A stretch of 64,000 nucleotides of DNA, taken from contig JASJFT010000083.1 in the NCBI GenBank assembly GCA_030770425.1, positions 62,001 through 126,000 on the forward strand. The letters run 5' to 3'. Within the stretch, counting starts at the first letter, position 1; every line of letters begins with the position of its first letter. The position numbers and the translations under genes are program-made. Below the pieces are notes generated by a model. The model searched no databases, was not told the DNA's origin, and saw nothing but the letters and a program-made list of their open reading frames with translations. This document shows, in pieces, positions 1-64,000 of the stretch. The DNA comes from Darksidea phi (lineage: Eukaryota; Ascomycota; Dothideomycetes; Pleosporales; Lentitheciaceae).

Positions 1-1
1 A

Positions 2-1105
2 AGCCGTGTTTGCGGATCTACCGAAATAGTCGTGCAAGCTCGCTGGATTGAGCTTTTTGAGGAGCAGGTTCAGCTTCGCATTTCCGCGGTGCCTCAACTC
101 TCTTCTACAAAGCATCGAAAAGCGGCGTTTATGGAAGCTTGCCAGGACTTTGGCTGGTCTGAAAAAGAGCTGCGGAACAAGATGGCCATATGGAAGGGAT
201 ATAAAGAGGTGAAAGATGCCGCCGGGTGGGTTGCCCTAGTGTTCGCCGGAATGGGCATTTATCGATTCTGCAAGTACCGCGTTGATTTCGACAAGGATGC
301 GATGCGGCGGCTACAGGCTCTGCGCAAGAGGCTAGAGGTTGCAGCTGATACCTTGCATCCGAATTGGCGACAGATTTTATCTATTGTTGGCGAGTCGTCC
401 CAACCACAGTATCACGGCCATCCCCACGACTGGGTAGTGTTCGAGGACGGTAGGGATCCCGTCCCATTGCGGTCGACATATCTACAACAGAATCCATACT
501 TTGACTTTGAACACATGGACGAGTCGATCGTCGACAAGAATGTATGGGGGTGCGAAGACCCCCGTTGGGTACCTCAGCCGTCAAATGCCATCGTTCGCGC
601 GCACGGCAACTATATCTGCGCGGCTTGTAATGAGCGGCAATCGGACGATCCAAAGCTCAACTCCTGCTATTGCTTTCCTAGGCTATTTGGCTGCGTCAAG
701 CGTGGTATTCCGCCAGTCCAGGTGTACCGGACGCCTAGTGGTCGAAACAATGGTTTAAAGGCACTTGTCTCGTTCGAACGTGGAGCTGCCATTGGAGAGT
801 TCGTCGGCGTAGTGACGAAAGGCATAAGACATATGGATGTCATGGACAGCTCGACAGAATTGGCCAGCTACCAGATCTGGCAAGGAGAGCAAGGGAACTA
901 CACGCGTTTCGTTAACCACAGCTGCAAGGCAAACGCTCAGTTCTCGCAGTTCACTTGGTTAGACACGCAGCGTGTCATTCTGGTGAGCAAGGGTATTGAT
1001 GCAGGAACTGAAGTTTTTGTTGATTATGGCGATCGATATTGGGCTGGTTTGGACAAGTCTTGTCTCTGTGGAGAGTCGTGCTGTAGGTATAAAAGGGGAC
1101 CATAA
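2..1105 (+). CDS. SET-domain protein, putative histone-lysine methyltransferase (5' partial)
   Basis: The frame is open to the left window edge and has no credible ATG, so the start lies outside; at least 367 codons are visible. The C-terminal third is a SET domain: an N-G-L-K-A variant of the N-terminal SET motif near nt 750, RFVNHSC (nt 905-925, the AdoMet/catalytic pseudoknot NHSC motif), VDYGDRYW (about nt 1019-1042) with the active-site-type tyrosine, and a post-SET cysteine group CLCGESCC next to the stop. Before the SET domain is a short cysteine patch (CAACNE, CYC, CV) that could be a reduced pre-SET zinc site. SET proteins of this layout transfer methyl groups from AdoMet to lysines, usually on histones in the nucleus. 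Which lysine is modified cannot be read from the sequence. The next gene, DBP8, starts about 250 nt downstream on the same strand. Confidence 0.85.
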   Translation, partial: SRVCGSTEIVVQARWIELFEEQVQLRISAVPQLSSTKHRKAAFMEACQDFGWSEKELRNKMAIWKGYKEVKDAAGWVALVFAGMGIYRFCKYRVDFDKDAMRRLQALRKRLEVAADTLHPNWRQILSIVGESSQPQYHGHPHDWVVFEDGRDPVPLRSTYLQQNPYFDFEHMDESIVDKNVWGCEDPRWVPQPSNAIVRAHGNYICAACNERQSDDPKLNSCYCFPRLFGCVKRGIPPVQVYRTPSGRNNGLKALVSFERGAAIGEFVGVVTKGIRHMDVMDSSTELASYQIWQGEQGNYTRFVNHSCKANAQFSQFTWLDTQRVILVSKGIDAGTEVFVDYGDRYWAGLDKSCLCGESCCRYKRGP

Positions 1106-1353
1106 CGGCGAGGCCACATGCCAACGGCATTACCAGTTGCGACTTCATCGTCAGATAAAATGGCGAACGCTACAAAGCGAGTTGGTGAAACTCTGCTGGA
1201 GGAACTTGCGCGGTGTTGTACGCAGAAGCCAAGATTCATTATATGTGGCTCGTGCGCTTATCGATAATCTTAGCGTGATACCCCCTGCACAAATTTCGAC
1301 GCCGACATGCGATACACGACCACTCTCATGAAAAACCCGTCAGAGGTAACTAA

Positions 1354-3027
1354 ATGGACAAACCAAGTCCAGACATGGCGTCCCGCTCGCCGTCTTACGC
1401 TTCGTCAAACTCTTCCGACAAGGACGTTTCAGAGCATCAGATTGGATCCAGGAAGAGGAGGAAGATCCAAGGTTCGGAGCCTGTCCACACAATACCGGTG
1501 TCCACAGCGTCAAGAATCAAGGCCAAACAGACCGGCGGGTCGGTGTCTAGTGCCTCTAGATTATCTTCAATCCCTGTTCCGTCATCGGGCACTGAAAAAA
1601 CTAGCTTTGCGTCGCTCGGAGTCGCGCCATGGTTATCTGCCTCGTTAGCATCTATGGAGATTAAGAAGCCCACAGGAATTCAAAGACAATGTATCCCGGA
1701 AATTTTAAAGGGCAGAGACTGCATTGGTGGGTCGCGGACGGGTACGGGTAAGACTGTTGCCTTCTCAGTGCCCATACTTCAAAAATGGGCAGAAGACCCT
1801 AGCGGAATATACGCCTTAATTTTAACGTGAGTACTGCTCATACTGGCCGCCCCCAATCTTCAAGGTCCTTAAAATGCTTATACCAGCTTAGGCCAACCCG
1901 CGAATTAGCGATTCAGATTTTTGAGCAAGTCAAGGCCATTGGAGCTCGCCAGTCAGTAAAACCAATACTCATTACTGGCGGCGCGGACCAGCGAGAGCAA
2001 GCACTCCAACTCAGCTCGCGACCTCATGTTGTCATTGCCACTCCAGGACGACTAGCAGAGCACATTCGGACTTCGGGCGAGGATACTGTGTGTGGCTTAC
2101 GCCGTGTGCGCTTTGCCGTATTTGACGAGGCAGATCGCCTTCTCTCTCCAGGAGCAGGCATGTTGCCGGACCTGGAGACATGCCTTTCGATCTTACCGAC
2201 GCCTGAGCAAAGGCAAACGCTGTTGTTCACGGCCACGGTGACGCCAGAAGTCTTAGCTCTGAAAGAACGCCCACGACCTGCTGGACGACCTCCGATTTAC
2301 GTCTGCGAAGTCGATACTCAAACACTAGCGATACCACAAAAGCTTATTCAAATGTATCTCCAGGCCCCTGTGACGCATAAAGAATGCTATCTGCATGTTC
2401 TACTTGGGACACCCGGTGAGTCCAACCGAACGACTACATGTTGCACATCCAGAGCTCCTTAATGAGTTTTAGCTGACTAAGTTCTTAGAAAATCTCCAAA
2501 AGTCCGTCATCATCTTCTGCAATCGCACTAAAACTGCCACATTGCTCGAATACATGCTCCGTCTCCTCGATTGGCGCGTAACAGCGCTGCACTCCGGTCT
2601 AAAGCAATCAGAAAGAGTCAACAACTTGGCGCGTTTTCGTGCGCAGGCTGCCAGGATCCTTGTTGCTACCGACGTTGCAGCAAGAGGTCTCGATATCCCG
2701 GAAGTAGCCTTAGTCATCAACTACGATGTCCCACGCGACCCCGACGATTACATTCACCGTGTTGGTCGAACAGCGCGTGCAGGTCGCGTAGGCCACAGTA
2801 TTACGCTAGTCGGGCAGAGAGACGTCACTCTTATTGAATCTATTGAAGCTAGGGTGGGCTCTGAATTACAGGAGTACGCAGAGGAGGGTGTCAGTATCGA
2901 GGGTAGAGTTGTGAGAGACGCGTTGAAGCCCGTCACTGAAAAGAAAAGGGAGGCAATGCTACAAATTGACGAGGGCCGAGACGTTCAGGGCAAGAGGAAG
3001 ACTGGCATGCAGAAAAGGCGGGCTTGA
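1354..3027 (+). CDS. dbp8: ATP-dependent RNA helicase DBP8 (DEAD-box, ribosome biogenesis)
   Basis: Three exons, 1354-1826, 1892-2415 and 2489-3027, give 511 codons. Introns of 65 and 73 nt have GTGAGT donors, and the second has a CTGAC/CTAA branch region. Motifs run in order: Q-motif (FASLG...[10 protein letters not shown]), Walker [15 protein letters not shown] across the first junction, TPGR, VFDEAD, FTAT (SAT variant), [20 protein letters not shown], and [10 protein letters not shown]. The N-terminal about 85 residues are Ser-rich and basic, as in fungal DBP8; yeast Dbp8 is 431 residues and filamentous orthologues are longer. DBP8 proteins act in the nucleolus in 18S rRNA maturation and are stimulated by Esf2. 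This is established family knowledge, not visible here. The C-terminus is basic ([11 protein letters not shown]). The orthology call rests on the FTAT variant, the overall length and the sequence after motif VI; another DBP paralogue is less likely. Confidence 0.92.
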
Positions 3028-3788
3028 GATATGTCCGGGTTACAGAACTTTGCTAGTAGATTAGATGTATCATCTGCTGAGTCACGTCAGCACCCGTTTC
3101 GCAGGTATCATTACTTGCAGGCTCCGACGGATTCAACGAGGTGAGGACAGCTCCGCCACAGCGAGGTTACGTGGGCCGAGACTGTAGGATCTTAGATATG
3201 CCACAGGGCTACTCCGGGCAATTTTATGTGCTGGCGGCAGACAGGTTCCGTGGTGCGTAGTTGAAATGGAATGTCAATGAAGATCCGATGTGGTGGTAGA
3301 AGCGGCAATGGCCGCTCTTCGCTTGTTGCTCGTCCTTCCAAACATTTACCGTAGGAAGTAAAGTATTGCTGGCTAAATACAAACAATAACTCCGAACAAG
3401 ATAATAAGTGAGGCCAAAGTATTGATGTGTTGATAGTAGACGGTGTCCTTGTGGATTCGCAACGAGGGTGCTTCCCTAGGCACCATGGAGCAAAATTAGT
3501 TATGGTGGGCAAAGTTCTAGTTACGCGCAGCTTCCTCCCTACCGCCGACCAAGGACCTGATTACCAGTTGTCGCGTCTAACCTCGATGATACGTTTTTCT
3601 ATCGACCCACGGCTAACTACTATGATGGAGAACGGGCAACTCCCCGGCGGGAGTCGACCAGCCGACAACACAGCCTCCGTTATGCTCAAACGAACTCCAG
3701 CTGGGCTGTGCGATCGCCAGTGATCCATTAGCTCCAAGGATAACTTTACTTTTTCCTTCTCGTTACCGCGAGAGGTTCGAGAGCATTT

Positions 3789-3848
3789 GGTTTGGATTTG
3801 CATAGTGGGAGTCTCTTTTGTAAGGTCCGCACGAAACACAGTAGAGGT
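3789..3848 (-). repeat. dispersed 55-bp repeat, copy A
   Basis: Read on the minus strand, it matches 49661-49718 at about 90 percent and 34688-34742 more loosely. Differences from the copy at 34.7 kb fall mostly at third codon positions in one frame (A-D-L-T-x-E-x-P-T-M-x-I-Q), as if the unit derives from coding sequence. Confidence 0.6.
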
Positions 3849-6008
3849 GCTATACCCACACCTTATACACGATAATAGAGCTGTAGAGCTGTACACAGTA
3901 ATGCCGACGAGGTAATGTTTCGAACATCGAACATTGAAGCGACGAGCAATGACCGAGTGGACAATATAAGCTCCAGTGGGAAGCTAAGAAACGGCGGAAG
4001 AACACGAATGAATTCGGGAGGAAGAGCTGATTTGAGTCGGTAATGTGCGTTGGGCCCCACCTCGTATTTTTATCCCATGCATCTTCTTGTGGTAGAACTA
4101 GGTGATGGGGACTCGGGACTGGTAAAGCCGGGTTTAGCTTTAGGCGTTGTCCACGCTCTTTTTCCGTGATTGTGTACACAGTATTAGGGTTACGTGTTCA
4201 GTAGATTCGGTAATGATTATAGTTAGTGGTGCAAAATTCACTCGGGTCCAAAATGTCCTCCTGGTTGCAGATATATTGTTCGTATATTGACGGAAGTACT
4301 TGAGCTTCGAAGCGGGCTGCAGAGTAATTACACTAGATCCGCATTTAGACAGCCAAACCCCATGGGAGAATGATCTGTCAGAACCACTCAGGATGCGTGG
4401 TGTTTTTAGCAAGCGAGCTATTCCCGAGCTTACCTTGGCCTCCCTCGGGTGATGGACGTGGGGGGATAAGGTAGTAGGATGACATGAGCCTGCGACCCTA
4501 CCGGTTGACCACGAACAGGCGGTGTGAGCTTGATGCTGACGGGGTTGATATATAACGGAATGACTAGGGCCTGTTCGTGAGAGATATTGAAGAAGCGATA
4601 AGGCGTGGATGTGTAATCACATATGTGGAGCCGGAAGGCATGACGTCGGAGCGGGCCGCGGGGTAGTCGGAAATGCGCCATTTTGCATTCACGCGTTGTC
4701 GTCCGATAGGATCTGGAGTGGTTATTTCCGGCCGCAGGAGCATCCATTGCAAATTCCCATGGGCGATGTCCAGACATGGCTCGCAGGGCTGACTAGACGC
4801 TTTCGCGCAAAATAGCAGTCTCGCCATGTCGACATCAAATTCAGCCTTGTGCAAAGTGCATGGCTGTTCGCATGACAAGGCGGTCCCAAACACTTATTTC
4901 GTACGCCCGACAAGCCTCGCTGACGTAAGACGGACGCAAGAACGGGATTTGCATCCACGTGGAAGGATCCTCCCGCCCGACCGCTCAGCGTTCAGACTCC
5001 CGTAAACTGCATGTGTGCCGTGGTGCGTTCACCGGTCCGGGAATCAACTTGCAGACGTATTTGCTGAGGTAAGAGCGAGGTGCGTGAGCGTAATCCTTTG
5101 AACGCGGTCAGATGTCGACTGGAGTCATCGGCGCACATGAAATGTCATGTTACACGTGATAGGATGGGCATTTCTCAGGGGGCGGTGAGGCGCGGCATGG
5201 CTCAAGGCCTACTGCGCTGTCTTCTGGAAGCTTGGTGTGAGTCAGCGCAGCGCCAGCTACGAAAAGAGAGATTTAAGCGAGCTGAGAACTCGACGCGGCA
5301 TGTGTATGCGACAGGTAGGGCAAGAAAATCGATAAAAGTTCGTCACGGATGTCTATTCCTGGATCGTGTGGAACTCTATCGCGACGATGGATAATTGGTG
5401 TGTCATGGTGCGTGTTCTGGCGTAGTGGAAGCTTCGGATTGCGCATTGGCGTATCGATAACAGCCATCAAATGTTGGCTCGCAGACAAGCCAGTGGCGTT
5501 GTTGCGTCGCCGTTGCATTCGATGAGACAAGCGAAGGAGGCGCATTTCTGGAAACAAGATCGTACAGTAGCGTCCTGCAGAGCTGTGCGGCGTGTGCTTC
5601 ACCTCTTGGCTGTGAAACGCCCTTTTCGTCGACTCGGATAGAGTTTCTCAGCTCCCAAACCGGAGAGGCGGCCGTCTGGTTGTTTGAGGGTGGCACGGTG
5701 GGCATCTGAAGTGACCGTCGCCACAAGCGGTCTTTCCGGTGCCCGCAAACGAGAACGGGTGTTCATCGCGCGCATGGGATTTGCTAGGGGAATCCGGGAT
5801 GACACAGAGGAAGGGATGTGGCTGCGAGGTGCGGCAATGCGCCTTGGCAAACATCAAGTTGGGGCACGCCTGTTTACCGGGAATGGGCAGAATGACGACG
5901 TCGTTTTTCCGGTTGCGGTGAGGGCGTCTAGCGTGGTGCGCGATGTGTGCGGCCCGGATTGGTCGTTCTGGAAGATGACCACAGGTTTGTTGATGTTGCA
6001 TTGATCGA

Positions 6009-6036
6009 CAGGCACAGGCACAGGCACAGGCACAGG
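6009..6036 (+). repeat. tandem repeat, CAGGCA unit
   Basis: Four to five copies of a 6-bp unit (caggca) without interruption. It is a simple microsatellite in noncoding GC-rich DNA. Confidence 0.9.
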
Positions 6037-6994
6037 TCGAGGGGGAGGTCGCATGCCAGTCCGATATACATCTCACCGCTAATGACAGCCGGTCCTCGCA
6101 GGTGCTAAGCCCTGTGGGAGCAGGCGGGATTATTCCGCTCGCCGGGTTTTCTTCGAGAAGGCCGGGTTGCTGCGTGGAACGTTGCAGAGATGCACAATGG
6201 GGCGGCGTCCTCGTCAGCCAATTTCCAATTGAGGAGCGAGGAGCGCCGGCTAATGGACCGGTTTGCACCACGGCAGCGTCCCTGGAGGCTCGTAGCTCTC
6301 GACGGCCGGCCCGAATGACGCGGGATTGCGCTCTTCCTCGCGGAGAATATGGCGGCGGTGACAGCCCGAAAGCTTGCTTTGTCGGACAGCAGGCTGCTAG
6401 ACATCGGCGCCGGCCCCTTTCCAGCGCACCCGAAGGCCCACTCGCCGATGCTCCACGTGTCAGCAGGGTTGCCTGTGCAGGATCGAAGCCCCTGGTTTCG
6501 CTTCCACACACTGGGAAAAGCCGTGGCTGGTGGTGCAGTAGCGCAGCCCACTCGGCGACAAAAACGTTCGCATGTGGACTCCCGACTCCCCGCAGCCAAA
6601 ATGGACGTCCGCAAGCTTGAGGAAAAAAGTTTTTTCTGTTCTAGTATTTTTTTTTTTCAGTGGGGATGGGCAACAGCAGCGCCGCTTTGGGCGTCGTGTG
6701 CGGGTGCGTCGAACGGGCGCGGCAGACAACGACGCGGACGCTGGGCGACGGGGCGACGGCTGTGCGACGAGCCGCGCGCTCGACGGGCGTCTAGGAAGAA
6801 GCCGCTGCAACGAGTAACGCGTCAGGGCGGCTGATGTATCCCTCGCTGGGGCAACTGGCCTTGTCCCAGCCCGGCCGGCACACCTGCTGCGTGCAAGACA
6901 GGCTGAGCAGAGTCAGGACGCAGCTGCGAGGCGAGAGGGAGATAGCTCCGGCCCATGTTTATTTCTTTCTTGCGTGGTCGAGTGGGCGTGTGCT

Positions 6995-7066
6995 TGTGTG
7001 CGTGTGTGCGTGTGTGCGTGTGTGCGTGAGTGCGTGAGTGCGTGAGTGAGTGAGTGTGTGTGTGTC
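6995..7066 (+). repeat. GTGTGC/GTGAGT microsatellite
   Basis: About 70 bp of gt-rich repeats that grade from gtgtgtgc units into gtgagtgc and then gtgagt/gtgt units. It is a compound microsatellite with no coding frame. Confidence 0.9.
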
Positions 7067-7350
7067 TTACGCTGCTGCTCCAACAACCCCTGTACGTGGC
7101 TTCGGATGAATTCGACGGCCCGCGAGCGAATCAGCAATAACCGGCATCCGCCGAATTATATTATTGGCAGCCCTGCGAGCTTTCATTAGGGCGGCCATTC
7201 TGGCAAATTGTGCAGGGCGCGTCAGCACTGTACGGAGGCGCTCCGAAAGAGGCAATGTCATCGATTCACGTTCCGTGCCAAAAGCAACCTCGTCTCACCG
7301 AGGGCAGGCGAGAGGCGACATTGATGGCGGGTCCGACAGAGCCAGGGACG

Positions 7351-7403
7351 GTCAGGACAGGACAGGACAGAGCAGAGACAGAAAGAGACAGCGACAGCGA
7401 CAG
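7351..7403 (+). repeat. GACAG-type degenerate tandem repeat
   Basis: Repeats of gacag/gacagg and agacag, then gacagc, across about 50 bp. All bases on this strand are nearly free of T. Confidence 0.8.
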
Positions 7404-7870
7404 GTCGCGGCGCAGAGCCGTAGATAGGCTTTGGGCGTCTTGCAGTATATTGTGCGTGAAACGGCGCCGGGGAGGGCTTCCTTGCAGCTGCAGGGAGCGA
7501 ATCGACTCTGTGCATACAGGTACCGCTTCCGCGCCCTTGGGCGACTGGCTTGCAGCCATGGCGCGGCGACGTGTCTGAGATGAGGAAGCGACGCCATCTC
7601 GCCTGACCCATGGCGTTTGTGACAAAATAACTTCGCGCGACGTCGCATCTCTGTCGAGACAACGGGGCAGCGCAGCCACGGCGCCGGTCGATCAGACGAG
7701 GACGTTTCTAGAGCCTTTCCAGAACTTTGCAGCATCGAGCCAAGCGAAGCGCCCGCGCCAGCGCCCGCTAGGGGACAGGCACCGCCGCTCGCCAAGGCGC
7801 TCGCCAGGTGTCTGCGCAAGCAGAGCAGGTCGCTGTGGGGTTGGGTGTGCACAGCAACAACGCGGCGGCC

Positions 7871-7943
7871 CACGATGGCCCCGGATGGCCGACCGTGGCC
7901 TCCCATGGCCTCCCATGGCCTGCCACGGCCTGCCATGGCCTCC
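7871..7943 (+). repeat. 10-bp tandem repeat, CCCATGGCCT unit
   Basis: About seven decaying copies of a 10-bp unit (tcccatggcc, tgccacggcc and variants). Each carries a palindromic ccatgg-like core, so the array has many self-complementary centres. Confidence 0.85.
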
Positions 7944-8136
7944 CCAGCGACGACTGGCGCCCACGTGGGGCGGACCTATCAGCGGGCGACGGAGCGCGAG
8001 CGCGAAAAGAAAGCACTGGTGCGCAGCTATCGACGATGGAGGCGCAAAAGCAACGGCCGTGCCCTCCACCCATTCCAATGACCTGGCGTCGGGGCAGCAG
8101 ACGCGCTGGACAGCGACGCCGTGGTGCAGAGTTCAG

Positions 8137-8178
8137 CACTGCGTACTGCGTACTGCGTACTGCGCACTGCGCACTGCG
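8137..8178 (+). repeat. 7-bp tandem repeat, CACTGCG/TACTGCG unit
   Basis: Six consecutive copies of a 7-bp unit (gcactgc or gtactgc), differing only at one C/T position. Confidence 0.9.
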
Positions 8179-8559
8179 GGCCGACGAGTCACGCCGGGCA
8201 CGCTGGCTGGAGGGCGGGCTGCCCAACCGCGTGCCGTATCGACGCTGCTGCTGCTCGCACTGGCAGTCGGGGTGGGTGAGATATCAGCGACGCCGTTGGC
8301 GTGTGCTAGCGCCATGCAGGAACCGGGGTCTGCGTGTGTATCCTCTGTACCGGGCTCAGCTGGCAGATCCCATGTACGGTCCATGTACGCTGCAGCGAGG
8401 TCCTGTCAGGGGACAGGCCCTGGGGAGGGGAGACTGAAACAAGCCCCGAAGGTCCCGTCTCCCGGCACGTCATGAAGCCTGCCCTGCCTAGGTGCTTTCC
8501 CAAGTACGCACAGTCACTCATTTTAACTCGTCTCGTCAATGAGCCCAGCCGGCCCGTCA

Positions 8560-8896
8560 GTGTCGCTGGCCCCCCCTTAACGAGACGCTTATATGAGGAA
8601 CGCACCGCCGCCCGACCGCTTCCTGCATTCACACTCTCACAATCACTCACTCGCTTGCTCGCTCGCATTTCTCACTCTCACTCTCACTCTCACCTCACCT
8701 CGCCTTACCTCACCTTCACCTCACACTCGTTCGCTCTTTCCCTTGCCCGACCCGCGCTCTACTTAAACGAGTCCGACCCGCGCCGCTGCCGCACCCGCTT
8801 CCACCCCACGCCGCGCCCTCGCTGCTTCCTGCCCATCCCTCGCACACGACGACGCGGGTCAGCGCAGACTGACACCCCATCTTCACCATTCAGTTG
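8560..8896 (+). promoter_or_regulatory. CT-rich fungal promoter and 5' leader
   Basis: Strongly pyrimidine-rich on this strand (TCACTC repeats at 8669-8727, then CTCACCTCACCTT runs), directly upstream of a clean intron donor at 8897. CT-rich tracts just upstream of the transcription start are typical of strongly expressed genes in filamentous fungi. The start site itself cannot be placed from sequence. Confidence 0.5.
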
Positions 8897-8976
8897 GTGA
8901 GTCCACCCGCCCCCGGCCGCCCTTGGGACCACACTGACATATAAAGCAGCCAACGAACCCCCTACCACTCCCCAAA

Positions 8977-9075
8977 ATGATACTCCGGGAATCAGAGTCG
9001 ACCAACATGGGCCGCGGCGCGTACGACACGACGGGAACGCCGAAGCCGCCGCCGCCACCTCCCAAGAGGCGATAG
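8977..9075 (+). CDS. short ORF (32 codons) in a spliced leader-like transcript
   Basis: The ATG is in a good fungal context (cccaaaATGa) and the ORF encodes a small basic, proline-rich peptide ending PPPPPPKRR, with GRGAYDTTG in the middle. It follows a plausible 53-nt intron (8897-8949; GTGAGT donor, CTGAC branch, CAG acceptor). A second clean intron follows downstream (GTAAGT donor near 9236, CTGAC branch, ATCCTGCAG acceptor near 9289). The peptide is not recognised. It may be a true microprotein, an upstream ORF, or chance in a noncoding RNA. The paired introns make transcription likely; translation is unsupported beyond the start context. Confidence 0.35.
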   Translation: MILRESESTNMGRGAYDTTGTPKPPPPPPKRR

Positions 9076-10239
9076 GACTCGACCATTCACCCCACCCCCT
9101 GCGCCCCACCGACGACTCGTCTTTGTCCTGCTCCGTGGCGACCTCGATTCGCCCGTCGTCCCACCCGACGACTGCGGCAGTGCTGCGGCCGTCTAGCGCT
9201 CCATTGGGAACAGAGGGACGTCAACCGCGCGTCGTAAGTGCATTGCCTTGCCTTGCATGACGCCCTGACTCACCAATATATCCTGCAGCCTTGCACACCG
9301 CCAAAACACCACCCCACCACCTGCACAGCCGCCGTGCCTCGTTTTTCCTTTCAGCGCTTCGGCTTCGAGCTGCTCCCTCGAGATTACGCCCTTTTTAATA
9401 ATCAGCGCCTCTTCGATTCGATCAGCATGCCTAATACCCCCGGTTTCGTCGTTCCCGCGTTACTCGAGCGTCCCTCCTTACATCGCCTGTCTTCCCTTGG
9501 TTGCGTCCCCGTTCAGCGCAGCAACATTTCCTTGCCCAAAAGTTTCTTTATCTACGGCGTTTATAGACGAGGGTTGGCCCAGGCATAGGATACCAAAATC
9601 GGACTTTTTCTTTTCTCCGGGGCTGCGTATCTGCTAGACTTTCCACTTGCTGCCTTCGCTGGCATCCGACACGTGGACCCTTTTTTGTACTCATAGCTCG
9701 TCGGGCTGGGTGGCTCCGTCGGATCACCACTGCCAGAGGACGAATTGTATTTCATAGGAAGGCTTCCCTGCCAACGGCGTTGGGATGCCCTTGTTAGACA
9801 TTATAGATTAGATGGAGGAATGCCTGGGTTCGGTTCGATCCCTTGTGTCTCGCGACGCAACGGCCATCTATAGACTCCGTTTTAATTGCAATTTACTCAA
9901 TTACCCCTTCCGCGACCTCGTCTTCCGTGTGCGTTTCTACCATCGTGGTGATGTCGTCGTACGGTGGCGCCGCGGATCTCCGCCACGGCAAGATCGATAG
10001 GCTTGTGAGCGTGCGGCCCGTCCTGTTTCGAGCGATCGAGTGCCGACCCTTGCCTGCCTGTGTAACGGTGGAGGTGCATTCGGTTCCTCGAGAAAGGCTC
10101 CGGCTGGGATACTGGGCGCTTGGCACGGGAGCCCCACGCTGCTGCCCGCCATTCTACAACCTCCCTCACCACCGCCAAACACCGCACTCCCTCGCGACAC
10201 CACTGCCGCACTGTACCAACAGTCTGCACGCCCGTCACA
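9076..10239 (+). other. transcribed-looking leader region between 9.1 and 10.2 kb
   Basis: This holds a probable intron of about 55 nt (GTAAGT donor near 9236, acceptor near 9289), a pyrimidine-rich stretch, and one 53-codon ORF (9427-9588) that starts MPNTPGFVVPALLERPSLHR and is not recognised. The last 150 nt before 10240 are C/T/A-rich and should be the ARPC5 5' leader. Whether this is one long ARPC5 5' UTR with upstream ORFs or a separate transcript cannot be told from sequence. Confidence 0.4.
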
Positions 10240-11235
10240 ATGGCCACCCTAAACTGGCGGACAATCAACATCGACGCCTTGGACCCCGACTCGCCCGCCA
10301 ACTTCGACCTCACCACCCTCACCCCCGCAGTCAATCCAGTCTCCACCGCCGATGTCCAGTCGCTCGCGGGCCAGATACGCCAGCTGCTAAGAGGCGGGGA
10401 CAGCGAGGGCGCGCTGCAAGGTGCGCTGGAGAACGCGCCATATGGCGCTGACGACAAGGGCAAGGTATGTCGCGACGCACTGCTACCTCGCCTCCACAGC
10501 AGTACCATTTTCCCCCAGGCCATATTCGTGAGCCACTACCCTTCATGTCTCTCCGAATTCGGTCGCCTCCGTCATCGTTGGGTCCGTCACTCTGGAGTTG
10601 GGCTTCCAGCGACCGGGACGAAGCGCTCGCGCCCTTGCACAAGTACACAAAAGGGGAGACAAGGCTAACTTGTGTCGCACCGTTCAATAGGACGTCCACC
10701 TAGCTACCGTTATCGAGATCCTTCAATCTATCCGTCAGGCCGACATGTCACCAATATTAAGCCGTATATACAGCGCGCCCGGTGGAACAGAGGCACTGGA
10801 CGTGCTGATGAAGTATATGTACGTGGTTGGCGCCCAAAGCCATATTGCACCATCTGACCGCCTTTCGCCGATAAAGCTGGCGTGCCATCTTGTACCTTGG
10901 GTGGATTTGGCTAACGGTAACGTAGATACAAGGGCATGGCTCAGTCGAACGCGGCCAGCACATCGCGGAACTTGACCCCGCAGACCACCGGCTTTTCCCA
11001 GATCCATACCCGCGGCGGTGGTGAGGGTGGAGGCCAGGCCATGAGCGTCCTGCTAAGCTGGCATGAGAAGGTGCGTTGTTCCCGCTTTCCTCTACTGCCG
11101 CCCACCAACAGACAACCAACCCTGCGGATTCCGTGGCCCTGCAAAATCACGTGTCACTAAGACTTTGGACAGCTCGTAGAGATTGCAGGCCCAGGTAGCA
11201 TCGTCCGTGTGATGACAGATCGGCGCACGGTATGA
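10240..11235 (+). CDS. arc15: Arp2/3 complex subunit 5 (ARPC5/p16-Arc, yeast Arc15)
   Basis: Four exons, 10240-10464, 10691-10818, 10926-11070 and 11173-11235, give 186 codons. Donors are GTATGT, GTACGT and GTGCGT. The start ATGGCCACC is in a strong context. Family signatures are NWRTINIDALDPD at the N-terminus, GALENAPYGADDKGK at the end of exon 1, DVHLATVIEILQSIRQ, LMKYIYKGMAQ across the second junction, and the C-terminal LSWHEKLVEIAGPGSIVRVM, which fits the usual fungal ending. The protein is the smallest subunit of the seven-protein Arp2/3 complex, which nucleates branched actin at endocytic patches. Phase is consistent at all three junctions. The first intron (226 nt) is long for this window. 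The ORF is well above the random frames around it in family match. Confidence 0.94.
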
Positions 11236-13700
11236 GCTGATATCATCCAACCGTCGCCAACACCCGCGCCCGTCAGATGCTGAGGAATCAAAATGCTAGA
11301 CTAAAGGACGTCATCGAATCCAGCCATCATACGCAGACGGATGGATATACGCATGCAATAAATAAAACACAATCAATATTCCACGCTCCTCCCACATATC
11401 TCCATGGCTCCCAGTTCCAGCCTGTTCTGCGCAATATGTGTGCACCCAATATGCACGCGACACAGTCATGACAGCTTTATCAAAGCTTCCAGAAATTGTC
11501 TCTCATTTTCCAGAGCCCTGGTCCCTGCCCATACCGGCGCACTGACATACTACCCCTTTCCAGCCGTTTCGAAAGTTCTTCAGCCTTATGTGGTAACAAC
11601 CACGACTCATGTTCCCAGCCATCCTTTAAGAAACCTGCTAAATTTCGATCGTCCGGGCGGGGAGCGGGCTGCTACCTCCGCTTATGAAAGACAAGGGATG
11701 CACCCTTTTTCTTAATCGCGTTAATGCTGCGAAGGAAGGAAGGGCGGTGCGGCAAAGCTTCCGTCGGCGCAGGGCTAGTAGCGCGGCGTGAAACGGCGCA
11801 GCGGTTTTGACTCAACAGCTGAAGCTGTGACAGATGCCGCAACCTGACCTCGCCATCGTCGCTTGACAGCATTGATTTGGGTCTTGTCCCCGGGCGGGGA
11901 AGTAGGACGACGTTGCTGCGGGCTTCAAGGAGAAGCCTGTTTCCTACGTGCGGTCCCTTTTGCTTGTGGGCTTCGCATTTCGCACGATAGCGTGGCTATC
12001 GTGGTTGTATCGATCCTCCCGCTCGTGGTGGTGGCAGGTGAGACCCACTTGTGGTTAACGAGATAAGGAACGACTTTCTCATCTGCAGCGCGGCTCTGCG
12101 GAGGGGTGGACTACCATGTACAGCGCCAAGTCCTTTCCTCATGGGTCAACGCTAGGCCCTCTATGCATAGGTAATCTCTTTGCTTGCGGCGATTCCTCGG
12201 AGTCACGTGCTCGATATGCAATGCAATGCAGTCTTAAGCGGTATGCAACCTCATGTGTGGCACTCATCGCTCGCACGAGCATCTTTTATGCCACTACGCC
12301 CTGACAGAACCCCGAGCTTCCTGCATGTCTCAAGCCTTCTTCTCATGTGGACCCAGTGAATTTCCCTCGGGACGGAATCCCCGTCCCCACCAAACGCTTT
12401 CTTTTTTTTCCACCACTGGGGAACTCCGCGCGTGGATCCCTTTGCCTCGGAGTCGGGTGCTACACACGTGCGTGATCGACGGACTGTGCGATGGTTTATA
12501 CGCAGTGTTGTCTCAGCTTCCTTTCCCGAAACGGCCTGTTGGTGTCTCGGGCATGTGTCGAATCGGGCCGGGTGGGCGGCGGAGGGAAGGTTCCGTGCGG
12601 GAAACAGGAACTTTGTTTTGGGCGTACCGGTAAGTCACCTTGATACACAATTGCGGTAGGTTGATTGGGAGGGGATTGGCAAGCTCGATTTTGGCGGTGG
12701 GATTGCGATCATCGAGAGACAGAGAGAGAGAGGATGATTGCTTTTGTGGTGGGTTGCACGCCCGAAGTTTTTATTGGGTTTCGTGATCAGTCGCTTCAGC
12801 TGAACAGGGCGTGAATCCTAGGAGCTTTGCTTCGCTTTGGGTTTTGGCGTTCGCTTCGTAGGGGCTTAGATTTCGTGATTCGCTTTAGGTTTCCTACTTT
12901 GTGTGCGACTGCCGCTGCTACCATATACTTTGCTGTTTGGACTTGGATCTTGACTCGGCGTCAGTATCTGCACCCCTTGCTCGTGGAAAAAGCACTTTGC
13001 TATGTATGTAATGTTCAAGGTAAACGCAGTCATATCGCAGCGCATCTATTCATCGATTGAGCTACATGGATAGGCGCTCTCGTGTATTCAAAGACAAGGA
13101 CTGTGGTAGGTAATTGGACCTGTTACTACCGTAATTATCTTTTTTTTCTAGGTTTAGTACGAAGAGCGTGGTATTAAGAATATTATTCTTTCAGAGCGCT
13201 TGAGTTGATTTTGGGGTATGAACAGTGCGTACAATAGAACGTATCCGGAGAGCCCCTTTAGAAATCTGATACCACGTACCTGATTTTACATGTCGATGCG
13301 AATGTATAGCCGAACGTGACCGATACCCATTCATTGGTGAACAATTAGTCGGTATTTATCGAGCAGCGCAAAAGTGCCACCATATCCAGTTTTCCGGTGT
13401 AGACAAGATAAAAAACGGTGGCAAAGTGATGAAGACCAAAATTATGCCATTAACGAATCCCAGCTTTTGCCAAAGCCGCCATGCTACCCCTAATAGTGAT
13501 TACGCCGAAAAGATGTTGTCCCAACACCGTGTTTACTGTTCTGGGGTTATTAGGTTGTTGACAGAAAGACTCATGAAACATGGTATCCGTTGTCCACGGC
13601 TCATTCATTGGAGTCGCAAAGCATCATGGCTTCCATGCTCCAGACATAACGTAACGTTACGATATTTTTTTTGTTTCTTGTGAAGATAGTCATGATTCGT
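11236..13700 (+). other. 2.5-kb intergenic region, no gene supported
   Basis: This separates two convergent genes. Open frames are short and not family-like on either strand. A GA-rich tract (agagacagagagagagag) lies near 12715-12733. The first few hundred bases should be the ARPC5 3' UTR. Nothing else could be supported. Confidence 0.45.
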
Positions 13701-14596
13701 TTACACGGTCTCTTGCACTCGGTGAGGGCTCGTATGAGTCGCCGCCGGTGCTGATACTCTGTTATCGACGGGAGCTTCGTTCGATACGGCGCTACCAGTA
13801 TCGGTCGTGTTTGCGATCGGTTTCTCGCCAACGCTGTCTCGCACACGAGAGTGGGTGGATTTGGGACCGAGTGCGTCGTTATGGGCCAGGGAGCGCCAAA
13901 GAATAGCCGTGCTGCATGACATTAGCAATGAATACTATGTGAACGGTGACTGTACATACCTGGCAAACGTAGCCGGCACACCCACCCACAAGAACACCAC
14001 ACTAGCAACCGCCCTTCCATTATCTCTATATTGCATTGGGCTTCCACCATATTCGGCGAGATATCTCTGCGCCTCCGTCGCATTCGCGCCTGTCACAAAA
14101 GCTGCCCGAGTCGCCAGTATCACGGTGTAGGCCAATGCACATGCCAGGGTGAAGACGCACGCCAGAACCGAGCATATACGCCAGGCAAGCTTTACGGAGG
14201 GCGACTCCTGGCGTTCAGGCCAGAAGAGGTCAAAGAAGAAGGCAGAGCCGAAAATGGTGGCTACGTAGACGCCGACGAAGATGTTGTACGAGGCAATGCC
14301 GATGTAATCGTTATTGTGGACGGTGGCGCCCGGGTGGTTTTTTTCGATGTACTCTTGCTGATCGACGTAGTCTTTCTCCGTGGTTAGTATATGCAGATTC
14401 AAGTGGATGGAGAGAAGGGAGGCATACCCGACAACGCAGCCGTGCCCAGACTCTCGCTCACGACGCAGAAGATCATAGCCAACTGATAGACGATAAACTT
14501 GGTCCGGCGCAGGTGGTACTCGTTGTTCCACATGTAGCTGTTCTTGAACTTGGCCCATTGTATCTCTTTCAAATCGAGACCCCATATGACTGCCAT
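13701..14596 (-). CDS. fungal four-helix membrane protein, function unknown
   Basis: Three exons, 14428-14596, 13960-14371 and 13701-13911, join in phase to 263 codons. Intron 1 has the perfect branch site TACTAAC; intron 2 has GTATGT, GCTAATG and CATGCAG. The N-terminus MAVIWGLDLKEIQWAKFKNS is cytosolic-looking. Four hydrophobic segments follow (IVYQLAMIFCVVSE; IASYNIFVGVYVATIFGSAF; ICSVLACVFTLACALAYTV; VASVVFLWVGVPATF), then a polar tail rich in Ser, Thr and Val. There is no signal peptide. I do not recognise a named family, though the sequence reads like a conserved Pezizomycotina membrane protein, since conserved-looking WNNEYHLRRTKF precedes helix 1. Its location, plasma membrane or an inner membrane, is not evident. 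Confidence 0.72.
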
Positions 14597-15776
14597 AGTA
14601 CTCTCAAGGAATGCCGTTCAAAGAACCTCAGGATGGAACGTGGACGTGGAAGAGGGACAGTCGCTGCGTGTGTTCGAAGAATGGTTGAGGGGTGAGCAGT
14701 GAGGGGTGTGAAGCAGAGGTCAGTAGTGAGGTGACGACGGGACCCTTGAGATGCAACAACCCTGGAATGTACCGTCCTCTCGGGAAAGACCAACCAAGGA
14801 AGGCTTAAGCAGATGACGAAACAAGCCAGCAAGTGCACAACAGACAGCAAGCCATCTGGACTTTTACTCGCCCACTCCCACCACGCCCGGCTCTCCGGCG
14901 GGTCGATCGCATCACATCTTCGCCTTCACTTGGTTACCACCGCTCTCCGCGCATTTATCAGCGCGGTGATTTTTCCGGGCGTCGCCGGCACTACGTCACG
15001 GCCAGTCATCAAAGGGTCATTTGGCGTGGTCTGCTGCATGCGGCTGCGAACATGCAGAGCAGGACGTCATAGCATGCCGGGGTTGGCAGCTTAGCGAGAA
15101 AGCTTGAACATTGAGAGGTGGCGCCAAATCGACGATGTCATAGTGTGCATGCAGATCTTGGATTTCCATTGGTTGTTTGCACCATGGTAGTGCGAGTCTA
15201 GATGCTGGGAATTTGATCTGGTCTTGACACACACTCCCACGCCGTCTGCTCCTTTACGAAGCGTCAGTCCCTCGACACTGGGCTCATCGGTGTTGCATCT
15301 CTCGTTATCATAAATGCAAGAAACGCTGCCCTATCGTTGCTGTGTCGATCAACAACTATGAACATAGCCGAGATCCAGAATAAGCATGTCGCATCAAATG
15401 CTTAGAGCTACATAGCGCTAAGCTTCGCATCGTCCTCGTCGACCGAATCAGAATCCGGGGCCGAACGTACGGGATTTCTTGTCCACGGTCACTCTTGTAG
15501 TGCAGGACCTTTAGCTCCCAACGTATAGCGCTATGAAGCCGTTTTGGTAAGACGAAGAAATGATAGTGGAACATTGGTATGTAGTGCCCGCCAAATGTCG
15601 GTATATCGCGCAAATTTCTCCATTCGCGCACAAACTCGCTCACTATCCCGTCCACAGCTGCTGTATAGAACCCAATGAAAGATATCCGAGCCATATGTTA
15701 TGTCCAACCGCGCAATCCTGCCCCTGCACCACCAGTCCGCCTCCCCGTTCAGGTCATCTCCATTACCGATTGCTCT
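14597..15776 (-). other. intergenic region upstream of the four-helix gene
   Basis: About 1.2 kb. It should hold the promoter of the minus-strand gene ending at 13701 and the 3' region of the one ending at 15777. One weak minus-strand ORF at 15356-15694 is listed separately; nothing else is supported. Confidence 0.4.
15356..15694 (-). CDS. possible small hypothetical protein (112 codons)
   Basis: An uninterrupted minus-strand frame beginning MARISFIGFYTAAVDGIVSE. Its composition is ordinary for a protein (aromatic, basic and acidic residues mixed) rather than the Arg/Pro/Ser bias of chance frames nearby. It has no recognised domain, and no splice partner was found. It could be a fragment or a chance frame. 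Confidence 0.25.
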   Translation of the reverse strand: MARISFIGFYTAAVDGIVSEFVREWRNLRDIPTFGGHYIPMFHYHFFVLPKRLHSAIRWELKVLHYKSDRGQEIPYVRPRILIRSTRTMRSLALCSSKHLMRHAYSGSRLCS

Positions 15777-16827
15777 TCATAGCTCAGTATCCCCAATCCA
15801 AACCCACCATCCGGCACAGATCACATTTGCCACGATCCAGATGCCAGAGTATCCCGCGGCACCAACAAAGCTGGTGCCTTCGAGGCTCATGCTCCGCTGC
15901 ACCGTGTTCGCAAATAGGAAGAGACTGACGACAGACGTCTGTTGGATCAGCGTCCTCGTGCGCCTGCTGAAGAACCAGAAGTTGTGCTTGACAGTCTGCG
16001 GTAAGGTCGCCGCTGCAGGGTCAAAGACCTCAACGGGAGTTGCATCGCCTGGGTGGGGTGCCGCGCCAAGCGACGGATTCAGGAGAAAGCTTTTTGTTGC
16101 CACTCCCGCAAGTAGGAGCTTGGAAAAAAGAGTGAAGGGTGTTTCAGCGTAGGCTCCTTCCACTGTGGGCAAATCAAGATGCGTAACGAGGAAGGATCTG
16201 AACTGGCTTGTTCTAAACGTCGAAAAAAGAACCACGACATATACCCCGATAGCCAGAAGCGCGTTTGCGATGTTCACTTGCGAGCTATTAAGCAGGTAGC
16301 GGCTGCGCATCGGCACATTTGGGTTGTTGACAGCGGAGCGGGAGCGCAGCAAATATGTGGGTATCGCAATCGCTGCTATCTCGTTGGTCACGAGGGCCGC
16401 TACAGTGGGAGGTGTGATGTTGTAGTACGTCGAGAGAAGGTACGCGAAAGGCGTGTTGGTGATGGCAGTGAGGGCGGAGATGTCGATGTCTGGTCGTTCA
16501 GAGTCAGGTTAACGAGCTATATATATCCTCCAAGGGTGTCTTACAGTCGTAATGCAGCCACCATCCTGCCCAGATGACACCGATCTTGTAAAGAAGACGT
16601 GCCGTGGGCGTGAGGATATCCTCCGGGTCCGTCCGCTTGCTGACCGCGCCGAGCTCATTGCCCAGAAATTGCGCAGCGAAGGTCCAAAGCGCGGAAGATA
16701 TACCTAGATTGAGAACAAGCAAGATAGGTAGACGAAGGTAGGGGGGTAGGCGTGAAACTCTAGTCGGCGGGGTGCTAGTTGGAATGACAGCTGGGGACGT
16801 GCGGTCGATGATCTTTGTGGACGCCAT
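15777..16827 (-). CDS. multi-spanning membrane protein, function unknown
   Basis: Two exons, 16545-16827 and 15777-16489, give 331 codons; the intron is GTAAGA...CCTGAC...CCAG. The start at 16827 is in the strong context gccATGGCG and is preferred over an upstream in-frame start at 16866. Hydrophobic stretches include LRLPILLVLNLGISSALW, LLYKIGVIWAGWW, ANALLAIGVYVVVLFS, LFSKLLLAGVATKSF, VVSLFLFANTVQ and GIWIVANVICAGWWVWI, so about six to seven helices. A DPxDIL/NPxLGAAPHPGDATPVEVFDP loop lies between helices. The repeated WAGWW/CAGWWVW element at the ends of the N- and C-terminal halves suggests an internal repeat. I do not recognise a characterised family. Same-strand neighbours are also membrane proteins, but spacing of 0.7-1.2 kb gives no sign of co-regulation. 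Confidence 0.7.
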
Positions 16828-17500
16828 GGCGGAGTAGTAACGCGACAAGGAAAATTGAGAATACAAGGGAGCGACGGGGATGCGCGTGGAGGATGCGCGC
16901 CTCTGAGGGTGACCGTGGAAGAGGTTGAAGCTTTCACAGGGTCGAGTTGTTGTTTAGACGTCATACGCTAGCGCTTGCGAGCCAAACAACGGTGCACGGG
17001 CCAGACGTGAACTCGTACCTTTCGTTGAACAAGACCTTGAAGGGCCAAGCACATATTCACTCAAAGGATTGAACAAGTCACTTCACACCATGATCGGATC
17101 TCGTTTCGCGTCCATGATCTTCTTCCCCTACACCCACAGCATCTCAAACCCATTTCTCCATACTACTTCTCAAGAGTCCGTCTCGGCACCGGGAACATAT
17201 GGCCTCGCCGTTGGTGGCTTTAGAGTAAGCAGAAGAGATTTCTGTGTGGGTAGCATGAAAAGAGCAGGGGGGGTTTATCTAATGGTCTGGATGATCTGCG
17301 TGGTTGGATAGCAGGACATCAAATGAAACCCGTAACAGGTAGAATCCAGCATTTTCGTGGACGTAGGTCGACACAGTGCAATGGAGAATATTGTAGGCTA
17401 CTAAATTATCCGCGAGTAGAGTCTACCCAAGCCGTGACCTCGATACGGGTCATCATGTAGACACTCTCTTGTTCGTTTCCGCCTCTTGTAGTGTCATTCC
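16828..17500 (-). other. intergenic region, no gene supported
   Basis: About 670 nt between two minus-strand genes. It contains only short frames. It should hold the promoter of the 15.8-16.8 kb gene and the terminator of SCS3. Confidence 0.45.
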
Positions 17501-18475
17501 TCATACACCCGGCATCCCCAACACAGCCCTGACCTTCGGACTGCCCCGTGGCAAAAAGTACACTATCCACAGCCCCGCAAATGCGACTAAAAGTCCCGTA
17601 AATTTCTCAAACCACGTATGGAAATACGCAGCCGTCATGAGCAACATCCACCACATAAGCGCGGCCACGCCTAGCGAGAACTTTACCCCCTGCGTCGTCG
17701 GTGTGTCCTTCTCAGTCTGTTGGTCTTTCTCCACCGCCACACTCGCAAGCTTGCCGTCCTCCAACATGATGCGGCGCCCATCGCGCAAGCCCTCTACGCG
17801 CGTCAGGGCAGGTAGAAATTCAAACCAGAGGAGGCTAGAGCCGAGAATGAGGAGGAAGACGTGGCCTGAAATGTCGTGCCCGCCCTTCCATGTCCCGCCC
17901 ACAGCTTTGCAGGCAGCGCCCGTGAAGTATTCCCGCGTATCGCTCATCTGCTCGCGCGCACTCGGATCCCTCAGCAACTCGCATTGCCCGCCGGTAAACC
18001 GAAACCCGCGATCAATAAGCGGCGGACCAAAGAACCACTGGGTCACGAATACCCACCACAATGTAACTGCGCTGTATCTGAGTGTCGCCCTAATCCTTCT
18101 GACAGTCAACCCCTTCCCATACCCTGGCCACAGCGTCAGAAACACTGCAAACGCAGCAGTTGTCCAGAACCATCCGACCTTAACAAAGTATAAGTTGAAG
18201 ACATTCTTCTTCTGGGCGAAGTAGGAGGGTGCGAAGGCAGGCTCGTGGGACTGTGAGGCGGCGTTGTAAGGTGCGTTGCGGGAGGCGGGGGAAAGGATGC
18301 TGAAGACGGAGCCAAGGAGTAGGGTTATGGGGTAGATGGCGAGGAGCTGCGCTTCTAGGCGGGTTGGAAAATAGGGTGGGCGCGCGGCGCGTGTGGTGCG
18401 AATCGAGCCCGCTGGCATAGTCGAGGTGAGTGGTGTCGGTTGGCCGGCGGTGGTGGTTTTGCGTTGCATTGGCAT
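17501..18475 (-). CDS. scs3: FIT2/Scs3 family ER membrane acyl-CoA diphosphatase
   Basis: A single exon of 324 codons when started at the ATG at 18475 (MPMQRK). The frame stays open upstream but loses similarity there; a start 24 codons further in (MPAGSIRTT) is also possible. The family signatures are the catalytic block WKGGHDISGHVFLLILGSSL and a second conserved histidine in AAYFHTWFEKFTG, with hydrophobic segments near LLAIYPITLLLGSVFSIL, FWTTAAFAVFLTLW, WWVFVTQWFFGPP, ALMWWMLLMTAAYF and FTGLLVAFAGLWIVYFLP, giving the six-helix layout of FIT proteins. Family members act in the ER membrane, cleave fatty acyl-CoA and are needed for normal lipid-droplet budding and phospholipid balance (yeast Scs3 and Yft2). 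Both family histidines are present, so activity is expected. Confidence 0.88.
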   Translation of the reverse strand: MPMQRKTTTAGQPTPLTSTMPAGSIRTTRAARPPYFPTRLEAQLLAIYPITLLLGSVFSILSPASRNAPYNAASQSHEPAFAPSYFAQKKNVFNLYFVKVGWFWTTAAFAVFLTLWPGYGKGLTVRRIRATLRYSAVTLWWVFVTQWFFGPPLIDRGFRFTGGQCELLRDPSAREQMSDTREYFTGAACKAVGGTWKGGHDISGHVFLLILGSSLLWFEFLPALTRVEGLRDGRRIMLEDGKLASVAVEKDQQTEKDTPTTQGVKFSLGVAALMWWMLLMTAAYFHTWFEKFTGLLVAFAGLWIVYFLPRGSPKVRAVLGMPGV

Positions 18476-19182
18476 TGTAGGCTGGACGTGTGTATTGCGA
18501 GGAATAGCTGGGCTCGTCGGGTTTTGGGGGTCGGTAATGGGAGCTAATGTGAATTTATCGCGGCCATAGGTATTAGGGTTATGAAGCTTTTCGCTAGATT
18601 CTGGGTGCGAGACCAAGAAAGTAACACCCACAACCGCCAACGATGACGTTTCATTGATTTCGACACGCCACCAGTGGCTAATGCGCTTGCCCGTTCTGGG
18701 TAAAGTGAACAACAAGCATCGCTCCACCATCTCTACACGCTCTTTTCCGTCACTAAAGAGCATTTGCTGTGAAGCTAGGTGCACGCGAGGTCCATACCAC
18801 GGCATCGGACACCGTTCATCGGCAAATCACAGGCTTTCATTTCACTTGATTTCACTTCAGTCACGACAGGGCAGTATTGAATGCGAGATAGACGCGCAAA
18901 GCTATCTCGCGACGGGTTGGACACAGTAAACAAGCTAATTCCAATTCCGATTCCAGTTCTAACATCTAATACACTATGGGATGCCAACATACAAGCGAAA
19001 TACAGATATCAGAGCTCCACAACAGGTTCTCGACTTGCTCCATCTTAACATGCGAGCTTCACCCTGCATCGTCCTACCCCCAAACACTTCTCTCAAAGTC
19101 CCTGCTTGCAATGTCGTTATCGTCACAGTCCGTGTCGTCGTCCTCCTCCTCCCATAGCCTGTCTTGCAATATCATCGGAACG
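18476..19182 (-). other. intergenic region upstream of SCS3
   Basis: About 700 nt. It holds the SCS3 promoter and 5' leader and the right edge of a decaying region. No gene is supported. Confidence 0.4.
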
Positions 19183-20340
19183 CTAGAAGAAGAAGTGAAG
19201 GGAGATCGCGGCCATCGCCTCAGCGCATGAAAAAGAACTCTTCACACTCATCTTTAAGCAAAGACTGCCCCACTTGATCGCCGCGACGTGGTTACCCAGG
19301 AAATCATGCACTGCGGAGTCAAACTCACAGGCCCGTTCCTCCACAAAGTTACGCGGGAATGCTATTTCAAGGCCATCAACATCTCTGAAGATTATCGCTT
19401 TTTGGTGCGATGGAAGAAGCTCTGAGCAAAGCGTAGGACCAATAGTAATTCGATTTGTTGAGAAAGGCGCGGATCGGTCCGATGGCGATGCGCAGAGTTG
19501 GTTTTTCAACGTATCGAATGCCGGCTTTATGGTGTTTATGTAGAAGGGCTGTGAAGTAATAAAAGCCTTTCGACGATGTTGAAGATATTCGAATTGAGTT
19601 GGGTTTCCCCACGCCTGGGTTGTACTCCAAATCATCTAGGTATCTTCCCAGTAGTAAAAAAGGAACATAGCTGGTAGGCGGTAGTCTTTCAGTGTGGCAT
19701 CGAACTTGCTGAAGATGTTCTTCCCTTGGAAGCTTTTTATTATGTTGAATTAGCCAAAGAAAGAAGCACAAGAGGATGGACCGGCTTACAAACACTAACT
19801 AGCTCCTCTTTGGTTTTCGGCGATGCGTCACAATCCGCGTTGAATAGGTATCCTACAACGATAGCGGCTGGATGCATGATCGAGGCCTTGGTGCCTTCGT
19901 TGTATTTTTTTTGTACTCTTCAAACCAATCAGGTAAAAAGTACACTTTTGGTCTTCCCAGAGAGTCGTTCAACATGCTGTAGGCCTCCTCGAACTTTTTG
20001 TTGTATTGAACATTAAAATATTATGTGATTTTTGAGCGCCACTGGCCAAGCAGTTCGATCTTAAGGGCTGAAGTTACCATGAACAATGAGTGAACATAAG
20101 ACATAGTCAACAGTTGCTTCCGAAGGAAGGAAGTCGTCGAAGAGCTTAACCCAGAGGTAAAGACTTTTGCAATCTGCCACCCAGCTGTTAACCTCGTCTT
20201 CCTCGGCTTTAGGGTTGCTAAGCCAAACCTCGTCTTGACCTGGAGCGCTGAGTGGCGATGCGAATTCTGGAGGCCGCGAATCCGGCTCCAAAGTCGTTGC
20301 CCTTTTGCGGAGTGTGCATCGTACCGGCGTCGTCTGATTA
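19183..20340 (-). pseudogene. broken protein-coding gene, family not recognised
   Basis: Long stretches of protein-like sequence occur on the minus strand but in shifting frames. About 20291-20061 reads ADCKSLYLWVKLFDDFLPSE; about 20010-19910 reads QYNKKFEEAYSMLND then GRPKVYFLPDWFEEYKK; the frame then changes at a run of eight A (forward T run 19905-19912) into YNEGTKASIMHPAAIVVGYL. After a possible intron (GTTAGT donor, TTCAG acceptor at 19709) it reads KFDATLKDYRLPAMFLFYYW, meets an in-frame TAG at 19636-19638, and continues as AWGNPTQFEYLQHRRKAF for about 140 codons to 19183. No splice solution joins the parts in phase. One-base loss in the A run would explain the first break; a sequencing error there is possible, but not for all breaks. 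No domain was recognised. Confidence 0.55.
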
Positions 20341-20525
20341 ACGATATTCTCGTATTAGGCTACAAAATATAATGAGCTTTACGACCGATGGATTTAAGGA
20401 AGCAACATAGAATACGGAAGCGATTATGTATTTAGGGTGGCAGACACCCAAGCAAAGCAACCCTCTAGAGCAAAAATTACGATATGCCAAGTGACGGTGA
20501 CAAATGGGAAAGTTTGTCTCCCCCA

Positions 20526-21180
20526 TTATTTGTTGTCAAAGCCGCAATCAACCATCTCGACAGTGTCTACTTCCAGACACAACGCCCACTCCCGACCCAC
20601 GCAGTCCTCGAGGCTTTCCCCAAGATAATAATACACGTCCCTTATTTCCGGCTCCCAGACATAATCATCTACGTAAGGTTAGTGTACAATAGGACAACAA
20701 CTGGTATTCACCATACTACGCACATGTTAGCATAGTCTCAGCTACTTTCGATCTGAATACTTACCCGCTATCCTCACTCTCAGTTTCGCCAGAACGCAGA
20801 CCGTTAACGGGTACAGCAAAGACAGCTTGGGCTCGGCCATTGCTCAGCTTGCAAACCGCTGCGTAGGGCATTATCGCGCTCGTTATTAGCGGCGATGAAC
20901 GCGGTCCTGATACATTAAAATTTGGCGCCAATGAATGCAGTTCTCCTAGTGAATAAGCTTTGTAGTGAAAGCAGATAGGGTTGTAGATGTGCATAGTTTG
21001 ATAGGAATATCAATCGACGTTGTAGATGTTGGCGAAAGTTCCAGCATCTTTTTGGTTGAAGAAGAAGGAATTTTTTCGTCTGGATGCGGTGGCTGGATGC
21101 CGATGTTTGTATACAGGTACGGACCGTCCGACTTGTAACGGTGAAAATTTTCTCCAGGTACTCTCTGTCCACTGCCAAAA
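20526..21180 (-). pseudogene. second decayed or mis-joined coding fragment
   Basis: The last apparent exon, 20668-20526, is well coding-like (DYVWEPEIRDVYYYLGESLE to a stop) and follows a TAG acceptor. Upstream, GELHSLAPNFNVSGPRSSP through SNGRAQAVFAVPVNGLRSGE ends at a near-perfect GTAAGTATT donor near 20763. The phases of the two do not match. Further upstream, an acceptor with a GCTGAC branch precedes 21157, but three frames are open there and none can be chosen. The family is unknown. This is either a gene whose true splicing I cannot solve or a relic like its neighbour. Confidence 0.35.
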
Positions 21181-21199
21181 TAACAGAAAGGTCAGCATA

Positions 21200-22491
21200 T
21201 ATTTAAGAAAAGCCTGTTATCCCAGGCGAGAACGAAACCCTTATATCAGGTGAGAAGGATCCGCCTTCCGGCTGCAGTGAAATGAGACGCAATATATATA
21301 GGGTTGTTTCTTACTAGGAGCTAGTTAGTATACAATAAACCTTCTGACCATCGAGCTAATAGCTCGTACCTCGGCAAGTAGTATGGAGTCCGATATAGTA
21401 ACTCAGTATCAAGATGTATGGCTCGTTATCCGGTATGACGCTCTATGGATCGTTCTCCGCAAGTTCCTAGCGTCCACCCATGACAACGTGCACGTAGTGC
21501 ATCTTTCATCTTTTCTGCTGTATGCCTACCATATCAAACATTAGAACAATAATCTCACCTCTCACGGAGCGTTTTCTATAGGTATTATAATCCTTCTACA
21601 TAAGTCGGTCTCACATTGCCTTACTTATAACACCATTAGATTTACCAGCACGCATGATATAAAGTAATTAGTTCCGTACATATACGCCTTGCTCCTTGAA
21701 CTTGTTCCTGCGCACCCCCGGGATAAGGATGTGTACGGCTAAGATGTTTTAGCGCCGTAATGCGTGTGTAAATAGTGTAGCTCTGATAGTAAGCGTGAAT
21801 AAGTGCACCGGTTGCTACGATGCTTTGCAAAGGCTTTTGTGAAGGCATTTGCATCCTTTCAAACAAAGGGTAACTTGACAACTAGAATCGGCTGATCGAA
21901 AATGGCGAGGTCCTTGAGAAGCGTAAAGAAAACTCTCAAAAGTATGCTGAAGTGGATATAGAAAGTGAAGAAAGACGATTGAGAGCTAGATAGAGCAAAA
22001 AAAAAAAAAAAAAAAAAATCTCCCCGCTGTGTTCTACAAAACAGCGCAGGCTGTCATCTATAGTAACAGTTGCTTACACCCTTTTGGATAGGTTGCACCC
22101 ACTTCGTTTCAACTCTAGGCTGTACGACGCGAGATACTCATATGTTACTGAGCCCCCGTCAAAGCACCTAGCTGTGGATGATGAGGGTTTAGGGGGACAT
22201 AGTTGTAAGACCTAGCGGGTCTATGAGGAGCATGTTGTGGCCCTCAAGATGAGATGGCATGCTAGAAATGGGTAAAGGGAAGCATAAGGATATAGGAAGG
22301 GTATCTCTACATTACAAAGGAGGCCTCCGCCAATCCTCATCCAGCGCCGGTTTTGTACACCACACGTCGGTATCGTACAACACCGCCACATTCACACACG
22401 TAATCCAAGAATTCCTCTCAGCACCTTCATTGTCATTACCATTCAGCCGTCATAGTACACGGCATTGTCGCCATTTCATCACCTCAACCAC
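21200..22491 (+). other. AT-rich intergenic region with a 22-nt A run
   Basis: About 1.3 kb richer in A+T than the neighbours, with only short frames. It contains a pure A22 tract at 21997-22018. This could be a retro-inserted poly-A tail, but no retroelement body was recognised upstream of it. The right end should be the terminator of the ATPase gene. Confidence 0.4.
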
Positions 22492-24310
22492 TTAATCATC
22501 ATCACCGTCGCCGTCATCGCCCTCCTTCACCACAGCCTCCATCTCGATCTCCTTGTCGACATTACCCTTACGATCCTTGGTCGTAATTTTGTACTTTCCG
22601 CCTTCCCACAAGTCCTTCAGCGTAAGCTCCTTGGTACGGCCTAGCGATTCAATATCGCCGATACGGTCAAGCGTTGCTTCCAAGAATTTCTTGAAGCCGG
22701 GCTCGGCGCAAACTTCGTTGAAGGCGCGCTGCATGGGTACGCTGTCTGCACGGACCATGGCATGCGAGTCGATAGCGAAGATGGAGAGGTTGTGGTGCTG
22801 ACGGATGAAGTCGGCTCGCGTCATGATGTAGCGGGCTTGGTGCAGAGGGATCTCGGGGAGGATGTGGCCACGGTCCGGGTCGTATTTAACATCCATGTCC
22901 TGAAAACGTTGATATAGTGCATTGGCAAGAACCATGGCGGTGGACTGATTTCTTGGTTAGTCTTGAACACTTTGGTGGGAGAGTGAGAATGCAACCTACC
23001 GCATACTTTTGCTGGTCCATAACATCGTCATCCATCTCTTCACCCAGAATGGCGCAATTGTTCAGAAACCACGTCTTTTCCATCTGGCAAATCTCGTCGC
23101 ACTTCTTAATCATGTCTTTAGACTTCGCTACGCGGTTAAGGAAAGTCAGACGGCCTCCTATCTTGTCATAGACTTCTTCAAGAATCGTCGGAGATGTTAC
23201 CTCCTTCCAGTACTTCATGCGGTAGTTTCTCAACGCCTGCATAGCTCGGTCTTTGGGCAAATCGGAGACCTGGGTGACTTCCATTCGTGTCGCATGCTGT
23301 TTTAGCGTCTCGTACACCCAGTACTTGTCTGAATTCATGATGACGGTGGCGAGATTTGAAGCGGCCCACTGCTCTGCTCGCTGTTGGATGAGCTCGATGA
23401 GATCACGACCATCTGCATCATCTCTAATTAGATGAGCTTGATTGATGATCAAAATAAGTGGCCGCCCGACTTTGGCGCGCCTTTTCAAAGCAACTTTTTC
23501 TAGCTTGTTAAATGCACGCTCAATGTCCAGCAAGGCGGAGGCGTCGCGGGGTCCGCGTATAGAGAATAAAGCGCCAATATTGTCCTCGTGGAATTCGAAG
23601 TCCAGACATCGACCAAGGCGAATGCGAAAAATTTCAGGGTCGGCGTGGGCTTCCATCATAGCGACTCCTTCGCCATTGATTTTGGACATGGCTTCAATGA
23701 GCATGGAGCTCTTTCCCGTCCCCTTCTCGCCCATGAGTAGGTGATAGCGACCCTTCTCTTCGCCACGCATAATCCTATTGATACGCTCCTGCTCCTCGCG
23801 CGGGATCCACCGGTCATAGTCACCCTCGTCTGTAGATCCAGGGATGTCCCCGAGGACATTAACCTGGGGCAGGTCCCCCTTGGGAACCTCTTTGCCGGAG
23901 GCGGCGAGTTCGAGGACAGGGTCACCAGGCGTGAAGGCATTCTCCATCTTCTCCAGCACCATGTGCTTGTAGTATCTTGTATAGCTGTAGCCGACCAAGC
24001 CTAGGATGAAGATGGACGCGCCGGTGGTCGCGGCCGACTCGAACATCTTGAAGGCGGTGCCTTTCCATTTCCTAAACTTATCCTCTCCCTCTTCCTCGTG
24101 TGCCTCCTTCGCATCATCGATGGGGTTGGGCGCATCGTTGCCGGGCGTGGGCGGCCCCGATTGGCCGGTCAGGGAGCGTGACGGTGAGGGCTGTGTGCGC
24201 GGTATCTCTACGCGGCCAGCCGGCTGTAACCGATATAGGAGTGGATGTGGGTGCCAACGTTGAAACGGCCATGTAATAGCAGTGCTGAGGAGGGTCCGTC
24301 GCATGAACAT
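22492..24310 (-). CDS. mitochondrial membrane P-loop ATPase (Orc1/AAA-like) of unknown role
   Basis: Two exons, 23000-24310 and 22492-22944, give 587 codons. The frame runs further upstream but without an ATG, so 24310 (MFMRRTLLSTAITW) is the first usable start. Residues 1-45 are basic, Ser/Thr/Arg-rich and lack acids, fitting a mitochondrial targeting sequence. A hydrophobic segment follows at about 97-113 (GASIFILGLVGYSYTRYY). The ATPase core has Walker A GEKGTGKS (194-201) and the Walker B-position strand PLILIINQAHLI (284-295), with Asn-Gln in place of the usual Asp-Glu. The C-terminal third (ALYQRFQDMDVKYDPDRGHI onward) is probably the winged-helix part seen in fungal proteins of this type, ending in an acidic tail (GDDGDGDDD). 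The gene is head to head with CLU1. The role is unknown; an inner-membrane location is inferred. Confidence 0.8.
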
Positions 24311-24967
24311 GATTGCCTGTTGCGGCGCGAGCTGTGTCGCGCAACCGCTCACGCGTCAATAGGAAACGCGCCTTGACGCGCAATAGACGAATGAAGAAGG
24401 GACAACGAAGGAAAGGACGACATGCGTAGAGAAAATGCGATTGGGATGAGCGGAGCCAGGAGGGGGGTCCACAGAGGAAAATTAGCGGGCGTCATGGCCG
24501 AGTGAAGGTGGGTGTCGCCGCGGCGGTCAGTGCGTCAGTCGTCGTCCCAAGAGTTGAAGGACGACAGCAGCTGAGAGCTGCACATGGCCCGTATAAAGCA
24601 AATGCTGCTATGCTCGACGTGAGGATGGGTAGAGCTGCCGTCAACACGACGACTTGGTCTTAAACGAGGGGAAAAGAAGGCAACGGATCTTCAGCCTTGT
24701 CGACGTGGGAAGCATGACCGGTCCGGGGCGCTCGGAGCTACTCGGGAATGGAAAGGGTTAGCGGCATTTGGCCCGGCGCTGTGGATGGAAACTTTTTCGA
24801 TGGCTTCACACTTCGATTGAGTTTCCCTGGTAATTCCCTCACCCATTGCCGCATCCTCTGTACATTTAATGCTCCTTTTCTGTATTTTATCTTAGACGAC
24901 CAGCCATTCCTTCTTTCGAAGCTGCTCTTTCCTGACTTGTAGTTGCACTTCGACATCATACCCAGTC
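24311..24967 (+). promoter_or_regulatory. bidirectional promoter between the mitochondrial ATPase and CLU1
   Basis: 657 nt separate the two divergent start codons. The CLU1-proximal part is pyrimidine-rich (ttttcgatgg... ccttctttcgaag... cctgact). No regulator site could be named. Shared control of two mitochondria-linked genes is inference. Confidence 0.45.
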
Positions 24968-27900
24968 ATGTCGGCAAGCAGCAGTGACGCTTCCACTTCC
25001 GGTGAGCTTCCACACCCGCCGCACACCCTTCATGCTACACTATGCCATGTCCAATAGAGCTTGTGTCTAACAATTGTGCAGCTGCAGAGGTAGCCCAGCC
25101 CGCCGCCGCCGAAAAGACTCCTAACGGCCAGGAGGTAGCGGAGCAGACTGGGGAGGAGGGTGCCAACGGCCACGCCGATAGTATGCAAACACTGGATACG
25201 GGCAGCCATGGCAAGACTGACATGATATAGACGTCTTCCAGATCACCATCAAGCTACCACATGCGCCGTACGAACATGCCGTCACCATCTCGACGCAGGA
25301 GCAGGTGCAGGACCTCCGCCAGGCCATCATTGAGACGCCGCAGCTGTTCCAATATTCGTGCTTCCACCTGGAGCTCCAGAGCCAACGCATCAATGACTAC
25401 ATCGAGCTGTCGGAGGTACCGGGACTCAAGGCTGATGCTGTCCTCACCCTCGTCGAAGACCCGTACACGGAGAAGGAGGCGCGAATGCACGTCATCCGCA
25501 TTCGAGAGCTGATTGGCGCTGCCGGCGACCGCACCGATGCCCTCCACGGCATCCTGGCGGGTTTATCGCTACACGACAATATCCCAACGGACGATAATGG
25601 GATCCCAAAGCAGGAGGGTGCCGACCAGACGCCTCTGAGCGACTATGACTTCACGGCTGGTGGTGTGGTCAAGACATTGTTGCCCCCCGAACAAGAGCCA
25701 GCCCCAAAGACTATCAAGTCTATATCTGTTTCGCCATGGAACCCGCCTCCGTATCATCTGCGATTGAAGGGCCATCTGCTGTATCTCCAAATCACTACGA
25801 ACGAGGGCGAGCAGTACCACATCACCTCAACCGTCTCGGGCTTCTACGTGAACAAATCCTCGAATACCAAATTCGACCCGTGTCCGCGACAGGCGCCGAA
25901 AGCACATGCCGCCCATTCGCTCCTGACGCTCCTGGAAGACATATCACCTTCGTTCAGCTCCTCGTTTAAGGCTTACCTTGAGCACACGCAGAAGCGTGAT
26001 CCACTCACCTTTTTCCAGCTCTCCAACGCCATCCCAGCCAACCCGTGGCTTGTTCCCGCCCCGAATACCTCGCACACAACTCATCAGCCGGACCTCGCGC
26101 GAACACAAGAAAGCTACTTGATTGCGGGCGTGGAGAACACGGAGACGCTCCGTGACTGGAACGAGGAGTTCCAGTCCACCCGCGAGATGCCTAAGGAAGC
26201 TGTCCAGGACCGTGTGTTCCGAGAACGCCTTACATCGAAGCTGTTCGCCGACTACAATGATGCCGCTGCTCGCGGCGCCATGCTTGTCGCACGTGGCGAG
26301 ATTGCACCCCTAAATCCCACCGAGGCAAAGGATGCCCAGATCTTCGTGTACAACAACATCTTTTATTCCTTTGGCGCTGATGGTGTAGGAACTTTCGGTA
26401 CTGAGGGCGGCGATGAGGCAGCTCGCGTAGCTGTTGGAAAGGATGTTTTCGGTGTGCGTGCGGTTAACAACCTCGACATTCCCAACCTTTTCACCTCCGG
26501 AACCGTTGTTGTGGACTACCTCGGCAAACGCATTGTTGGCCAGAGTATTGTTCCTGGTATCTTCAAGCAGCGGGGTGAGGGAGAGCACCAGATCGACTAT
26601 GGTGCTGTTGAGGGCAAGGAGATCGTGGCCGACGACAAGTCCTTCGTTCCTCTATTCGAGCAACTATCCAAGGCTCTGCGAGTCAAGAAGCATCCTGTAT
26701 GGGACAAGGATAATGTCCGACACGAGTTGGAAGGCAGTGTCGAGACTAAAGGACTGATCGGAACCGACGGTAGACGCTACGCGCTTGACCTATATCGCCT
26801 TACCCCGGTGGATGTGAATTGGATCGAGGAACATTGGAGCGAGCCTGATAAGGATGGGAAGCCGAAGCCTGCGGACAAGGACTATCCTCACCGCATGGCT
26901 ACTCTACGCCCCGAGCTTGTCGAATCTTACGGTCGCTTGAAGCTGCGAGAATACGTCAAGACCGAGCTGAGCAAGAAGACCGAGGCAGCGAAGAAGCCGG
27001 AGATGAATGGCACTGCAAATTCTAAAGAAATAACAACTCAGGAGGAATCGAAAGAAGAGAAGGAAGCTGCTGAGCAGGATCGCGTTGATATCTCTAGTTT
27101 CCAGTTCGCTCTGAACCCGGATGTCTTTTGTGGCCAGCACCCACAGTCGGATGAGGATAAGGAGGAATGGGCTAAGGACGAGACTGAAGTTCGCGCTGCA
27201 TGTGATTACCTCCTGACCGACGTTGTTCCGCGGCTGATTCAAGAGCTCAAGGACGGCGAGGTGGGCTTCCCCATGGATGGTCAGTCCTTAAGTCTGCTTC
27301 TACACAAGCGAGGTATCAACGTTCGTTATCTCGGTAAGATCGCGGAGCTTGCGGACAAGGAAGACCCCCGTCTCCAGGCGCTGAAGCGACTTGCCACTCA
27401 GGAGATGATCGCTCGTGGTTTCAAGCACTTCGCCAACTCCAAGCTGCGCAACTTGTCAGCTCCATTTGCAGCTTCTTGTGTAGCGCATTTGCTGAATTGT
27501 CTCCTGGGCAGCGAGCTGAACCCGAAACCTGTGGCCGAGAGCGACTCTTCATTGAAGTCCTTATATCCCGAGTCCGACTTCAGCTTTGAGAGCTTGACCC
27601 CAGACAGCGTGAAGAAGGAGGTCCAAGCACAAGTTGCTTTGAGGTACCGCTACGATCTCGGCGACTCATGGTTTGGATCCAACAGGCATCTGCAGATGCT
27701 CCGCGAAGTGTCCTTGAAGCTAGGCCTGCAACTTGAGAACAAGGAATATGTGTTCACGAAGCAGGCCACGAATAATGGTACTGCTCCTGAGTCCAACTCT
27801 CCCTTACTCACCAACGGACACGCGACATCTGCCAGCAAAAAGAAGAAAAACAAGTCGCCAACACGCACAGCAAGCCCCGCTCCGGTCACTGTTCAGACCT

Positions 27901-28910
27901 TTCATGCTGACGACATCCTCAACATTGTGCCCATTGTCAAGGAGGCGTCGCCCAAAAGCTTGTTGGCGGAAGAGGCATTGGAAGCTGGCCGTATGTCTGT
28001 GGCTCAGGAACAAAAGGAGCTTGGACTAGAGTTGCTTCTTGAGTCGCTCACTCTTCATGAGCAGATATACGGAGTACTTCATCCCGAGGTCGCACGAGTC
28101 TATCACACTCTTTCCAATCTGCTCTTCAATCTCGACGACAAGGCGGCCGCGCTTGAGCTTGCTCATAAGGCTGTCATCGTCTCTGAACGAACTCTTGGAA
28201 TCGATCATACCGATACCGTGCTAGCATATCTCAACTTAGCACTGTTCGAGCATGCCACTGGTAATGGTAGGACTGCATTGAGCTACGTTCGCCACGCTTT
28301 AGAGTTATGGAAGATTGTCTACGGTGGCGACCACCCCGACTCCATCACCACCCTTAACAATGCGGCCGTCATGCTGCAGACTCTGAAGAACTTCCCCGAA
28401 TCTAAGGTTTGGTTTGAAGCGTCTCTCTCCATCTGTGAGCAGGTGTCTGGCAAGGACTCCATCACTACCGCTACGCTACTCTTCCAGACTGCGCAATCGC
28501 TGGCGCTGGTTAAAGACATGCGCGGCGCCGTCAACCGCATGCGTGAATCGTACAATATTTTCAATACGGTGCTTGGAGCCGAAGACCGCAACACCAAGGA
28601 AGCGGAGCAGTGGCTTGAGCAACTCACCACGAGCGCCGTCACTCAAGCCAAACAGACCCAAGCACTCGCTTCCGGTCGTCTTCGCCGCCTCCAGCTTGGC
28701 GGCCGTGGTACACTTCGACCCCAGGCGGCGGTAGGTCAGACGGCCAAGGAAACAACAACAGCAAATCGTCCCCGTGCCGGCACCAACCGTGTTGACCAAC
28801 GTAGCATTGAAGATCTCCTGCGCTACATTGAGGGCGAGTCCCCGAAGAAGACGCCTAAGAAGCGGACTCCTACTACTAACCCCAAGAGGAGGACCCAGAA
28901 GGCAGCGTAA
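24968..28910 (+). CDS. clu1: clustered mitochondria protein CLU1/TIF31 (eIF3-associated)
   Basis: Three exons, 24968-25001, 25082-25180 and 25231-28910, give 1270 codons, the usual size in filamentous fungi. Intron donors are GTGAGC and GTATGC, and the second branch site is CTGAC. After a low-complexity start (A, E, G, Q-rich) comes the N-terminal beta-grasp (VFQITIKLPHAPYEHAV), then the CLU domain with TQESYLIAGVENTETLRDWN, TSGTVVVDYLGKRIVGQSIV, LIGTDGRRYALDLYRLTPVD and PHRMATLRPELVESY, an eIF3-p135-like middle part, a charged spacer, and TPR repeats at about 960-1130 (HPEVARVYHTLSNLLFNL; GIDHTDTVLAYLNLALFEHA; GGDHPDSITTLNNAAV). The C-terminus is Lys/Arg-rich. CLU proteins bind mRNAs of nuclear-encoded mitochondrial proteins on cytosolic ribosomes and keep mitochondria dispersed; yeast Clu1 copurifies with eIF3. 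The short first exon was chosen because it joins in phase and gives a normal N-terminus. Confidence 0.95.
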
Positions 28911-29305
28911 ACATGTATATTCGATCAGATGCACACTAATAACCCCAAAAGGTACAAATATTGCTTTTGCGACACGGCCTACAACTTGTATCAATACCTG
29001 CTATATCTATCATACTTGTCTATCTTTCGCGATTCACACTCTCCAATCATCATTTGGCGGAATTGGGCTCTTTCGCTTCTTTGTATTTGACTTTAGCTGT
29101 ATTTGATCTCATTCTGTGGGAGTTGGGTTACTAAGGGTTGGGTTGGATTCGTGCGGCTCAACTGGGACTAGACGGGCCTTGTAAAATATTGATCGTCACC
29201 CCTGTCTGGGGTTATGCGGTTGGGTTGTGGAAAATTGGGCGGAGTGCCTATGATACATGTTTATGGTTTCGAAGCAAAAGGTTCTCCATTCAGATCAGAC
29301 TAGAT
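28911..29305 (+). other. convergent 3' intergenic region
   Basis: About 400 nt between the stops of CLU1 and the MDR reductase on opposite strands. It is T-rich on the plus strand near 28990-29110. It holds the two 3' UTRs; there is no gene. Confidence 0.5.
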
Positions 29306-30464
29306 TCAATCCTCCATCCTGACTACAATTTTCCCTTTTGCCCGCTTCGTGCTCAACTTTTCGTATGCTTCTACAGCCTCCTCAAAACGATACTCCGAAT
29401 CAACAACTACTTCCTTCAGCACTCCCTCCTTCACCCAGCCCGCCACCTCGCGGGCCATTTCACCATTAGGCATTAGTCCGAGGATATCGTAGCGACGAGG
29501 GGTGCCGCCAAGCATGATAGGCCGCAACTTGTGGCGGATGAAAGGGTAGATGCCTTGGGTTCTTCCGCCTACGATGGTAATAAATCTCCCCTCCGGTTTT
29601 AGGTAGCCTGGGGATTTGGTGAAGAGGTCGTTATCATAGACACAGTCGATTATGAAGTCCAGGGGGGTGTCGGAAAAGGTTGTTGTGAGGGTTTGGTAGA
29701 GGTCGGTCTGCGTTTTGTAGTCTATGACCTGCAGAGTAGAGTAAGTATGATATAAATGGGATAGAGCAGATTGAGGAAGTGAGCTCTACCTCATCCGCAC
29801 CAATTCTTCGAACAAGAGCCTCATTTGCTCCCGAACAAATTGCCGTGACGCGAGCACCCTTTGATTTGAAGACCTGGATTAACATCGATCCAACACCGCC
29901 GCTTGCTCCATTGATCAACACCCTCTGTCCCTCTTGCAAATTCGCCTCCTTAACCACCTAAGGTCAAACCACAAATCAGAAAACAACTCAAATCAAACAC
30001 GATACTACAAGAACACTTACCAACGCCGCCGTCTGTCCCGCAATCCCACACCCCACCGCAGCGCCCCCGCTCAAACCCTCCGGCTTCACCACCACCAAAT
30101 CCGCCGGCACACACACATACTCGGCCAAACTCCCCATCCCCCAGAACACCTGTCGCACGCCCAGAGCACCGCACACTACGGTACCCACAGACATTCTAGA
30201 AGGCACCTTAGGTCCCGCACGGACGATAGTGCCAGCGAAGTCGAGGCCGGGGGTGGGCTGGCGCCGGAATGGAAGCCAGGCTGGTAGCACATTCATGGCA
30301 TGCAGGTCTACTGGATTTAGGCCGGCGTGGGTTATTTTGACGAGGATGGATGTGGTCGTTGGTAGAGGGGGTAGGGGGCGGTCTTTGACTAGTTGCAGGG
30401 CGGATTTGGGGGGGCCAGTTTGTGCGACTATCCATGTGGACATGGAGGGAGGTAGTTCGGCCAT
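29306..30464 (-). CDS. medium-chain dehydrogenase/reductase, quinone oxidoreductase-like
   Basis: Three exons, 30021-30464, 29790-29957 and 29306-29728, all joined at phase 0, give 344 codons. Donors are GTAAGT and GTAGAG. The N-terminal GroES-like half contains [18 protein letters not shown] and [15 protein letters not shown]. The Rossmann half has the nucleotide-binding motif [20 protein letters not shown] followed by [20 protein letters not shown], typical for NADPH. The catalytic and structural zinc cysteine sets of classical alcohol dehydrogenases are absent, so this is the zinc-free quinone oxidoreductase/RTN4IP1-like branch, which reduces quinones or alpha,beta-unsaturated carbonyls. 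The exact substrate is unknown. The neighbour on the same strand is an MFS transporter, 277 nt upstream, which might hint at a small catabolic or detoxifying group; this is inference. Confidence 0.88.
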
Positions 30465-30741
30465 TTAGATGCGGTTTTTGTAGTATCTTGGGGGGTTAAA
30501 TTTGGAGTTGTCGTTGGAGACAGAGGATGGGAAGGTTGGTGAAATTGAGATGGTGTTCCGAGACGTGTTTGAGGTCGCCAACAAATTGGGACTAGCTCGT
30601 TACAGCGGAAAGTGTAGCTGGACATGTAATATGAAATTATATTCAACAACGCATATTTATACACATAATAAAGCACGAAGACCATTTGATCCATTCTCTA
30701 GGAAAGGACTGATTACTCTATGTGCTAGGAGGTTTCGCCTC

Positions 30742-32305
30742 CTACACCAAATACCTAAACCCACGTTGCAACTTTATGCCCTCCTCTACCGTAATTCCCT
30801 CATCCATAGCAGTCCTTTGAGCAACATCCCCACTTGTAACCCACGCTTCCTCGCCCTCCTCTATTTTCTTGTTCAAACGCTGTAAAATGACCTTAAAGAA
30901 GAAGCATCCTGCAATAGTGACACCAAACATAGCCGTAACAATCCCATAACTCTTTCTATACCCGTTATCCTTCATATTCCACACATACGACCCAGCGATG
31001 TTGCCAAGCTGGGAGAATGCATTGATCATGGCGATAGCGACAGCTCGTTTGGCTGGTGGACGTGGGAATGAGGAGGATATCCATGAGTAGAAGACGATAA
31101 AGCCTGCGTAGGCGGAAGCTTGTAGGAAGAGGGCTACGTAGCGCGCTGCAACGTTTTCGGTCGCCATGCTGATGATGAAGCCGATGAGTCCGCCAATGAT
31201 GGGACCTACGATGTGCCAAAAGCGTTCTCCCATGTGATCCGCATGCCATGCGTTGATAAGCGAGATGACACAGGCAAATGCCCATGGTGGTGCCGACATG
31301 AGTAGTGTGGGGACGTAAGAGAATCCCAGAGTACCCGTTAGGGAGGGAAAGAAGGCATTGAATGATAGACCGACCACGTATGCGGTGAACGTAAACATCA
31401 TGACGTAAATCTTGGTGTCTTTTACAGCCATGATGAGGCCGGTGAAGGGTGATTGCGTTTCGGAATCTGTGTCTGCCTCACCCACATCTTCGGTCATGCG
31501 GAGGACAGCGACGGCGCGTTCTTCTTCCGTGAAACCCTTGGTGTTGTGCGGCAGATCGGGGAGGATAAAAGCAGCGGCGATAGCGATGACCATCGTGGCG
31601 GCTCCCTCGATCCAATACAGCCATCTCCATGCCCTATGTCCGAGCGTTCCTTCCATATTGGAGAGTACAGCAGCGCCGACAAGTGAGGAGAAGGCGTTGG
31701 AGATGAGGTTCCCGCAGAAGAGGATAGCATTTCGAGTCGTGAGTTCGCGCCGTGTGTACCACTTCGATAGAATGAGGAGGGCGCCGGGTAGAAATGCAGC
31801 TTCGACGAACCCGATACAAAATCGGATTGCAACCATGCCGCCGAAATTTGTGACGATGCCTGAGAGTGTTGAAATCATACCCCATAATAGCATAGCAACG
31901 CCGATGTATATGGATGGCCTGTCGATGCGGTTGATGATCATGTTGCTAGGGACTTGCATGAGGATGTAGCCCACATACACTGTAAAAGATTAGCTGGTAT
32001 TCTTTATTACATCGATGTTGCGAGGTGCGAAGGAACTTACAGATACTCAAACATGTAGCGTATTGCGTGTTGTCAATGCCCAGGTCATCCTGGAGACCAC
32101 CCAGTCTCGCGGCAGCGATGTTATTCCGATCCAAGTAGTTCATGATGTAAATAAGTACAAAGAAGGAGCATCGCAAATCCAACTTCAACTTCAACTTCTT
32201 TTCCACTTGTTTCCTCCGCTCGGGATCCATCTGGCTCACCGGTCCGCCCAACTTCACCTGCTCCCATGTATCGGCATCAATAGACTTGATATCGTGGGTC
32301 GCCAT
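30742..32305 (-). CDS. MFS transporter, anion:cation symporter (ACS/Dal5-like) family
   Basis: Two exons, 32041-32305 and 30742-31979, give 500 codons; the intron has a GTAAGT donor, a GCTAAT branch and a TTTACAG acceptor. The ATG at 32305 (MATHDIKSID) follows a long open but non-homologous upstream frame. ACS hallmarks are the helix-1 motif YIMNYLDRNNIAAARLGG, then GYILMQVPSNMIINRI, RFCIGFVEAAFLPGALL, LSKWYTRRELTTRNA and, in the second half, SWISSSFPRPPAKRAVAIA and NIAGSYVWN. Twelve helices are predicted by eye. ACS members import organic anions, amides, vitamins or sugars with protons. The head-to-head gene is an L-rhamnose mutarotase, so a sugar or sugar-acid substrate is plausible but unproven. 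Confidence 0.9.
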
Positions 32306-33404
32306 CCTGTCATGCCTCGTCTTTCGTCCGAGGTGGGCTGAACAGGGAAGATGCGAGCATTGTGGTTGCGACGACGCCCTTGATATATCCTCGATTAAAC
32401 GATCAGCGGCATACCCTGGTAAAAAGTCAGCGCGTGCCGTGCTCCGCAACCCCAAACCCCACAGATACAATGTTACATCAGGTTGAACCGTTTGATCGCG
32501 CGCACAGTCAATTGTACCCTGTATGATGGAAGCCAAGGTTGTTAAATGCCGCTCAATTGCCGCTTTGGGTAATGCCGCCTCCGAGGCGCTAATGCCGGGT
32601 TTTCACCGACGTCGGATTCTAGTGTTCGGTCCGCAATTCTACGAATGAACGATGTGATTTCTGGGTAAGACGAGAAGCGGCAACGGAAGCCGGCTGTGAC
32701 TTCGGGTTGTGATTGGGTAGAGGCCGTGTTGCACGGATGCGAAGTCATCTCAACACTCTGCGTTAGTTGAGATGGTCACGAATGAGCCGCATCTTGAGCT
32801 CTCGATTCCGCGTTAAGACTCCGGACGAGCAATGGAGAAGGCAGGACTCGCTGGATGGCCACCGAAAGTATAGGCTCAGCGTACGCGAAGCTAGCGCCTG
32901 AATTGTAAGCAGTGCTATGGTGTCGAAGTGGGTGTGGTCGTCTCTGCTATAAGCTTGATCTGCTGAGAATAAAGTTTATGACACAAATCATTTACCACCG
33001 AATCTCGCTGAGTTGGAAGGGGCAAGAGACGTTCGTCTGCGCGGATGTGGAAGAGGCTTAAGAATGTGTGGTGAGGGGAAGTCGCGGAGCCTGATACTGC
33101 TAGACTCCTTTAAGGTTAGTACCTCTACTGCATCACTGTCCTCCGTCCCTACTCAGGGGCGTTCTCTAGAGCTGGACATCTCCTATGTCTTTTGTAATAG
33201 AGATGCTGGAGTGCGATCAACGATTTCCTGGTGCAGGAAAAGAGGGGTCCGGCTCGGTGTATCGATAGACCGAGCTGTTGTCCCAGGACCGCGACCTAAA
33301 ATGCAAACCGTCATCATCAACTGTTGGTTGCTTCCATCTTTGCTTTTCCTAGATCATACCCAAGTGTTCGGCATCTTCGAGTCGCTGACAGCTATTTCAA
33401 GCAG
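32306..33404 (+). promoter_or_regulatory. divergent promoter between the MFS transporter and L-rhamnose mutarotase
   Basis: 1.1 kb separate the two divergent starts. No transcription-factor site can be assigned with confidence. The open frames in it are not family-like. Confidence 0.4.
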
Positions 33405-33824
33405 ATGAGTCCCACAAATCAAGGACCACGTCGCATCGGTCAATGGCTATACCTCAAGCCCCAGCACATCGAAGCATATAAAGAATGCCACGCAAAAGTC
33501 TGGCCTGAGGTCTTAGAGCAAATCAAAGACTCAAATATCAGAGACTGTAGGCCCCCATCATCGACCTACAACGAATGATCGTGCCTAACAGCTCCAGACT
33601 CCATCTTCTTGAGCCTCAGTCCCCGTCCTACACTATTCGCAAGCTTCAAATATGTTGGAAATGCCTTCGATGAAGATATGGCGCGTATGGCAGCGAACCC
33701 GAAAGTCCAGGAGTGGTGGCGGATGACGGACGGAATGCAAGAGTCGCCAGTAGAAGGAGCAACCGGCAGTGCGAGCGGGCCGGGATGGTGGGGACAGACA
33801 GAAGAGGTGTTCTTTACTGAATAA
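33405..33824 (+). CDS. L-rhamnose mutarotase (RhaM family)
   Basis: Two exons, 33405-33546 and 33598-33824, give 122 codons, near the usual 105-120. The intron (33547-33597, 51 nt) uses GTAGGC and CTCCAG; the join gives RDYSIFL in the conserved core. Family features are RIGQWLYLKPQHIEAYKECH with the conserved tyrosine and histidine, VWPEVLEQIKDSNIRDYSIF, LFASFKYVGNAFDEDMARM, and VQEWWRMTDGMQE with the paired tryptophans that line the active site. RhaM enzymes interconvert alpha- and beta-anomers of L-rhamnose, feeding the cytosolic L-rhamnose pathway used during pectin breakdown. The gene is divergent from an ACS transporter. No L-rhamnose dehydrogenase, lactonase or aldolase is present in the window. 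The start ATGAGTCCC has no strong context but agrees with family length. Confidence 0.88.
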
Positions 33825-34115
33825 AAATGATGAATGAATATCTATCTCATGTTGGTACCAAGGTAAGAAGTTTGGAGCACCTCGTTTTCCCAATGAGCTT
33901 GAGCTAAGGTTGCTCCAGACGGTCCCAACCACCCATTAGCCTCCATCTTGGTCAAACGTTCCATATGGCGAATAAAGATGAGACAATGTGAACGCGCTTC
34001 ACCCTGAAAGGATTTCTGGCCCGTTGCCTTAAGATAGACGACTGTTCGCACTAAACAGTAAGAGTATATATAATGTGCTCTAGGAATATGACTATCACTT
34101 ATTGCGAAATTGAAC

Positions 34116-34436
34116 ATGTCTCTCCTCGCAAATGTACTTTTGCTACTCCTGACCTTCGCACAGCGCGCCACATGCCTCTGGGCTACATGACAACCTCTCG
34201 CAAACGTCAGCATCGCTCCACGACAAGAACATACCACCGTCTTTGTACCGCCCGATAAGATCCTGATCCTCGATGGCACTACAGGGCAGAATGCAACAAC
34301 TACCACGGACCTCGTGCAGCAGTACTGTCAGCAGAAGAGATGAAACGCGCTCCCGCCGTTACCACTTGCGCTGAGTCATACCGACGCCACATTTGTGAAC
34401 GACAAGAAGTTACAATTGCATATTTACCCTCCCTAA
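34116..34436 (+). pseudogene. relic of a secreted kelch/galactose-oxidase-like protein
   Basis: One frame from an ATG reads MSLLANVLLLLLTFAQRATC, a clear signal-peptide shape, then meets TGA at 34188, continues QPLANVSIAPRQEHTTVFVP and ILDGTTGQNATTTTDLVQQY, meets a second TGA at 34341, then reads NALPPLPLALSHTDATFVND to a TAA at 34434. The PRQEHTTVFVPP...TTTDLVQ and PLPLALSHTDA pattern is that of fungal secreted kelch-repeat proteins, where a tryptophan is usual near both TGA positions; TGG to TGA needs one G-to-A change each, as RIP would make. The rest of the propeller is missing. It is almost certainly nonfunctional. The family assignment is by memory of the motif, not by search. Confidence 0.55.
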
Positions 34437-34687
34437 TTCTGTATTGGATAGTCCTCGATCTAGTGCGAGTAGAACACCCGCCTCGTTAGCATTAGGTACA
34501 TCCTCCCGCTATGGTTGAAAAGAACTTCTAGACACGCTACAAAATACGTTTTAGATGCATCCCTTTGAGGCGGACCATGAAAACGTGAGTTCTCTTATCC
34601 CAGTTGCATTATACTATACTTCGCAGACAATAATATCAAGGGCGTTGAGGTTGGACGGACGACCTATACCACAGCGATATATAACAA

Positions 34688-34742
34688 ATGTCGTTTGTGC
34701 AGATCTTACTGGAGAGATTCCCACCATGGAAATCCAAGCCAA
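34688..34742 (+). repeat. dispersed 55-bp repeat, copy B
   Basis: Aligns to the copies at 3789-3848 (reverse) and 49661-49718. In one frame it reads ADLTGEIPTMEIQA, against ADLTKETPTMQIQT in copy A. Many of the base changes are synonymous. Confidence 0.55.
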
Positions 34743-35069
34743 TAAAGAACTTCGCACGTGGAATTAACTACCATCCAAGAACCAACATATCTTATCGACC
34801 GTCATTACATACCTCCATGGCTGGGCCCACAACAAAACCATCTCCTAGATCCCAAATGGCCCGGCAAAAATGTCTAGATACGGCCAGCGGTGGCCGAGGG
34901 TAATAGTTGTTGACCTTATCGCGCGAACTTTTGAAGACTGCGGTATAACTCCATCTCGCTGGCTGGTCTCAACACCTACGTCGAAGATCTAAGAAGAAAC
35001 AACTTTGGATTGCAACAATGGGTGCTAACACCCTCTGGATGAGCTTTACCAACTATACACCGCCAAGTC

Positions 35070-35747
35070 TCAGATATCCTCCGTGAAATGCCTTTCCACA
35101 TGATGACTAACTGCCATCTCATCCCCCTCAAACTCACCACAGACAGGACAGATCGTAACCTCGCTCGTAGTCTCCGATCTTCCCCCCGCGTCACCACCCC
35201 GGCCCCTACTCTCTTGATGCCGCGCGTCAGCCGCCTCAAGCGCAGCGAATAACCCACCCCTACTACTATCCTGCGCTTTTGACTCATCGTACAGGTATTC
35301 ATCATCATCTCTGATGTCCTTCGTGTGGTGAAAGCGGGTTCCCCGACTTGTCCATGACGCCGGGGTAGCATCGCCGTCCCGACCCAGGCACGCCTCCGCA
35401 CCACCAACAAGATTCTCACCCCTCGTACCTTCCACTTCGCTAACAAGCCTCTGCACTCTTCCTACTCTCCCATCTCTCAACCGCACTTTCACGCCTCTTG
35501 GATGATCTCCTCTAGTCAATAGGTCCGCGACGATGCCTTGGACTTGATGGCCGGTGGTTTGGTCTTGTTTCAGCACCACGGAAACACTGGTGCCAGGATT
35601 TATAGAGGAATATGCTGGGACGGGTGTATATTCGTCTCTTTGTCGTGGGCGGCGAGGGTTGCGAGATGTGGAAGATGGTACTGAGTTGTCAGACAAATGG
35701 TGGTCCCCGCGGCGGGGCTGGCGATTTGGTCTCCCTCGCCCACGCAT
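35070..35747 (-). CDS. UPF0590 (DUF2196/YwbE-like) protein with C-terminal zinc finger
   Basis: A single exon, 225 codons, start MRGRGRPNRQPRRGDHH. Residues about 50-100 match the YwbE-like fold: INPGTSVSVVLKQDQTTGHQ, VQGIVADLLTRGDHPRGVKV, RLRDGRVGRVQRLV. This domain occurs alone as a 60-residue protein in bacteria. Here it carries an Arg/Gly-rich N-terminus, which suggests RNA binding, and a C-terminal finger ICPVCGEFEGDEMAVSHHVE-RHF with C-x2-C...H-x3-H spacing like ubiquitin-binding UBZ fingers. Yeast and fission yeast have related uncharacterised proteins. The function is unknown. The finger assignment is from residue spacing only. It is divergent from the 36.3 kb membrane protein across about 600 nt. 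Confidence 0.82.
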   Translation of the reverse strand: MRGRGRPNRQPRRGDHHLSDNSVPSSTSRNPRRPRQRDEYTPVPAYSSINPGTSVSVVLKQDQTTGHQVQGIVADLLTRGDHPRGVKVRLRDGRVGRVQRLVSEVEGTRGENLVGGAEACLGRDGDATPASWTSRGTRFHHTKDIRDDDEYLYDESKAQDSSRGGLFAALEAADARHQESRGRGGDAGGRSETTSEVTICPVCGEFEGDEMAVSHHVERHFTEDI

Positions 35748-36343
35748 GTTGTTTGGCTGTTGCTTTTTGGAATATATTGAATTCTCGGTATATGATATTG
35801 ATTGAAGATGGCCGCAGACGGTGTCAAACCAATGAACCCTTGCGCTTTACGAGTGAATGTCCGCTTCTAACTCTTGTTCCAGGTCGTAAATGGGCTGGAT
35901 TCGCAATCCGTTTCAGCTTCGCAAATTCAGACTATACGCAGTCGATAAGCGCTTAGACTAGGGTAGGTGGTGAGGGAACCGCACGGCTAAAATTTGAGTT
36001 AACCGGTGGTGAAAGGACTAGTCTGAATGGAGGATAGCGTGTTGTTATGTCATCACTTATTTCATCGTGATCGTTCATCGCTCAATGGCGGTGCGTTATG
36101 CGTGGAGCTCGGGCACAGAGCTGATGTGATACGCAAGTAATTGCAGGGAGATGGAAGTTCGACTGGGTCATTTACCCTAGCGATGTCCTTCCTATGACGG
36201 CTAGAGCCGGACGGAACGAGACCAGCCGAAGCCTTCCCCGCCTCGTAACTCACCATCACAACAACACTCGAGGACAGCTGTCTCTGCCTGGTTCTACCTC
36301 AAATTGACTCCCGACTGTCCATCGCCATTGAAATCGTAACAGC
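35748..36343 (+). promoter_or_regulatory. divergent promoter region between UPF0590 and the EXPERA-like gene
   Basis: 596 nt with only short, unremarkable frames. It holds both promoters; no specific site is named. Confidence 0.4.
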
Positions 36344-37350
36344 ATGGTCTCAACGCGTCAACACCCGCGCGACTTTCCTCCGCCCGAAGCGTCGCCCACC
36401 AAGAACTCGTCCCCACGCAAGAGTCTGCGCAATTCCACAGCCTCGCCCGCGCCCAGCTCGCCAGACTTCAGTGATTCGCCCACCACATCTGCCATGAAGC
36501 TCACTAAACGTGCTGTATCGAACTCCGTCACAACTGCTAATTCTGTCATTCGCCCTTCCGGCACCTCCGAGGCAGGATGGACGCACACTGTGTCTAACAT
36601 AACCATTGCCTGGATCGCGATATCGCTGCCCCTAGTCATCTGGGACGCTCTCTACATTCTATTGCGTCCGCATACCATGGCTGGTGGCGCGCTTCAGTGG
36701 CCGATTTGGAAGCCATATGAGGTTTACGCCGACATTGATTATGTGTATGGCTGGCCGGGCTGGAATAATAAGGACGGGTTTGGAGGTGGACAAGGCGCCA
36801 TGAATGCGATTGAAGCGGTGCTCTATGGCATCTATGGGATGATTGTGTGGAACCACGGCGTACGGGCGGAGGGCGGCAGTGGGCTGCAGGCTGGGGAGGG
36901 GGTGAAGGGATGGTTTTCAGGAGGTGTAAAGATCAGAGGAGCGACGGGGAATAGAGCGTTGCTTATTGGATTTTCTGCAGCGTTGATGACGCTTGCTAAG
37001 ACTATGCTGTATTGTGAGTGCTCTGAAGTGGGTGCAAGGTTGACAGCAAGCTGACGAAATAGATCTGGTGGAGTACTACTCCGATTTTTCGAACACGCGG
37101 CACAACGATTGGGTTACGCTTGCGCTGTTTTACGGTGTTATGAAGTAAGTCCCTTCTCATCGTTTCGAAACCCTACACCCGATAATCACTTCGCACCCAT
37201 CTTTCCCAGCTTTCCATCACCCGCGATTTGCTGATATACAACAGCGGACTGTGGATCATCTTCCCCGCTTATATGACTGTAACCTTTGCCTCCGACATCC
37301 TCGCTGGTCTCGACGCGGCGACAAACTCTTCACCTAAGAAGGAATACTAG
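36344..37350 (+). CDS. EXPERA-like four-helix membrane protein
   Basis: Three exons, 36344-37013, 37063-37144 and 37245-37350, give 285 codons with matching phases. The first 60 residues are Ser/Pro-rich and disordered. The membrane part begins at SNITIAWIAISLPLVIWDALYI. A conserved block follows (WPIWKPYEVYADIDYVYGWP), then AIEAVLYGIYGMIVWNH, ALLIGFSAALMTLAKTMLYY, LVEYYSDFSNTRHNDWVTLA and GLWIIFPAYMTVTFASDIL. Four helices with charged and aromatic residues in helices 1, 3 and 4 resemble EXPERA/EBP-fold sterol-binding or isomerase-like proteins. Filamentous fungi have a conserved family of this shape without a known role. The C-terminus KKEY has a dilysine look that would fit ER retention (inference). 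Confidence 0.75.
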
Positions 37351-37436
37351 CTTCGAAGCTCTGCAACAGCCGTCAACCTTACATTTCTCCAATCGCTGCG
37401 CGACCATTACATCCTCGCAACAGTCTTCTTACCTTC

Positions 37437-38015
37437 TCAAAGTAGAGGCTCCGTCCCTGATGCATTGTGCTTCTGAACTCTCGACCGCCTGCCCGAATCA
37501 GATGCCTGGAATGGCCATAGACATTTCAAGCCGCACTTGAGACGCTGCAGCACTGTTGTGGGTGATGAAAAGGACGCATTCTGCTCTCGCGTTCGCCTGG
37601 GCCAAATACAACTCTTCAACGACTGGAAGATGCTTTTCGGCTTGCTCTGGCCGCCGTCTCCTTTCGGCTTTTCACCAGTCCCACCCCGCTGTGCATTGCC
37701 CGCCGGCAATAATCTATCCTCCTCTCCTCCCGTTCTTGTCCCTGCCGCGGTAATATCTCTGCTCGGCCCTAGTAAAGCAGCGCTATTGTTTTGTTCAGCC
37801 AGACAGCTTGTGGTGCTATTGCTCGGCACAACAAACCCTATGATTCCGCTAGCCTGTCGCTCAATCTTTACAGCGGGCAGTCCAGGATCCCAGCCATCGG
37901 GCGGTAATCTGGCGGATAGGCGCTGGCAATTTTGCGTTAGGTCATCGAGCATGTAAGGATGCTCGAGTGAGCTGGTGGGGCGCGAATGCGATTTCGGCGG
38001 TGGCTGGGGGCTCAT
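37437..38015 (-). CDS. orphan hypothetical protein (192 codons)
   Basis: One open minus-strand frame from the ATG at 38015 (MSPQPPPKSHSRPTSSLEHP) to 37437. It is Ser/Pro-rich at the start, with a basic Cys-containing C-terminal half (SIFQSLKSCIWPRRTRE; LQRLKCGLKCLWPF). No domain is recognised. The gap to the convergent gene ending at 37350 is only 86 nt. It may be real, but chance frames of this length occur elsewhere in the window. Confidence 0.35.
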   Translation of the reverse strand: MSPQPPPKSHSRPTSSLEHPYMLDDLTQNCQRLSARLPPDGWDPGLPAVKIERQASGIIGFVVPSNSTTSCLAEQNNSAALLGPSRDITAAGTRTGGEEDRLLPAGNAQRGGTGEKPKGDGGQSKPKSIFQSLKSCIWPRRTREQNASFSSPTTVLQRLKCGLKCLWPFQASDSGRRSRVQKHNASGTEPLL

Positions 38016-38554
38016 TGGCAGGTGGTGTGGAAGCAAGCGTTGTGTGGGTGGGCGGGGAAAATAGACTTGGGGCGGAGTGAGCGTTTGCTGTCTGGTGGTT
38101 TTGAGTTGGAGGGAGGATTGTTGCTTTGGCAGGGTGATCGCTGTTCAAGGTCCGTTTGTGCAATACGACGGTGAAGAACGCACTGGGTGAAAGACTAGGT
38201 CAAAACAATTCCCACTTTTGTTTATGCTGTCAATTTCATTGGGGTTGCGCTGAAGTTGATCAAGCTCGGTATTGCGGCAGCCGCCAATTAAGTTAATCGT
38301 GAACATGGGAGGTAAGCAATCATCCTTTCCGTTGAATTGTTGATCCCTTTTAGGCCAAGCTGTCTGCTATAATTTCGATCTAACAAACTTCCGCCCAAAC
38401 GGAACTTATGACTTTGCTATACCGAACGAGACCGACTTCCTCATCAAACCCTCCGCCAAACGCTTCCTCCGAACTCAACCAGTACCTTCGTTCAGTAGCA
38501 CCATTTCGCGACGCCGCAATCAGAATGTCCAGTTCATATTGCACCACCAACCCC

Positions 38555-39390
38555 TTACATAACAACACATCCACATCCACCCTCTCTATCTCCATCCTGT
38601 TTATCCTTCTTTCCCAGCTTGATTGTTTTTGTCCCTACCTCGACCCTCTTCCGCCTCTCCTCCAGACCTTTCAAATCTTTAGCTCGGCCAAACGGCCCGT
38701 CGTCCGCAGCGAACTCTGCCAGATTGCCTTTCTTACGCTCCATTTCGTCGCGGCCGGGGGTAGAGAAGGTATTCTTGGTGCTTGTAGATGAAGATTGGCG
38801 GTCTGCACGCGGGGATTTTGTCCGAGTATAAGGATCTCTTTGCGCGGACGATTTTTGGCCAGAGGATATTTGGGTAGGGATGGGTTTTCTTTGAATTCTA
38901 GACGGGTACCCGTGCGGTTCAGCCTCGATTCTATCAGGGCGGTTGGTCGACCTGGCTGGGTCGGAGAAGGATGGGTTCGATGAAGTGAAAGGGTCTTCAG
39001 TAGGGAACATGGTGAACTGCTTATAATCCTTCCCCTTCTCCTCCTCCCTCTCTGTCATCAGAGGCGGAAGCGGCGCCGATCTCAGTGGTGAAGATATTGA
39101 AGGGACATGGTCTTCCGAATGCGAACTCAACGGCGCCGGCGAGCTTAATGGCCGATGTTTGCGCAGCGCAGCATGTTTAGTGGGAGATATGCGGCCAGCG
39201 GGACTGCGTTTGAGACCCGCGCCCACTTCCGAGGTCGTGGGAAGTGTGATGCCAGTTTTGAGGACGTTATTGGTGGGCTGGGGGATACGTGTGGGTGTCA
39301 CATTTCTTGTGAGATTAGGACGCTGGGAATCTACCAGCCTTGGTTCAGATATACCTATCGCTCTGTCAGCCTATCTCTCCTCTCTCTGTC

Positions 39391-39423
<33 letters not shown>

Positions 39424-39684
39424 AGTACACTTACCGGCTGTCCATGGCCTAACAACTACATCCTCGGCTCCATGACCAAGCGCACTCGTAGTGGCCGGCT
39501 TATTCTGGCTCACATGCCGAGGTGTTGAATACACAGCGAACCCAGATTCCAGTGCTTCGGACAATGACTCTGGAGACGGTGTAACGCGACGGATTGTGCT
39601 GTGCGAGGTTTGCGGGCGTGTCGGAGACGATGCGAGGTGGCGAGAGGTGCGAGAGGCTGTGTGTGGACGGATCGATGTCGCCAT
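38555..39684 (-). CDS. Ser/Pro-rich disordered protein with C-terminal CaaX box (CVVM)
   Basis: Two exons, 39435-39684 and 38555-39354, give 349 codons; start gccATGGCG. The intron (80 nt) carries a (CA)/(CT) microsatellite next to the donor and a CTGAC branch. The protein is low complexity, rich in Ser, Pro, Thr and Arg, with many SP/TP sites (SPTRP, TPSPES, SPAPLS), then a charged region (MERKKGNLAEF, RAKDLKGLEERRKRVE, KTIKLGKKDKQ) and the end GGCGCVVM. The last four residues are a CaaX motif; the cysteine two residues earlier could be palmitoylated and the upstream Lys/Arg could bind acidic membrane lipids. Farnesylation is the usual fate for X = Met. Membrane attachment is therefore inferred; function is unknown. 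Two further genes within 8 kb end the same way. Confidence 0.75.
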
Positions 39685-41219
39685 GGCGTGTGGGTTGTTT
39701 TCGATACAAGAAGGCGATTCAGTAGAGTAGTTTTATAGTAGGGTGACGGGAGTCTGCAGGTAATGGCGTAGGTGGACTTTGTCCTTAAATGAGGTGAAAG
39801 AGAAGCAGTGTGCTTGCGGATAGGCTTGGTTTGGAGGTTCTTTCACAGGCGGGGTGGAAAATGTGCCAGGTGATAGGTTAAATGCTGTTTTGCAGAAGTT
39901 CGAACCTCCCATTATTTTGTAAAAAAATTGACTACATTAAGACACAGATATGGGCTATCCCTTTCTGTTTTCAAGTAACAACCTTGCCAAACAACGTTAG
40001 TATATTGGTGGAGCATTTTCACGAAAGAACTCGGATACCTAGCAACCATATACCCCGTCACATCTTATAGGGATTCAAGAATCTTGTCTTCTAGCGTGCA
40101 GCGTTTTGGGTACCCTGCATTAATCTACCGGCCTCAGCTTATAATATAATCGTGTCTTCTGCCTACTTCTAGGTTTCTCGCTTGCGATGTACTTTCTGGT
40201 GTGGATTAATCGGTCTGATTGAACTAGAGAAGAAAGTAAAAGACATATAGTAACATCCCGCTCGCAAACCTACCTTTCGCAACATTTCCGTTTCCTAATT
40301 ACGCTATCCCCACAGCACAGGGCGCCCGCACCCACCTCATTTTTACGTTGCCCAGCGCTGTTATCCATCGGTATCCAACTAGACAAGAAGCAAGACCTCG
40401 AAGAAGAGCAAATTAACAGCACAGTGCAACTAGACTAAGCAAGTGTACTGCAAAACATGAGCCCATTGGATATGGCTGAGTTAGAGCTACCAAATAAGGA
40501 GCAGACTCCCTAAACGAGGTAAATGGGTAACAAGAAACAGAAGACTTTCTGGAAGCGGGGAACACACATAGAGAACTTAACTCTAGGGTAAGCAAATAGC
40601 GCTGTTGCAAGTCATATAAAGACGATATGACTAGTGTGCAATACCAAATACTGATACCACTATGAGAGAGCATCACTGACCCAGCTTAGAGAATCGGGCG
40701 AGATGAAACACCGAAATAAGGGGGCAAACTAAATGAGATAAAGTTAGTGGATGAGCTGATGCAAGAGCTTGAAGAAAAGCAGAAGGTTGAGAAGAATATA
40801 GACCGTGGATGGAAGCAACATACTAAGAAAGACAAGGTCGAAGGGGACCAACGGCTGGAAAATGACAATGGGCTTGAAAAGAAAACAAGAAATTGAGGAA
40901 AAGCCTAAGACTGAGGCAAAGGCGGAGCGTAGAAGGGCAGTTAAGGAGCAGAAAGCTAATGTCAGAATAGAGACCGAGCTCGCGAAGAAGGCTGAGGGTG
41001 AAGGGGCTAAGATTAAGAAGGAAGCTAAGCTCGCAAAGAAAGCCGAGACTGATGAAAAGATTAAGATTAGGAGGAAGCTGCACTTTACACGAAGCCTCGC
41101 TTTGACAGAGCGCCCGAGACCGAGAAAAAGAAAAGGCCCGAGGAGAGACGAGAGCCCGAGAAGGTGCAGAAATGAGTTATCAAACCAAAACTAGGAAGCT
41201 GAAGGCAGGCAAAAAGCAG
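39685..41219 (+). other. intergenic region left of the TIR element, with a Lys/Glu/Ala-rich ORF
   Basis: About 1.5 kb. At 40805-41194 a plus-strand frame (129 codons) is dominated by K, E, A and R, with repeats such as AKKAEGEGAKIKKEAKLAKK. Fungal Fot1/pogo transposases often have a K/E/A-rich tail of this kind, so a transposase 3' remnant is possible, but no DDE or CENP-B part was seen upstream. No intact gene is supported. Confidence 0.35.
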
Positions 41220-41221
41220 TA

Positions 41222-41263
41222 ACATCCCTCCCTGGGTTACCGGACACCCCCTATGACCGGACA
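41222..41263 (+). repeat. left terminal inverted repeat
   Basis: Begins ACATCCCTCCCTGGGTTACC immediately after TA. It pairs with 44909-44950 in reverse complement, with six mismatches in 42. It contains two ACCGGACA sub-repeats, possible transposase-binding sites. Confidence 0.7.
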
Positions 41264-41640
41264 AACTTTTAGTACTTTGACTTTTAGTAACTGGAAAACT
41301 TATGCGCGCAACGAATATTGTTATAATTCTATAAAATTAGTTTCTTATAGCTAATACTAGATATCTATAATCTACCCTTTCTTAAAAATTACGTTTATAT
41401 AGTCACCTCTAAGCCTAATTTATACAGCGTATTCTTTTGTAACGTAATAGACTTTACTTCCTACAACGCCAACCTCAAGTCTTTATCGCTCTAAAATCTT
41501 GTAGAATAGTATTATCTTAGTCTTAAAACCTTTTTCTAAGGCTTAGAAGTTATCACTAGCCTTGTGCGCGCTATCGCAAGCAAATTTATCTAGCCGATTA
41601 GTACTTTCTAAGTTGGCGCTATGATATTTCTAGTTAGTGC
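41264..41640 (+). other. AT-rich, RIP-like stretch inside the element
   Basis: It is rich in TA and poor in CA/TG compared with flanking DNA (for example taatactagatatctataat). Frequent stops occur in all frames. This composition is what RIP leaves in repeated DNA of ascomycetes. No underlying protein could be read. Confidence 0.5.
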
Positions 41641-41929
41641 CAAAAGTTTTCCATACATTATGTAAGCAAAATATCTTACAAAGCTCGTTCATAAGGTCAA
41701 CAGGGGATTGGTTGTTGCTGATGTCAGCAACAAGCGGTTATATCTCGGCATTTTTGACTCGCGAGAGCAGGCTTCAGCCGCGTTGCAACCAGCCTTCGAT
41801 AGAAACTGCATCACTTAGCAATCCGTCTGCATTGATGCATATATAGTCAGCATTATAGGCATCGTTTGCCAGTCCGAAAAGTGAATCATCGCGTCTAACC
41901 AGCACCAATCTCCCTTTTGACGATACCCG

Positions 41930-44347
41930 ATGGCTACATACTGGTCAAACAGTCTTTTCAAACGCAGATCTCGAAATGTGCAAACTCACATACCCTACTG
42001 CTACGAATCGCTAGATCTGAATGCAAGCAATCAACTTCCGCAAATACGTCTGATAGATGTGCCACCTCTTGGTCCTAAAGATCCCCTCGCAGTTTCCATT
42101 CGACGAGTCAACTTGCGAGAGGGAGGTTATGATGCTATATCCTACTGGTGGGGCGACCCTGAACCAGTGAAACATATTGTCTGTAATGGTCAGCCAATTT
42201 CCATCTCAGAAAACGTCTATGCAATTCTCATGCGGCTACAAGAGGAGGCACAGGCGTCGCGAGTGATCAGAACGGTTTGGATAGATGCTCTATGCATAAA
42301 TCAACTCGATGACACGGAGCGAAGCAACCAGGTCAGATGGATGCATAAAATCTATTCGAAGGCCGATAGAGTGTTGATCTGGCTGGGCGCAAAGAAACGT
42401 TTTGAGCAGGACCTTCCAACAATGGCGATGGCGATTCGGACCAGAGGGCTTCTCAGTTACAACGGCATGAGCCCAGATACTATTGCGGAGCGGATGAAGG
42501 TCTATGCAGACATACAATCAAGGATTGTCAAGACGCCGCATTTGCTTGGACAAACTTTAGAGGACATCCATAATGATGAATCTAAGGTGTTTTCCGACTT
42601 GTGGTGTTGGGTTACAGGCTCAATTTTTATGGAAAAAGAGCAGATTGCGGGCGACATCGACAAAGCCTACAGAACTTTATGGTCATTGCTGGAAAGGCCG
42701 TGGTTCCGCCGATTATGGGTTGTGCAGGAGGTGGCGGTCGCAAAAAGCGTCTACTTGATGTGCGGGAGGTCGACACTGACATGGGAGGATTTTACTGAAG
42801 TGATATCAGAGCCACTAGATATGAGCGCAACCACAATCTGGAGACCTTGGAAATTAGAACTTGCAGCATCCCTTGCAGAGACGCGAACAATGCTGCTCGA
42901 AAAGAGTGGCAGGATAAGAGCGATCGAGGATACGATTTCACTCACGACGCAATTTTCTAGCATGGCTTCACTCTCTAGCGGCACGGGTAGCTTTCTATCT
43001 CCGAAGAATTTGATCATAAATCACGACTCAAGCCAGGACGACAAACCAAGTTCTGCAATCATTAGAAACCCCTCATTGGATAACGAGACACCATCGTTGA
43101 ACGCACTTCATCTTCTCCTGAGGCATATGCACCGCGAGTGTTCAGATCCTCGTGATAAACTCTTTGCTCTGTGTGGTTTATCAAAGGATTTTCAAGAGCT
43201 AGGTATCGCTCCAAATTACTTGCTTGGATGCGAGGAATTATACCACAAGTTTGCTCTCAAGTATATTGTGCATAACGCCAACCTGGATATGTTGAGTGCA
43301 CCTTGCATACACGCCCCGACAATCTCTGGGGCTCATAGCAGCCCCAGCTGGGTCCCGAATTGGCAGCTCCCCACCCCATGTATTCCATTAATCGCTTTAT
43401 GCAATCCTGCTAGAGCGGAACAGGCTGGGGAGACAACCGATGCCATCACTTCCCTTCATCGACCGCATTTTGCTGCATGCCCAATTCGAAAGACGACAGT
43501 AATCACGAGTCAGGATAGAAAACGCCTGAGACTGAAATGTGTTCTTGTAGACACGGTCAATGAATGCGGTATGAGTTTCGAACATCCACAACAAACCGAG
43601 GACTTCACGCCTTCATCCAAGCAGATTGCAATGCGAGTTGACTACCTGATGAATGTTTTGGCGGACTGGGAGAGACTATCCGGTGTACAAGGTGATGCAA
43701 TCCACAACACCGGCCAGTCAGCACTCTATGTCTTTGCGCTCACCATTGTCGCTGGACATATACGAGATAACGAGGTGGTAGAAGCGTATCAAGCGTGGCA
43801 AGAGTACTTGTCTTCGTTCCGCTTCATACACAAGTACCTCCCATCTTCTTTTCTCCGGTACTATGTTTTCAGATTTATATTGGTTTGTGTCTGTCTCACA
43901 GAAAGAACCGGCCGTGTTTCCACCCCCGAGAGGAAGCACATCCTTACAGCTATCCAATCGCTACTACTGCTCTTTACCTTTTGCATTCTACTATGGATAT
44001 ATCAGCGCTCATATGAGGATAAACTCTCTCCATATGGTTGGTTGTTTATTTTCATTATTCTTCTAGCAATGTCCTTCATAACTCCTGGGCGACACCTACT
44101 CTACCGAGATAAGCTTGTTTATGCGATGCGTAGGCGACTCGTCCGGACAAATAGAGGCTACCTTGCTCTCTTTCCTAGCACGTGTCAGCCTGGAGACCAG
44201 ATCGGGATATTCGAGGGTGGAAAGGTGCCGTTGCTAATACGAAAAGAGGGATCTGCTTGGGTGCTGGTTGGAGACGGCTATGTATACGGTATGATGGAAG
44301 GAGAGCTGTGGGACGAAAGCAAATGTGAGAATATCTGGTTAGAATGA
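41930..44347 (+). CDS. HET-domain (heterokaryon incompatibility) protein with C-terminal membrane helices
   Basis: One intact exon of 805 codons, start ccgATGGCTACATAC. The HET domain spans about residues 66-260: GYDAISYWWGDPEPVKHIVC, VYAILMRLQEE, TVWIDALCINQLDDTERSNQ, RWMHKIYSKADRVLIWLG, then RPWFRRLWVVQEVAVAKSVY and HRECSDPRDKLFALCGLSKD. All three classic HET blocks are present. Near residues 640-730 are about three hydrophobic segments (YYVFRFILVCVCL; LLLLFTFCILLWIY; WLFIFIILLAMSFI), unusual for this family. The C-terminal part (GDQIGIFEGGKVPLLIRKEG, WVLVGDGYVYGMMEGE) is the usual conserved tail of large HET proteins. HET proteins trigger cell death when unlike fungal cells fuse. The reading frame is undamaged despite sitting between transposon-like ends. 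Confidence 0.9.
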   Translation: MATYWSNSLFKRRSRNVQTHIPYCYESLDLNASNQLPQIRLIDVPPLGPKDPLAVSIRRVNLREGGYDAISYWWGDPEPVKHIVCNGQPISISENVYAILMRLQEEAQASRVIRTVWIDALCINQLDDTERSNQVRWMHKIYSKADRVLIWLGAKKRFEQDLPTMAMAIRTRGLLSYNGMSPDTIAERMKVYADIQSRIVKTPHLLGQTLEDIHNDESKVFSDLWCWVTGSIFMEKEQIAGDIDKAYRTLWSLLERPWFRRLWVVQEVAVAKSVYLMCGRSTLTWEDFTEVISEPLDMSATTIWRPWKLELAASLAETRTMLLEKSGRIRAIEDTISLTTQFSSMASLSSGTGSFLSPKNLIINHDSSQDDKPSSAIIRNPSLDNETPSLNALHLLLRHMHRECSDPRDKLFALCGLSKDFQELGIAPNYLLGCEELYHKFALKYIVHNANLDMLSAPCIHAPTISGAHSSPSWVPNWQLPTPCIPLIALCNPARAEQAGETTDAITSLHRPHFAACPIRKTTVITSQDRKRLRLKCVLVDTVNECGMSFEHPQQTEDFTPSSKQIAMRVDYLMNVLADWERLSGVQGDAIHNTGQSALYVFALTIVAGHIRDNEVVEAYQAWQEYLSSFRFIHKYLPSSFLRYYVFRFILVCVCLTERTGRVSTPERKHILTAIQSLLLLFTFCILLWIYQRSYEDKLSPYGWLFIFIILLAMSFITPGRHLLYRDKLVYAMRRRLVRTNRGYLALFPSTCQPGDQIGIFEGGKVPLLIRKEGSAWVLVGDGYVYGMMEGELWDESKCENIWLE

Positions 44348-44908
44348 GACAGATTATGATATAGTAGAGTGCAAAAGAGCCTTTGCCGCATGCTACGCCT
44401 TGCCAAGCTATTGTTAAGATACTGACAAGATTCTCATCAACATGTAGTGTACGTATATTTCGATATGTCACGACAAGTTGAAAGAGTAATACATTACATA
44501 CCATCGAAGAGTCAGCACAGTCGTGTCTGTGCGGCTTACCAACATCGTGAGCGCCGCGAGTAGGTACCTGCTTGTGGTGGCGCATTGCGTTGGAACGGCT
44601 CACTCACGCACGCTTGGTCGGATGCATAAGAGGTGGCGCAGGAGGATAGAAGAGAAGGATCAATATCTTATAAAGGCCTTATGAGACAGTTAGCATATTA
44701 TTCTATTGTATGCGGGCTCTGCAAGTCTTTCGCTTCAACCAGCGGAGTGCACGGAATCACGTAATAAACAGCAAGATCCTAAGGAAAATTGTAACAAAGC
44801 AGGCAAAAGCATTAGTGATTGGCAAGAGATTAATGGCACACATGTGTAGTATCAACATGAACCTGTGTTGCGTTGTTGTGGTGGTTTTCCTCCGAAGTAC
44901 TTGTGGCG
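44348..44908 (+). other. right arm of the TIR element, no gene
   Basis: About 560 nt between the HET stop and the right terminal repeat. It is moderately AT-rich; no transposase-like frame was recognised. Confidence 0.4.
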
Positions 44909-44950
44909 TGTCCGAGCACAGGGGGTGTCCGGTGACGCAGGAAGGGATGT
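44909..44950 (-). repeat. right terminal inverted repeat
   Basis: The reverse complement begins ACATCCCTTCCTGCGTCACC and matches the left repeat at 36 of 42 positions. It is followed by TA at 44951-44952. Confidence 0.7.
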
Positions 44951-45254
44951 TAACAGCTATACATGTCTAAAGGCAGCTGCACGGAGAGAGGCTGATAATC
45001 GGTGTTTTCATTCGAGTTGGTCTAATGTCTAGTTGGAGACGAGGGTCACATCGGCGATGATGAAGCACACACTCGGAAGCGCATATTCCTCATCTCATAC
45101 AAAGAAACATAGTTAGGGCAGTCAACTAAAGTATTTTCCTTAATTGCACAGTCGGAATAACACAAAGATAAATCTTCGCATGTACCAAAATGTCATATGA
45201 ACATCTATGAGAAATGCGGCAACATATTACTTATGCATCTTACCCATCTATTCC

Positions 45255-45494
45255 TTACATAACAACGCAGCAACCCCCCTCGTCCCTCTTTCCTTCTCCC
45301 AGCTCAGGATAATACTTCCTCCCATCCTTTCCCTGCACACCAGCCGCTCTACGATCCCACGAATTTGGCGCGGTCGCCGCGCGTCTCTCTTCGTCCCTAT
45401 GAATAGCCAACAGAGCATCTAGATCCTGTGTATTGCGAACATTGTTGAGGTTGGCCTTGACATTAGGAGGAAGTGGTGCGATGCGTTTCGCCAT
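45255..45494 (-). CDS. 79-residue protein with CaaX box (CCVVM)
   Basis: A single exon. Start MAKRIAPLPPNVKANLNNVR; the body is charged (TQDLDALLAIHRDEERRAA, GKDGRKYYPELGEGKRDEGG), with no signal peptide or membrane helix, ending CCVVM. The terminal CVVM is a CaaX box and the cysteine before it a possible palmitoylation site. Size and the GGCC-aaX ending resemble small prenylated peripheral proteins of fungi, but no family is recognised. It has the same last four residues as the genes at 38.6-39.7 kb and 46.4-47.3 kb and the same strand, with no other obvious similarity. The stop codon region (TGC-TGC-GTT-GTT-ATG-TAA) is also similar in codons to the other two. Confidence 0.7.
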   Translation of the reverse strand: MAKRIAPLPPNVKANLNNVRNTQDLDALLAIHRDEERRAATAPNSWDRRAAGVQGKDGRKYYPELGEGKRDEGGCCVVM

Positions 45495-45778
45495 CTTGTG
45501 GTGACTTGTCTTTGACGAAATAAGATAGTTTTTATGAAAATTTTACGAAGACGTTAACGTAGTACTGAAAGACAATGACGAGAGGGATGGAGTTGAAAGT
45601 TTGTAGGTGTCGGGTGCGAGTGCTCTATATACGTACTCAAAGCCTTTTACAATGGTGTTCACGCAACCTGAACAAAGGAGAAACGTTCTTTGTTCGAACA
45701 AACGGACCTTCATAGGCCTCGGGCGGCAAGACCAACCACATAAACCAGTTGATGCATAAGGTATGTTAACAATAACCC

Positions 45779-46320
45779 CTATATAACAATGCAACTATAC
45801 AACACCCAGCTCCCACATCGCCTTGCCTATTCTTACCATTTCCTCCACTGCGCCCCTATCCCCGCGTACGCTGCGGCGGAGGAGCCACAGGCTCGCTAGT
45901 TGCTTGCGTGTTTTTCTTGTGGAATTGCATGCCATGCGCAAATTGCATTCGATACTCGAGTGAATCACCCGGGTCGAAATGCGCTTCTTCAGGTTCCGGG
46001 GTTAGTTTGTCGAGACTGAGCTCCTTGAGAGCAATTTCTTGTTCTTCCTACCACGTATCCATGTTCTCAAATTTGTGTTGCGGAAAAGGAGGGTTTACTA
46101 AAGGGCACGTGAGATGCGGGTATTAGGAGGTTCTGCTTGCGGAGTGTAGATAGCCGCCAACTCTTGTGCAAAGATGTGGCGTTCAAGTTGTTGGCTAGGG
46201 AAGTAAGGTTCCGACCTTGCAATTTGGCGGCGGCATATATACGAGAAGGTAGAGCACTTCATAGATGGTTGTTGAATACTGAACGAAGCGGATGGCATCA
46301 CTGACATGGGAGAGTGCAGT
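45779..46320 (-). pseudogene. broken gene, probably a fourth CaaX-type protein
   Basis: From about 46062 a minus-strand frame reads MDTW, TAG (46048-46050), EEQEIALKELSLDKLTPEPE, EAHFDPGDSLEYRMQFAHGM and on to QATSEPVAPPPQRTRG, then a second TAG (45856-45858) and GNGKNRQGDVGAGCC. Both TAGs are one C-to-T change from CAG. Just after GCC, a different frame gives Cys-Ile-Val-Ile-stop (45779-45793), itself a CaaX box. A coding-like segment upstream (about 46240-46105, SQQLERHIFAQELAAIYTPQ) may be its first exon. Reading frame and stops show it is not functional as annotated. Confidence 0.55.
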
Positions 46321-46426
46321 TGCAGAGGTTGTTGATCAAATGTTGAGCATGATTTTAGGAATTGGGAAGCGTGTTCTTGTAATAGCGACCGATGACACTT
46401 CGTCATTGGCACCTCCCGTGGTCTCC

Positions 46427-47284
46427 TCACATAACAACACAGCAACAACACCACCCTCTATCCCTGTCATTGCCTTCAAATTCCATATCCGGGTATACCT
46501 CGCGTACCAATGCTCTTAATTCATCCACTTCAGTCCATCTCTTTCCAGCTCGACTCTCTTCAGCTGCCACCTGCCGCTCTTGGGCAAGTCGCCGACTTTC
46601 CAGCTCAAAGCGTTCGGTTAGGCAGTCGCCGTAGGTACGAACATCAACCCGGTAGCGGCGGTCGAGCGCGAGATTATCGGAAGAGCCCCACGGGGGTGCG
46701 CGTGCACCATGCGGTGTAGGCCGTGTGAGTGACGGGCGATGGTGCGAGGGAGGTGTTGGTGGTGAAGGCGTTCGCGGAAGTGGATGGTACGGAAGTGGCG
46801 ATGCGAATCTGACGTGCGGAGGAGAGGGTGGGAGAATAGGGTGTACACTTTTTTGACGTGTTCGCCATGCTTCCTGTCCTTCTTTTTGCGCGTTATGTTC
46901 ATCGACAGAGTTCACCGTGGAGCGTAGGTGATTGTGCCCGTGGATCGCATGTGGGTCATCTCGATGGTCTATATCACGCGTCGCAGCCGATGTTCCCGTC
47001 AGTGGAAGTAGTAGAGTGTCCACCGGTAGAGGTTTCCGTCGTATGTGCTTCCAGAGATCATCGTCGCATGTTTCAAGGCCTAGTTCTCCCTGCAGACGAA
47101 AGTATTGCGAGTCGACGTCCAAGTGAGATCCCCGTTTAAAATCCTCCAACTCCCTATATGCGAATGCTTGCCCTAGGAATCGCCCTTCTCCCTCGATATC
47201 CGTATCACTTAGCCGCTTATCTTCGTTCTCTCCATTGTTATGTTGAGTTTCCGTCGGTAACGGTGGCAGTAGATGCGCCACCAT
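46427..47284 (-). CDS. Pro/His/Arg-rich protein with C-terminal CCCCVVM
   Basis: A single exon of 285 codons from the ATG at 47284 (MVAHLLPPLPTETQHNNGEN); the frame is open further upstream but without an ATG, so an unseen 5' exon is possible. It begins with a charged part (DIEGEGRFLGQAFAYREL, LGLETCDDDLWKHIRRK), followed by a proline-rich middle (ILPPSPPHVRFASPLPYHP, LPRTPSPPTPPSHHRP) and a likely helical segment near the end (DCLTERFELESRRLAQERQV, WTEVDELRALVREVYPDMEF). It ends GWCCCCVVM: a CVVM CaaX box preceded by three cysteines. Prenylation plus palmitoylation is inferred. No domain is recognised. It is related to the other two CaaX genes only in layout: disordered body, charged helix, cysteine-rich lipidation tail. 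Confidence 0.7.
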   Translation of the reverse strand: MVAHLLPPLPTETQHNNGENEDKRLSDTDIEGEGRFLGQAFAYRELEDFKRGSHLDVDSQYFRLQGELGLETCDDDLWKHIRRKPLPVDTLLLPLTGTSAATRDIDHRDDPHAIHGHNHLRSTVNSVDEHNAQKEGQEAWRTRQKSVHPILPPSPPHVRFASPLPYHPLPRTPSPPTPPSHHRPSLTRPTPHGARAPPWGSSDNLALDRRYRVDVRTYGDCLTERFELESRRLAQERQVAAEESRAGKRWTEVDELRALVREVYPDMEFEGNDRDRGWCCCCVVM

Positions 47285-47853
47285 CTTGCCATCGCAAGGG
47301 TGCGAAGGCAAGGGTTCTCGAAGCACCGTATGTTGACAGCCATCGGGAGAGGTAACATGTTACACCCGCAGTGACGTGCGGCCGTACCCATCCTGTTCAT
47401 ACGTGGTGCTCACACAACCACCCGAGGAGTTACGGGTGATACCGTGTGGTATTGGTGTCCGGTGATTGTTTGCTTTACTAAGGGTATCCATTGGATCGTG
47501 CACCATGATTGTGCTGTCGCTCCTCTGCTCCTCGGCAACATCGCTAGCTTCGTGTACTGTTTGAATTTAGCAAGTAGCGACGCTGCAAATTGAGAAAAGG
47601 TTCGCTGAATACGACTGCATGGGAAAAAGAGGGGTAGAATCAAGGATAACAATTGCTCAAGGCAATGATTAAGGATGCGGCGCTCCCGACTAGATCATAC
47701 TTCGTGACCAATCTGACGCGGGTGTTCATATAGCAACATCTCGTAAACCTGAATAGAAATGTGGGTTGTCTTTGTTCTGCAATCCATGCCTCAGACTATT
47801 GCGGCCGTTATATAAGTCACTCTCACTCTGTTGCGTCCTAACCGCGCCACGGC
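47285..47853 (-). other. intergenic region, no gene supported
   Basis: About 570 nt between two minus-strand genes with only short frames. It should hold the promoter of the 46.4 kb gene and the terminator of the Whi5-like gene. Confidence 0.45.
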
Positions 47854-49060
47854 TTACCGCCTCCCATGCGACAACTCCAACAACCCATTCGCAGCATTTC
47901 CCTTCACAGCGGAACTCGCCAGATCGCCCTCTTGAAGCCTTGTCTGCAATCTATCCTGGACCGTTTCCTCCTCTTGACCCTCCTCAGTCCTTGATCGCTC
48001 CGGCACAGGCGTCCTATAGCTCGCTTTTTTCTTCGTTGGCGACGTGAGTTGCTCAGGAGACATGGCCTGCGGGGGTGATGATGGCATGTGATAGTCGTAG
48101 TTCATGCGCGACGAGACGGCAGTGGGAAGGAGGATGGGAGCTGGCGTCAGCTTCCCGATCGGACGGAAAGGGTCCAGATTCGCCTTGACGAAAACAGGCT
48201 GCGCGTCGCGACGCACGGGAGAGAGCGTTATGCTTGGTACAACTTGCGAGATTGCTGACTCGGCTGAAGATGTGATGGGGATCAAGGTCGACGCGTCGGT
48301 GGAGTCCGAGAAGGATGATTCCCATTTTGAAATGACTTCACTCCCGCGCTTGAACATCTGGTTGGTCTCGACCTTGTAGTATCCGAACCGCAATCTTGTG
48401 CGCAGCAGCTCGGCCTTTGACTTCTTCATCTCTTCCTCACGCGGCTGTGGCTGTTCGATGGTTTCCGTCTGGCTTGCGCATAGACTAAAGTCTATGTAGT
48501 TAGAGAGAGAAACCTGGCTCGTTTGCGTGTCCTGCGAGTTCTCCGGAGCTGGTAGTGGCTCTGGCTCGGGGCTTGGGGTGTTGCGCTCCGTCGGCGATCC
48601 GGGGATGGGGAGGTCGACGGCGGTGCTTTCCTGTACCGTGTTAGGGACGTGACTCACGCGTTGGGCTTGAGATGAATGGTACCGTATGTCTCTGTACTGC
48701 AGCAGCAGTCAAGCCTCCTCTTGCCCCCAACATGGCCTGATCGCGTGCTCCAAACATAGCCTTCGCTATTTCAATATTCTCGGCCTCGTCCACTTCGTAG
48801 ATGCTCCGTTTCCGGCCCTGTGGATACGCGCCCACACTGGCTGTGTTCTCCTTTCCCACGAACAGCTGCGGTGATAGCGTGGTTACGTGTTTCAGCGGGC
48901 TCTGAGCTCTCATCGCTTCGGACGGATCGAGGGCGCTTGGCTGTTTTGACGGCGTGTTGAGCGCTTTTGGCGCGAGATCTCCCAACACGCGACGAGGAGT
49001 CGTTTTTGATGGACTGTGGGCGGCTGGCATGTTCGCTCTGCGGGGTGTGGTGGCGCTCAT
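47854..49060 (-). CDS. Whi5/Nrm1-type G1/S transcriptional repressor
   Basis: Two exons, 48683-49060 and 47854-48630, give 384 codons. The intron (52 nt) has a CCCTAAC branch and a GTACAG acceptor but a weak donor (GTACCA), so the exact donor is uncertain. The ATG at 49060 (MSATTPRRANMPAAHSPSKT) is the first usable start. The Whi5/Nrm1 motif is KAELLRTRLRFGYYKVETNQ, near residue 200, in an otherwise disordered protein with many SP/TP sites (TPSPEPEP, SSPPQAMSPEQL, TSPTKKKASYRTPVPERS), which is what the family needs for CDK control. The N-terminal TPRRVLGDLAPKALNTPSKQ resembles the conserved start of fungal homologues. These proteins bind SBF/MBF and silence G1/S genes until phosphorylated by CDK; filamentous fungi usually have one such gene. 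Which of Whi5 or Nrm1 it replaces is not clear. Confidence 0.78.
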
Positions 49061-50001
49061 GCTTGCTGTTAATAGCTGCACTCAGAGACACGCGTGGAGT
49101 CGGGACCAATGTTTTGCGGGCGGGTTCGCGCAGTCGGCGTGTGCTCTATAACAATAACTTCCCAGGAGGAGGACGCGATATGCCCCTCGCAATTGGCGCA
49201 ACAGAGCGGAACAGGATCGAGTTGTCGTGGGTTTGACTGTTTAGAACATGCATGGTTCGCGACTGCGCGTCGAGCTGTGAGGTTGGTGCGACCCCGGGCG
49301 GGCCACGTTCCTGATTGGTCAAGCGTCCTCGTCTCCCAACCATCCCAACCCCGCTCCCCCACCGTCTTCAATCACTGCAAATCTGCCGCCGTCCCTTCTC
49401 CATCTTGCTTGTATTTGCGCAGAGCCTCAACACGCCGGGCTTCTGTCGCGGTGGGACCACTCTGTGGTCCTGAACACGTTCAAGTCACCGTCCGGTGCCT
49501 TAGGGGTTGGAACGTTAGTACCCCATGTATTATTAGGATGGTCATCCTCAATAAAGCACCGGCGAAGAGCGCAGAACCAGATACTGCTTAAAGCCGATCT
49601 CTTCATCCGTCATTCCTTCTGGACTACTTCTGTTTTTCCTGCCATGCATCAGTACAAACTCCTACTGTGTTTCGTGCGGGACCTTATAAAGAGACTCCCA
49701 CTATGCAAATCCAAAAACAAAAACAAAACAAAAACATGTAATCCACACTTCCCAGAACCTACCCTTTTAGGCAATCTGGATTATGTGCGACCACGGGGAG
49801 CGCCCCTTCTTTGCTCCGATCCGTGCAGGTACTCCGGAAGTTTATTTTGCTCTTTTCCTCTTCTCTCTTCATTTCTCTCCGTGCACCCGTCCTACAGTTA
49901 TTCATCCTAATTAAAGCTTCTAAGTCCAAGCCACCACTACTATTCTTCTGTGCTTCAGGTGCTTCCCTTTCTTAGTATCTGTCGCGCATCACTAAACCAC
50001 C
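49061..50001 (+). other. divergent intergenic region with a repeat copy
   Basis: About 940 nt between the Whi5-like gene and the GH5 gene on opposite strands. It contains copy C of the 55-bp repeat, a short AAAACA tract after it (49720-49735), and a CT-rich stretch at about 49850-49900 that fits the GH5 promoter. Confidence 0.5.
49661..49718 (+). repeat. dispersed 55-bp repeat, copy C
   Basis: Nearly identical to copy A (3789-3848, reversed): ctactgtgtttcgtgcgg then cttataaagagactccc and actatgcaaatccaaa. One extra G shifts the frame that is open in copies A and B. Confidence 0.65.
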
Positions 50002-51916
50002 ATGAAAGGGCTCATTCGCAAAACAAAAACCGAATTCAACAACATCACCAACTCCTCATCCCCATTACCAAATCGACGAAAACCCCCTCTCATACCTCCT
50101 AAACCAAGCTACTTCCCCGGCCAACAGCAAACCAACCTCCGCGGCATGGTAGGTAACGTGGCAGTACAACCAAGTGTCCCGTTCCGGAGACTGCACCTTA
50201 CGTCGCAATTTACAAGCAAAGCAGCTTCTAATATGCAACGACAGGCACTGACACCCCTCTGAATAAGCTTTGCTGACTTTGTACCCCCATGATCAGGACC
50301 AAGACCAGCCTTCCACCATCCAAGACCCCACTGCGCTCGACATCCTGCGCTACCGCTACCACCACGGCACTAACCTTGGCTCCCTCTATGTTCTCGAGCG
50401 CTGGCTTTTCCCTTCGCGATTTCCTAAAGAGACTGAGGGGACAAGCGAGCTGGAAGCTGTTAAAGCGTGGGTTGAAAAAATCGGAGCCGACGCTACGAAG
50501 AAGAAGTTCGAAGAGGCTTGGGAGAATGCGGTGTCGGATGCGGACATCGAGTGGTTGAAGAATGAGGCGAACTGTAAGTGTATCTCTTGCTCTCACTACC
50601 GGGCTTCCGTCGATGGCAGGCCTACCATATGTAGCCTTCTCATTTACCAACTCCACTCAGGCACAACAATCCGCCTCCCAATTGGTTACTACGATCTCCC
50701 GGGCCCTGGATTCACCCGGGACACCCCTTTCGAACCCTACACCTACATCTACTCCGCGGCCTGGCCCAACATTCGCACCCTGATCTCACGCCTCCGCGCT
50801 CACTCTATCGGCGTCCTCCTAGATCTGCACGCCCTCCCCGGCGGCGCTAATACCCACGAACACTCCGGCACCAATAGTGGTGTCGCTCGTTTCTTTAGCT
50901 CCCAATTATACCGCGATCTTGGCGTCTGCTGCTGCAAGTTCATCGCACAAGAAGCCCACGATGGACTCGATATCGTCGGAATCCAGATTGTGAACGAAGC
51001 TGGCTGGGAGAGTGAGCGAATGTATGAATGGTATGACGAGTGTATAGCCGCTATTAGCGCCATCGATCCCAGCATCCCCGTCGTCATCTCCGATGCCTGG
51101 AATCTCAGCACCGCCGTTGAATACTCCCTCTCCAAGAATACCGTATACCCTTCCAAGCCCACCTGTCCGGTCATCATCGACACACATTGCTACTGGACTT
51201 TCTCTGATGCCGATAAAGCCAAATCCCCCCAACAAATCATCGCCGAAGTCCCCACCAAGCTCACGCAACTCGATGCCAAAGAAGGCCGCGTCGTAGACCG
51301 CGGCGCCGTCCAAGCCATCATAGGCGAATATTCAAACGTCCTCTCCGAACATACTTGGGCCAAAGCCGATGGAACGCCCAAAAAGGAGCTCGTAAACCGC
51401 TTCGGAGCAACCCAATCTCGGTGGTACCAACAACGTGCAGGCGGAGCGTTCTTCTGGACGTGGAAGATGGAGTGGATGCCCGGTGGCGAATGGGGCTTCA
51501 AGGCTCAAGCATCGGCCGATCCCGACACGGGAATCCGTGCTATTGTCCCACCCACCCATTCCTTACATCCATCACGCAGTATCTTCGCTCTTTTAGAACG
51601 CGCCCGGTATCGCAAAGATGAACGCATGTACGCCGCCGTCAACCAACACGTCTCGTACTGGGACCACCTCCACTCCAGCCAACCGTCCGAACATTGGCGC
51701 TACGAGAACGGATGGAAAGTTGGGTATCAAGACGCCTACCAGTTCTTTGACGGGAGGCAGAATATGGCCGTTCAGCAGGGGAACAAGATTGGAAATTTGG
51801 AGTTGTGGGTGCTGAAGAGGATCAAGGAGAGTGGATTTCGGGGAAAGTGTGTGTGGGAGTATGAGCAAGGCTTGCGGAGGGGTGTTCACGACTTCAACGC
51901 TGTGGTGGGGATATGA
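50002..51916 (+). CDS. GH5 glucan 1,3-beta-glucosidase (exo-beta-1,3-glucanase), intracellular type
   Basis: Three exons, 50002-50148, 50297-50573 and 50661-51916, give 559 codons. Skipping the first intron gives stops, and phases agree. The start is MKGLIRKTKTEFNNITNSSS; there is no signal peptide. Family blocks are HHGTNLGSLYVLERWLFPS, TTIRLPIGYYDLPG, LDLHALPGGANTHEHSGTNS, the acid/base in IQIVNEAGWESERMYEWYDE (Glu at 50996-50998), VIIDTHCYWTF, the nucleophile in AIIGEYSNVLSEHTWA (Glu at 51326-51328), and AGGAFFWTWKMEWMPGGEWG. Both catalytic glutamates are present. GH5 enzymes of this group remove glucose from beta-1,3-glucan ends. Lack of a signal peptide suggests cytosolic turnover or unconventional secretion. 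The C-terminal about 110 residues (HVSYWDHLHSSQPSEHWRYE onward) extend past the barrel. Confidence 0.92.
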
Positions 51917-52074
51917 GACGGGTAGGTGGCAGTGATGCAGCGTGACAAGTTGAAAGAGAGGCTGCAAGCATAGATACAGGTCCCGTGCCCTTTAATTTCA
52001 AGACCTGATGAATACCTCCTATATACCTAATGCTTAGATGAGTGCACTGCATTCCCTGCCTCCACCTGCCCCTC

Positions 52075-54064
52075 TTACAGGAACCACCTGAAATCTGGGT
52101 TCTTCGGCCCATCCTTTAACTTTGCTGTACTAACATCCCTCGCCGCCAAGTTAACTCCCTGTTTCTTATTCCTACGCGCATTATCGATTATCATGTAAGT
52201 ACCCAACAGGAGCGCAAAGAAACAACCCGTCGCGCCAAACGCCGCCGTCGTCACGAGGGCCGGGATGTATTTCGGCTCGTCCTGTGCGCGGAAAATGTTG
52301 GAGCTGACTACGCCCATGAGATTGGCGAGCGGCACACCGACTGAGGTTAGGGTCACGCGACGACCCTCGTGAGCGACGTTGTTGTTGTACCATGTGGAGA
52401 GGAGGACGGATGGTGCAGAGGTGCCCCAAGTCATCATGAAGCAGGCGAAGTAGGCTACACGGATAGAGTGCTCCACGTCGATGGTAGCGTAGATGATGAA
52501 GCCGATGAAAGTGAGAAGGAAGCCTAGCGCAATGAAGGGGAACCGGAGACGCGTAAAATCGGATGTGAAAGCGAGAATGAGGAGGACGACAGCACCAACA
52601 ATGTTGGGAGCGACGGTGTATAGGTTGGTCTTGATCTTGTCGTATTTGAGTCGCTGGACAATCTGTGGCAGGAAGAGAGCCACAGACTGGAGAGGGACGC
52701 CGAGGCAGACTTCGATGGCGAGGAAGCCGTAGGTCGAGGGCAATTTGAAGATTTCGATGGCATCCTTCAGCTTGAACTCTTCGCCTACGATGGACGAGGA
52801 GTCGATTTGGATACGCTTATAGGCGAGTCGCTTCTCGTCCTCGCTGAGGAAGTTCGCCTCATATGCCGACTTGGGCAAGTACCAGTAAGCGAAGAAGGCG
52901 AAGAGAACGGTAAGAGCGCCCTCGATAATGAATAGGTAGCGCCAGGCGTCGAGCTTCGAATTGATGTGGAAGACTCCGAAAGCGAGGAGGCCGGAGAAAG
53001 CGTTGGCAATATTGGATGCGGCGTAGAAGATGGCGAGGCGTCGCGCTAGTTCGCCACGGCGGTAAAACGTAGTCAGATAGTAGATGACCAAGGGGAAGAA
53101 AGCCGATTCCGACATTCCTATATATTGTCAGCTGGTGCCCCCGCTCTCGTGTACTGTGTGCGATGTAAGTCCCCACGCTTGATTCCGGACTGCGTCGCAA
53201 CTCATAAGATAACAAGTACTGGTCCCGCTCCGGAAAGTTCCTCCAGAGGGGATTCAGTTCCTAGCGCCTTAGATGAGGAGATGCACTGCATCGCGATTAC
53301 AACGTAGTTTGTACCGCCGAGTTACTGAATGGAAGACCTCACCTAAGAACCACCTCAGGGCCATCATTCCACTCCAGTTCTTTACACTTGCGCTTAGAAG
53401 CGTCGCTGACCCGAAACAAAACATCAGGATGGGTAGTACACGATGCGGCCCATATTTCTTTCCCAGCATGCCGATCGGCGGCGCGAAGATGACATACGGT
53501 ACGTAAAAGATACTCAGCATAGTGTTGTACTGGTTACCCTTGAAATGTAGGTCTTTATCGACTGAGTGCAGGATTCAAGTCAGCAAAGCTCATCCAGAGG
53601 TGTGTCGTGTCAGTTCCCGTTGCCGTAGGCTAAGGGCCGCGCTGCCTCATGTCTACGACACAATCTATACAAGCAAAAACAGTTAAAACAACTCAAAACA
53701 ACTCAAAACAACTTGAAATAACTTGAAATAACTTGCAGCCATCGAGCTTGGCATTTCCAATGTTGCCTTTGTCGAGCTAATATATAAATTAGTTGATGTT
53801 CATAACGATTGTTGCTGGTGGTAGTGGCCCGGGGAGAGGGACGGAGGGGGGTCATACCGCGTTGAAGAGATACATCACTGCAAGACATGGCAAGATGCGC
53901 ACATCGAACTTGAGAGCAAGAGCCTGTTCGTGTTTAAAGGATGGCAGATGTTCGGTTTGACCTTCGCGAGGGACAGGATCGTGGTCTCCAGAGGACGCAT
54001 TCGAGGCCGTGACTTTGAGGTCGGCTTTGGCGAGCCCGGGCACGGTCGCATTGGTGTCGGCCAT
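52075..54064 (-). CDS. MFS transporter, ACS (anion:cation symporter) family
   Basis: Four exons, 53858-54064, 53737-53776, 53343-53561 and 52075-53117, give 502 codons. The 40-nt exon 2 encodes LDKGNIGNAKLDG and can only be joined in phase to DKDLHFKGNQYNTM if its intron starts with GC (GCAAGT), a classical GC-AG intron. Other donors are GTATGA and GTGAGG. Conserved ACS features are CLAVMYLFNALDKGNIGNAK, MLSIFYVPYVIFAPPIGMLG, MMALRWFLGMSESAFFPLVI and, in the C-terminal half, FMMTWGTSAPSVLLSTWYNN. It has twelve helices, a hydrophilic start and a charged tail. The substrate is unknown. It shares the ACS layout with the transporter at 30.7-32.3 kb but is not a recent duplicate by eye. Confidence 0.88.
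53682..53736 (-). repeat. 10-bp tandem repeat at the start of a GC-AG intron
   Basis: On the minus strand it reads as consecutive 10-bp units of the type CAAGTTATTT and TGAGTTGTTT, five to six copies. Each copy contains a donor-like AAGT/GAGT. It begins at the GC donor of intron 2 of the transporter gene, so it looks like repeated copying of the splice-donor region. Confidence 0.7.
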
Positions 54065-55886
54065 CGCAACGAGACAGGCGCGGCGGGAACAAGCTCTCTA
54101 GACGGCGTCGGCGTCAAGAGGTGGAGGTGGAGCTTAAAGAGAGAGGGGGCAGGTTGAGAAAAGGCGACCATGCGGACGCATTTATCTCACCACAACGTTA
54201 CAGCTCAACCTGTCATTTGGGTTTCCTAGCTGCGCACGATCAACAAAACGTGCGGGTAAGCACAGTAAGGAAAAAGAGCAACGGTTGCATGCACATTGCA
54301 GGGGCTAAGGCCGGGGTAACCTGCAACATCGAAACGGCCGTTGGACAGAATGCGAACAAAGATCCGCGCGAGGGCGGCGAACGGCCGTGTAACCCTGGTG
54401 TTCGGCACAATGATAGGCGTCTTTATCCAATCCGCGTGATGTTGCTTGGAGGCCTTGTTCCTTGTGAATGGTCGGTGAGGGCTACTAGGAGCGATCGACC
54501 GAGACCCTGGGCGCTGGTGTGCTGATAAGGATGGGAGGAATGATCGGAACACCAGATCGAGTAGCCCGGAAGCCGTCAATTACCTTTGACCACAGAGACA
54601 CTTGTCATCCCGCCCGTGTCTGCTTTCATTGTTGTGCTCTCAAGTGCTGCTGCACCCGTATGTCTCAGAACGACCTTCCTGAACGGGGGTGTCCCAGATA
54701 AATGGCGCTCCACCGCTCCACTCGATCCCCACAACCCCGCATCCGTTGACCGCAGCGACCGCAAACACCAACGGGGCGTGACTACAACAAGGACAAAAGC
54801 GCATTACGAGCGCCACACTCGTATTCGAACACAAGAAGAACCTCGCTGAATGGTATTTAGAAGGAGAAGGTCCTTCGTCCGGGAAGCCATTATAGGCAGA
54901 CCTAAAAAGGCTGCTTATGCGCCTCCTCGAGACTCCTTCTCGAACCGTATCCGGTGGTGCCTCACGAATGCAACGTATGCCTCGAAGGCTGCTTATTCTG
55001 CGCACCCTCTCCCGTCACCTCTGCATACGTCCAGTCACAGGGCGGGCTCGATGCGGTGCCCAGCTGACGCAACATCTCAGCAAAAAAAGGACAGGCAAAA
55101 CTTAGGAGCAAGCCTCGACGGACGTTAACTCGGCGAGGAAAAATAAAGATCCGTGAGCTACTTCGCCCTCCACACTCCTCGTATTCCTCAGGGTGGCGCC
55201 CGTCGCGGCTGCTGGATGTTTCTAAGCACAATCAATTCGACCTTATCGCAGAGTTTCAAGGTGCAGAAGTCCTGAAGCAGCAGATAACAAAAAAGCCACT
55301 CATTACATACACGCTCCGCCAAGCCGGAAGCCCCGAAAGCCCATATCTACGTGACGCTAAGTGCCCAGCATTGCCCGGCCACGGGTAGACAAATACCAGG
55401 GTACATGTTCAGATACTCTCTGCTCCAGGATAACTTGGCAGTACGAGGGATATCAACGCGTGGAGATATCCGACGTGTGGCGTGGAGTGGGGTCCCTGAT
55501 AAATATAGTACGATTTGAGGCATTGGTTAAGAGTATGGTGGGGTTGTGGGATACGCGATATCGATATGCAGCCACCATCTAGCTATTGGTACACATGCAA
55601 CATACTGCCGCCTGTCCTATATTTGCCTATGCAAACTACCTCCAAGCCCCTCTATCCAGAAAACAAAGGAGAGAATCCACCTTACAGATGCACGAAAAGG
55701 ACCGGGATAGAGTATTGCCCTTTCCAAACCGAGATGGAATGTGATCGTACAAGAACGCCTTATGGGTATTTCCTCCCTCAAGGCTTTTCACAAGAACGCC
55801 TCTATATGATCCGACCGACATGCAAACAAAAACATAAAAGAAAACCAAGGGCATGGTGTGTGACTCGTAATGGTGGTACAACCCCC
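54065..55886 (+). other. 1.8-kb intergenic region, no gene supported
   Basis: Between the ACS transporter start and the coiled-coil gene stop (both minus strand). Several short frames exist on both strands but none has family character. It should hold the transporter promoter on its left. Confidence 0.45.
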
Positions 55887-57530
55887 TCATGACCTTGAGC
55901 TAGAGTCGAGAGCCGCCTCTTTGCCCTTGGAGTGAGGGCTCAGGAGTGCCGGTCGCCACTTGGAAACATTGAAATGAAGTGGCTCTTTGGCACCCTTCTC
56001 GCGAACAGGCATCTTCCGCTTCGACCGGCCTGAGACGTACATTGGTTGCTGTACGTGTCCCGAACCGTTGACAGCAGGCATCGACTGCTTGGTCCTGAGC
56101 TTCGGCTTCTTGTCACGATGCTCGTCGTCGGTTTCTTCGGTCAGAGACTCAAAGCTCCGCAGACTGCTCCGCTCCGATGAATAGCGGCTTGATAATGTGT
56201 GCACTCGTTCAATAGGGCTCAGCATAGAGGCCGAGTCGGCTAGAACGTCCAGTTTCGAGGGCGCCCTATCCACCAACGAGTGAGTTCGAGATTGATAGGT
56301 AGGTGGAGGGTCCTGGTAATCGTACATGATCTCTGAGTCCAGGCTTTTGTACTTGGCATGGCCGTCAAGCTCTTCGTCGTGTTTCCAGCAAGATTCATCA
56401 GCGCCAACGACGGGAGGAAGGAAGCGAATCTCGTTCCATGTTACATCTTCATATTGCAAGGTCACGTAGAGCACGTCGCCTTGCATCTTGTCGTGCGCAA
56501 TACAGTGATCCTCGAGGAAGGGATAGTCCCACACGTCACGATGGATGAGATCTTGCGGTAGGAGCGTGAGTGCCATGCGGCCGAATGGCTCGTCGGCAGG
56601 GCGATGGGCGCTCATGGGCATCCATGGTCGGGCACGCAGAATGCCCTTGAATGCATTCTCGATACGGTTCGCGAAGCATGAGCTGTCTTGGCTTGGGAAG
56701 TCTAGATTTTGCTGAAGCTTGCGGCTCGCACACCGCCGGTAGCCGTTGCTGTCTGGGTCGTATGCGTACTTTTGAGCCTTGCGGGGCACGAAGATTACGC
56801 GCACGCTCCAGGACAGCGGATACTTCTTGTCGGTTCGGATGGGCAGTTGACTCAACAGATGTTGTGGCTGCATGAGCAGTGGCAGCTGTGGAACCGGGGG
56901 TGGCCTGAGCGTGGACATGAGTGCCTTTGGTGTTGACGTCCCCGGTGTCGCCTCTCGCGAGAATCCACCATTAGATTCTACGCGGTCGATCCTGTTTTCC
57001 AATTCCATGGTGACCTCGTCCACCATGGTCAGCCTCTCTTGCATGGCCTTGATCTGATCATTGAACTCCTGCGTCTTGTCGACCACGGCCTCCACCTTGT
57101 CATCCATTTGCACCTTCATGTGCAGCATGTTCTCGTACATGCGCGCCTCTATCCCCTTGTAGACCCGGAAGTGTTCTTCGCGTGCCATCCTCTCCTTGAA
57201 GAGCTCCTGCTTCAACTCAAGCTCGAACTTCTCGCGCCGTTTGACCTCTTGCTTGAGCTGCTTGACCTCCTCTATGACGTGGGCATACTCTTCCTGCAGC
57301 GCCGTGGAGAGTGGCTCCGATTCATGAAGCCATGCCTGGTGCCCGCACCCGCACTGGGTGCGCACTACCAAGTCGGGGAAGAAGGTACGGCACGGACACC
57401 GCTGCCGCACACCACCTGTTTCCGACTCGGGCAAGATCCTGCTGCATTCTCCGCGCGGGAGTTGTGCATCGTTGCTGGGTGCGGGTTTTCCAGGCAGGTG
57501 GACGAGGCTGTGGTTGCTGCTATGGAACAT
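55887..57530 (-). CDS. coiled-coil protein with N-terminal Cys/His motif
   Basis: A single exon, 547 codons, start MFHSSNHSLVHLPGKPAPSN. Residues 45-69 hold C-x-C-...-C-x-C-x-H (RCPCRTFFPDLVVRTQCGCG then HQAWLHE), which could bind one zinc. From about 75 to 190 is a heptad-rich coiled coil (VIEEVKQLKQEVKRREKFEL, QELFKERMAREEHFRVYKGI, MVDEVTMELENRIDRVESN). A globular middle part follows (YPLSWSVRVIFVPRKAQKYA, GYRRCASRKLQQNLDFPSQD, DVLYVTLQYEDVTWNEIRFL), which looks like a conserved fungal domain that I cannot name, then a Ser-rich basic tail (KKPKLRTKQS, SGRSKRKMPVREKG) that could be a nuclear signal. It is probably dimeric. Function is unknown; similar coiled-coil proteins with this Cys/His start occur across Pezizomycotina. 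Confidence 0.78.
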   Translation of the reverse strand: MFHSSNHSLVHLPGKPAPSNDAQLPRGECSRILPESETGGVRQRCPCRTFFPDLVVRTQCGCGHQAWLHESEPLSTALQEEYAHVIEEVKQLKQEVKRREKFELELKQELFKERMAREEHFRVYKGIEARMYENMLHMKVQMDDKVEAVVDKTQEFNDQIKAMQERLTMVDEVTMELENRIDRVESNGGFSREATPGTSTPKALMSTLRPPPVPQLPLLMQPQHLLSQLPIRTDKKYPLSWSVRVIFVPRKAQKYAYDPDSNGYRRCASRKLQQNLDFPSQDSSCFANRIENAFKGILRARPWMPMSAHRPADEPFGRMALTLLPQDLIHRDVWDYPFLEDHCIAHDKMQGDVLYVTLQYEDVTWNEIRFLPPVVGADESCWKHDEELDGHAKYKSLDSEIMYDYQDPPPTYQSRTHSLVDRAPSKLDVLADSASMLSPIERVHTLSSRYSSERSSLRSFESLTEETDDEHRDKKPKLRTKQSMPAVNGSGHVQQPMYVSGRSKRKMPVREKGAKEPLHFNVSKWRPALLSPHSKGKEAALDSSSRS

Positions 57531-60236
57531 CGGGGGGCGACCTGAGGCTGTGGCCGTGTTGGAGTGCCGGTGTGTGGGATGGGCGGCTCATAGAGGCCGA
57601 AGAGAAATCAAGAGGATGACCGAAGGAGGGAATGGAGCAGCAAAGTAAACAAGAAAGGAGCAAGAGACTACCAGGAGCCGGTAGCGGGGAGGGCTGCGAT
57701 ATATAGGAGAGGAAGCTGGGTGAGGCTGGCGCACAAGATAAGCCGACGCGCTCACAACCGCACTGTCGGGGCAGGCGGGAGCATCCGGTAAAAGGTGCAG
57801 CGGGTCAGCTTCGGTGTCACGGAAACAAAGGGGTGCGTAGATCGTGTACGACCGTGGGAGAGAGGAAGGGGGGGTTTGGGGGAGGTCCACGGTGGCTGCC
57901 AGCGACACCAACTGCGGAGGGAACGGGACGCGGCAAGGGCTCTGGCTACTTTTCAGCAGCGGACGGCCCTGAGGCGGCCGCGCAGCGGTGGGTCCGCGAC
58001 TCCTTCAGCCCTCCCAGAATAGCGGTTTGATGGCTTTCGAAGTGGAATGTCCCGGACGTCTGAGGCCGGACAGGGAGATAAGGGGAGCGGCGAGCGGGCG
58101 CGGGATTTGCCCTCCTGCGCAGGCGGTCTGCGTCTCCCCACGGTGCAGCGCCCAGGTCCCGAGACGCGGACCCCACACGCGCGCTTGCAATATCGCCCTC
58201 CAGTCACCACTGGCGGGCGCTGGCGTTGGCGCTGGCGCTGGCGCTGAGCGTTGCGCTTTTGTATCTCTCTTATCTTCGCCGGCTTACATATGATAATGCA
58301 TCCTTGCGCCCCCACGCGGCGCCAGGTGCCTTGCCGGGGCCTTCGATTGGCGGCGCGACACAGCGCAACCCTCGATTGCCAAGCCCAGTTCACCATCGCA
58401 GCATCGGTCGGCAAGCATGCCAGCAACGCGAATGCCCTCATCGAGCCCATCTACACCGCCAGTGCGAGGTCCAGCTGTCCGCAAGGCCGCTCGTTGGCTG
58501 CTCGCCGCCGGCCATGCAGCCGTCACGAACGGCGACCTGGCAGGAACCCATCGTGCACATCCTCATCATCACATGCCTGTCGTCCGCCCTGGTCCATAAC
58601 TGTCCGCCTATGCCTCGACCGCGGTCCCTCCAATGCAGCAAAATGCACCGGGCGATGGATGCGGAAAGGCTCCGAGCGTGTATAATATTGCATCGAGGGT
58701 ATGGTGGATGAAAGCAGATGAAACCACAGCGCTCATGACCTGCAGGAACGTCCTCATCGAGTCAGTCCGCGGCGTGCTGTGTGAGACACACGGCTCGGCC
58801 GCCGGTGGACTCAACTTTGAGGCCAGCACTGTGCAGCTCGCCAACGCGACCCTCCTTGATGCTAACACCCGCGCCCTGTCGTCTAGACGTGTGGCATGCC
58901 TACCTTTCAGCCAACGTAAGTAAATCCCGCGTTGCGTAAAGGCCATGACCCTCCATACCACCGTCGGGTCCATCTGTCGTCAGGTACCATAACCGGACCA
59001 TGTTTGCCACAGCGGCAGGCTTGGCGCGGCGTGGGGCTGCAAGCGACATGGTCTGCGATTGTGTATAACAGAGCCCTTCCCTCTGGCATCGTTAGAGTCG
59101 GGCCAGACATGGCATGGTCAAGCATGGGGCGAGTGCGAGGGCGGGTTGGTACGGGTCCAGCCAACTTCTTCCACCCTTGATGGTAGGCTACGAAATTCTA
59201 CCCCAGGCCCGCTGGCACTGTTCCGGGGCAACGGTCATCTCGAACACGGACAGTTCAACTCTCTTGCAAACCAAACTTCCTTGGAGAACTAGCCGAAGGC
59301 TTATCTTCCAAGAACCGCGTCGCCGAAGACGACGTGGCCCAAAGAGGTTAGTGCGATCGACCGGGAGGAACCCTAAATCTCCACGCGACCTTCCCCTCTG
59401 GTGCTGCGCTCATGTCGTTTCGCTACGGGTGCTTTGTAGCATCCAATCAAACTTCCTACAACGCTCCCACCTTGTCTCTCTACGCGGACGGAAATGGGTA
59501 AAATCATTTCGGGCGTGGCGGTTCTCAATGAGTCCGCTGCAGGGCGATACCAAGTAAACGCATAATACTCCAACTGGCTGCACGCTTCCGAGTGTCGTGT
59601 GATTATTCGAAACAGCCTGATCTGTTCTGAAGGTTGCCGATAGAGAGGTTGTTCTGCGGCAACACCGGTTATGCTCCTGCTTGCCGCCTCTGCTACCGGC
59701 TTCAAGCATTTGCCAAACCGCTAACCCTCGCCTAGTCCATGTTCTCTTCTCACTTGCAGACCATAGCCCGCTGCTCGATTCCATTATATTTCACCATGTT
59801 GGCCAGGCTGCTCCCCGCAACCTGCAGTAGAAGAGACCGCTACGTAGCTCGGGGGTACGAACTGCGTCCCGATGGCGAGACAGCGACGCTTCCATAAGAA
59901 GTGATAGGTCTTGACACCCCCCTGGATCAGCTCTAGAGCTTTAGGCCCTCGTACAATATAACGCACCCTCCCATACTTGCACAAGATTCAGCTCGCAAAG
60001 TCTGCCTATGTAGATTAATCCTACACTGAGACAATAGCATAACAGCTTAGAGATGGAGATAGTACATAATGTATGAGCCACGTGACTGATTACGTAGCCT
60101 AATCCAGAGGTTAAGCTCGGTTTTCGGCATCCTTGGCGGTCCGAGACCCTAGTCGCAACTAATCCTCTACAAACAACTCAACTCTTGCGTCCAACTTCAA
60201 CCCTCATATTTGATCTTACTCAGCAACGCGAGAGAC
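57531..60236 (+). other. 2.7-kb GC-rich divergent promoter region
   Basis: Between the coiled-coil gene (minus) and the Zn2Cys6 gene (plus). It includes a short GGCGCT/GGCGTT tandem repeat near 58216-58250. Long frames on both strands are Arg/Pro/Cys-rich and appear to be chance. Nothing else is supported. Confidence 0.45.
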
Positions 60237-62620
60237 ATGCCTGAAGAAAATTGGGCTGCTCACGGCGGAATCCAAGCGGTATACCACCCTCCACAAATAG
60301 GCTCGGGACTCGTGCTGACTAAGCTAAAGTGTGATCTTTGCCACTCTCGAAAGGTCCACACCTCCAGATTCCTCTGAGTGATGACGCTGATAGATGTCCA
60401 AGGTCAAATGCGACCGGAAAGATCCTTGCGCGACCTGCACGTCTTCCGCGACCGAATGTCTTCGTACGCGGCAAAAACGAATACACCGTCCTAGAATTCG
60501 CACGTATGGCGAGCACGTGCAGCGCGCGATGATGCTCACTGACATACTACAGGGACGATAAGATTCGAGCTCTGGTTGAAAAGATGTCCAGTCTCGAAAA
60601 TGCCGTTCGTCGTGGAGCACCACTTCCTACTGCGCACTCTACCGAGGACGTTGGTGCAATGCAACGAACCTCGGCAGACGCCGAACTAGATCCTAGACCT
60701 CCAAAACGACGGCGTGGTGATGAGCCCATTACCACTCGAGATGTGCTATCGCCTTCAGCCTCGGTTAGTCCGTATCAACAACCTACTAATGCAGGCCTTA
60801 GCTTCATCCTCAATGAACTTTCCCACAATGGCTCTCTTGCAGACAATCAACGAAACGTGCTCGAAATTGCATTGGCTTTCATTGATCAGCTTTCGCGAAC
60901 CTCTTCGTCAACCGTCGAGAATGAAAATTGGGGTCAGAAGGTGCCTATCGACTTCACTCGATGTGAACTTGTCCAGATAATTGTTGCAAGATCGCAAGTG
61001 CAGCTCCACACGCTGGATCATATCCCACCGAAGGCACTAGAGAGGATGGCAGTAGGCCTCCTGGAGAATACCGCAGATGCCCGCACCCTCAATATGTACA
61101 AAGTCATCGTACATTTCAAAGCAGCCTTACATTTATATGCCTGTCAACTCGAACCGTCAGGGTCTAAGAGCCCGACGGTCCGACACCATATAAAGCAGAT
61201 GCAGCTGCACCATCTCAATGCAGCTCTAACAGCCTTTGACGGCGTTAGCTTTTTAACGCCCCCTTCCTTGCTGCTACTGCAGACTCTGCTCACCGGGGTG
61301 AGTATCAAACCCCATCAATCGGACATCCAATGGTAACTAATGACGGATGAGCAGGCTATCTTGATGCATATCATCGGAAATACGCCCAGCTGTTGGAGTC
61401 TAACGGCTCACGCATCGCGCACTCTAGTTGCGATGGGTTATCACACCGTCAGCGAACTTGACTCAAGCTCTGAAGAGGTTTTAGAGATCAAAGTTGCTGT
61501 TGCTTGGTGCTATCACTTCGACAGGCTTATGAGCCTGCTGTTGCTCCGCCCTCCGTCCTTGCCACCCCTGGATATACCAGTATCGTCCTTGGTCAAACAT
61601 GACTCAGGAAATCCCATGTCGATTTTCGCAAAGTTCATGCTCGAGATGATACCAATACACGAAAAGATCCTAGACCTAACACTGGAAAATGCTTCGAAGA
61701 GGAGTTCAAGGCCGCCTTGTTCTATCAATGCTGAAATTGAACAGCTGCGAAATAGGATGACCGATGTATACACCATGTTGGAACAAGTATGTACAATATG
61801 GGTAGCTTGAATGACACTTGTATGCTAATCCAGCCCAGTCACGCCCCATTGATCTAGGCATGTGCAGTGCAGGCTATTTACTTCACTGGCGGAGTCTAGA
61901 GTTTAAATATTTTTCCACCATGACATCGGTCCATCGGCTCAGCCCTAAGATTGCCTCTGATGCTTGGGAAAGAGAGCAATGTCTTCGGTGCGCCCGTAAA
62001 GCCCTGGGATTTGTGAAAGAAATACAACACCTTGGGAAGCAACAAGGCCACTTCGTCGAAGAGTACAGCCCGTATCTGTCATGGTGAGCGTCGCCGCCTC
62101 CCGAAAGTTAGCCTCTCATCGTCTACTAACTCAACTTAGGACCATTCTTTCTTATCCCCTTACCCCCTTCTTCGTTCTTTTTTGCAACGTAGTTGGTACC
62201 TCAAATTTACGGGATTATAATCTTCTCCAAGAGGTAACCGATAGTGTGTCTTCCTCGGTCATGGAGAACAAGTACGTGGAGAAGTTCCACAGACTCTGCA
62301 ATACCCTGCTAGCTGTTTGCAAGCCGATGGTGCAACAGAGCGTCGATCCTCCTCTAGCGTCACCCACAATCACACCAGAGGCGACAGCATTCGGTGCCAG
62401 CAGTATTGATAATCTGCTTCCGCAAACGCGACTGGATACTTCCGATACACCTGCTAGTGGCCCTACACCAGCTTATGGAGACGCAATGATAACTTGGGAT
62501 GATGAGATGATGTGGCAGCTCTTCCAAAGCCAGCCGTCACTTGACTGGTTCGACTCGCATGTCCTAGACCTAGTGTCGTGGGATCTCAATACCGACTTGA
62601 TCACCGAAACGCAGTCTTGA
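60237..62620 (+). CDS. Zn2Cys6 fungal-specific transcription factor
   Basis: Six exons, 60237-60353, 60403-60503, 60553-61297, 61355-61786, 61839-62083 and 62140-62620, join in phase to 706 codons. The zinc cluster is split by the first intron: CDLCHSRK joins VKCDRKDPCATC and ECLRT, giving the canonical C-x2-C-x6-C-x5-C-x2-C-x6-C. A short linker and coiled-coil piece follows (DDKIRALVEKMSSLENAVR), then a basic patch PPKRRRGDEP. The middle region holds FILNELSHNGSLADNQRN and the fungal transcription-factor core (LERMAVGLLENTADARTLNM, ASRTLVAMGYHTVSELDSSS, VAVAWCYHFDRLMSLLLLRP). The C-terminal region is acidic/aromatic (ITWDDEMMWQLFQSQPSLDW), a likely activation region. Exon 1 might contain an extra 45-nt in-frame intron. 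The target genes are unknown; there is no adjacent metabolic cluster on its right. Confidence 0.86.
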
Positions 62621-64000
62621 GGTCATGTGGTCGGGGTACGAAATTGGCAAATCTCGCCTAGACAGGTGTCAGTACTTTTATTTCTTATCAGTGGTCGGGC
62701 TGTCTTATGATTGCGACACAATCTGTATCCCCGAGTTGGTTTTAGTTGAAGTCACCTTCGATCGATCTCAGGCATATCAATATGTTTGCAAGCAATGAGC
62801 GACCCGAGACGCTGGAATGATAGCAGGCTGCACAGCGTTAGCGGTTACTTTTTTCGTGACGGAATAATGCGGTCCGCGCATAAGCCGTAACACAGCAGAG
62901 GATTTTTCGGGTGGCTATCTTGCGTGTAGTCGTGGAGGAAAGATAGGGTCATAGCAATTACAGATTGCAATATACCGCCACAGTGGGGATTACACTGTGA
63001 AGTACAATCATATATCGGGCCATTTCTCCGTTCCACCCACACAAGGTGGATAACGGTCTTGAGACGATTTGTTTCTTCGCGCGGGATCACAGAGGAGTGT
63101 CACAGCCAGCCTAGCATTGGCTACTAGGCACATGCAACGATGACTGAAGCTTGGTGGGCTTTTTGGTGCGATCTAGGTCGTACGATGACATGGAGAGCTT
63201 CAGCTCTCGCTTGTGTCGTCGTTTCGTGGGCGCTTTTCGGGCGGGAAGTATTGCTTTTGTTCGCGATCGGGGAAGCGGAAAAAGCGGGTGATGGAGTATA
63301 TGCCAGCAAATCTTTGTGGAAATATTCATGTGTTCGTGGGGGTAAGGATACGTGGTGTGATTTTCCCAAGGGGATGCGGGTGGGGGGGGGGGGGGGGAAC
63401 CGGGGGGGTTTTTGGGGGGGGGGGCGTAAATTGGGGAAAAATATTTAGGTTTTTTGGGATTTTTTTATATTTTTTGGAATTTTTNNNNNNNNNNGTGCTT
63501 CTTCGGCTCGGTCGCGCCGCGCCGGCTGGCGTGGCCGCTGCCCCCCCCCCCCCGGCGCGCCGCCCCCCCCCCCCCCCCCCCCCCAAACCTGAGCGATTTT
63601 TGGTGTCGGGACGGAAAGTTCGTACTACATAGTACCTTTTTTTCCGAATTTTTAATAAGATGAGAATATTTATGGGCCGGATATTCGGAAGGGCGCGCCG
63701 CACTCTGTGGTGGTGAGCACTGGTGGGTCTCTCGCGGTATGTGAAAGTCGGGAAATGGGCGCACGGACCACAGAGAGAGTACTGTGGTTGCAGGGGAAAA
63801 TAACGTCACATCGCCACCCCGAGCAACTGCACCACGAAGTTGAAAGGGCCAATTATACTGGGTGCATCTCTTACAAAATAACTTTCTGTGCAGTCATCTA
63901 TTAGACCGAAGTAGACCCTTGCAAACTGCTCGGTGTGGCAATTGACATTATTTCCCCCTGCAACCGCAGTAAGACAAGGGGGCCATGAACGGACTGCTAG
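62621..64000 (+). other. right end of the window, no gene supported
   Basis: About 1.4 kb after the regulator. A weak minus-strand frame at 62845-63090 is not family-like. It contains the assembly gap and homopolymers described separately. Confidence 0.4.
63382..63594. other. assembly gap (10 N) between poly-G and poly-C tracts
   Basis: Ten N at 63485-63494. To the left is G16 at 63382-63397 plus shorter G runs to 63424, then T/G-rich sequence. To the right are C runs at about 63541-63553 and 63563-63584. Sequence quality here is doubtful; the reading frames across it are meaningless. Confidence 0.9.

Follow-up and report, generated by a model that had tools for sequence, protein, structure and literature searches.

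In the window, the 64,000-nucleotide stretch of Darksidea phi contig JASJFT010000083.1 analysed here, positions 41220-44952 are best read, with a probability of roughly 0.7, as a non-autonomous, pogo/Fot-like, TA-targeting DNA transposon in which a HET gene has taken the place of the interior, one case of recurrent HET/NLR acquisition. HET genes mediate self/non-self recognition in fungi, and both HET and NLR genes vary greatly between fungal strains. If a kilobase-scale transposon with terminal inverted repeats (TIRs) repeatedly encloses such genes, this provides a concrete and testable route for their spread. The features of the element are as follows.

41220..41277, + strand: left TIR, starting with the target TA (41220-41221) and containing two ACCGGACA motifs
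41220..41697, + strand: terminal region of a dispersed family, a 3′-type end with RIP-like mutations
41930..44347, + strand: intact HET-domain gene, 805 codons in a single ORF (ORF list and Pfam)
42128..42730, + strand: HET domain, residues 67-267 (PF06985, E 7.1e-27)
44895..44952, - strand: right TIR, with the target TA (44951-44952) at its end

The presence of a TA-ended TIR unit around one intact HET gene, reported in the first-pass annotation, is confirmed. Aligned from the TA inwards, the arms are identical at 10/10, 36/42, and 46/58 positions, the second of these being the figure originally given. As also reported, the two ends share a start and abut TA; both arms open with TA|ACATCCCT and carry GTACTT at an equal offset. 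The TA, a putative target duplication, is palindromic and is part of the end sequence of the family. As a control, 3.7 kb stretches were drawn from the window at random (221 in all) and the outer 1.5 kb of each side compared; the top inverted 42-mer match was 31, and none reached 36.

The HET assignment is based on a PF06985 score of 95 bits, against a curated cut-off of 22.5. This was described as the only gene inside the element, and it remains the main ORF, besides an antisense ORF of 142 aa (44175-44603) that overlaps its 3′ end (ORFs of at least 100 aa considered). Among the best 120 of 652 matches, relatives of the 805-aa protein show 23-46 % identity, and those more than 34 % identical cover no more than 18 % of the query. 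A DNA similarity search of the genome found no second copy of the gene, and a PDB sequence search with the protein and an NCBIfam scan returned nothing useful. Parts of a related transposase used as tblastn queries had no match in the window, in agreement with the earlier observation that there is no transposase frame inside. The element is therefore at most a non-autonomous member of the pogo/Fot group.

Judged from its alignments, the left end (41220-41697) is a real element end, with a sharp family boundary at the TA. Its 478 bp are 86 % identical to C137:31451-31927, a copy that opens at the same TA, and 13 weaker copies are present elsewhere in the genome; the start of the left TIR recurs at C137:31451 and at C40:113514. 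It is classed as 3′-type because C24 and C425 have homologous 3′ ends (381 bp at 64 % for C24). C24 in turn matches C46 at both ends and within the transposase, such that the window element shares its ends with a transposase-bearing element, by TIR only in the case of the right end. For the L032 query, whose 440-1200 part is a separate dispersed repeat, 3′ ends were taken only from hits to positions 15-560. The 69 differences from C137 comprise 68 substitutions and one indel, and 48 of the 69 have C in C137 and T in the window, or G and A; RIP indices over 41220-41619 also indicate RIP-like mutation. At the right end there is no subterminal family homology beyond 58 bp, and a 121-base query across it has no other match in the genome.

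A search of the genome for further paired ends, as the first-pass annotation had proposed, identified them. A relaxed 27-base TIR pattern has 26 sites on the + and 26 on the - strand, whereas the reversed control has none on either. With an 18-base pattern allowing up to 2 mismatches there are 86 end sites, most of them unpaired, which form nine convergent pairs within 12 kb, the window element included (0.43 expected), and three divergent ones. Of the eight pairs other than the window element, four enclose HET genes: C24, C425, and C46, with C40 as a less certain case (Poisson P 3e-5 with 152 HET genes, 7e-4 with 346). HET genes are very common in this genome, with at least 152 matches in a HET profile search; the HET list holds 150 of those 152, 150 of the 346 candidates having been scored, and lacks the HET genes of C425, C46, C463, and C440. 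The second Poisson figure, with 346, avoids this incompleteness.

The strongest competing explanation, which is nevertheless unlikely, is that HET/NLR genes and transposons gather in the same fast-evolving compartments, so that enclosure adds nothing to regional association. Such proximity has precedent in P. lycopersici, for which the available text reports 42 HET genes near repeats (PMC6034849), and at L027 and L026 the HET or NB-ARC genes are on the outer side of the ends. Relocating the eight pairs on their own contigs argues against it, since on average 0.32 relocated pairs held HET, compared with 4 observed, a value reached in 1 of 20000 trials; in this test the C425 and C46 genes, known only from inside pairs, were added by hand to 14 listed HET genes and so favour the observed count. 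With the listed HET genes only, the observed count is 2 and the average on relocation 0.26, with 474 of 20000 trials reaching 2. At 14 loci recognised solely through their DNA match to the left end (window element and C40 left out; 53 ORFs of at least 200 aa, all scanned), Pfam-verified HET, NACHT, or NB-ARC genes are on the inner side in five cases and on the outer side in one, an excess that is not significant after correction for length (about 88 kb versus 60 kb, P 0.22) and is in that respect compatible with regional association. The five do not include C215 (on visual reading, HET-like with stops) or C425:231827 (TPR only). Based on the HET list alone, 58 ends including those of the window element have five distinct HET genes within 5 kb on the inside versus one on the outside.

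The contents of the other pairs suggest that HET/NLR-type genes may travel as transposon cargo in this genome. The C24 and C425 pairs have related ends (5′ ends, 338 bp at 89 %; 3′ ends, 316 bp at 82 %) and different HET genes inside. C46 encloses a broken pogo/Fot-type transposase (HTH_Tnp_Tc5 and DDE_1 pieces, with a stop and a frame change) together with a HET-NACHT plus WD40 NLR gene; C24 includes a transposase fragment with an HTH match just below the Pfam cut-off, and C135 contains DUF7580 and TPR genes. The C40 pair is doubtful, as it is 11 kb long, starts with GA, contains a 10-base run of N, and has a P450 inside. The HET/NLR-bearing pairs span 3.7-8 kb, or up to 11 kb if C40 is counted. 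No HET gene was seen in the short pairs C150 and C223, or in C423, which has another gene inside. C423 was dropped as support on account of its dissimilar ends and a 5′-type end inside. Likewise dropped were C469, a pogo of another branch with the neighbouring HET gene outside its TIRs, and C246, where a different pogo type lies next to a HET gene and no family TIR was found. The search for a full transposase-bearing element succeeded in part, yielding the broken copy in C46 and the fragment in C24; no intact transposase of the family was found among the copies read. Open DDE_1 frames are also present at C112:166701 and C64:70514. Viral contigs scanned with a transposase relative gave nothing useful.

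It is improbable that the two arms stem from independent insertions (or are solo ends) and by chance lie on either side of a resident HET gene in a region rich in HET genes and transposons. Consistent with such an origin are the subterminal family sequence at the left end only, the majority of end sites lacking a partner, the abundance of HET genes, and the slightly better score of the left end of the window element with the C40 right end (33) than with its own (31). Against it, the combination of ACATCCCT and ACCGGACA is present in both arms and otherwise in just 2 of the 52 relaxed-pattern ends (C137 and the C40 right end), the arms are convergent where few such pairs are expected by chance, and the query across the right end finds no other match. 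For seven of the nine pairs, the observed sum of left-right TIR pairing scores is the best of 5040 arrangements, and for all nine it is equalled or beaten in 3 of 362880, itself included; taken singly, a left end scores highest with its own partner in only four of nine cases (C24, C150, C223, C40 tied). Very unlikely is a composite transposon, as in bacteria, in which the gene is moved via the outer ends of two family copies on either side of it: GTACTT at the same offset in both arms is a motif of several 3′-type ends, so both arms could derive from 3′ ends, but the right end has no subterminal homology past its 58 bp and C24, C425, C46, and C135 each pair one 5′-type with one 3′-type end.

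For the preferred reading, a non-autonomous transposon carrying a HET gene, a pogo-type transposase from another element would bind the TIRs of 41220-44952, excise the unit, and reinsert it at a TA, carrying the HET gene along. The gene may have been acquired by aberrant transposition or repair, and once carried could have an allorecognition effect. The same broad family appears to have taken up HET/NLR-type genes repeatedly (HET-ankyrin, another HET, HET-NACHT plus WD40, and DUF7580 plus TPR), therefore the window element is probably one case of a recurrent association. Capture of a HET gene by a non-autonomous transposon, as originally proposed, is partly supported, by the TIR unit without transposase, by a left end belonging to a family with transposase pieces, and by the other HET/NLR-bearing pairs; it is weakened by a right end that matches the family by TIR only and by the RIP-type mutations of the left end. 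More tentatively, a pogo/Fot-like lineage might have become specialised in genes for recognition and cell death (HET and HET-NACHT, with NB-ARC-TPR and DUF7580 as possible additions). It would spread incompatibility loci within genomes and perhaps from one genome to another, and its cargo may aid transposon persistence.

Fot1/pogo-like elements of the Tc1/mariner superfamily have in common with the element described here the TA at the ends and the TIRs, and related copies in this genome have a transposase with a Tc5/CENP-B-type HTH and DDE_1. The window element has no such transposase of its own; it is broken in C46 and a fragment in C24. An ordinary Fot-type element is about 2 kb long and contains the transposase alone, whereas the HET/NLR-bearing pairs are larger. 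The related copies match the pogo transposase layout in the accessible part of PMC7325037.

The literature search found no pogo/Fot family with HET/NLR cargo, the closest systems being Starships and ToxhAT. Starships are likewise fungal mobile DNA with HET and NACHT cargo, according to the text available (PMC9594970), but differ in having a DUF3435 tyrosine recombinase as captain and in being far larger than the few-kb, TA-flanked, DDE_1-related units seen here. ToxhAT, as portrayed in the available text, is a TIR-bounded fungal DNA transposon with host genes, among them a patatin-TPR gene that belongs to the NLR family; it is hAT-like, 14 kb long, and has 74 bp TIRs, and that portion of the report mentions no HET gene (PMC6737239). 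In Pyrenophora tritici-repentis, the accessible text describes extra host-like ORFs between TIRs, with a histone H3-like ORF in a transduplicating hAT and two coding regions in a Tc1/Mariner family; there, one cargo is present in many copies, whereas here the HET/NLR cargoes differ (PMC3538342). The mimp and mFot5 MITEs of Fusarium likewise have non-autonomous Tc1/pogo-type ends near fast-evolving effector genes, but are short and, in the text available, beside genes rather than around them, although inverted repeats do flank the SIX3/SIX5 cluster (PMC3599309). As HET/NLR cargo is already known in other classes of fungal transposon, the general idea is not new; what is new is the pogo/Fot-like vehicle.

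The first-pass annotation had described TA-ended inverted arms around a HET gene, with no transposase frame inside. The arms and the gene were confirmed, and no transposase was found in a search of the interval between the arms of element 41220-44952.

Features of the element (window positions)
41220-41277: left terminal inverted repeat (TIR), counted inwards from TA
41930-44347: HET gene, 805 codons, Pfam HET domain (7.1e-27), the single long ORF between the arms
44895-44952: right TIR, counted inwards from TA

From the TA inwards, the arms are identical at 36 of 42 and 46 of 58 bases; the highest inverted 42-mer match among 221 stretches drawn at random from the window was 31. Database matches to the HET protein are 23-46% identical (best 120 of 652), those above 34% spanning at most 18% of the query, and the named sources among these 120 include Daldinia, Trichoderma, and Fusarium.

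In the assembly containing the window (51.35 Mb, 477 contigs, designated here by C numbers), the closest copy of the left end, C137:31451, has the same TA start and 86% identity across 478 bp. The left end is also present at C40:113514 (87% over 45 bp) and in 13 additional weaker copies, with matches confined to positions 1-374. By these similarities it is the end of a dispersed family, belonging to the 3′ type of the two pogo/Fot-like end classes (381 bp, 64% to C24). There are 69 differences from the C137 copy (68 substitutions and one indel), 48 of which are C or G in C137 and T or A in the window. Both RIP indices, in 200-base windows, are shifted at 41220-41619 only; TpA/ApT alone is near or above 1 also at 40820-41219, in the left flank, and at 43820-44219, within the HET gene. 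The family match of the right end is confined to the TIR, which is the weakest point of this element's own case, and no other DNA copy of the interval from approximately 41700 to the right TIR was found in the genome.

A 27-base end pattern with up to three mismatches identified 26 sites on the plus strand and 26 on the minus; the reversed control gave none on either strand. The complete list for an 18-base pattern with up to two mismatches has 86 sites; at three mismatches, totals are barely above the control, and the paired-end analysis uses the two-mismatch limit. These 86 sites form nine convergent pairs within 12 kb, that of the window and eight others (0.43 expected at random), and three divergent pairs.

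Convergent end pairs and their contents
C460: window pair
C24: 4.1 kb, transposase fragment and HET-ankyrin gene
C425: 5.9 kb, HET gene with hydrophobic start (by eye)
C46: 8.0 kb, HTH_Tnp_Tc5 and DDE_1 transposase pieces, HET-NACHT and WD40 ORFs
C135 (96197-102567, stretch L044): 6.4 kb, DUF7580 gene and TPR gene broken by an N run, possibly NLR-like cargo
C40 (doubtful): 11.2 kb, HET gene
C150: 1.7 kb, weak transposase remnant
C223: 259 bp
C423: gene, GIY-YIG-like (by eye only)

When left and right TIRs were matched, the observed arrangement of seven pairs was top among all 5040, and for all nine pairs 3 of 362880 arrangements scored as high, the observed one included. The pairing signal of individual ends is weaker than that of all pairs jointly, the own right end scoring best for four of nine left ends (one tie). 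The window left end scores 31 with the right end of its own pair, and 33 with that of C40; these ends look like members of one subfamily. The C40 pair starts with GA and also contains a P450. Compared with C24, its right end falls in the 5′ type (z 4.6); its left end is nearer the 3′ type (z 6.3; 4.5 for the 5′ type). NB-ARC-TPR ORFs lie directly beyond its right end (L026:7627-9899). C24 and C425 have in common a 5′ end over 338 bp (89%) and a 3′ end over 316 bp (82%), with different HET genes, and C24, C135, and C46 share both ends at weaker similarity.

Short matches to the inner C425 3′ region at window positions 3785-3877 and 49652-49715 (79% over 110; 92% over 64) represent a separate small dispersed repeat. 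A further dispersed repeat (L032:5351-6111; C46:122077, C102, and C425:129552 among others) adjoins the 3′ end family, yet is distinct from it.

The HET repertoire of this genome is strongly expanded, with at least 152 HET-domain matches in 51 Mb (150 of 346 candidates scored), and the commonness of these genes is a point against regarding enclosure as special. HET genes are present in four of the eight non-window pairs, against an expectation of 0.17 for 152 HET genes or 0.39 for 346 (P 3e-5 or 7e-4). Relocation of the pairs on their own contigs gave at least four with HET once in 20000, with two HET genes added by hand; for listed HET genes only, the two observed were reached in 474 of 20000. 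By the contents of the pairs, elements related to that of the window enclose HET and NLR genes.

Fourteen loci were also chosen solely by DNA likeness to the window left end, excluding the window and C40; the 53 ORFs of at least 200 aa in 16 sequences, among them C40 and a second C137 stretch, were all scanned. On the inner side, towards which a family end would enclose its element, HET, NACHT, or NB-ARC genes were found at five of the 14 loci: C463 (HET and NACHT-ankyrin ORFs, L028:1342-6953), C462 (HET), C440 (HET), C436 (PNP and NB-ARC-TPR), and C15 (NACHT-ankyrin). Not counted among these are a HET-like gene with stops at C215 (by eye) and TPR only at C425:231827. The outer side has one of 14, a HET in stretch L027, and the length-corrected difference (~88 versus ~60 kb) is not significant (P 0.22). 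The three inner-side HET genes in 88 kb compare with 0.26 or 0.59 expected (P 0.002 or 0.02). No second family end was recognised for the five loci within the stretch read, therefore they support association rather than enclosure.

Where blastp gave an alignment between HET proteins located within or next to the ends, identity was 21-37%; the exception is C46 against C463 (64% over 223 aa). This low identity argues for several acquisitions, rather than amplification of one HET lineage by the transposon.

Pogo-type transposases recognise TIRs and move elements between TA sites. Such an enzyme could recognise the TIRs of the window element and shift the whole TIR-bounded unit, HET gene included, from one TA site to another. 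Genes may have entered through loss of internal sequence and a repair that drew on host DNA. The order in C24, with the N-terminal part of a transposase, a short tail, and then the HET gene, would be compatible with this. The layout of the pogo transposase is given in passages of PMC7325037. The anticipated transposase source with family ends was found in part, as the pieces in C46 and C24, with none intact among the frames read. The C46 transposase has 1501 relatives, those named among the best 120 coming from Pyrenophora, Alternaria, Bipolaris, Curvularia, Exserohilum, and Pseudogymnoascus. The top DDE_1 match, C469 (L048:1278-3072), is a pogo-type element on a branch other than the window family; its TIRs are long, its DDE_1 frame is open over 554 codons, and a 911-codon HET ORF starts directly outside these TIRs. 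Another pogo adjoins a HET in C246, and both cases count against the cargo reading.

No description of HET or NLR genes inside pogo/Fot-type TIR elements was found among the papers listed, as judged by titles, abstract openings, and some passages. Related reports describe HET and NACHT genes aboard Starships (PMC9594970), a patatin-TPR NLR-type gene aboard ToxhAT (PMC6737239), transduplication by hAT and Tc1/Mariner elements (PMC3538342), and, in P. lycopersici, HET genes in the vicinity of repeats (PMC6034849). The pogo/Fot-like pairs enclosing HET and NLR genes are rated as a new form among the already known cargo-carrying fungal transposons.
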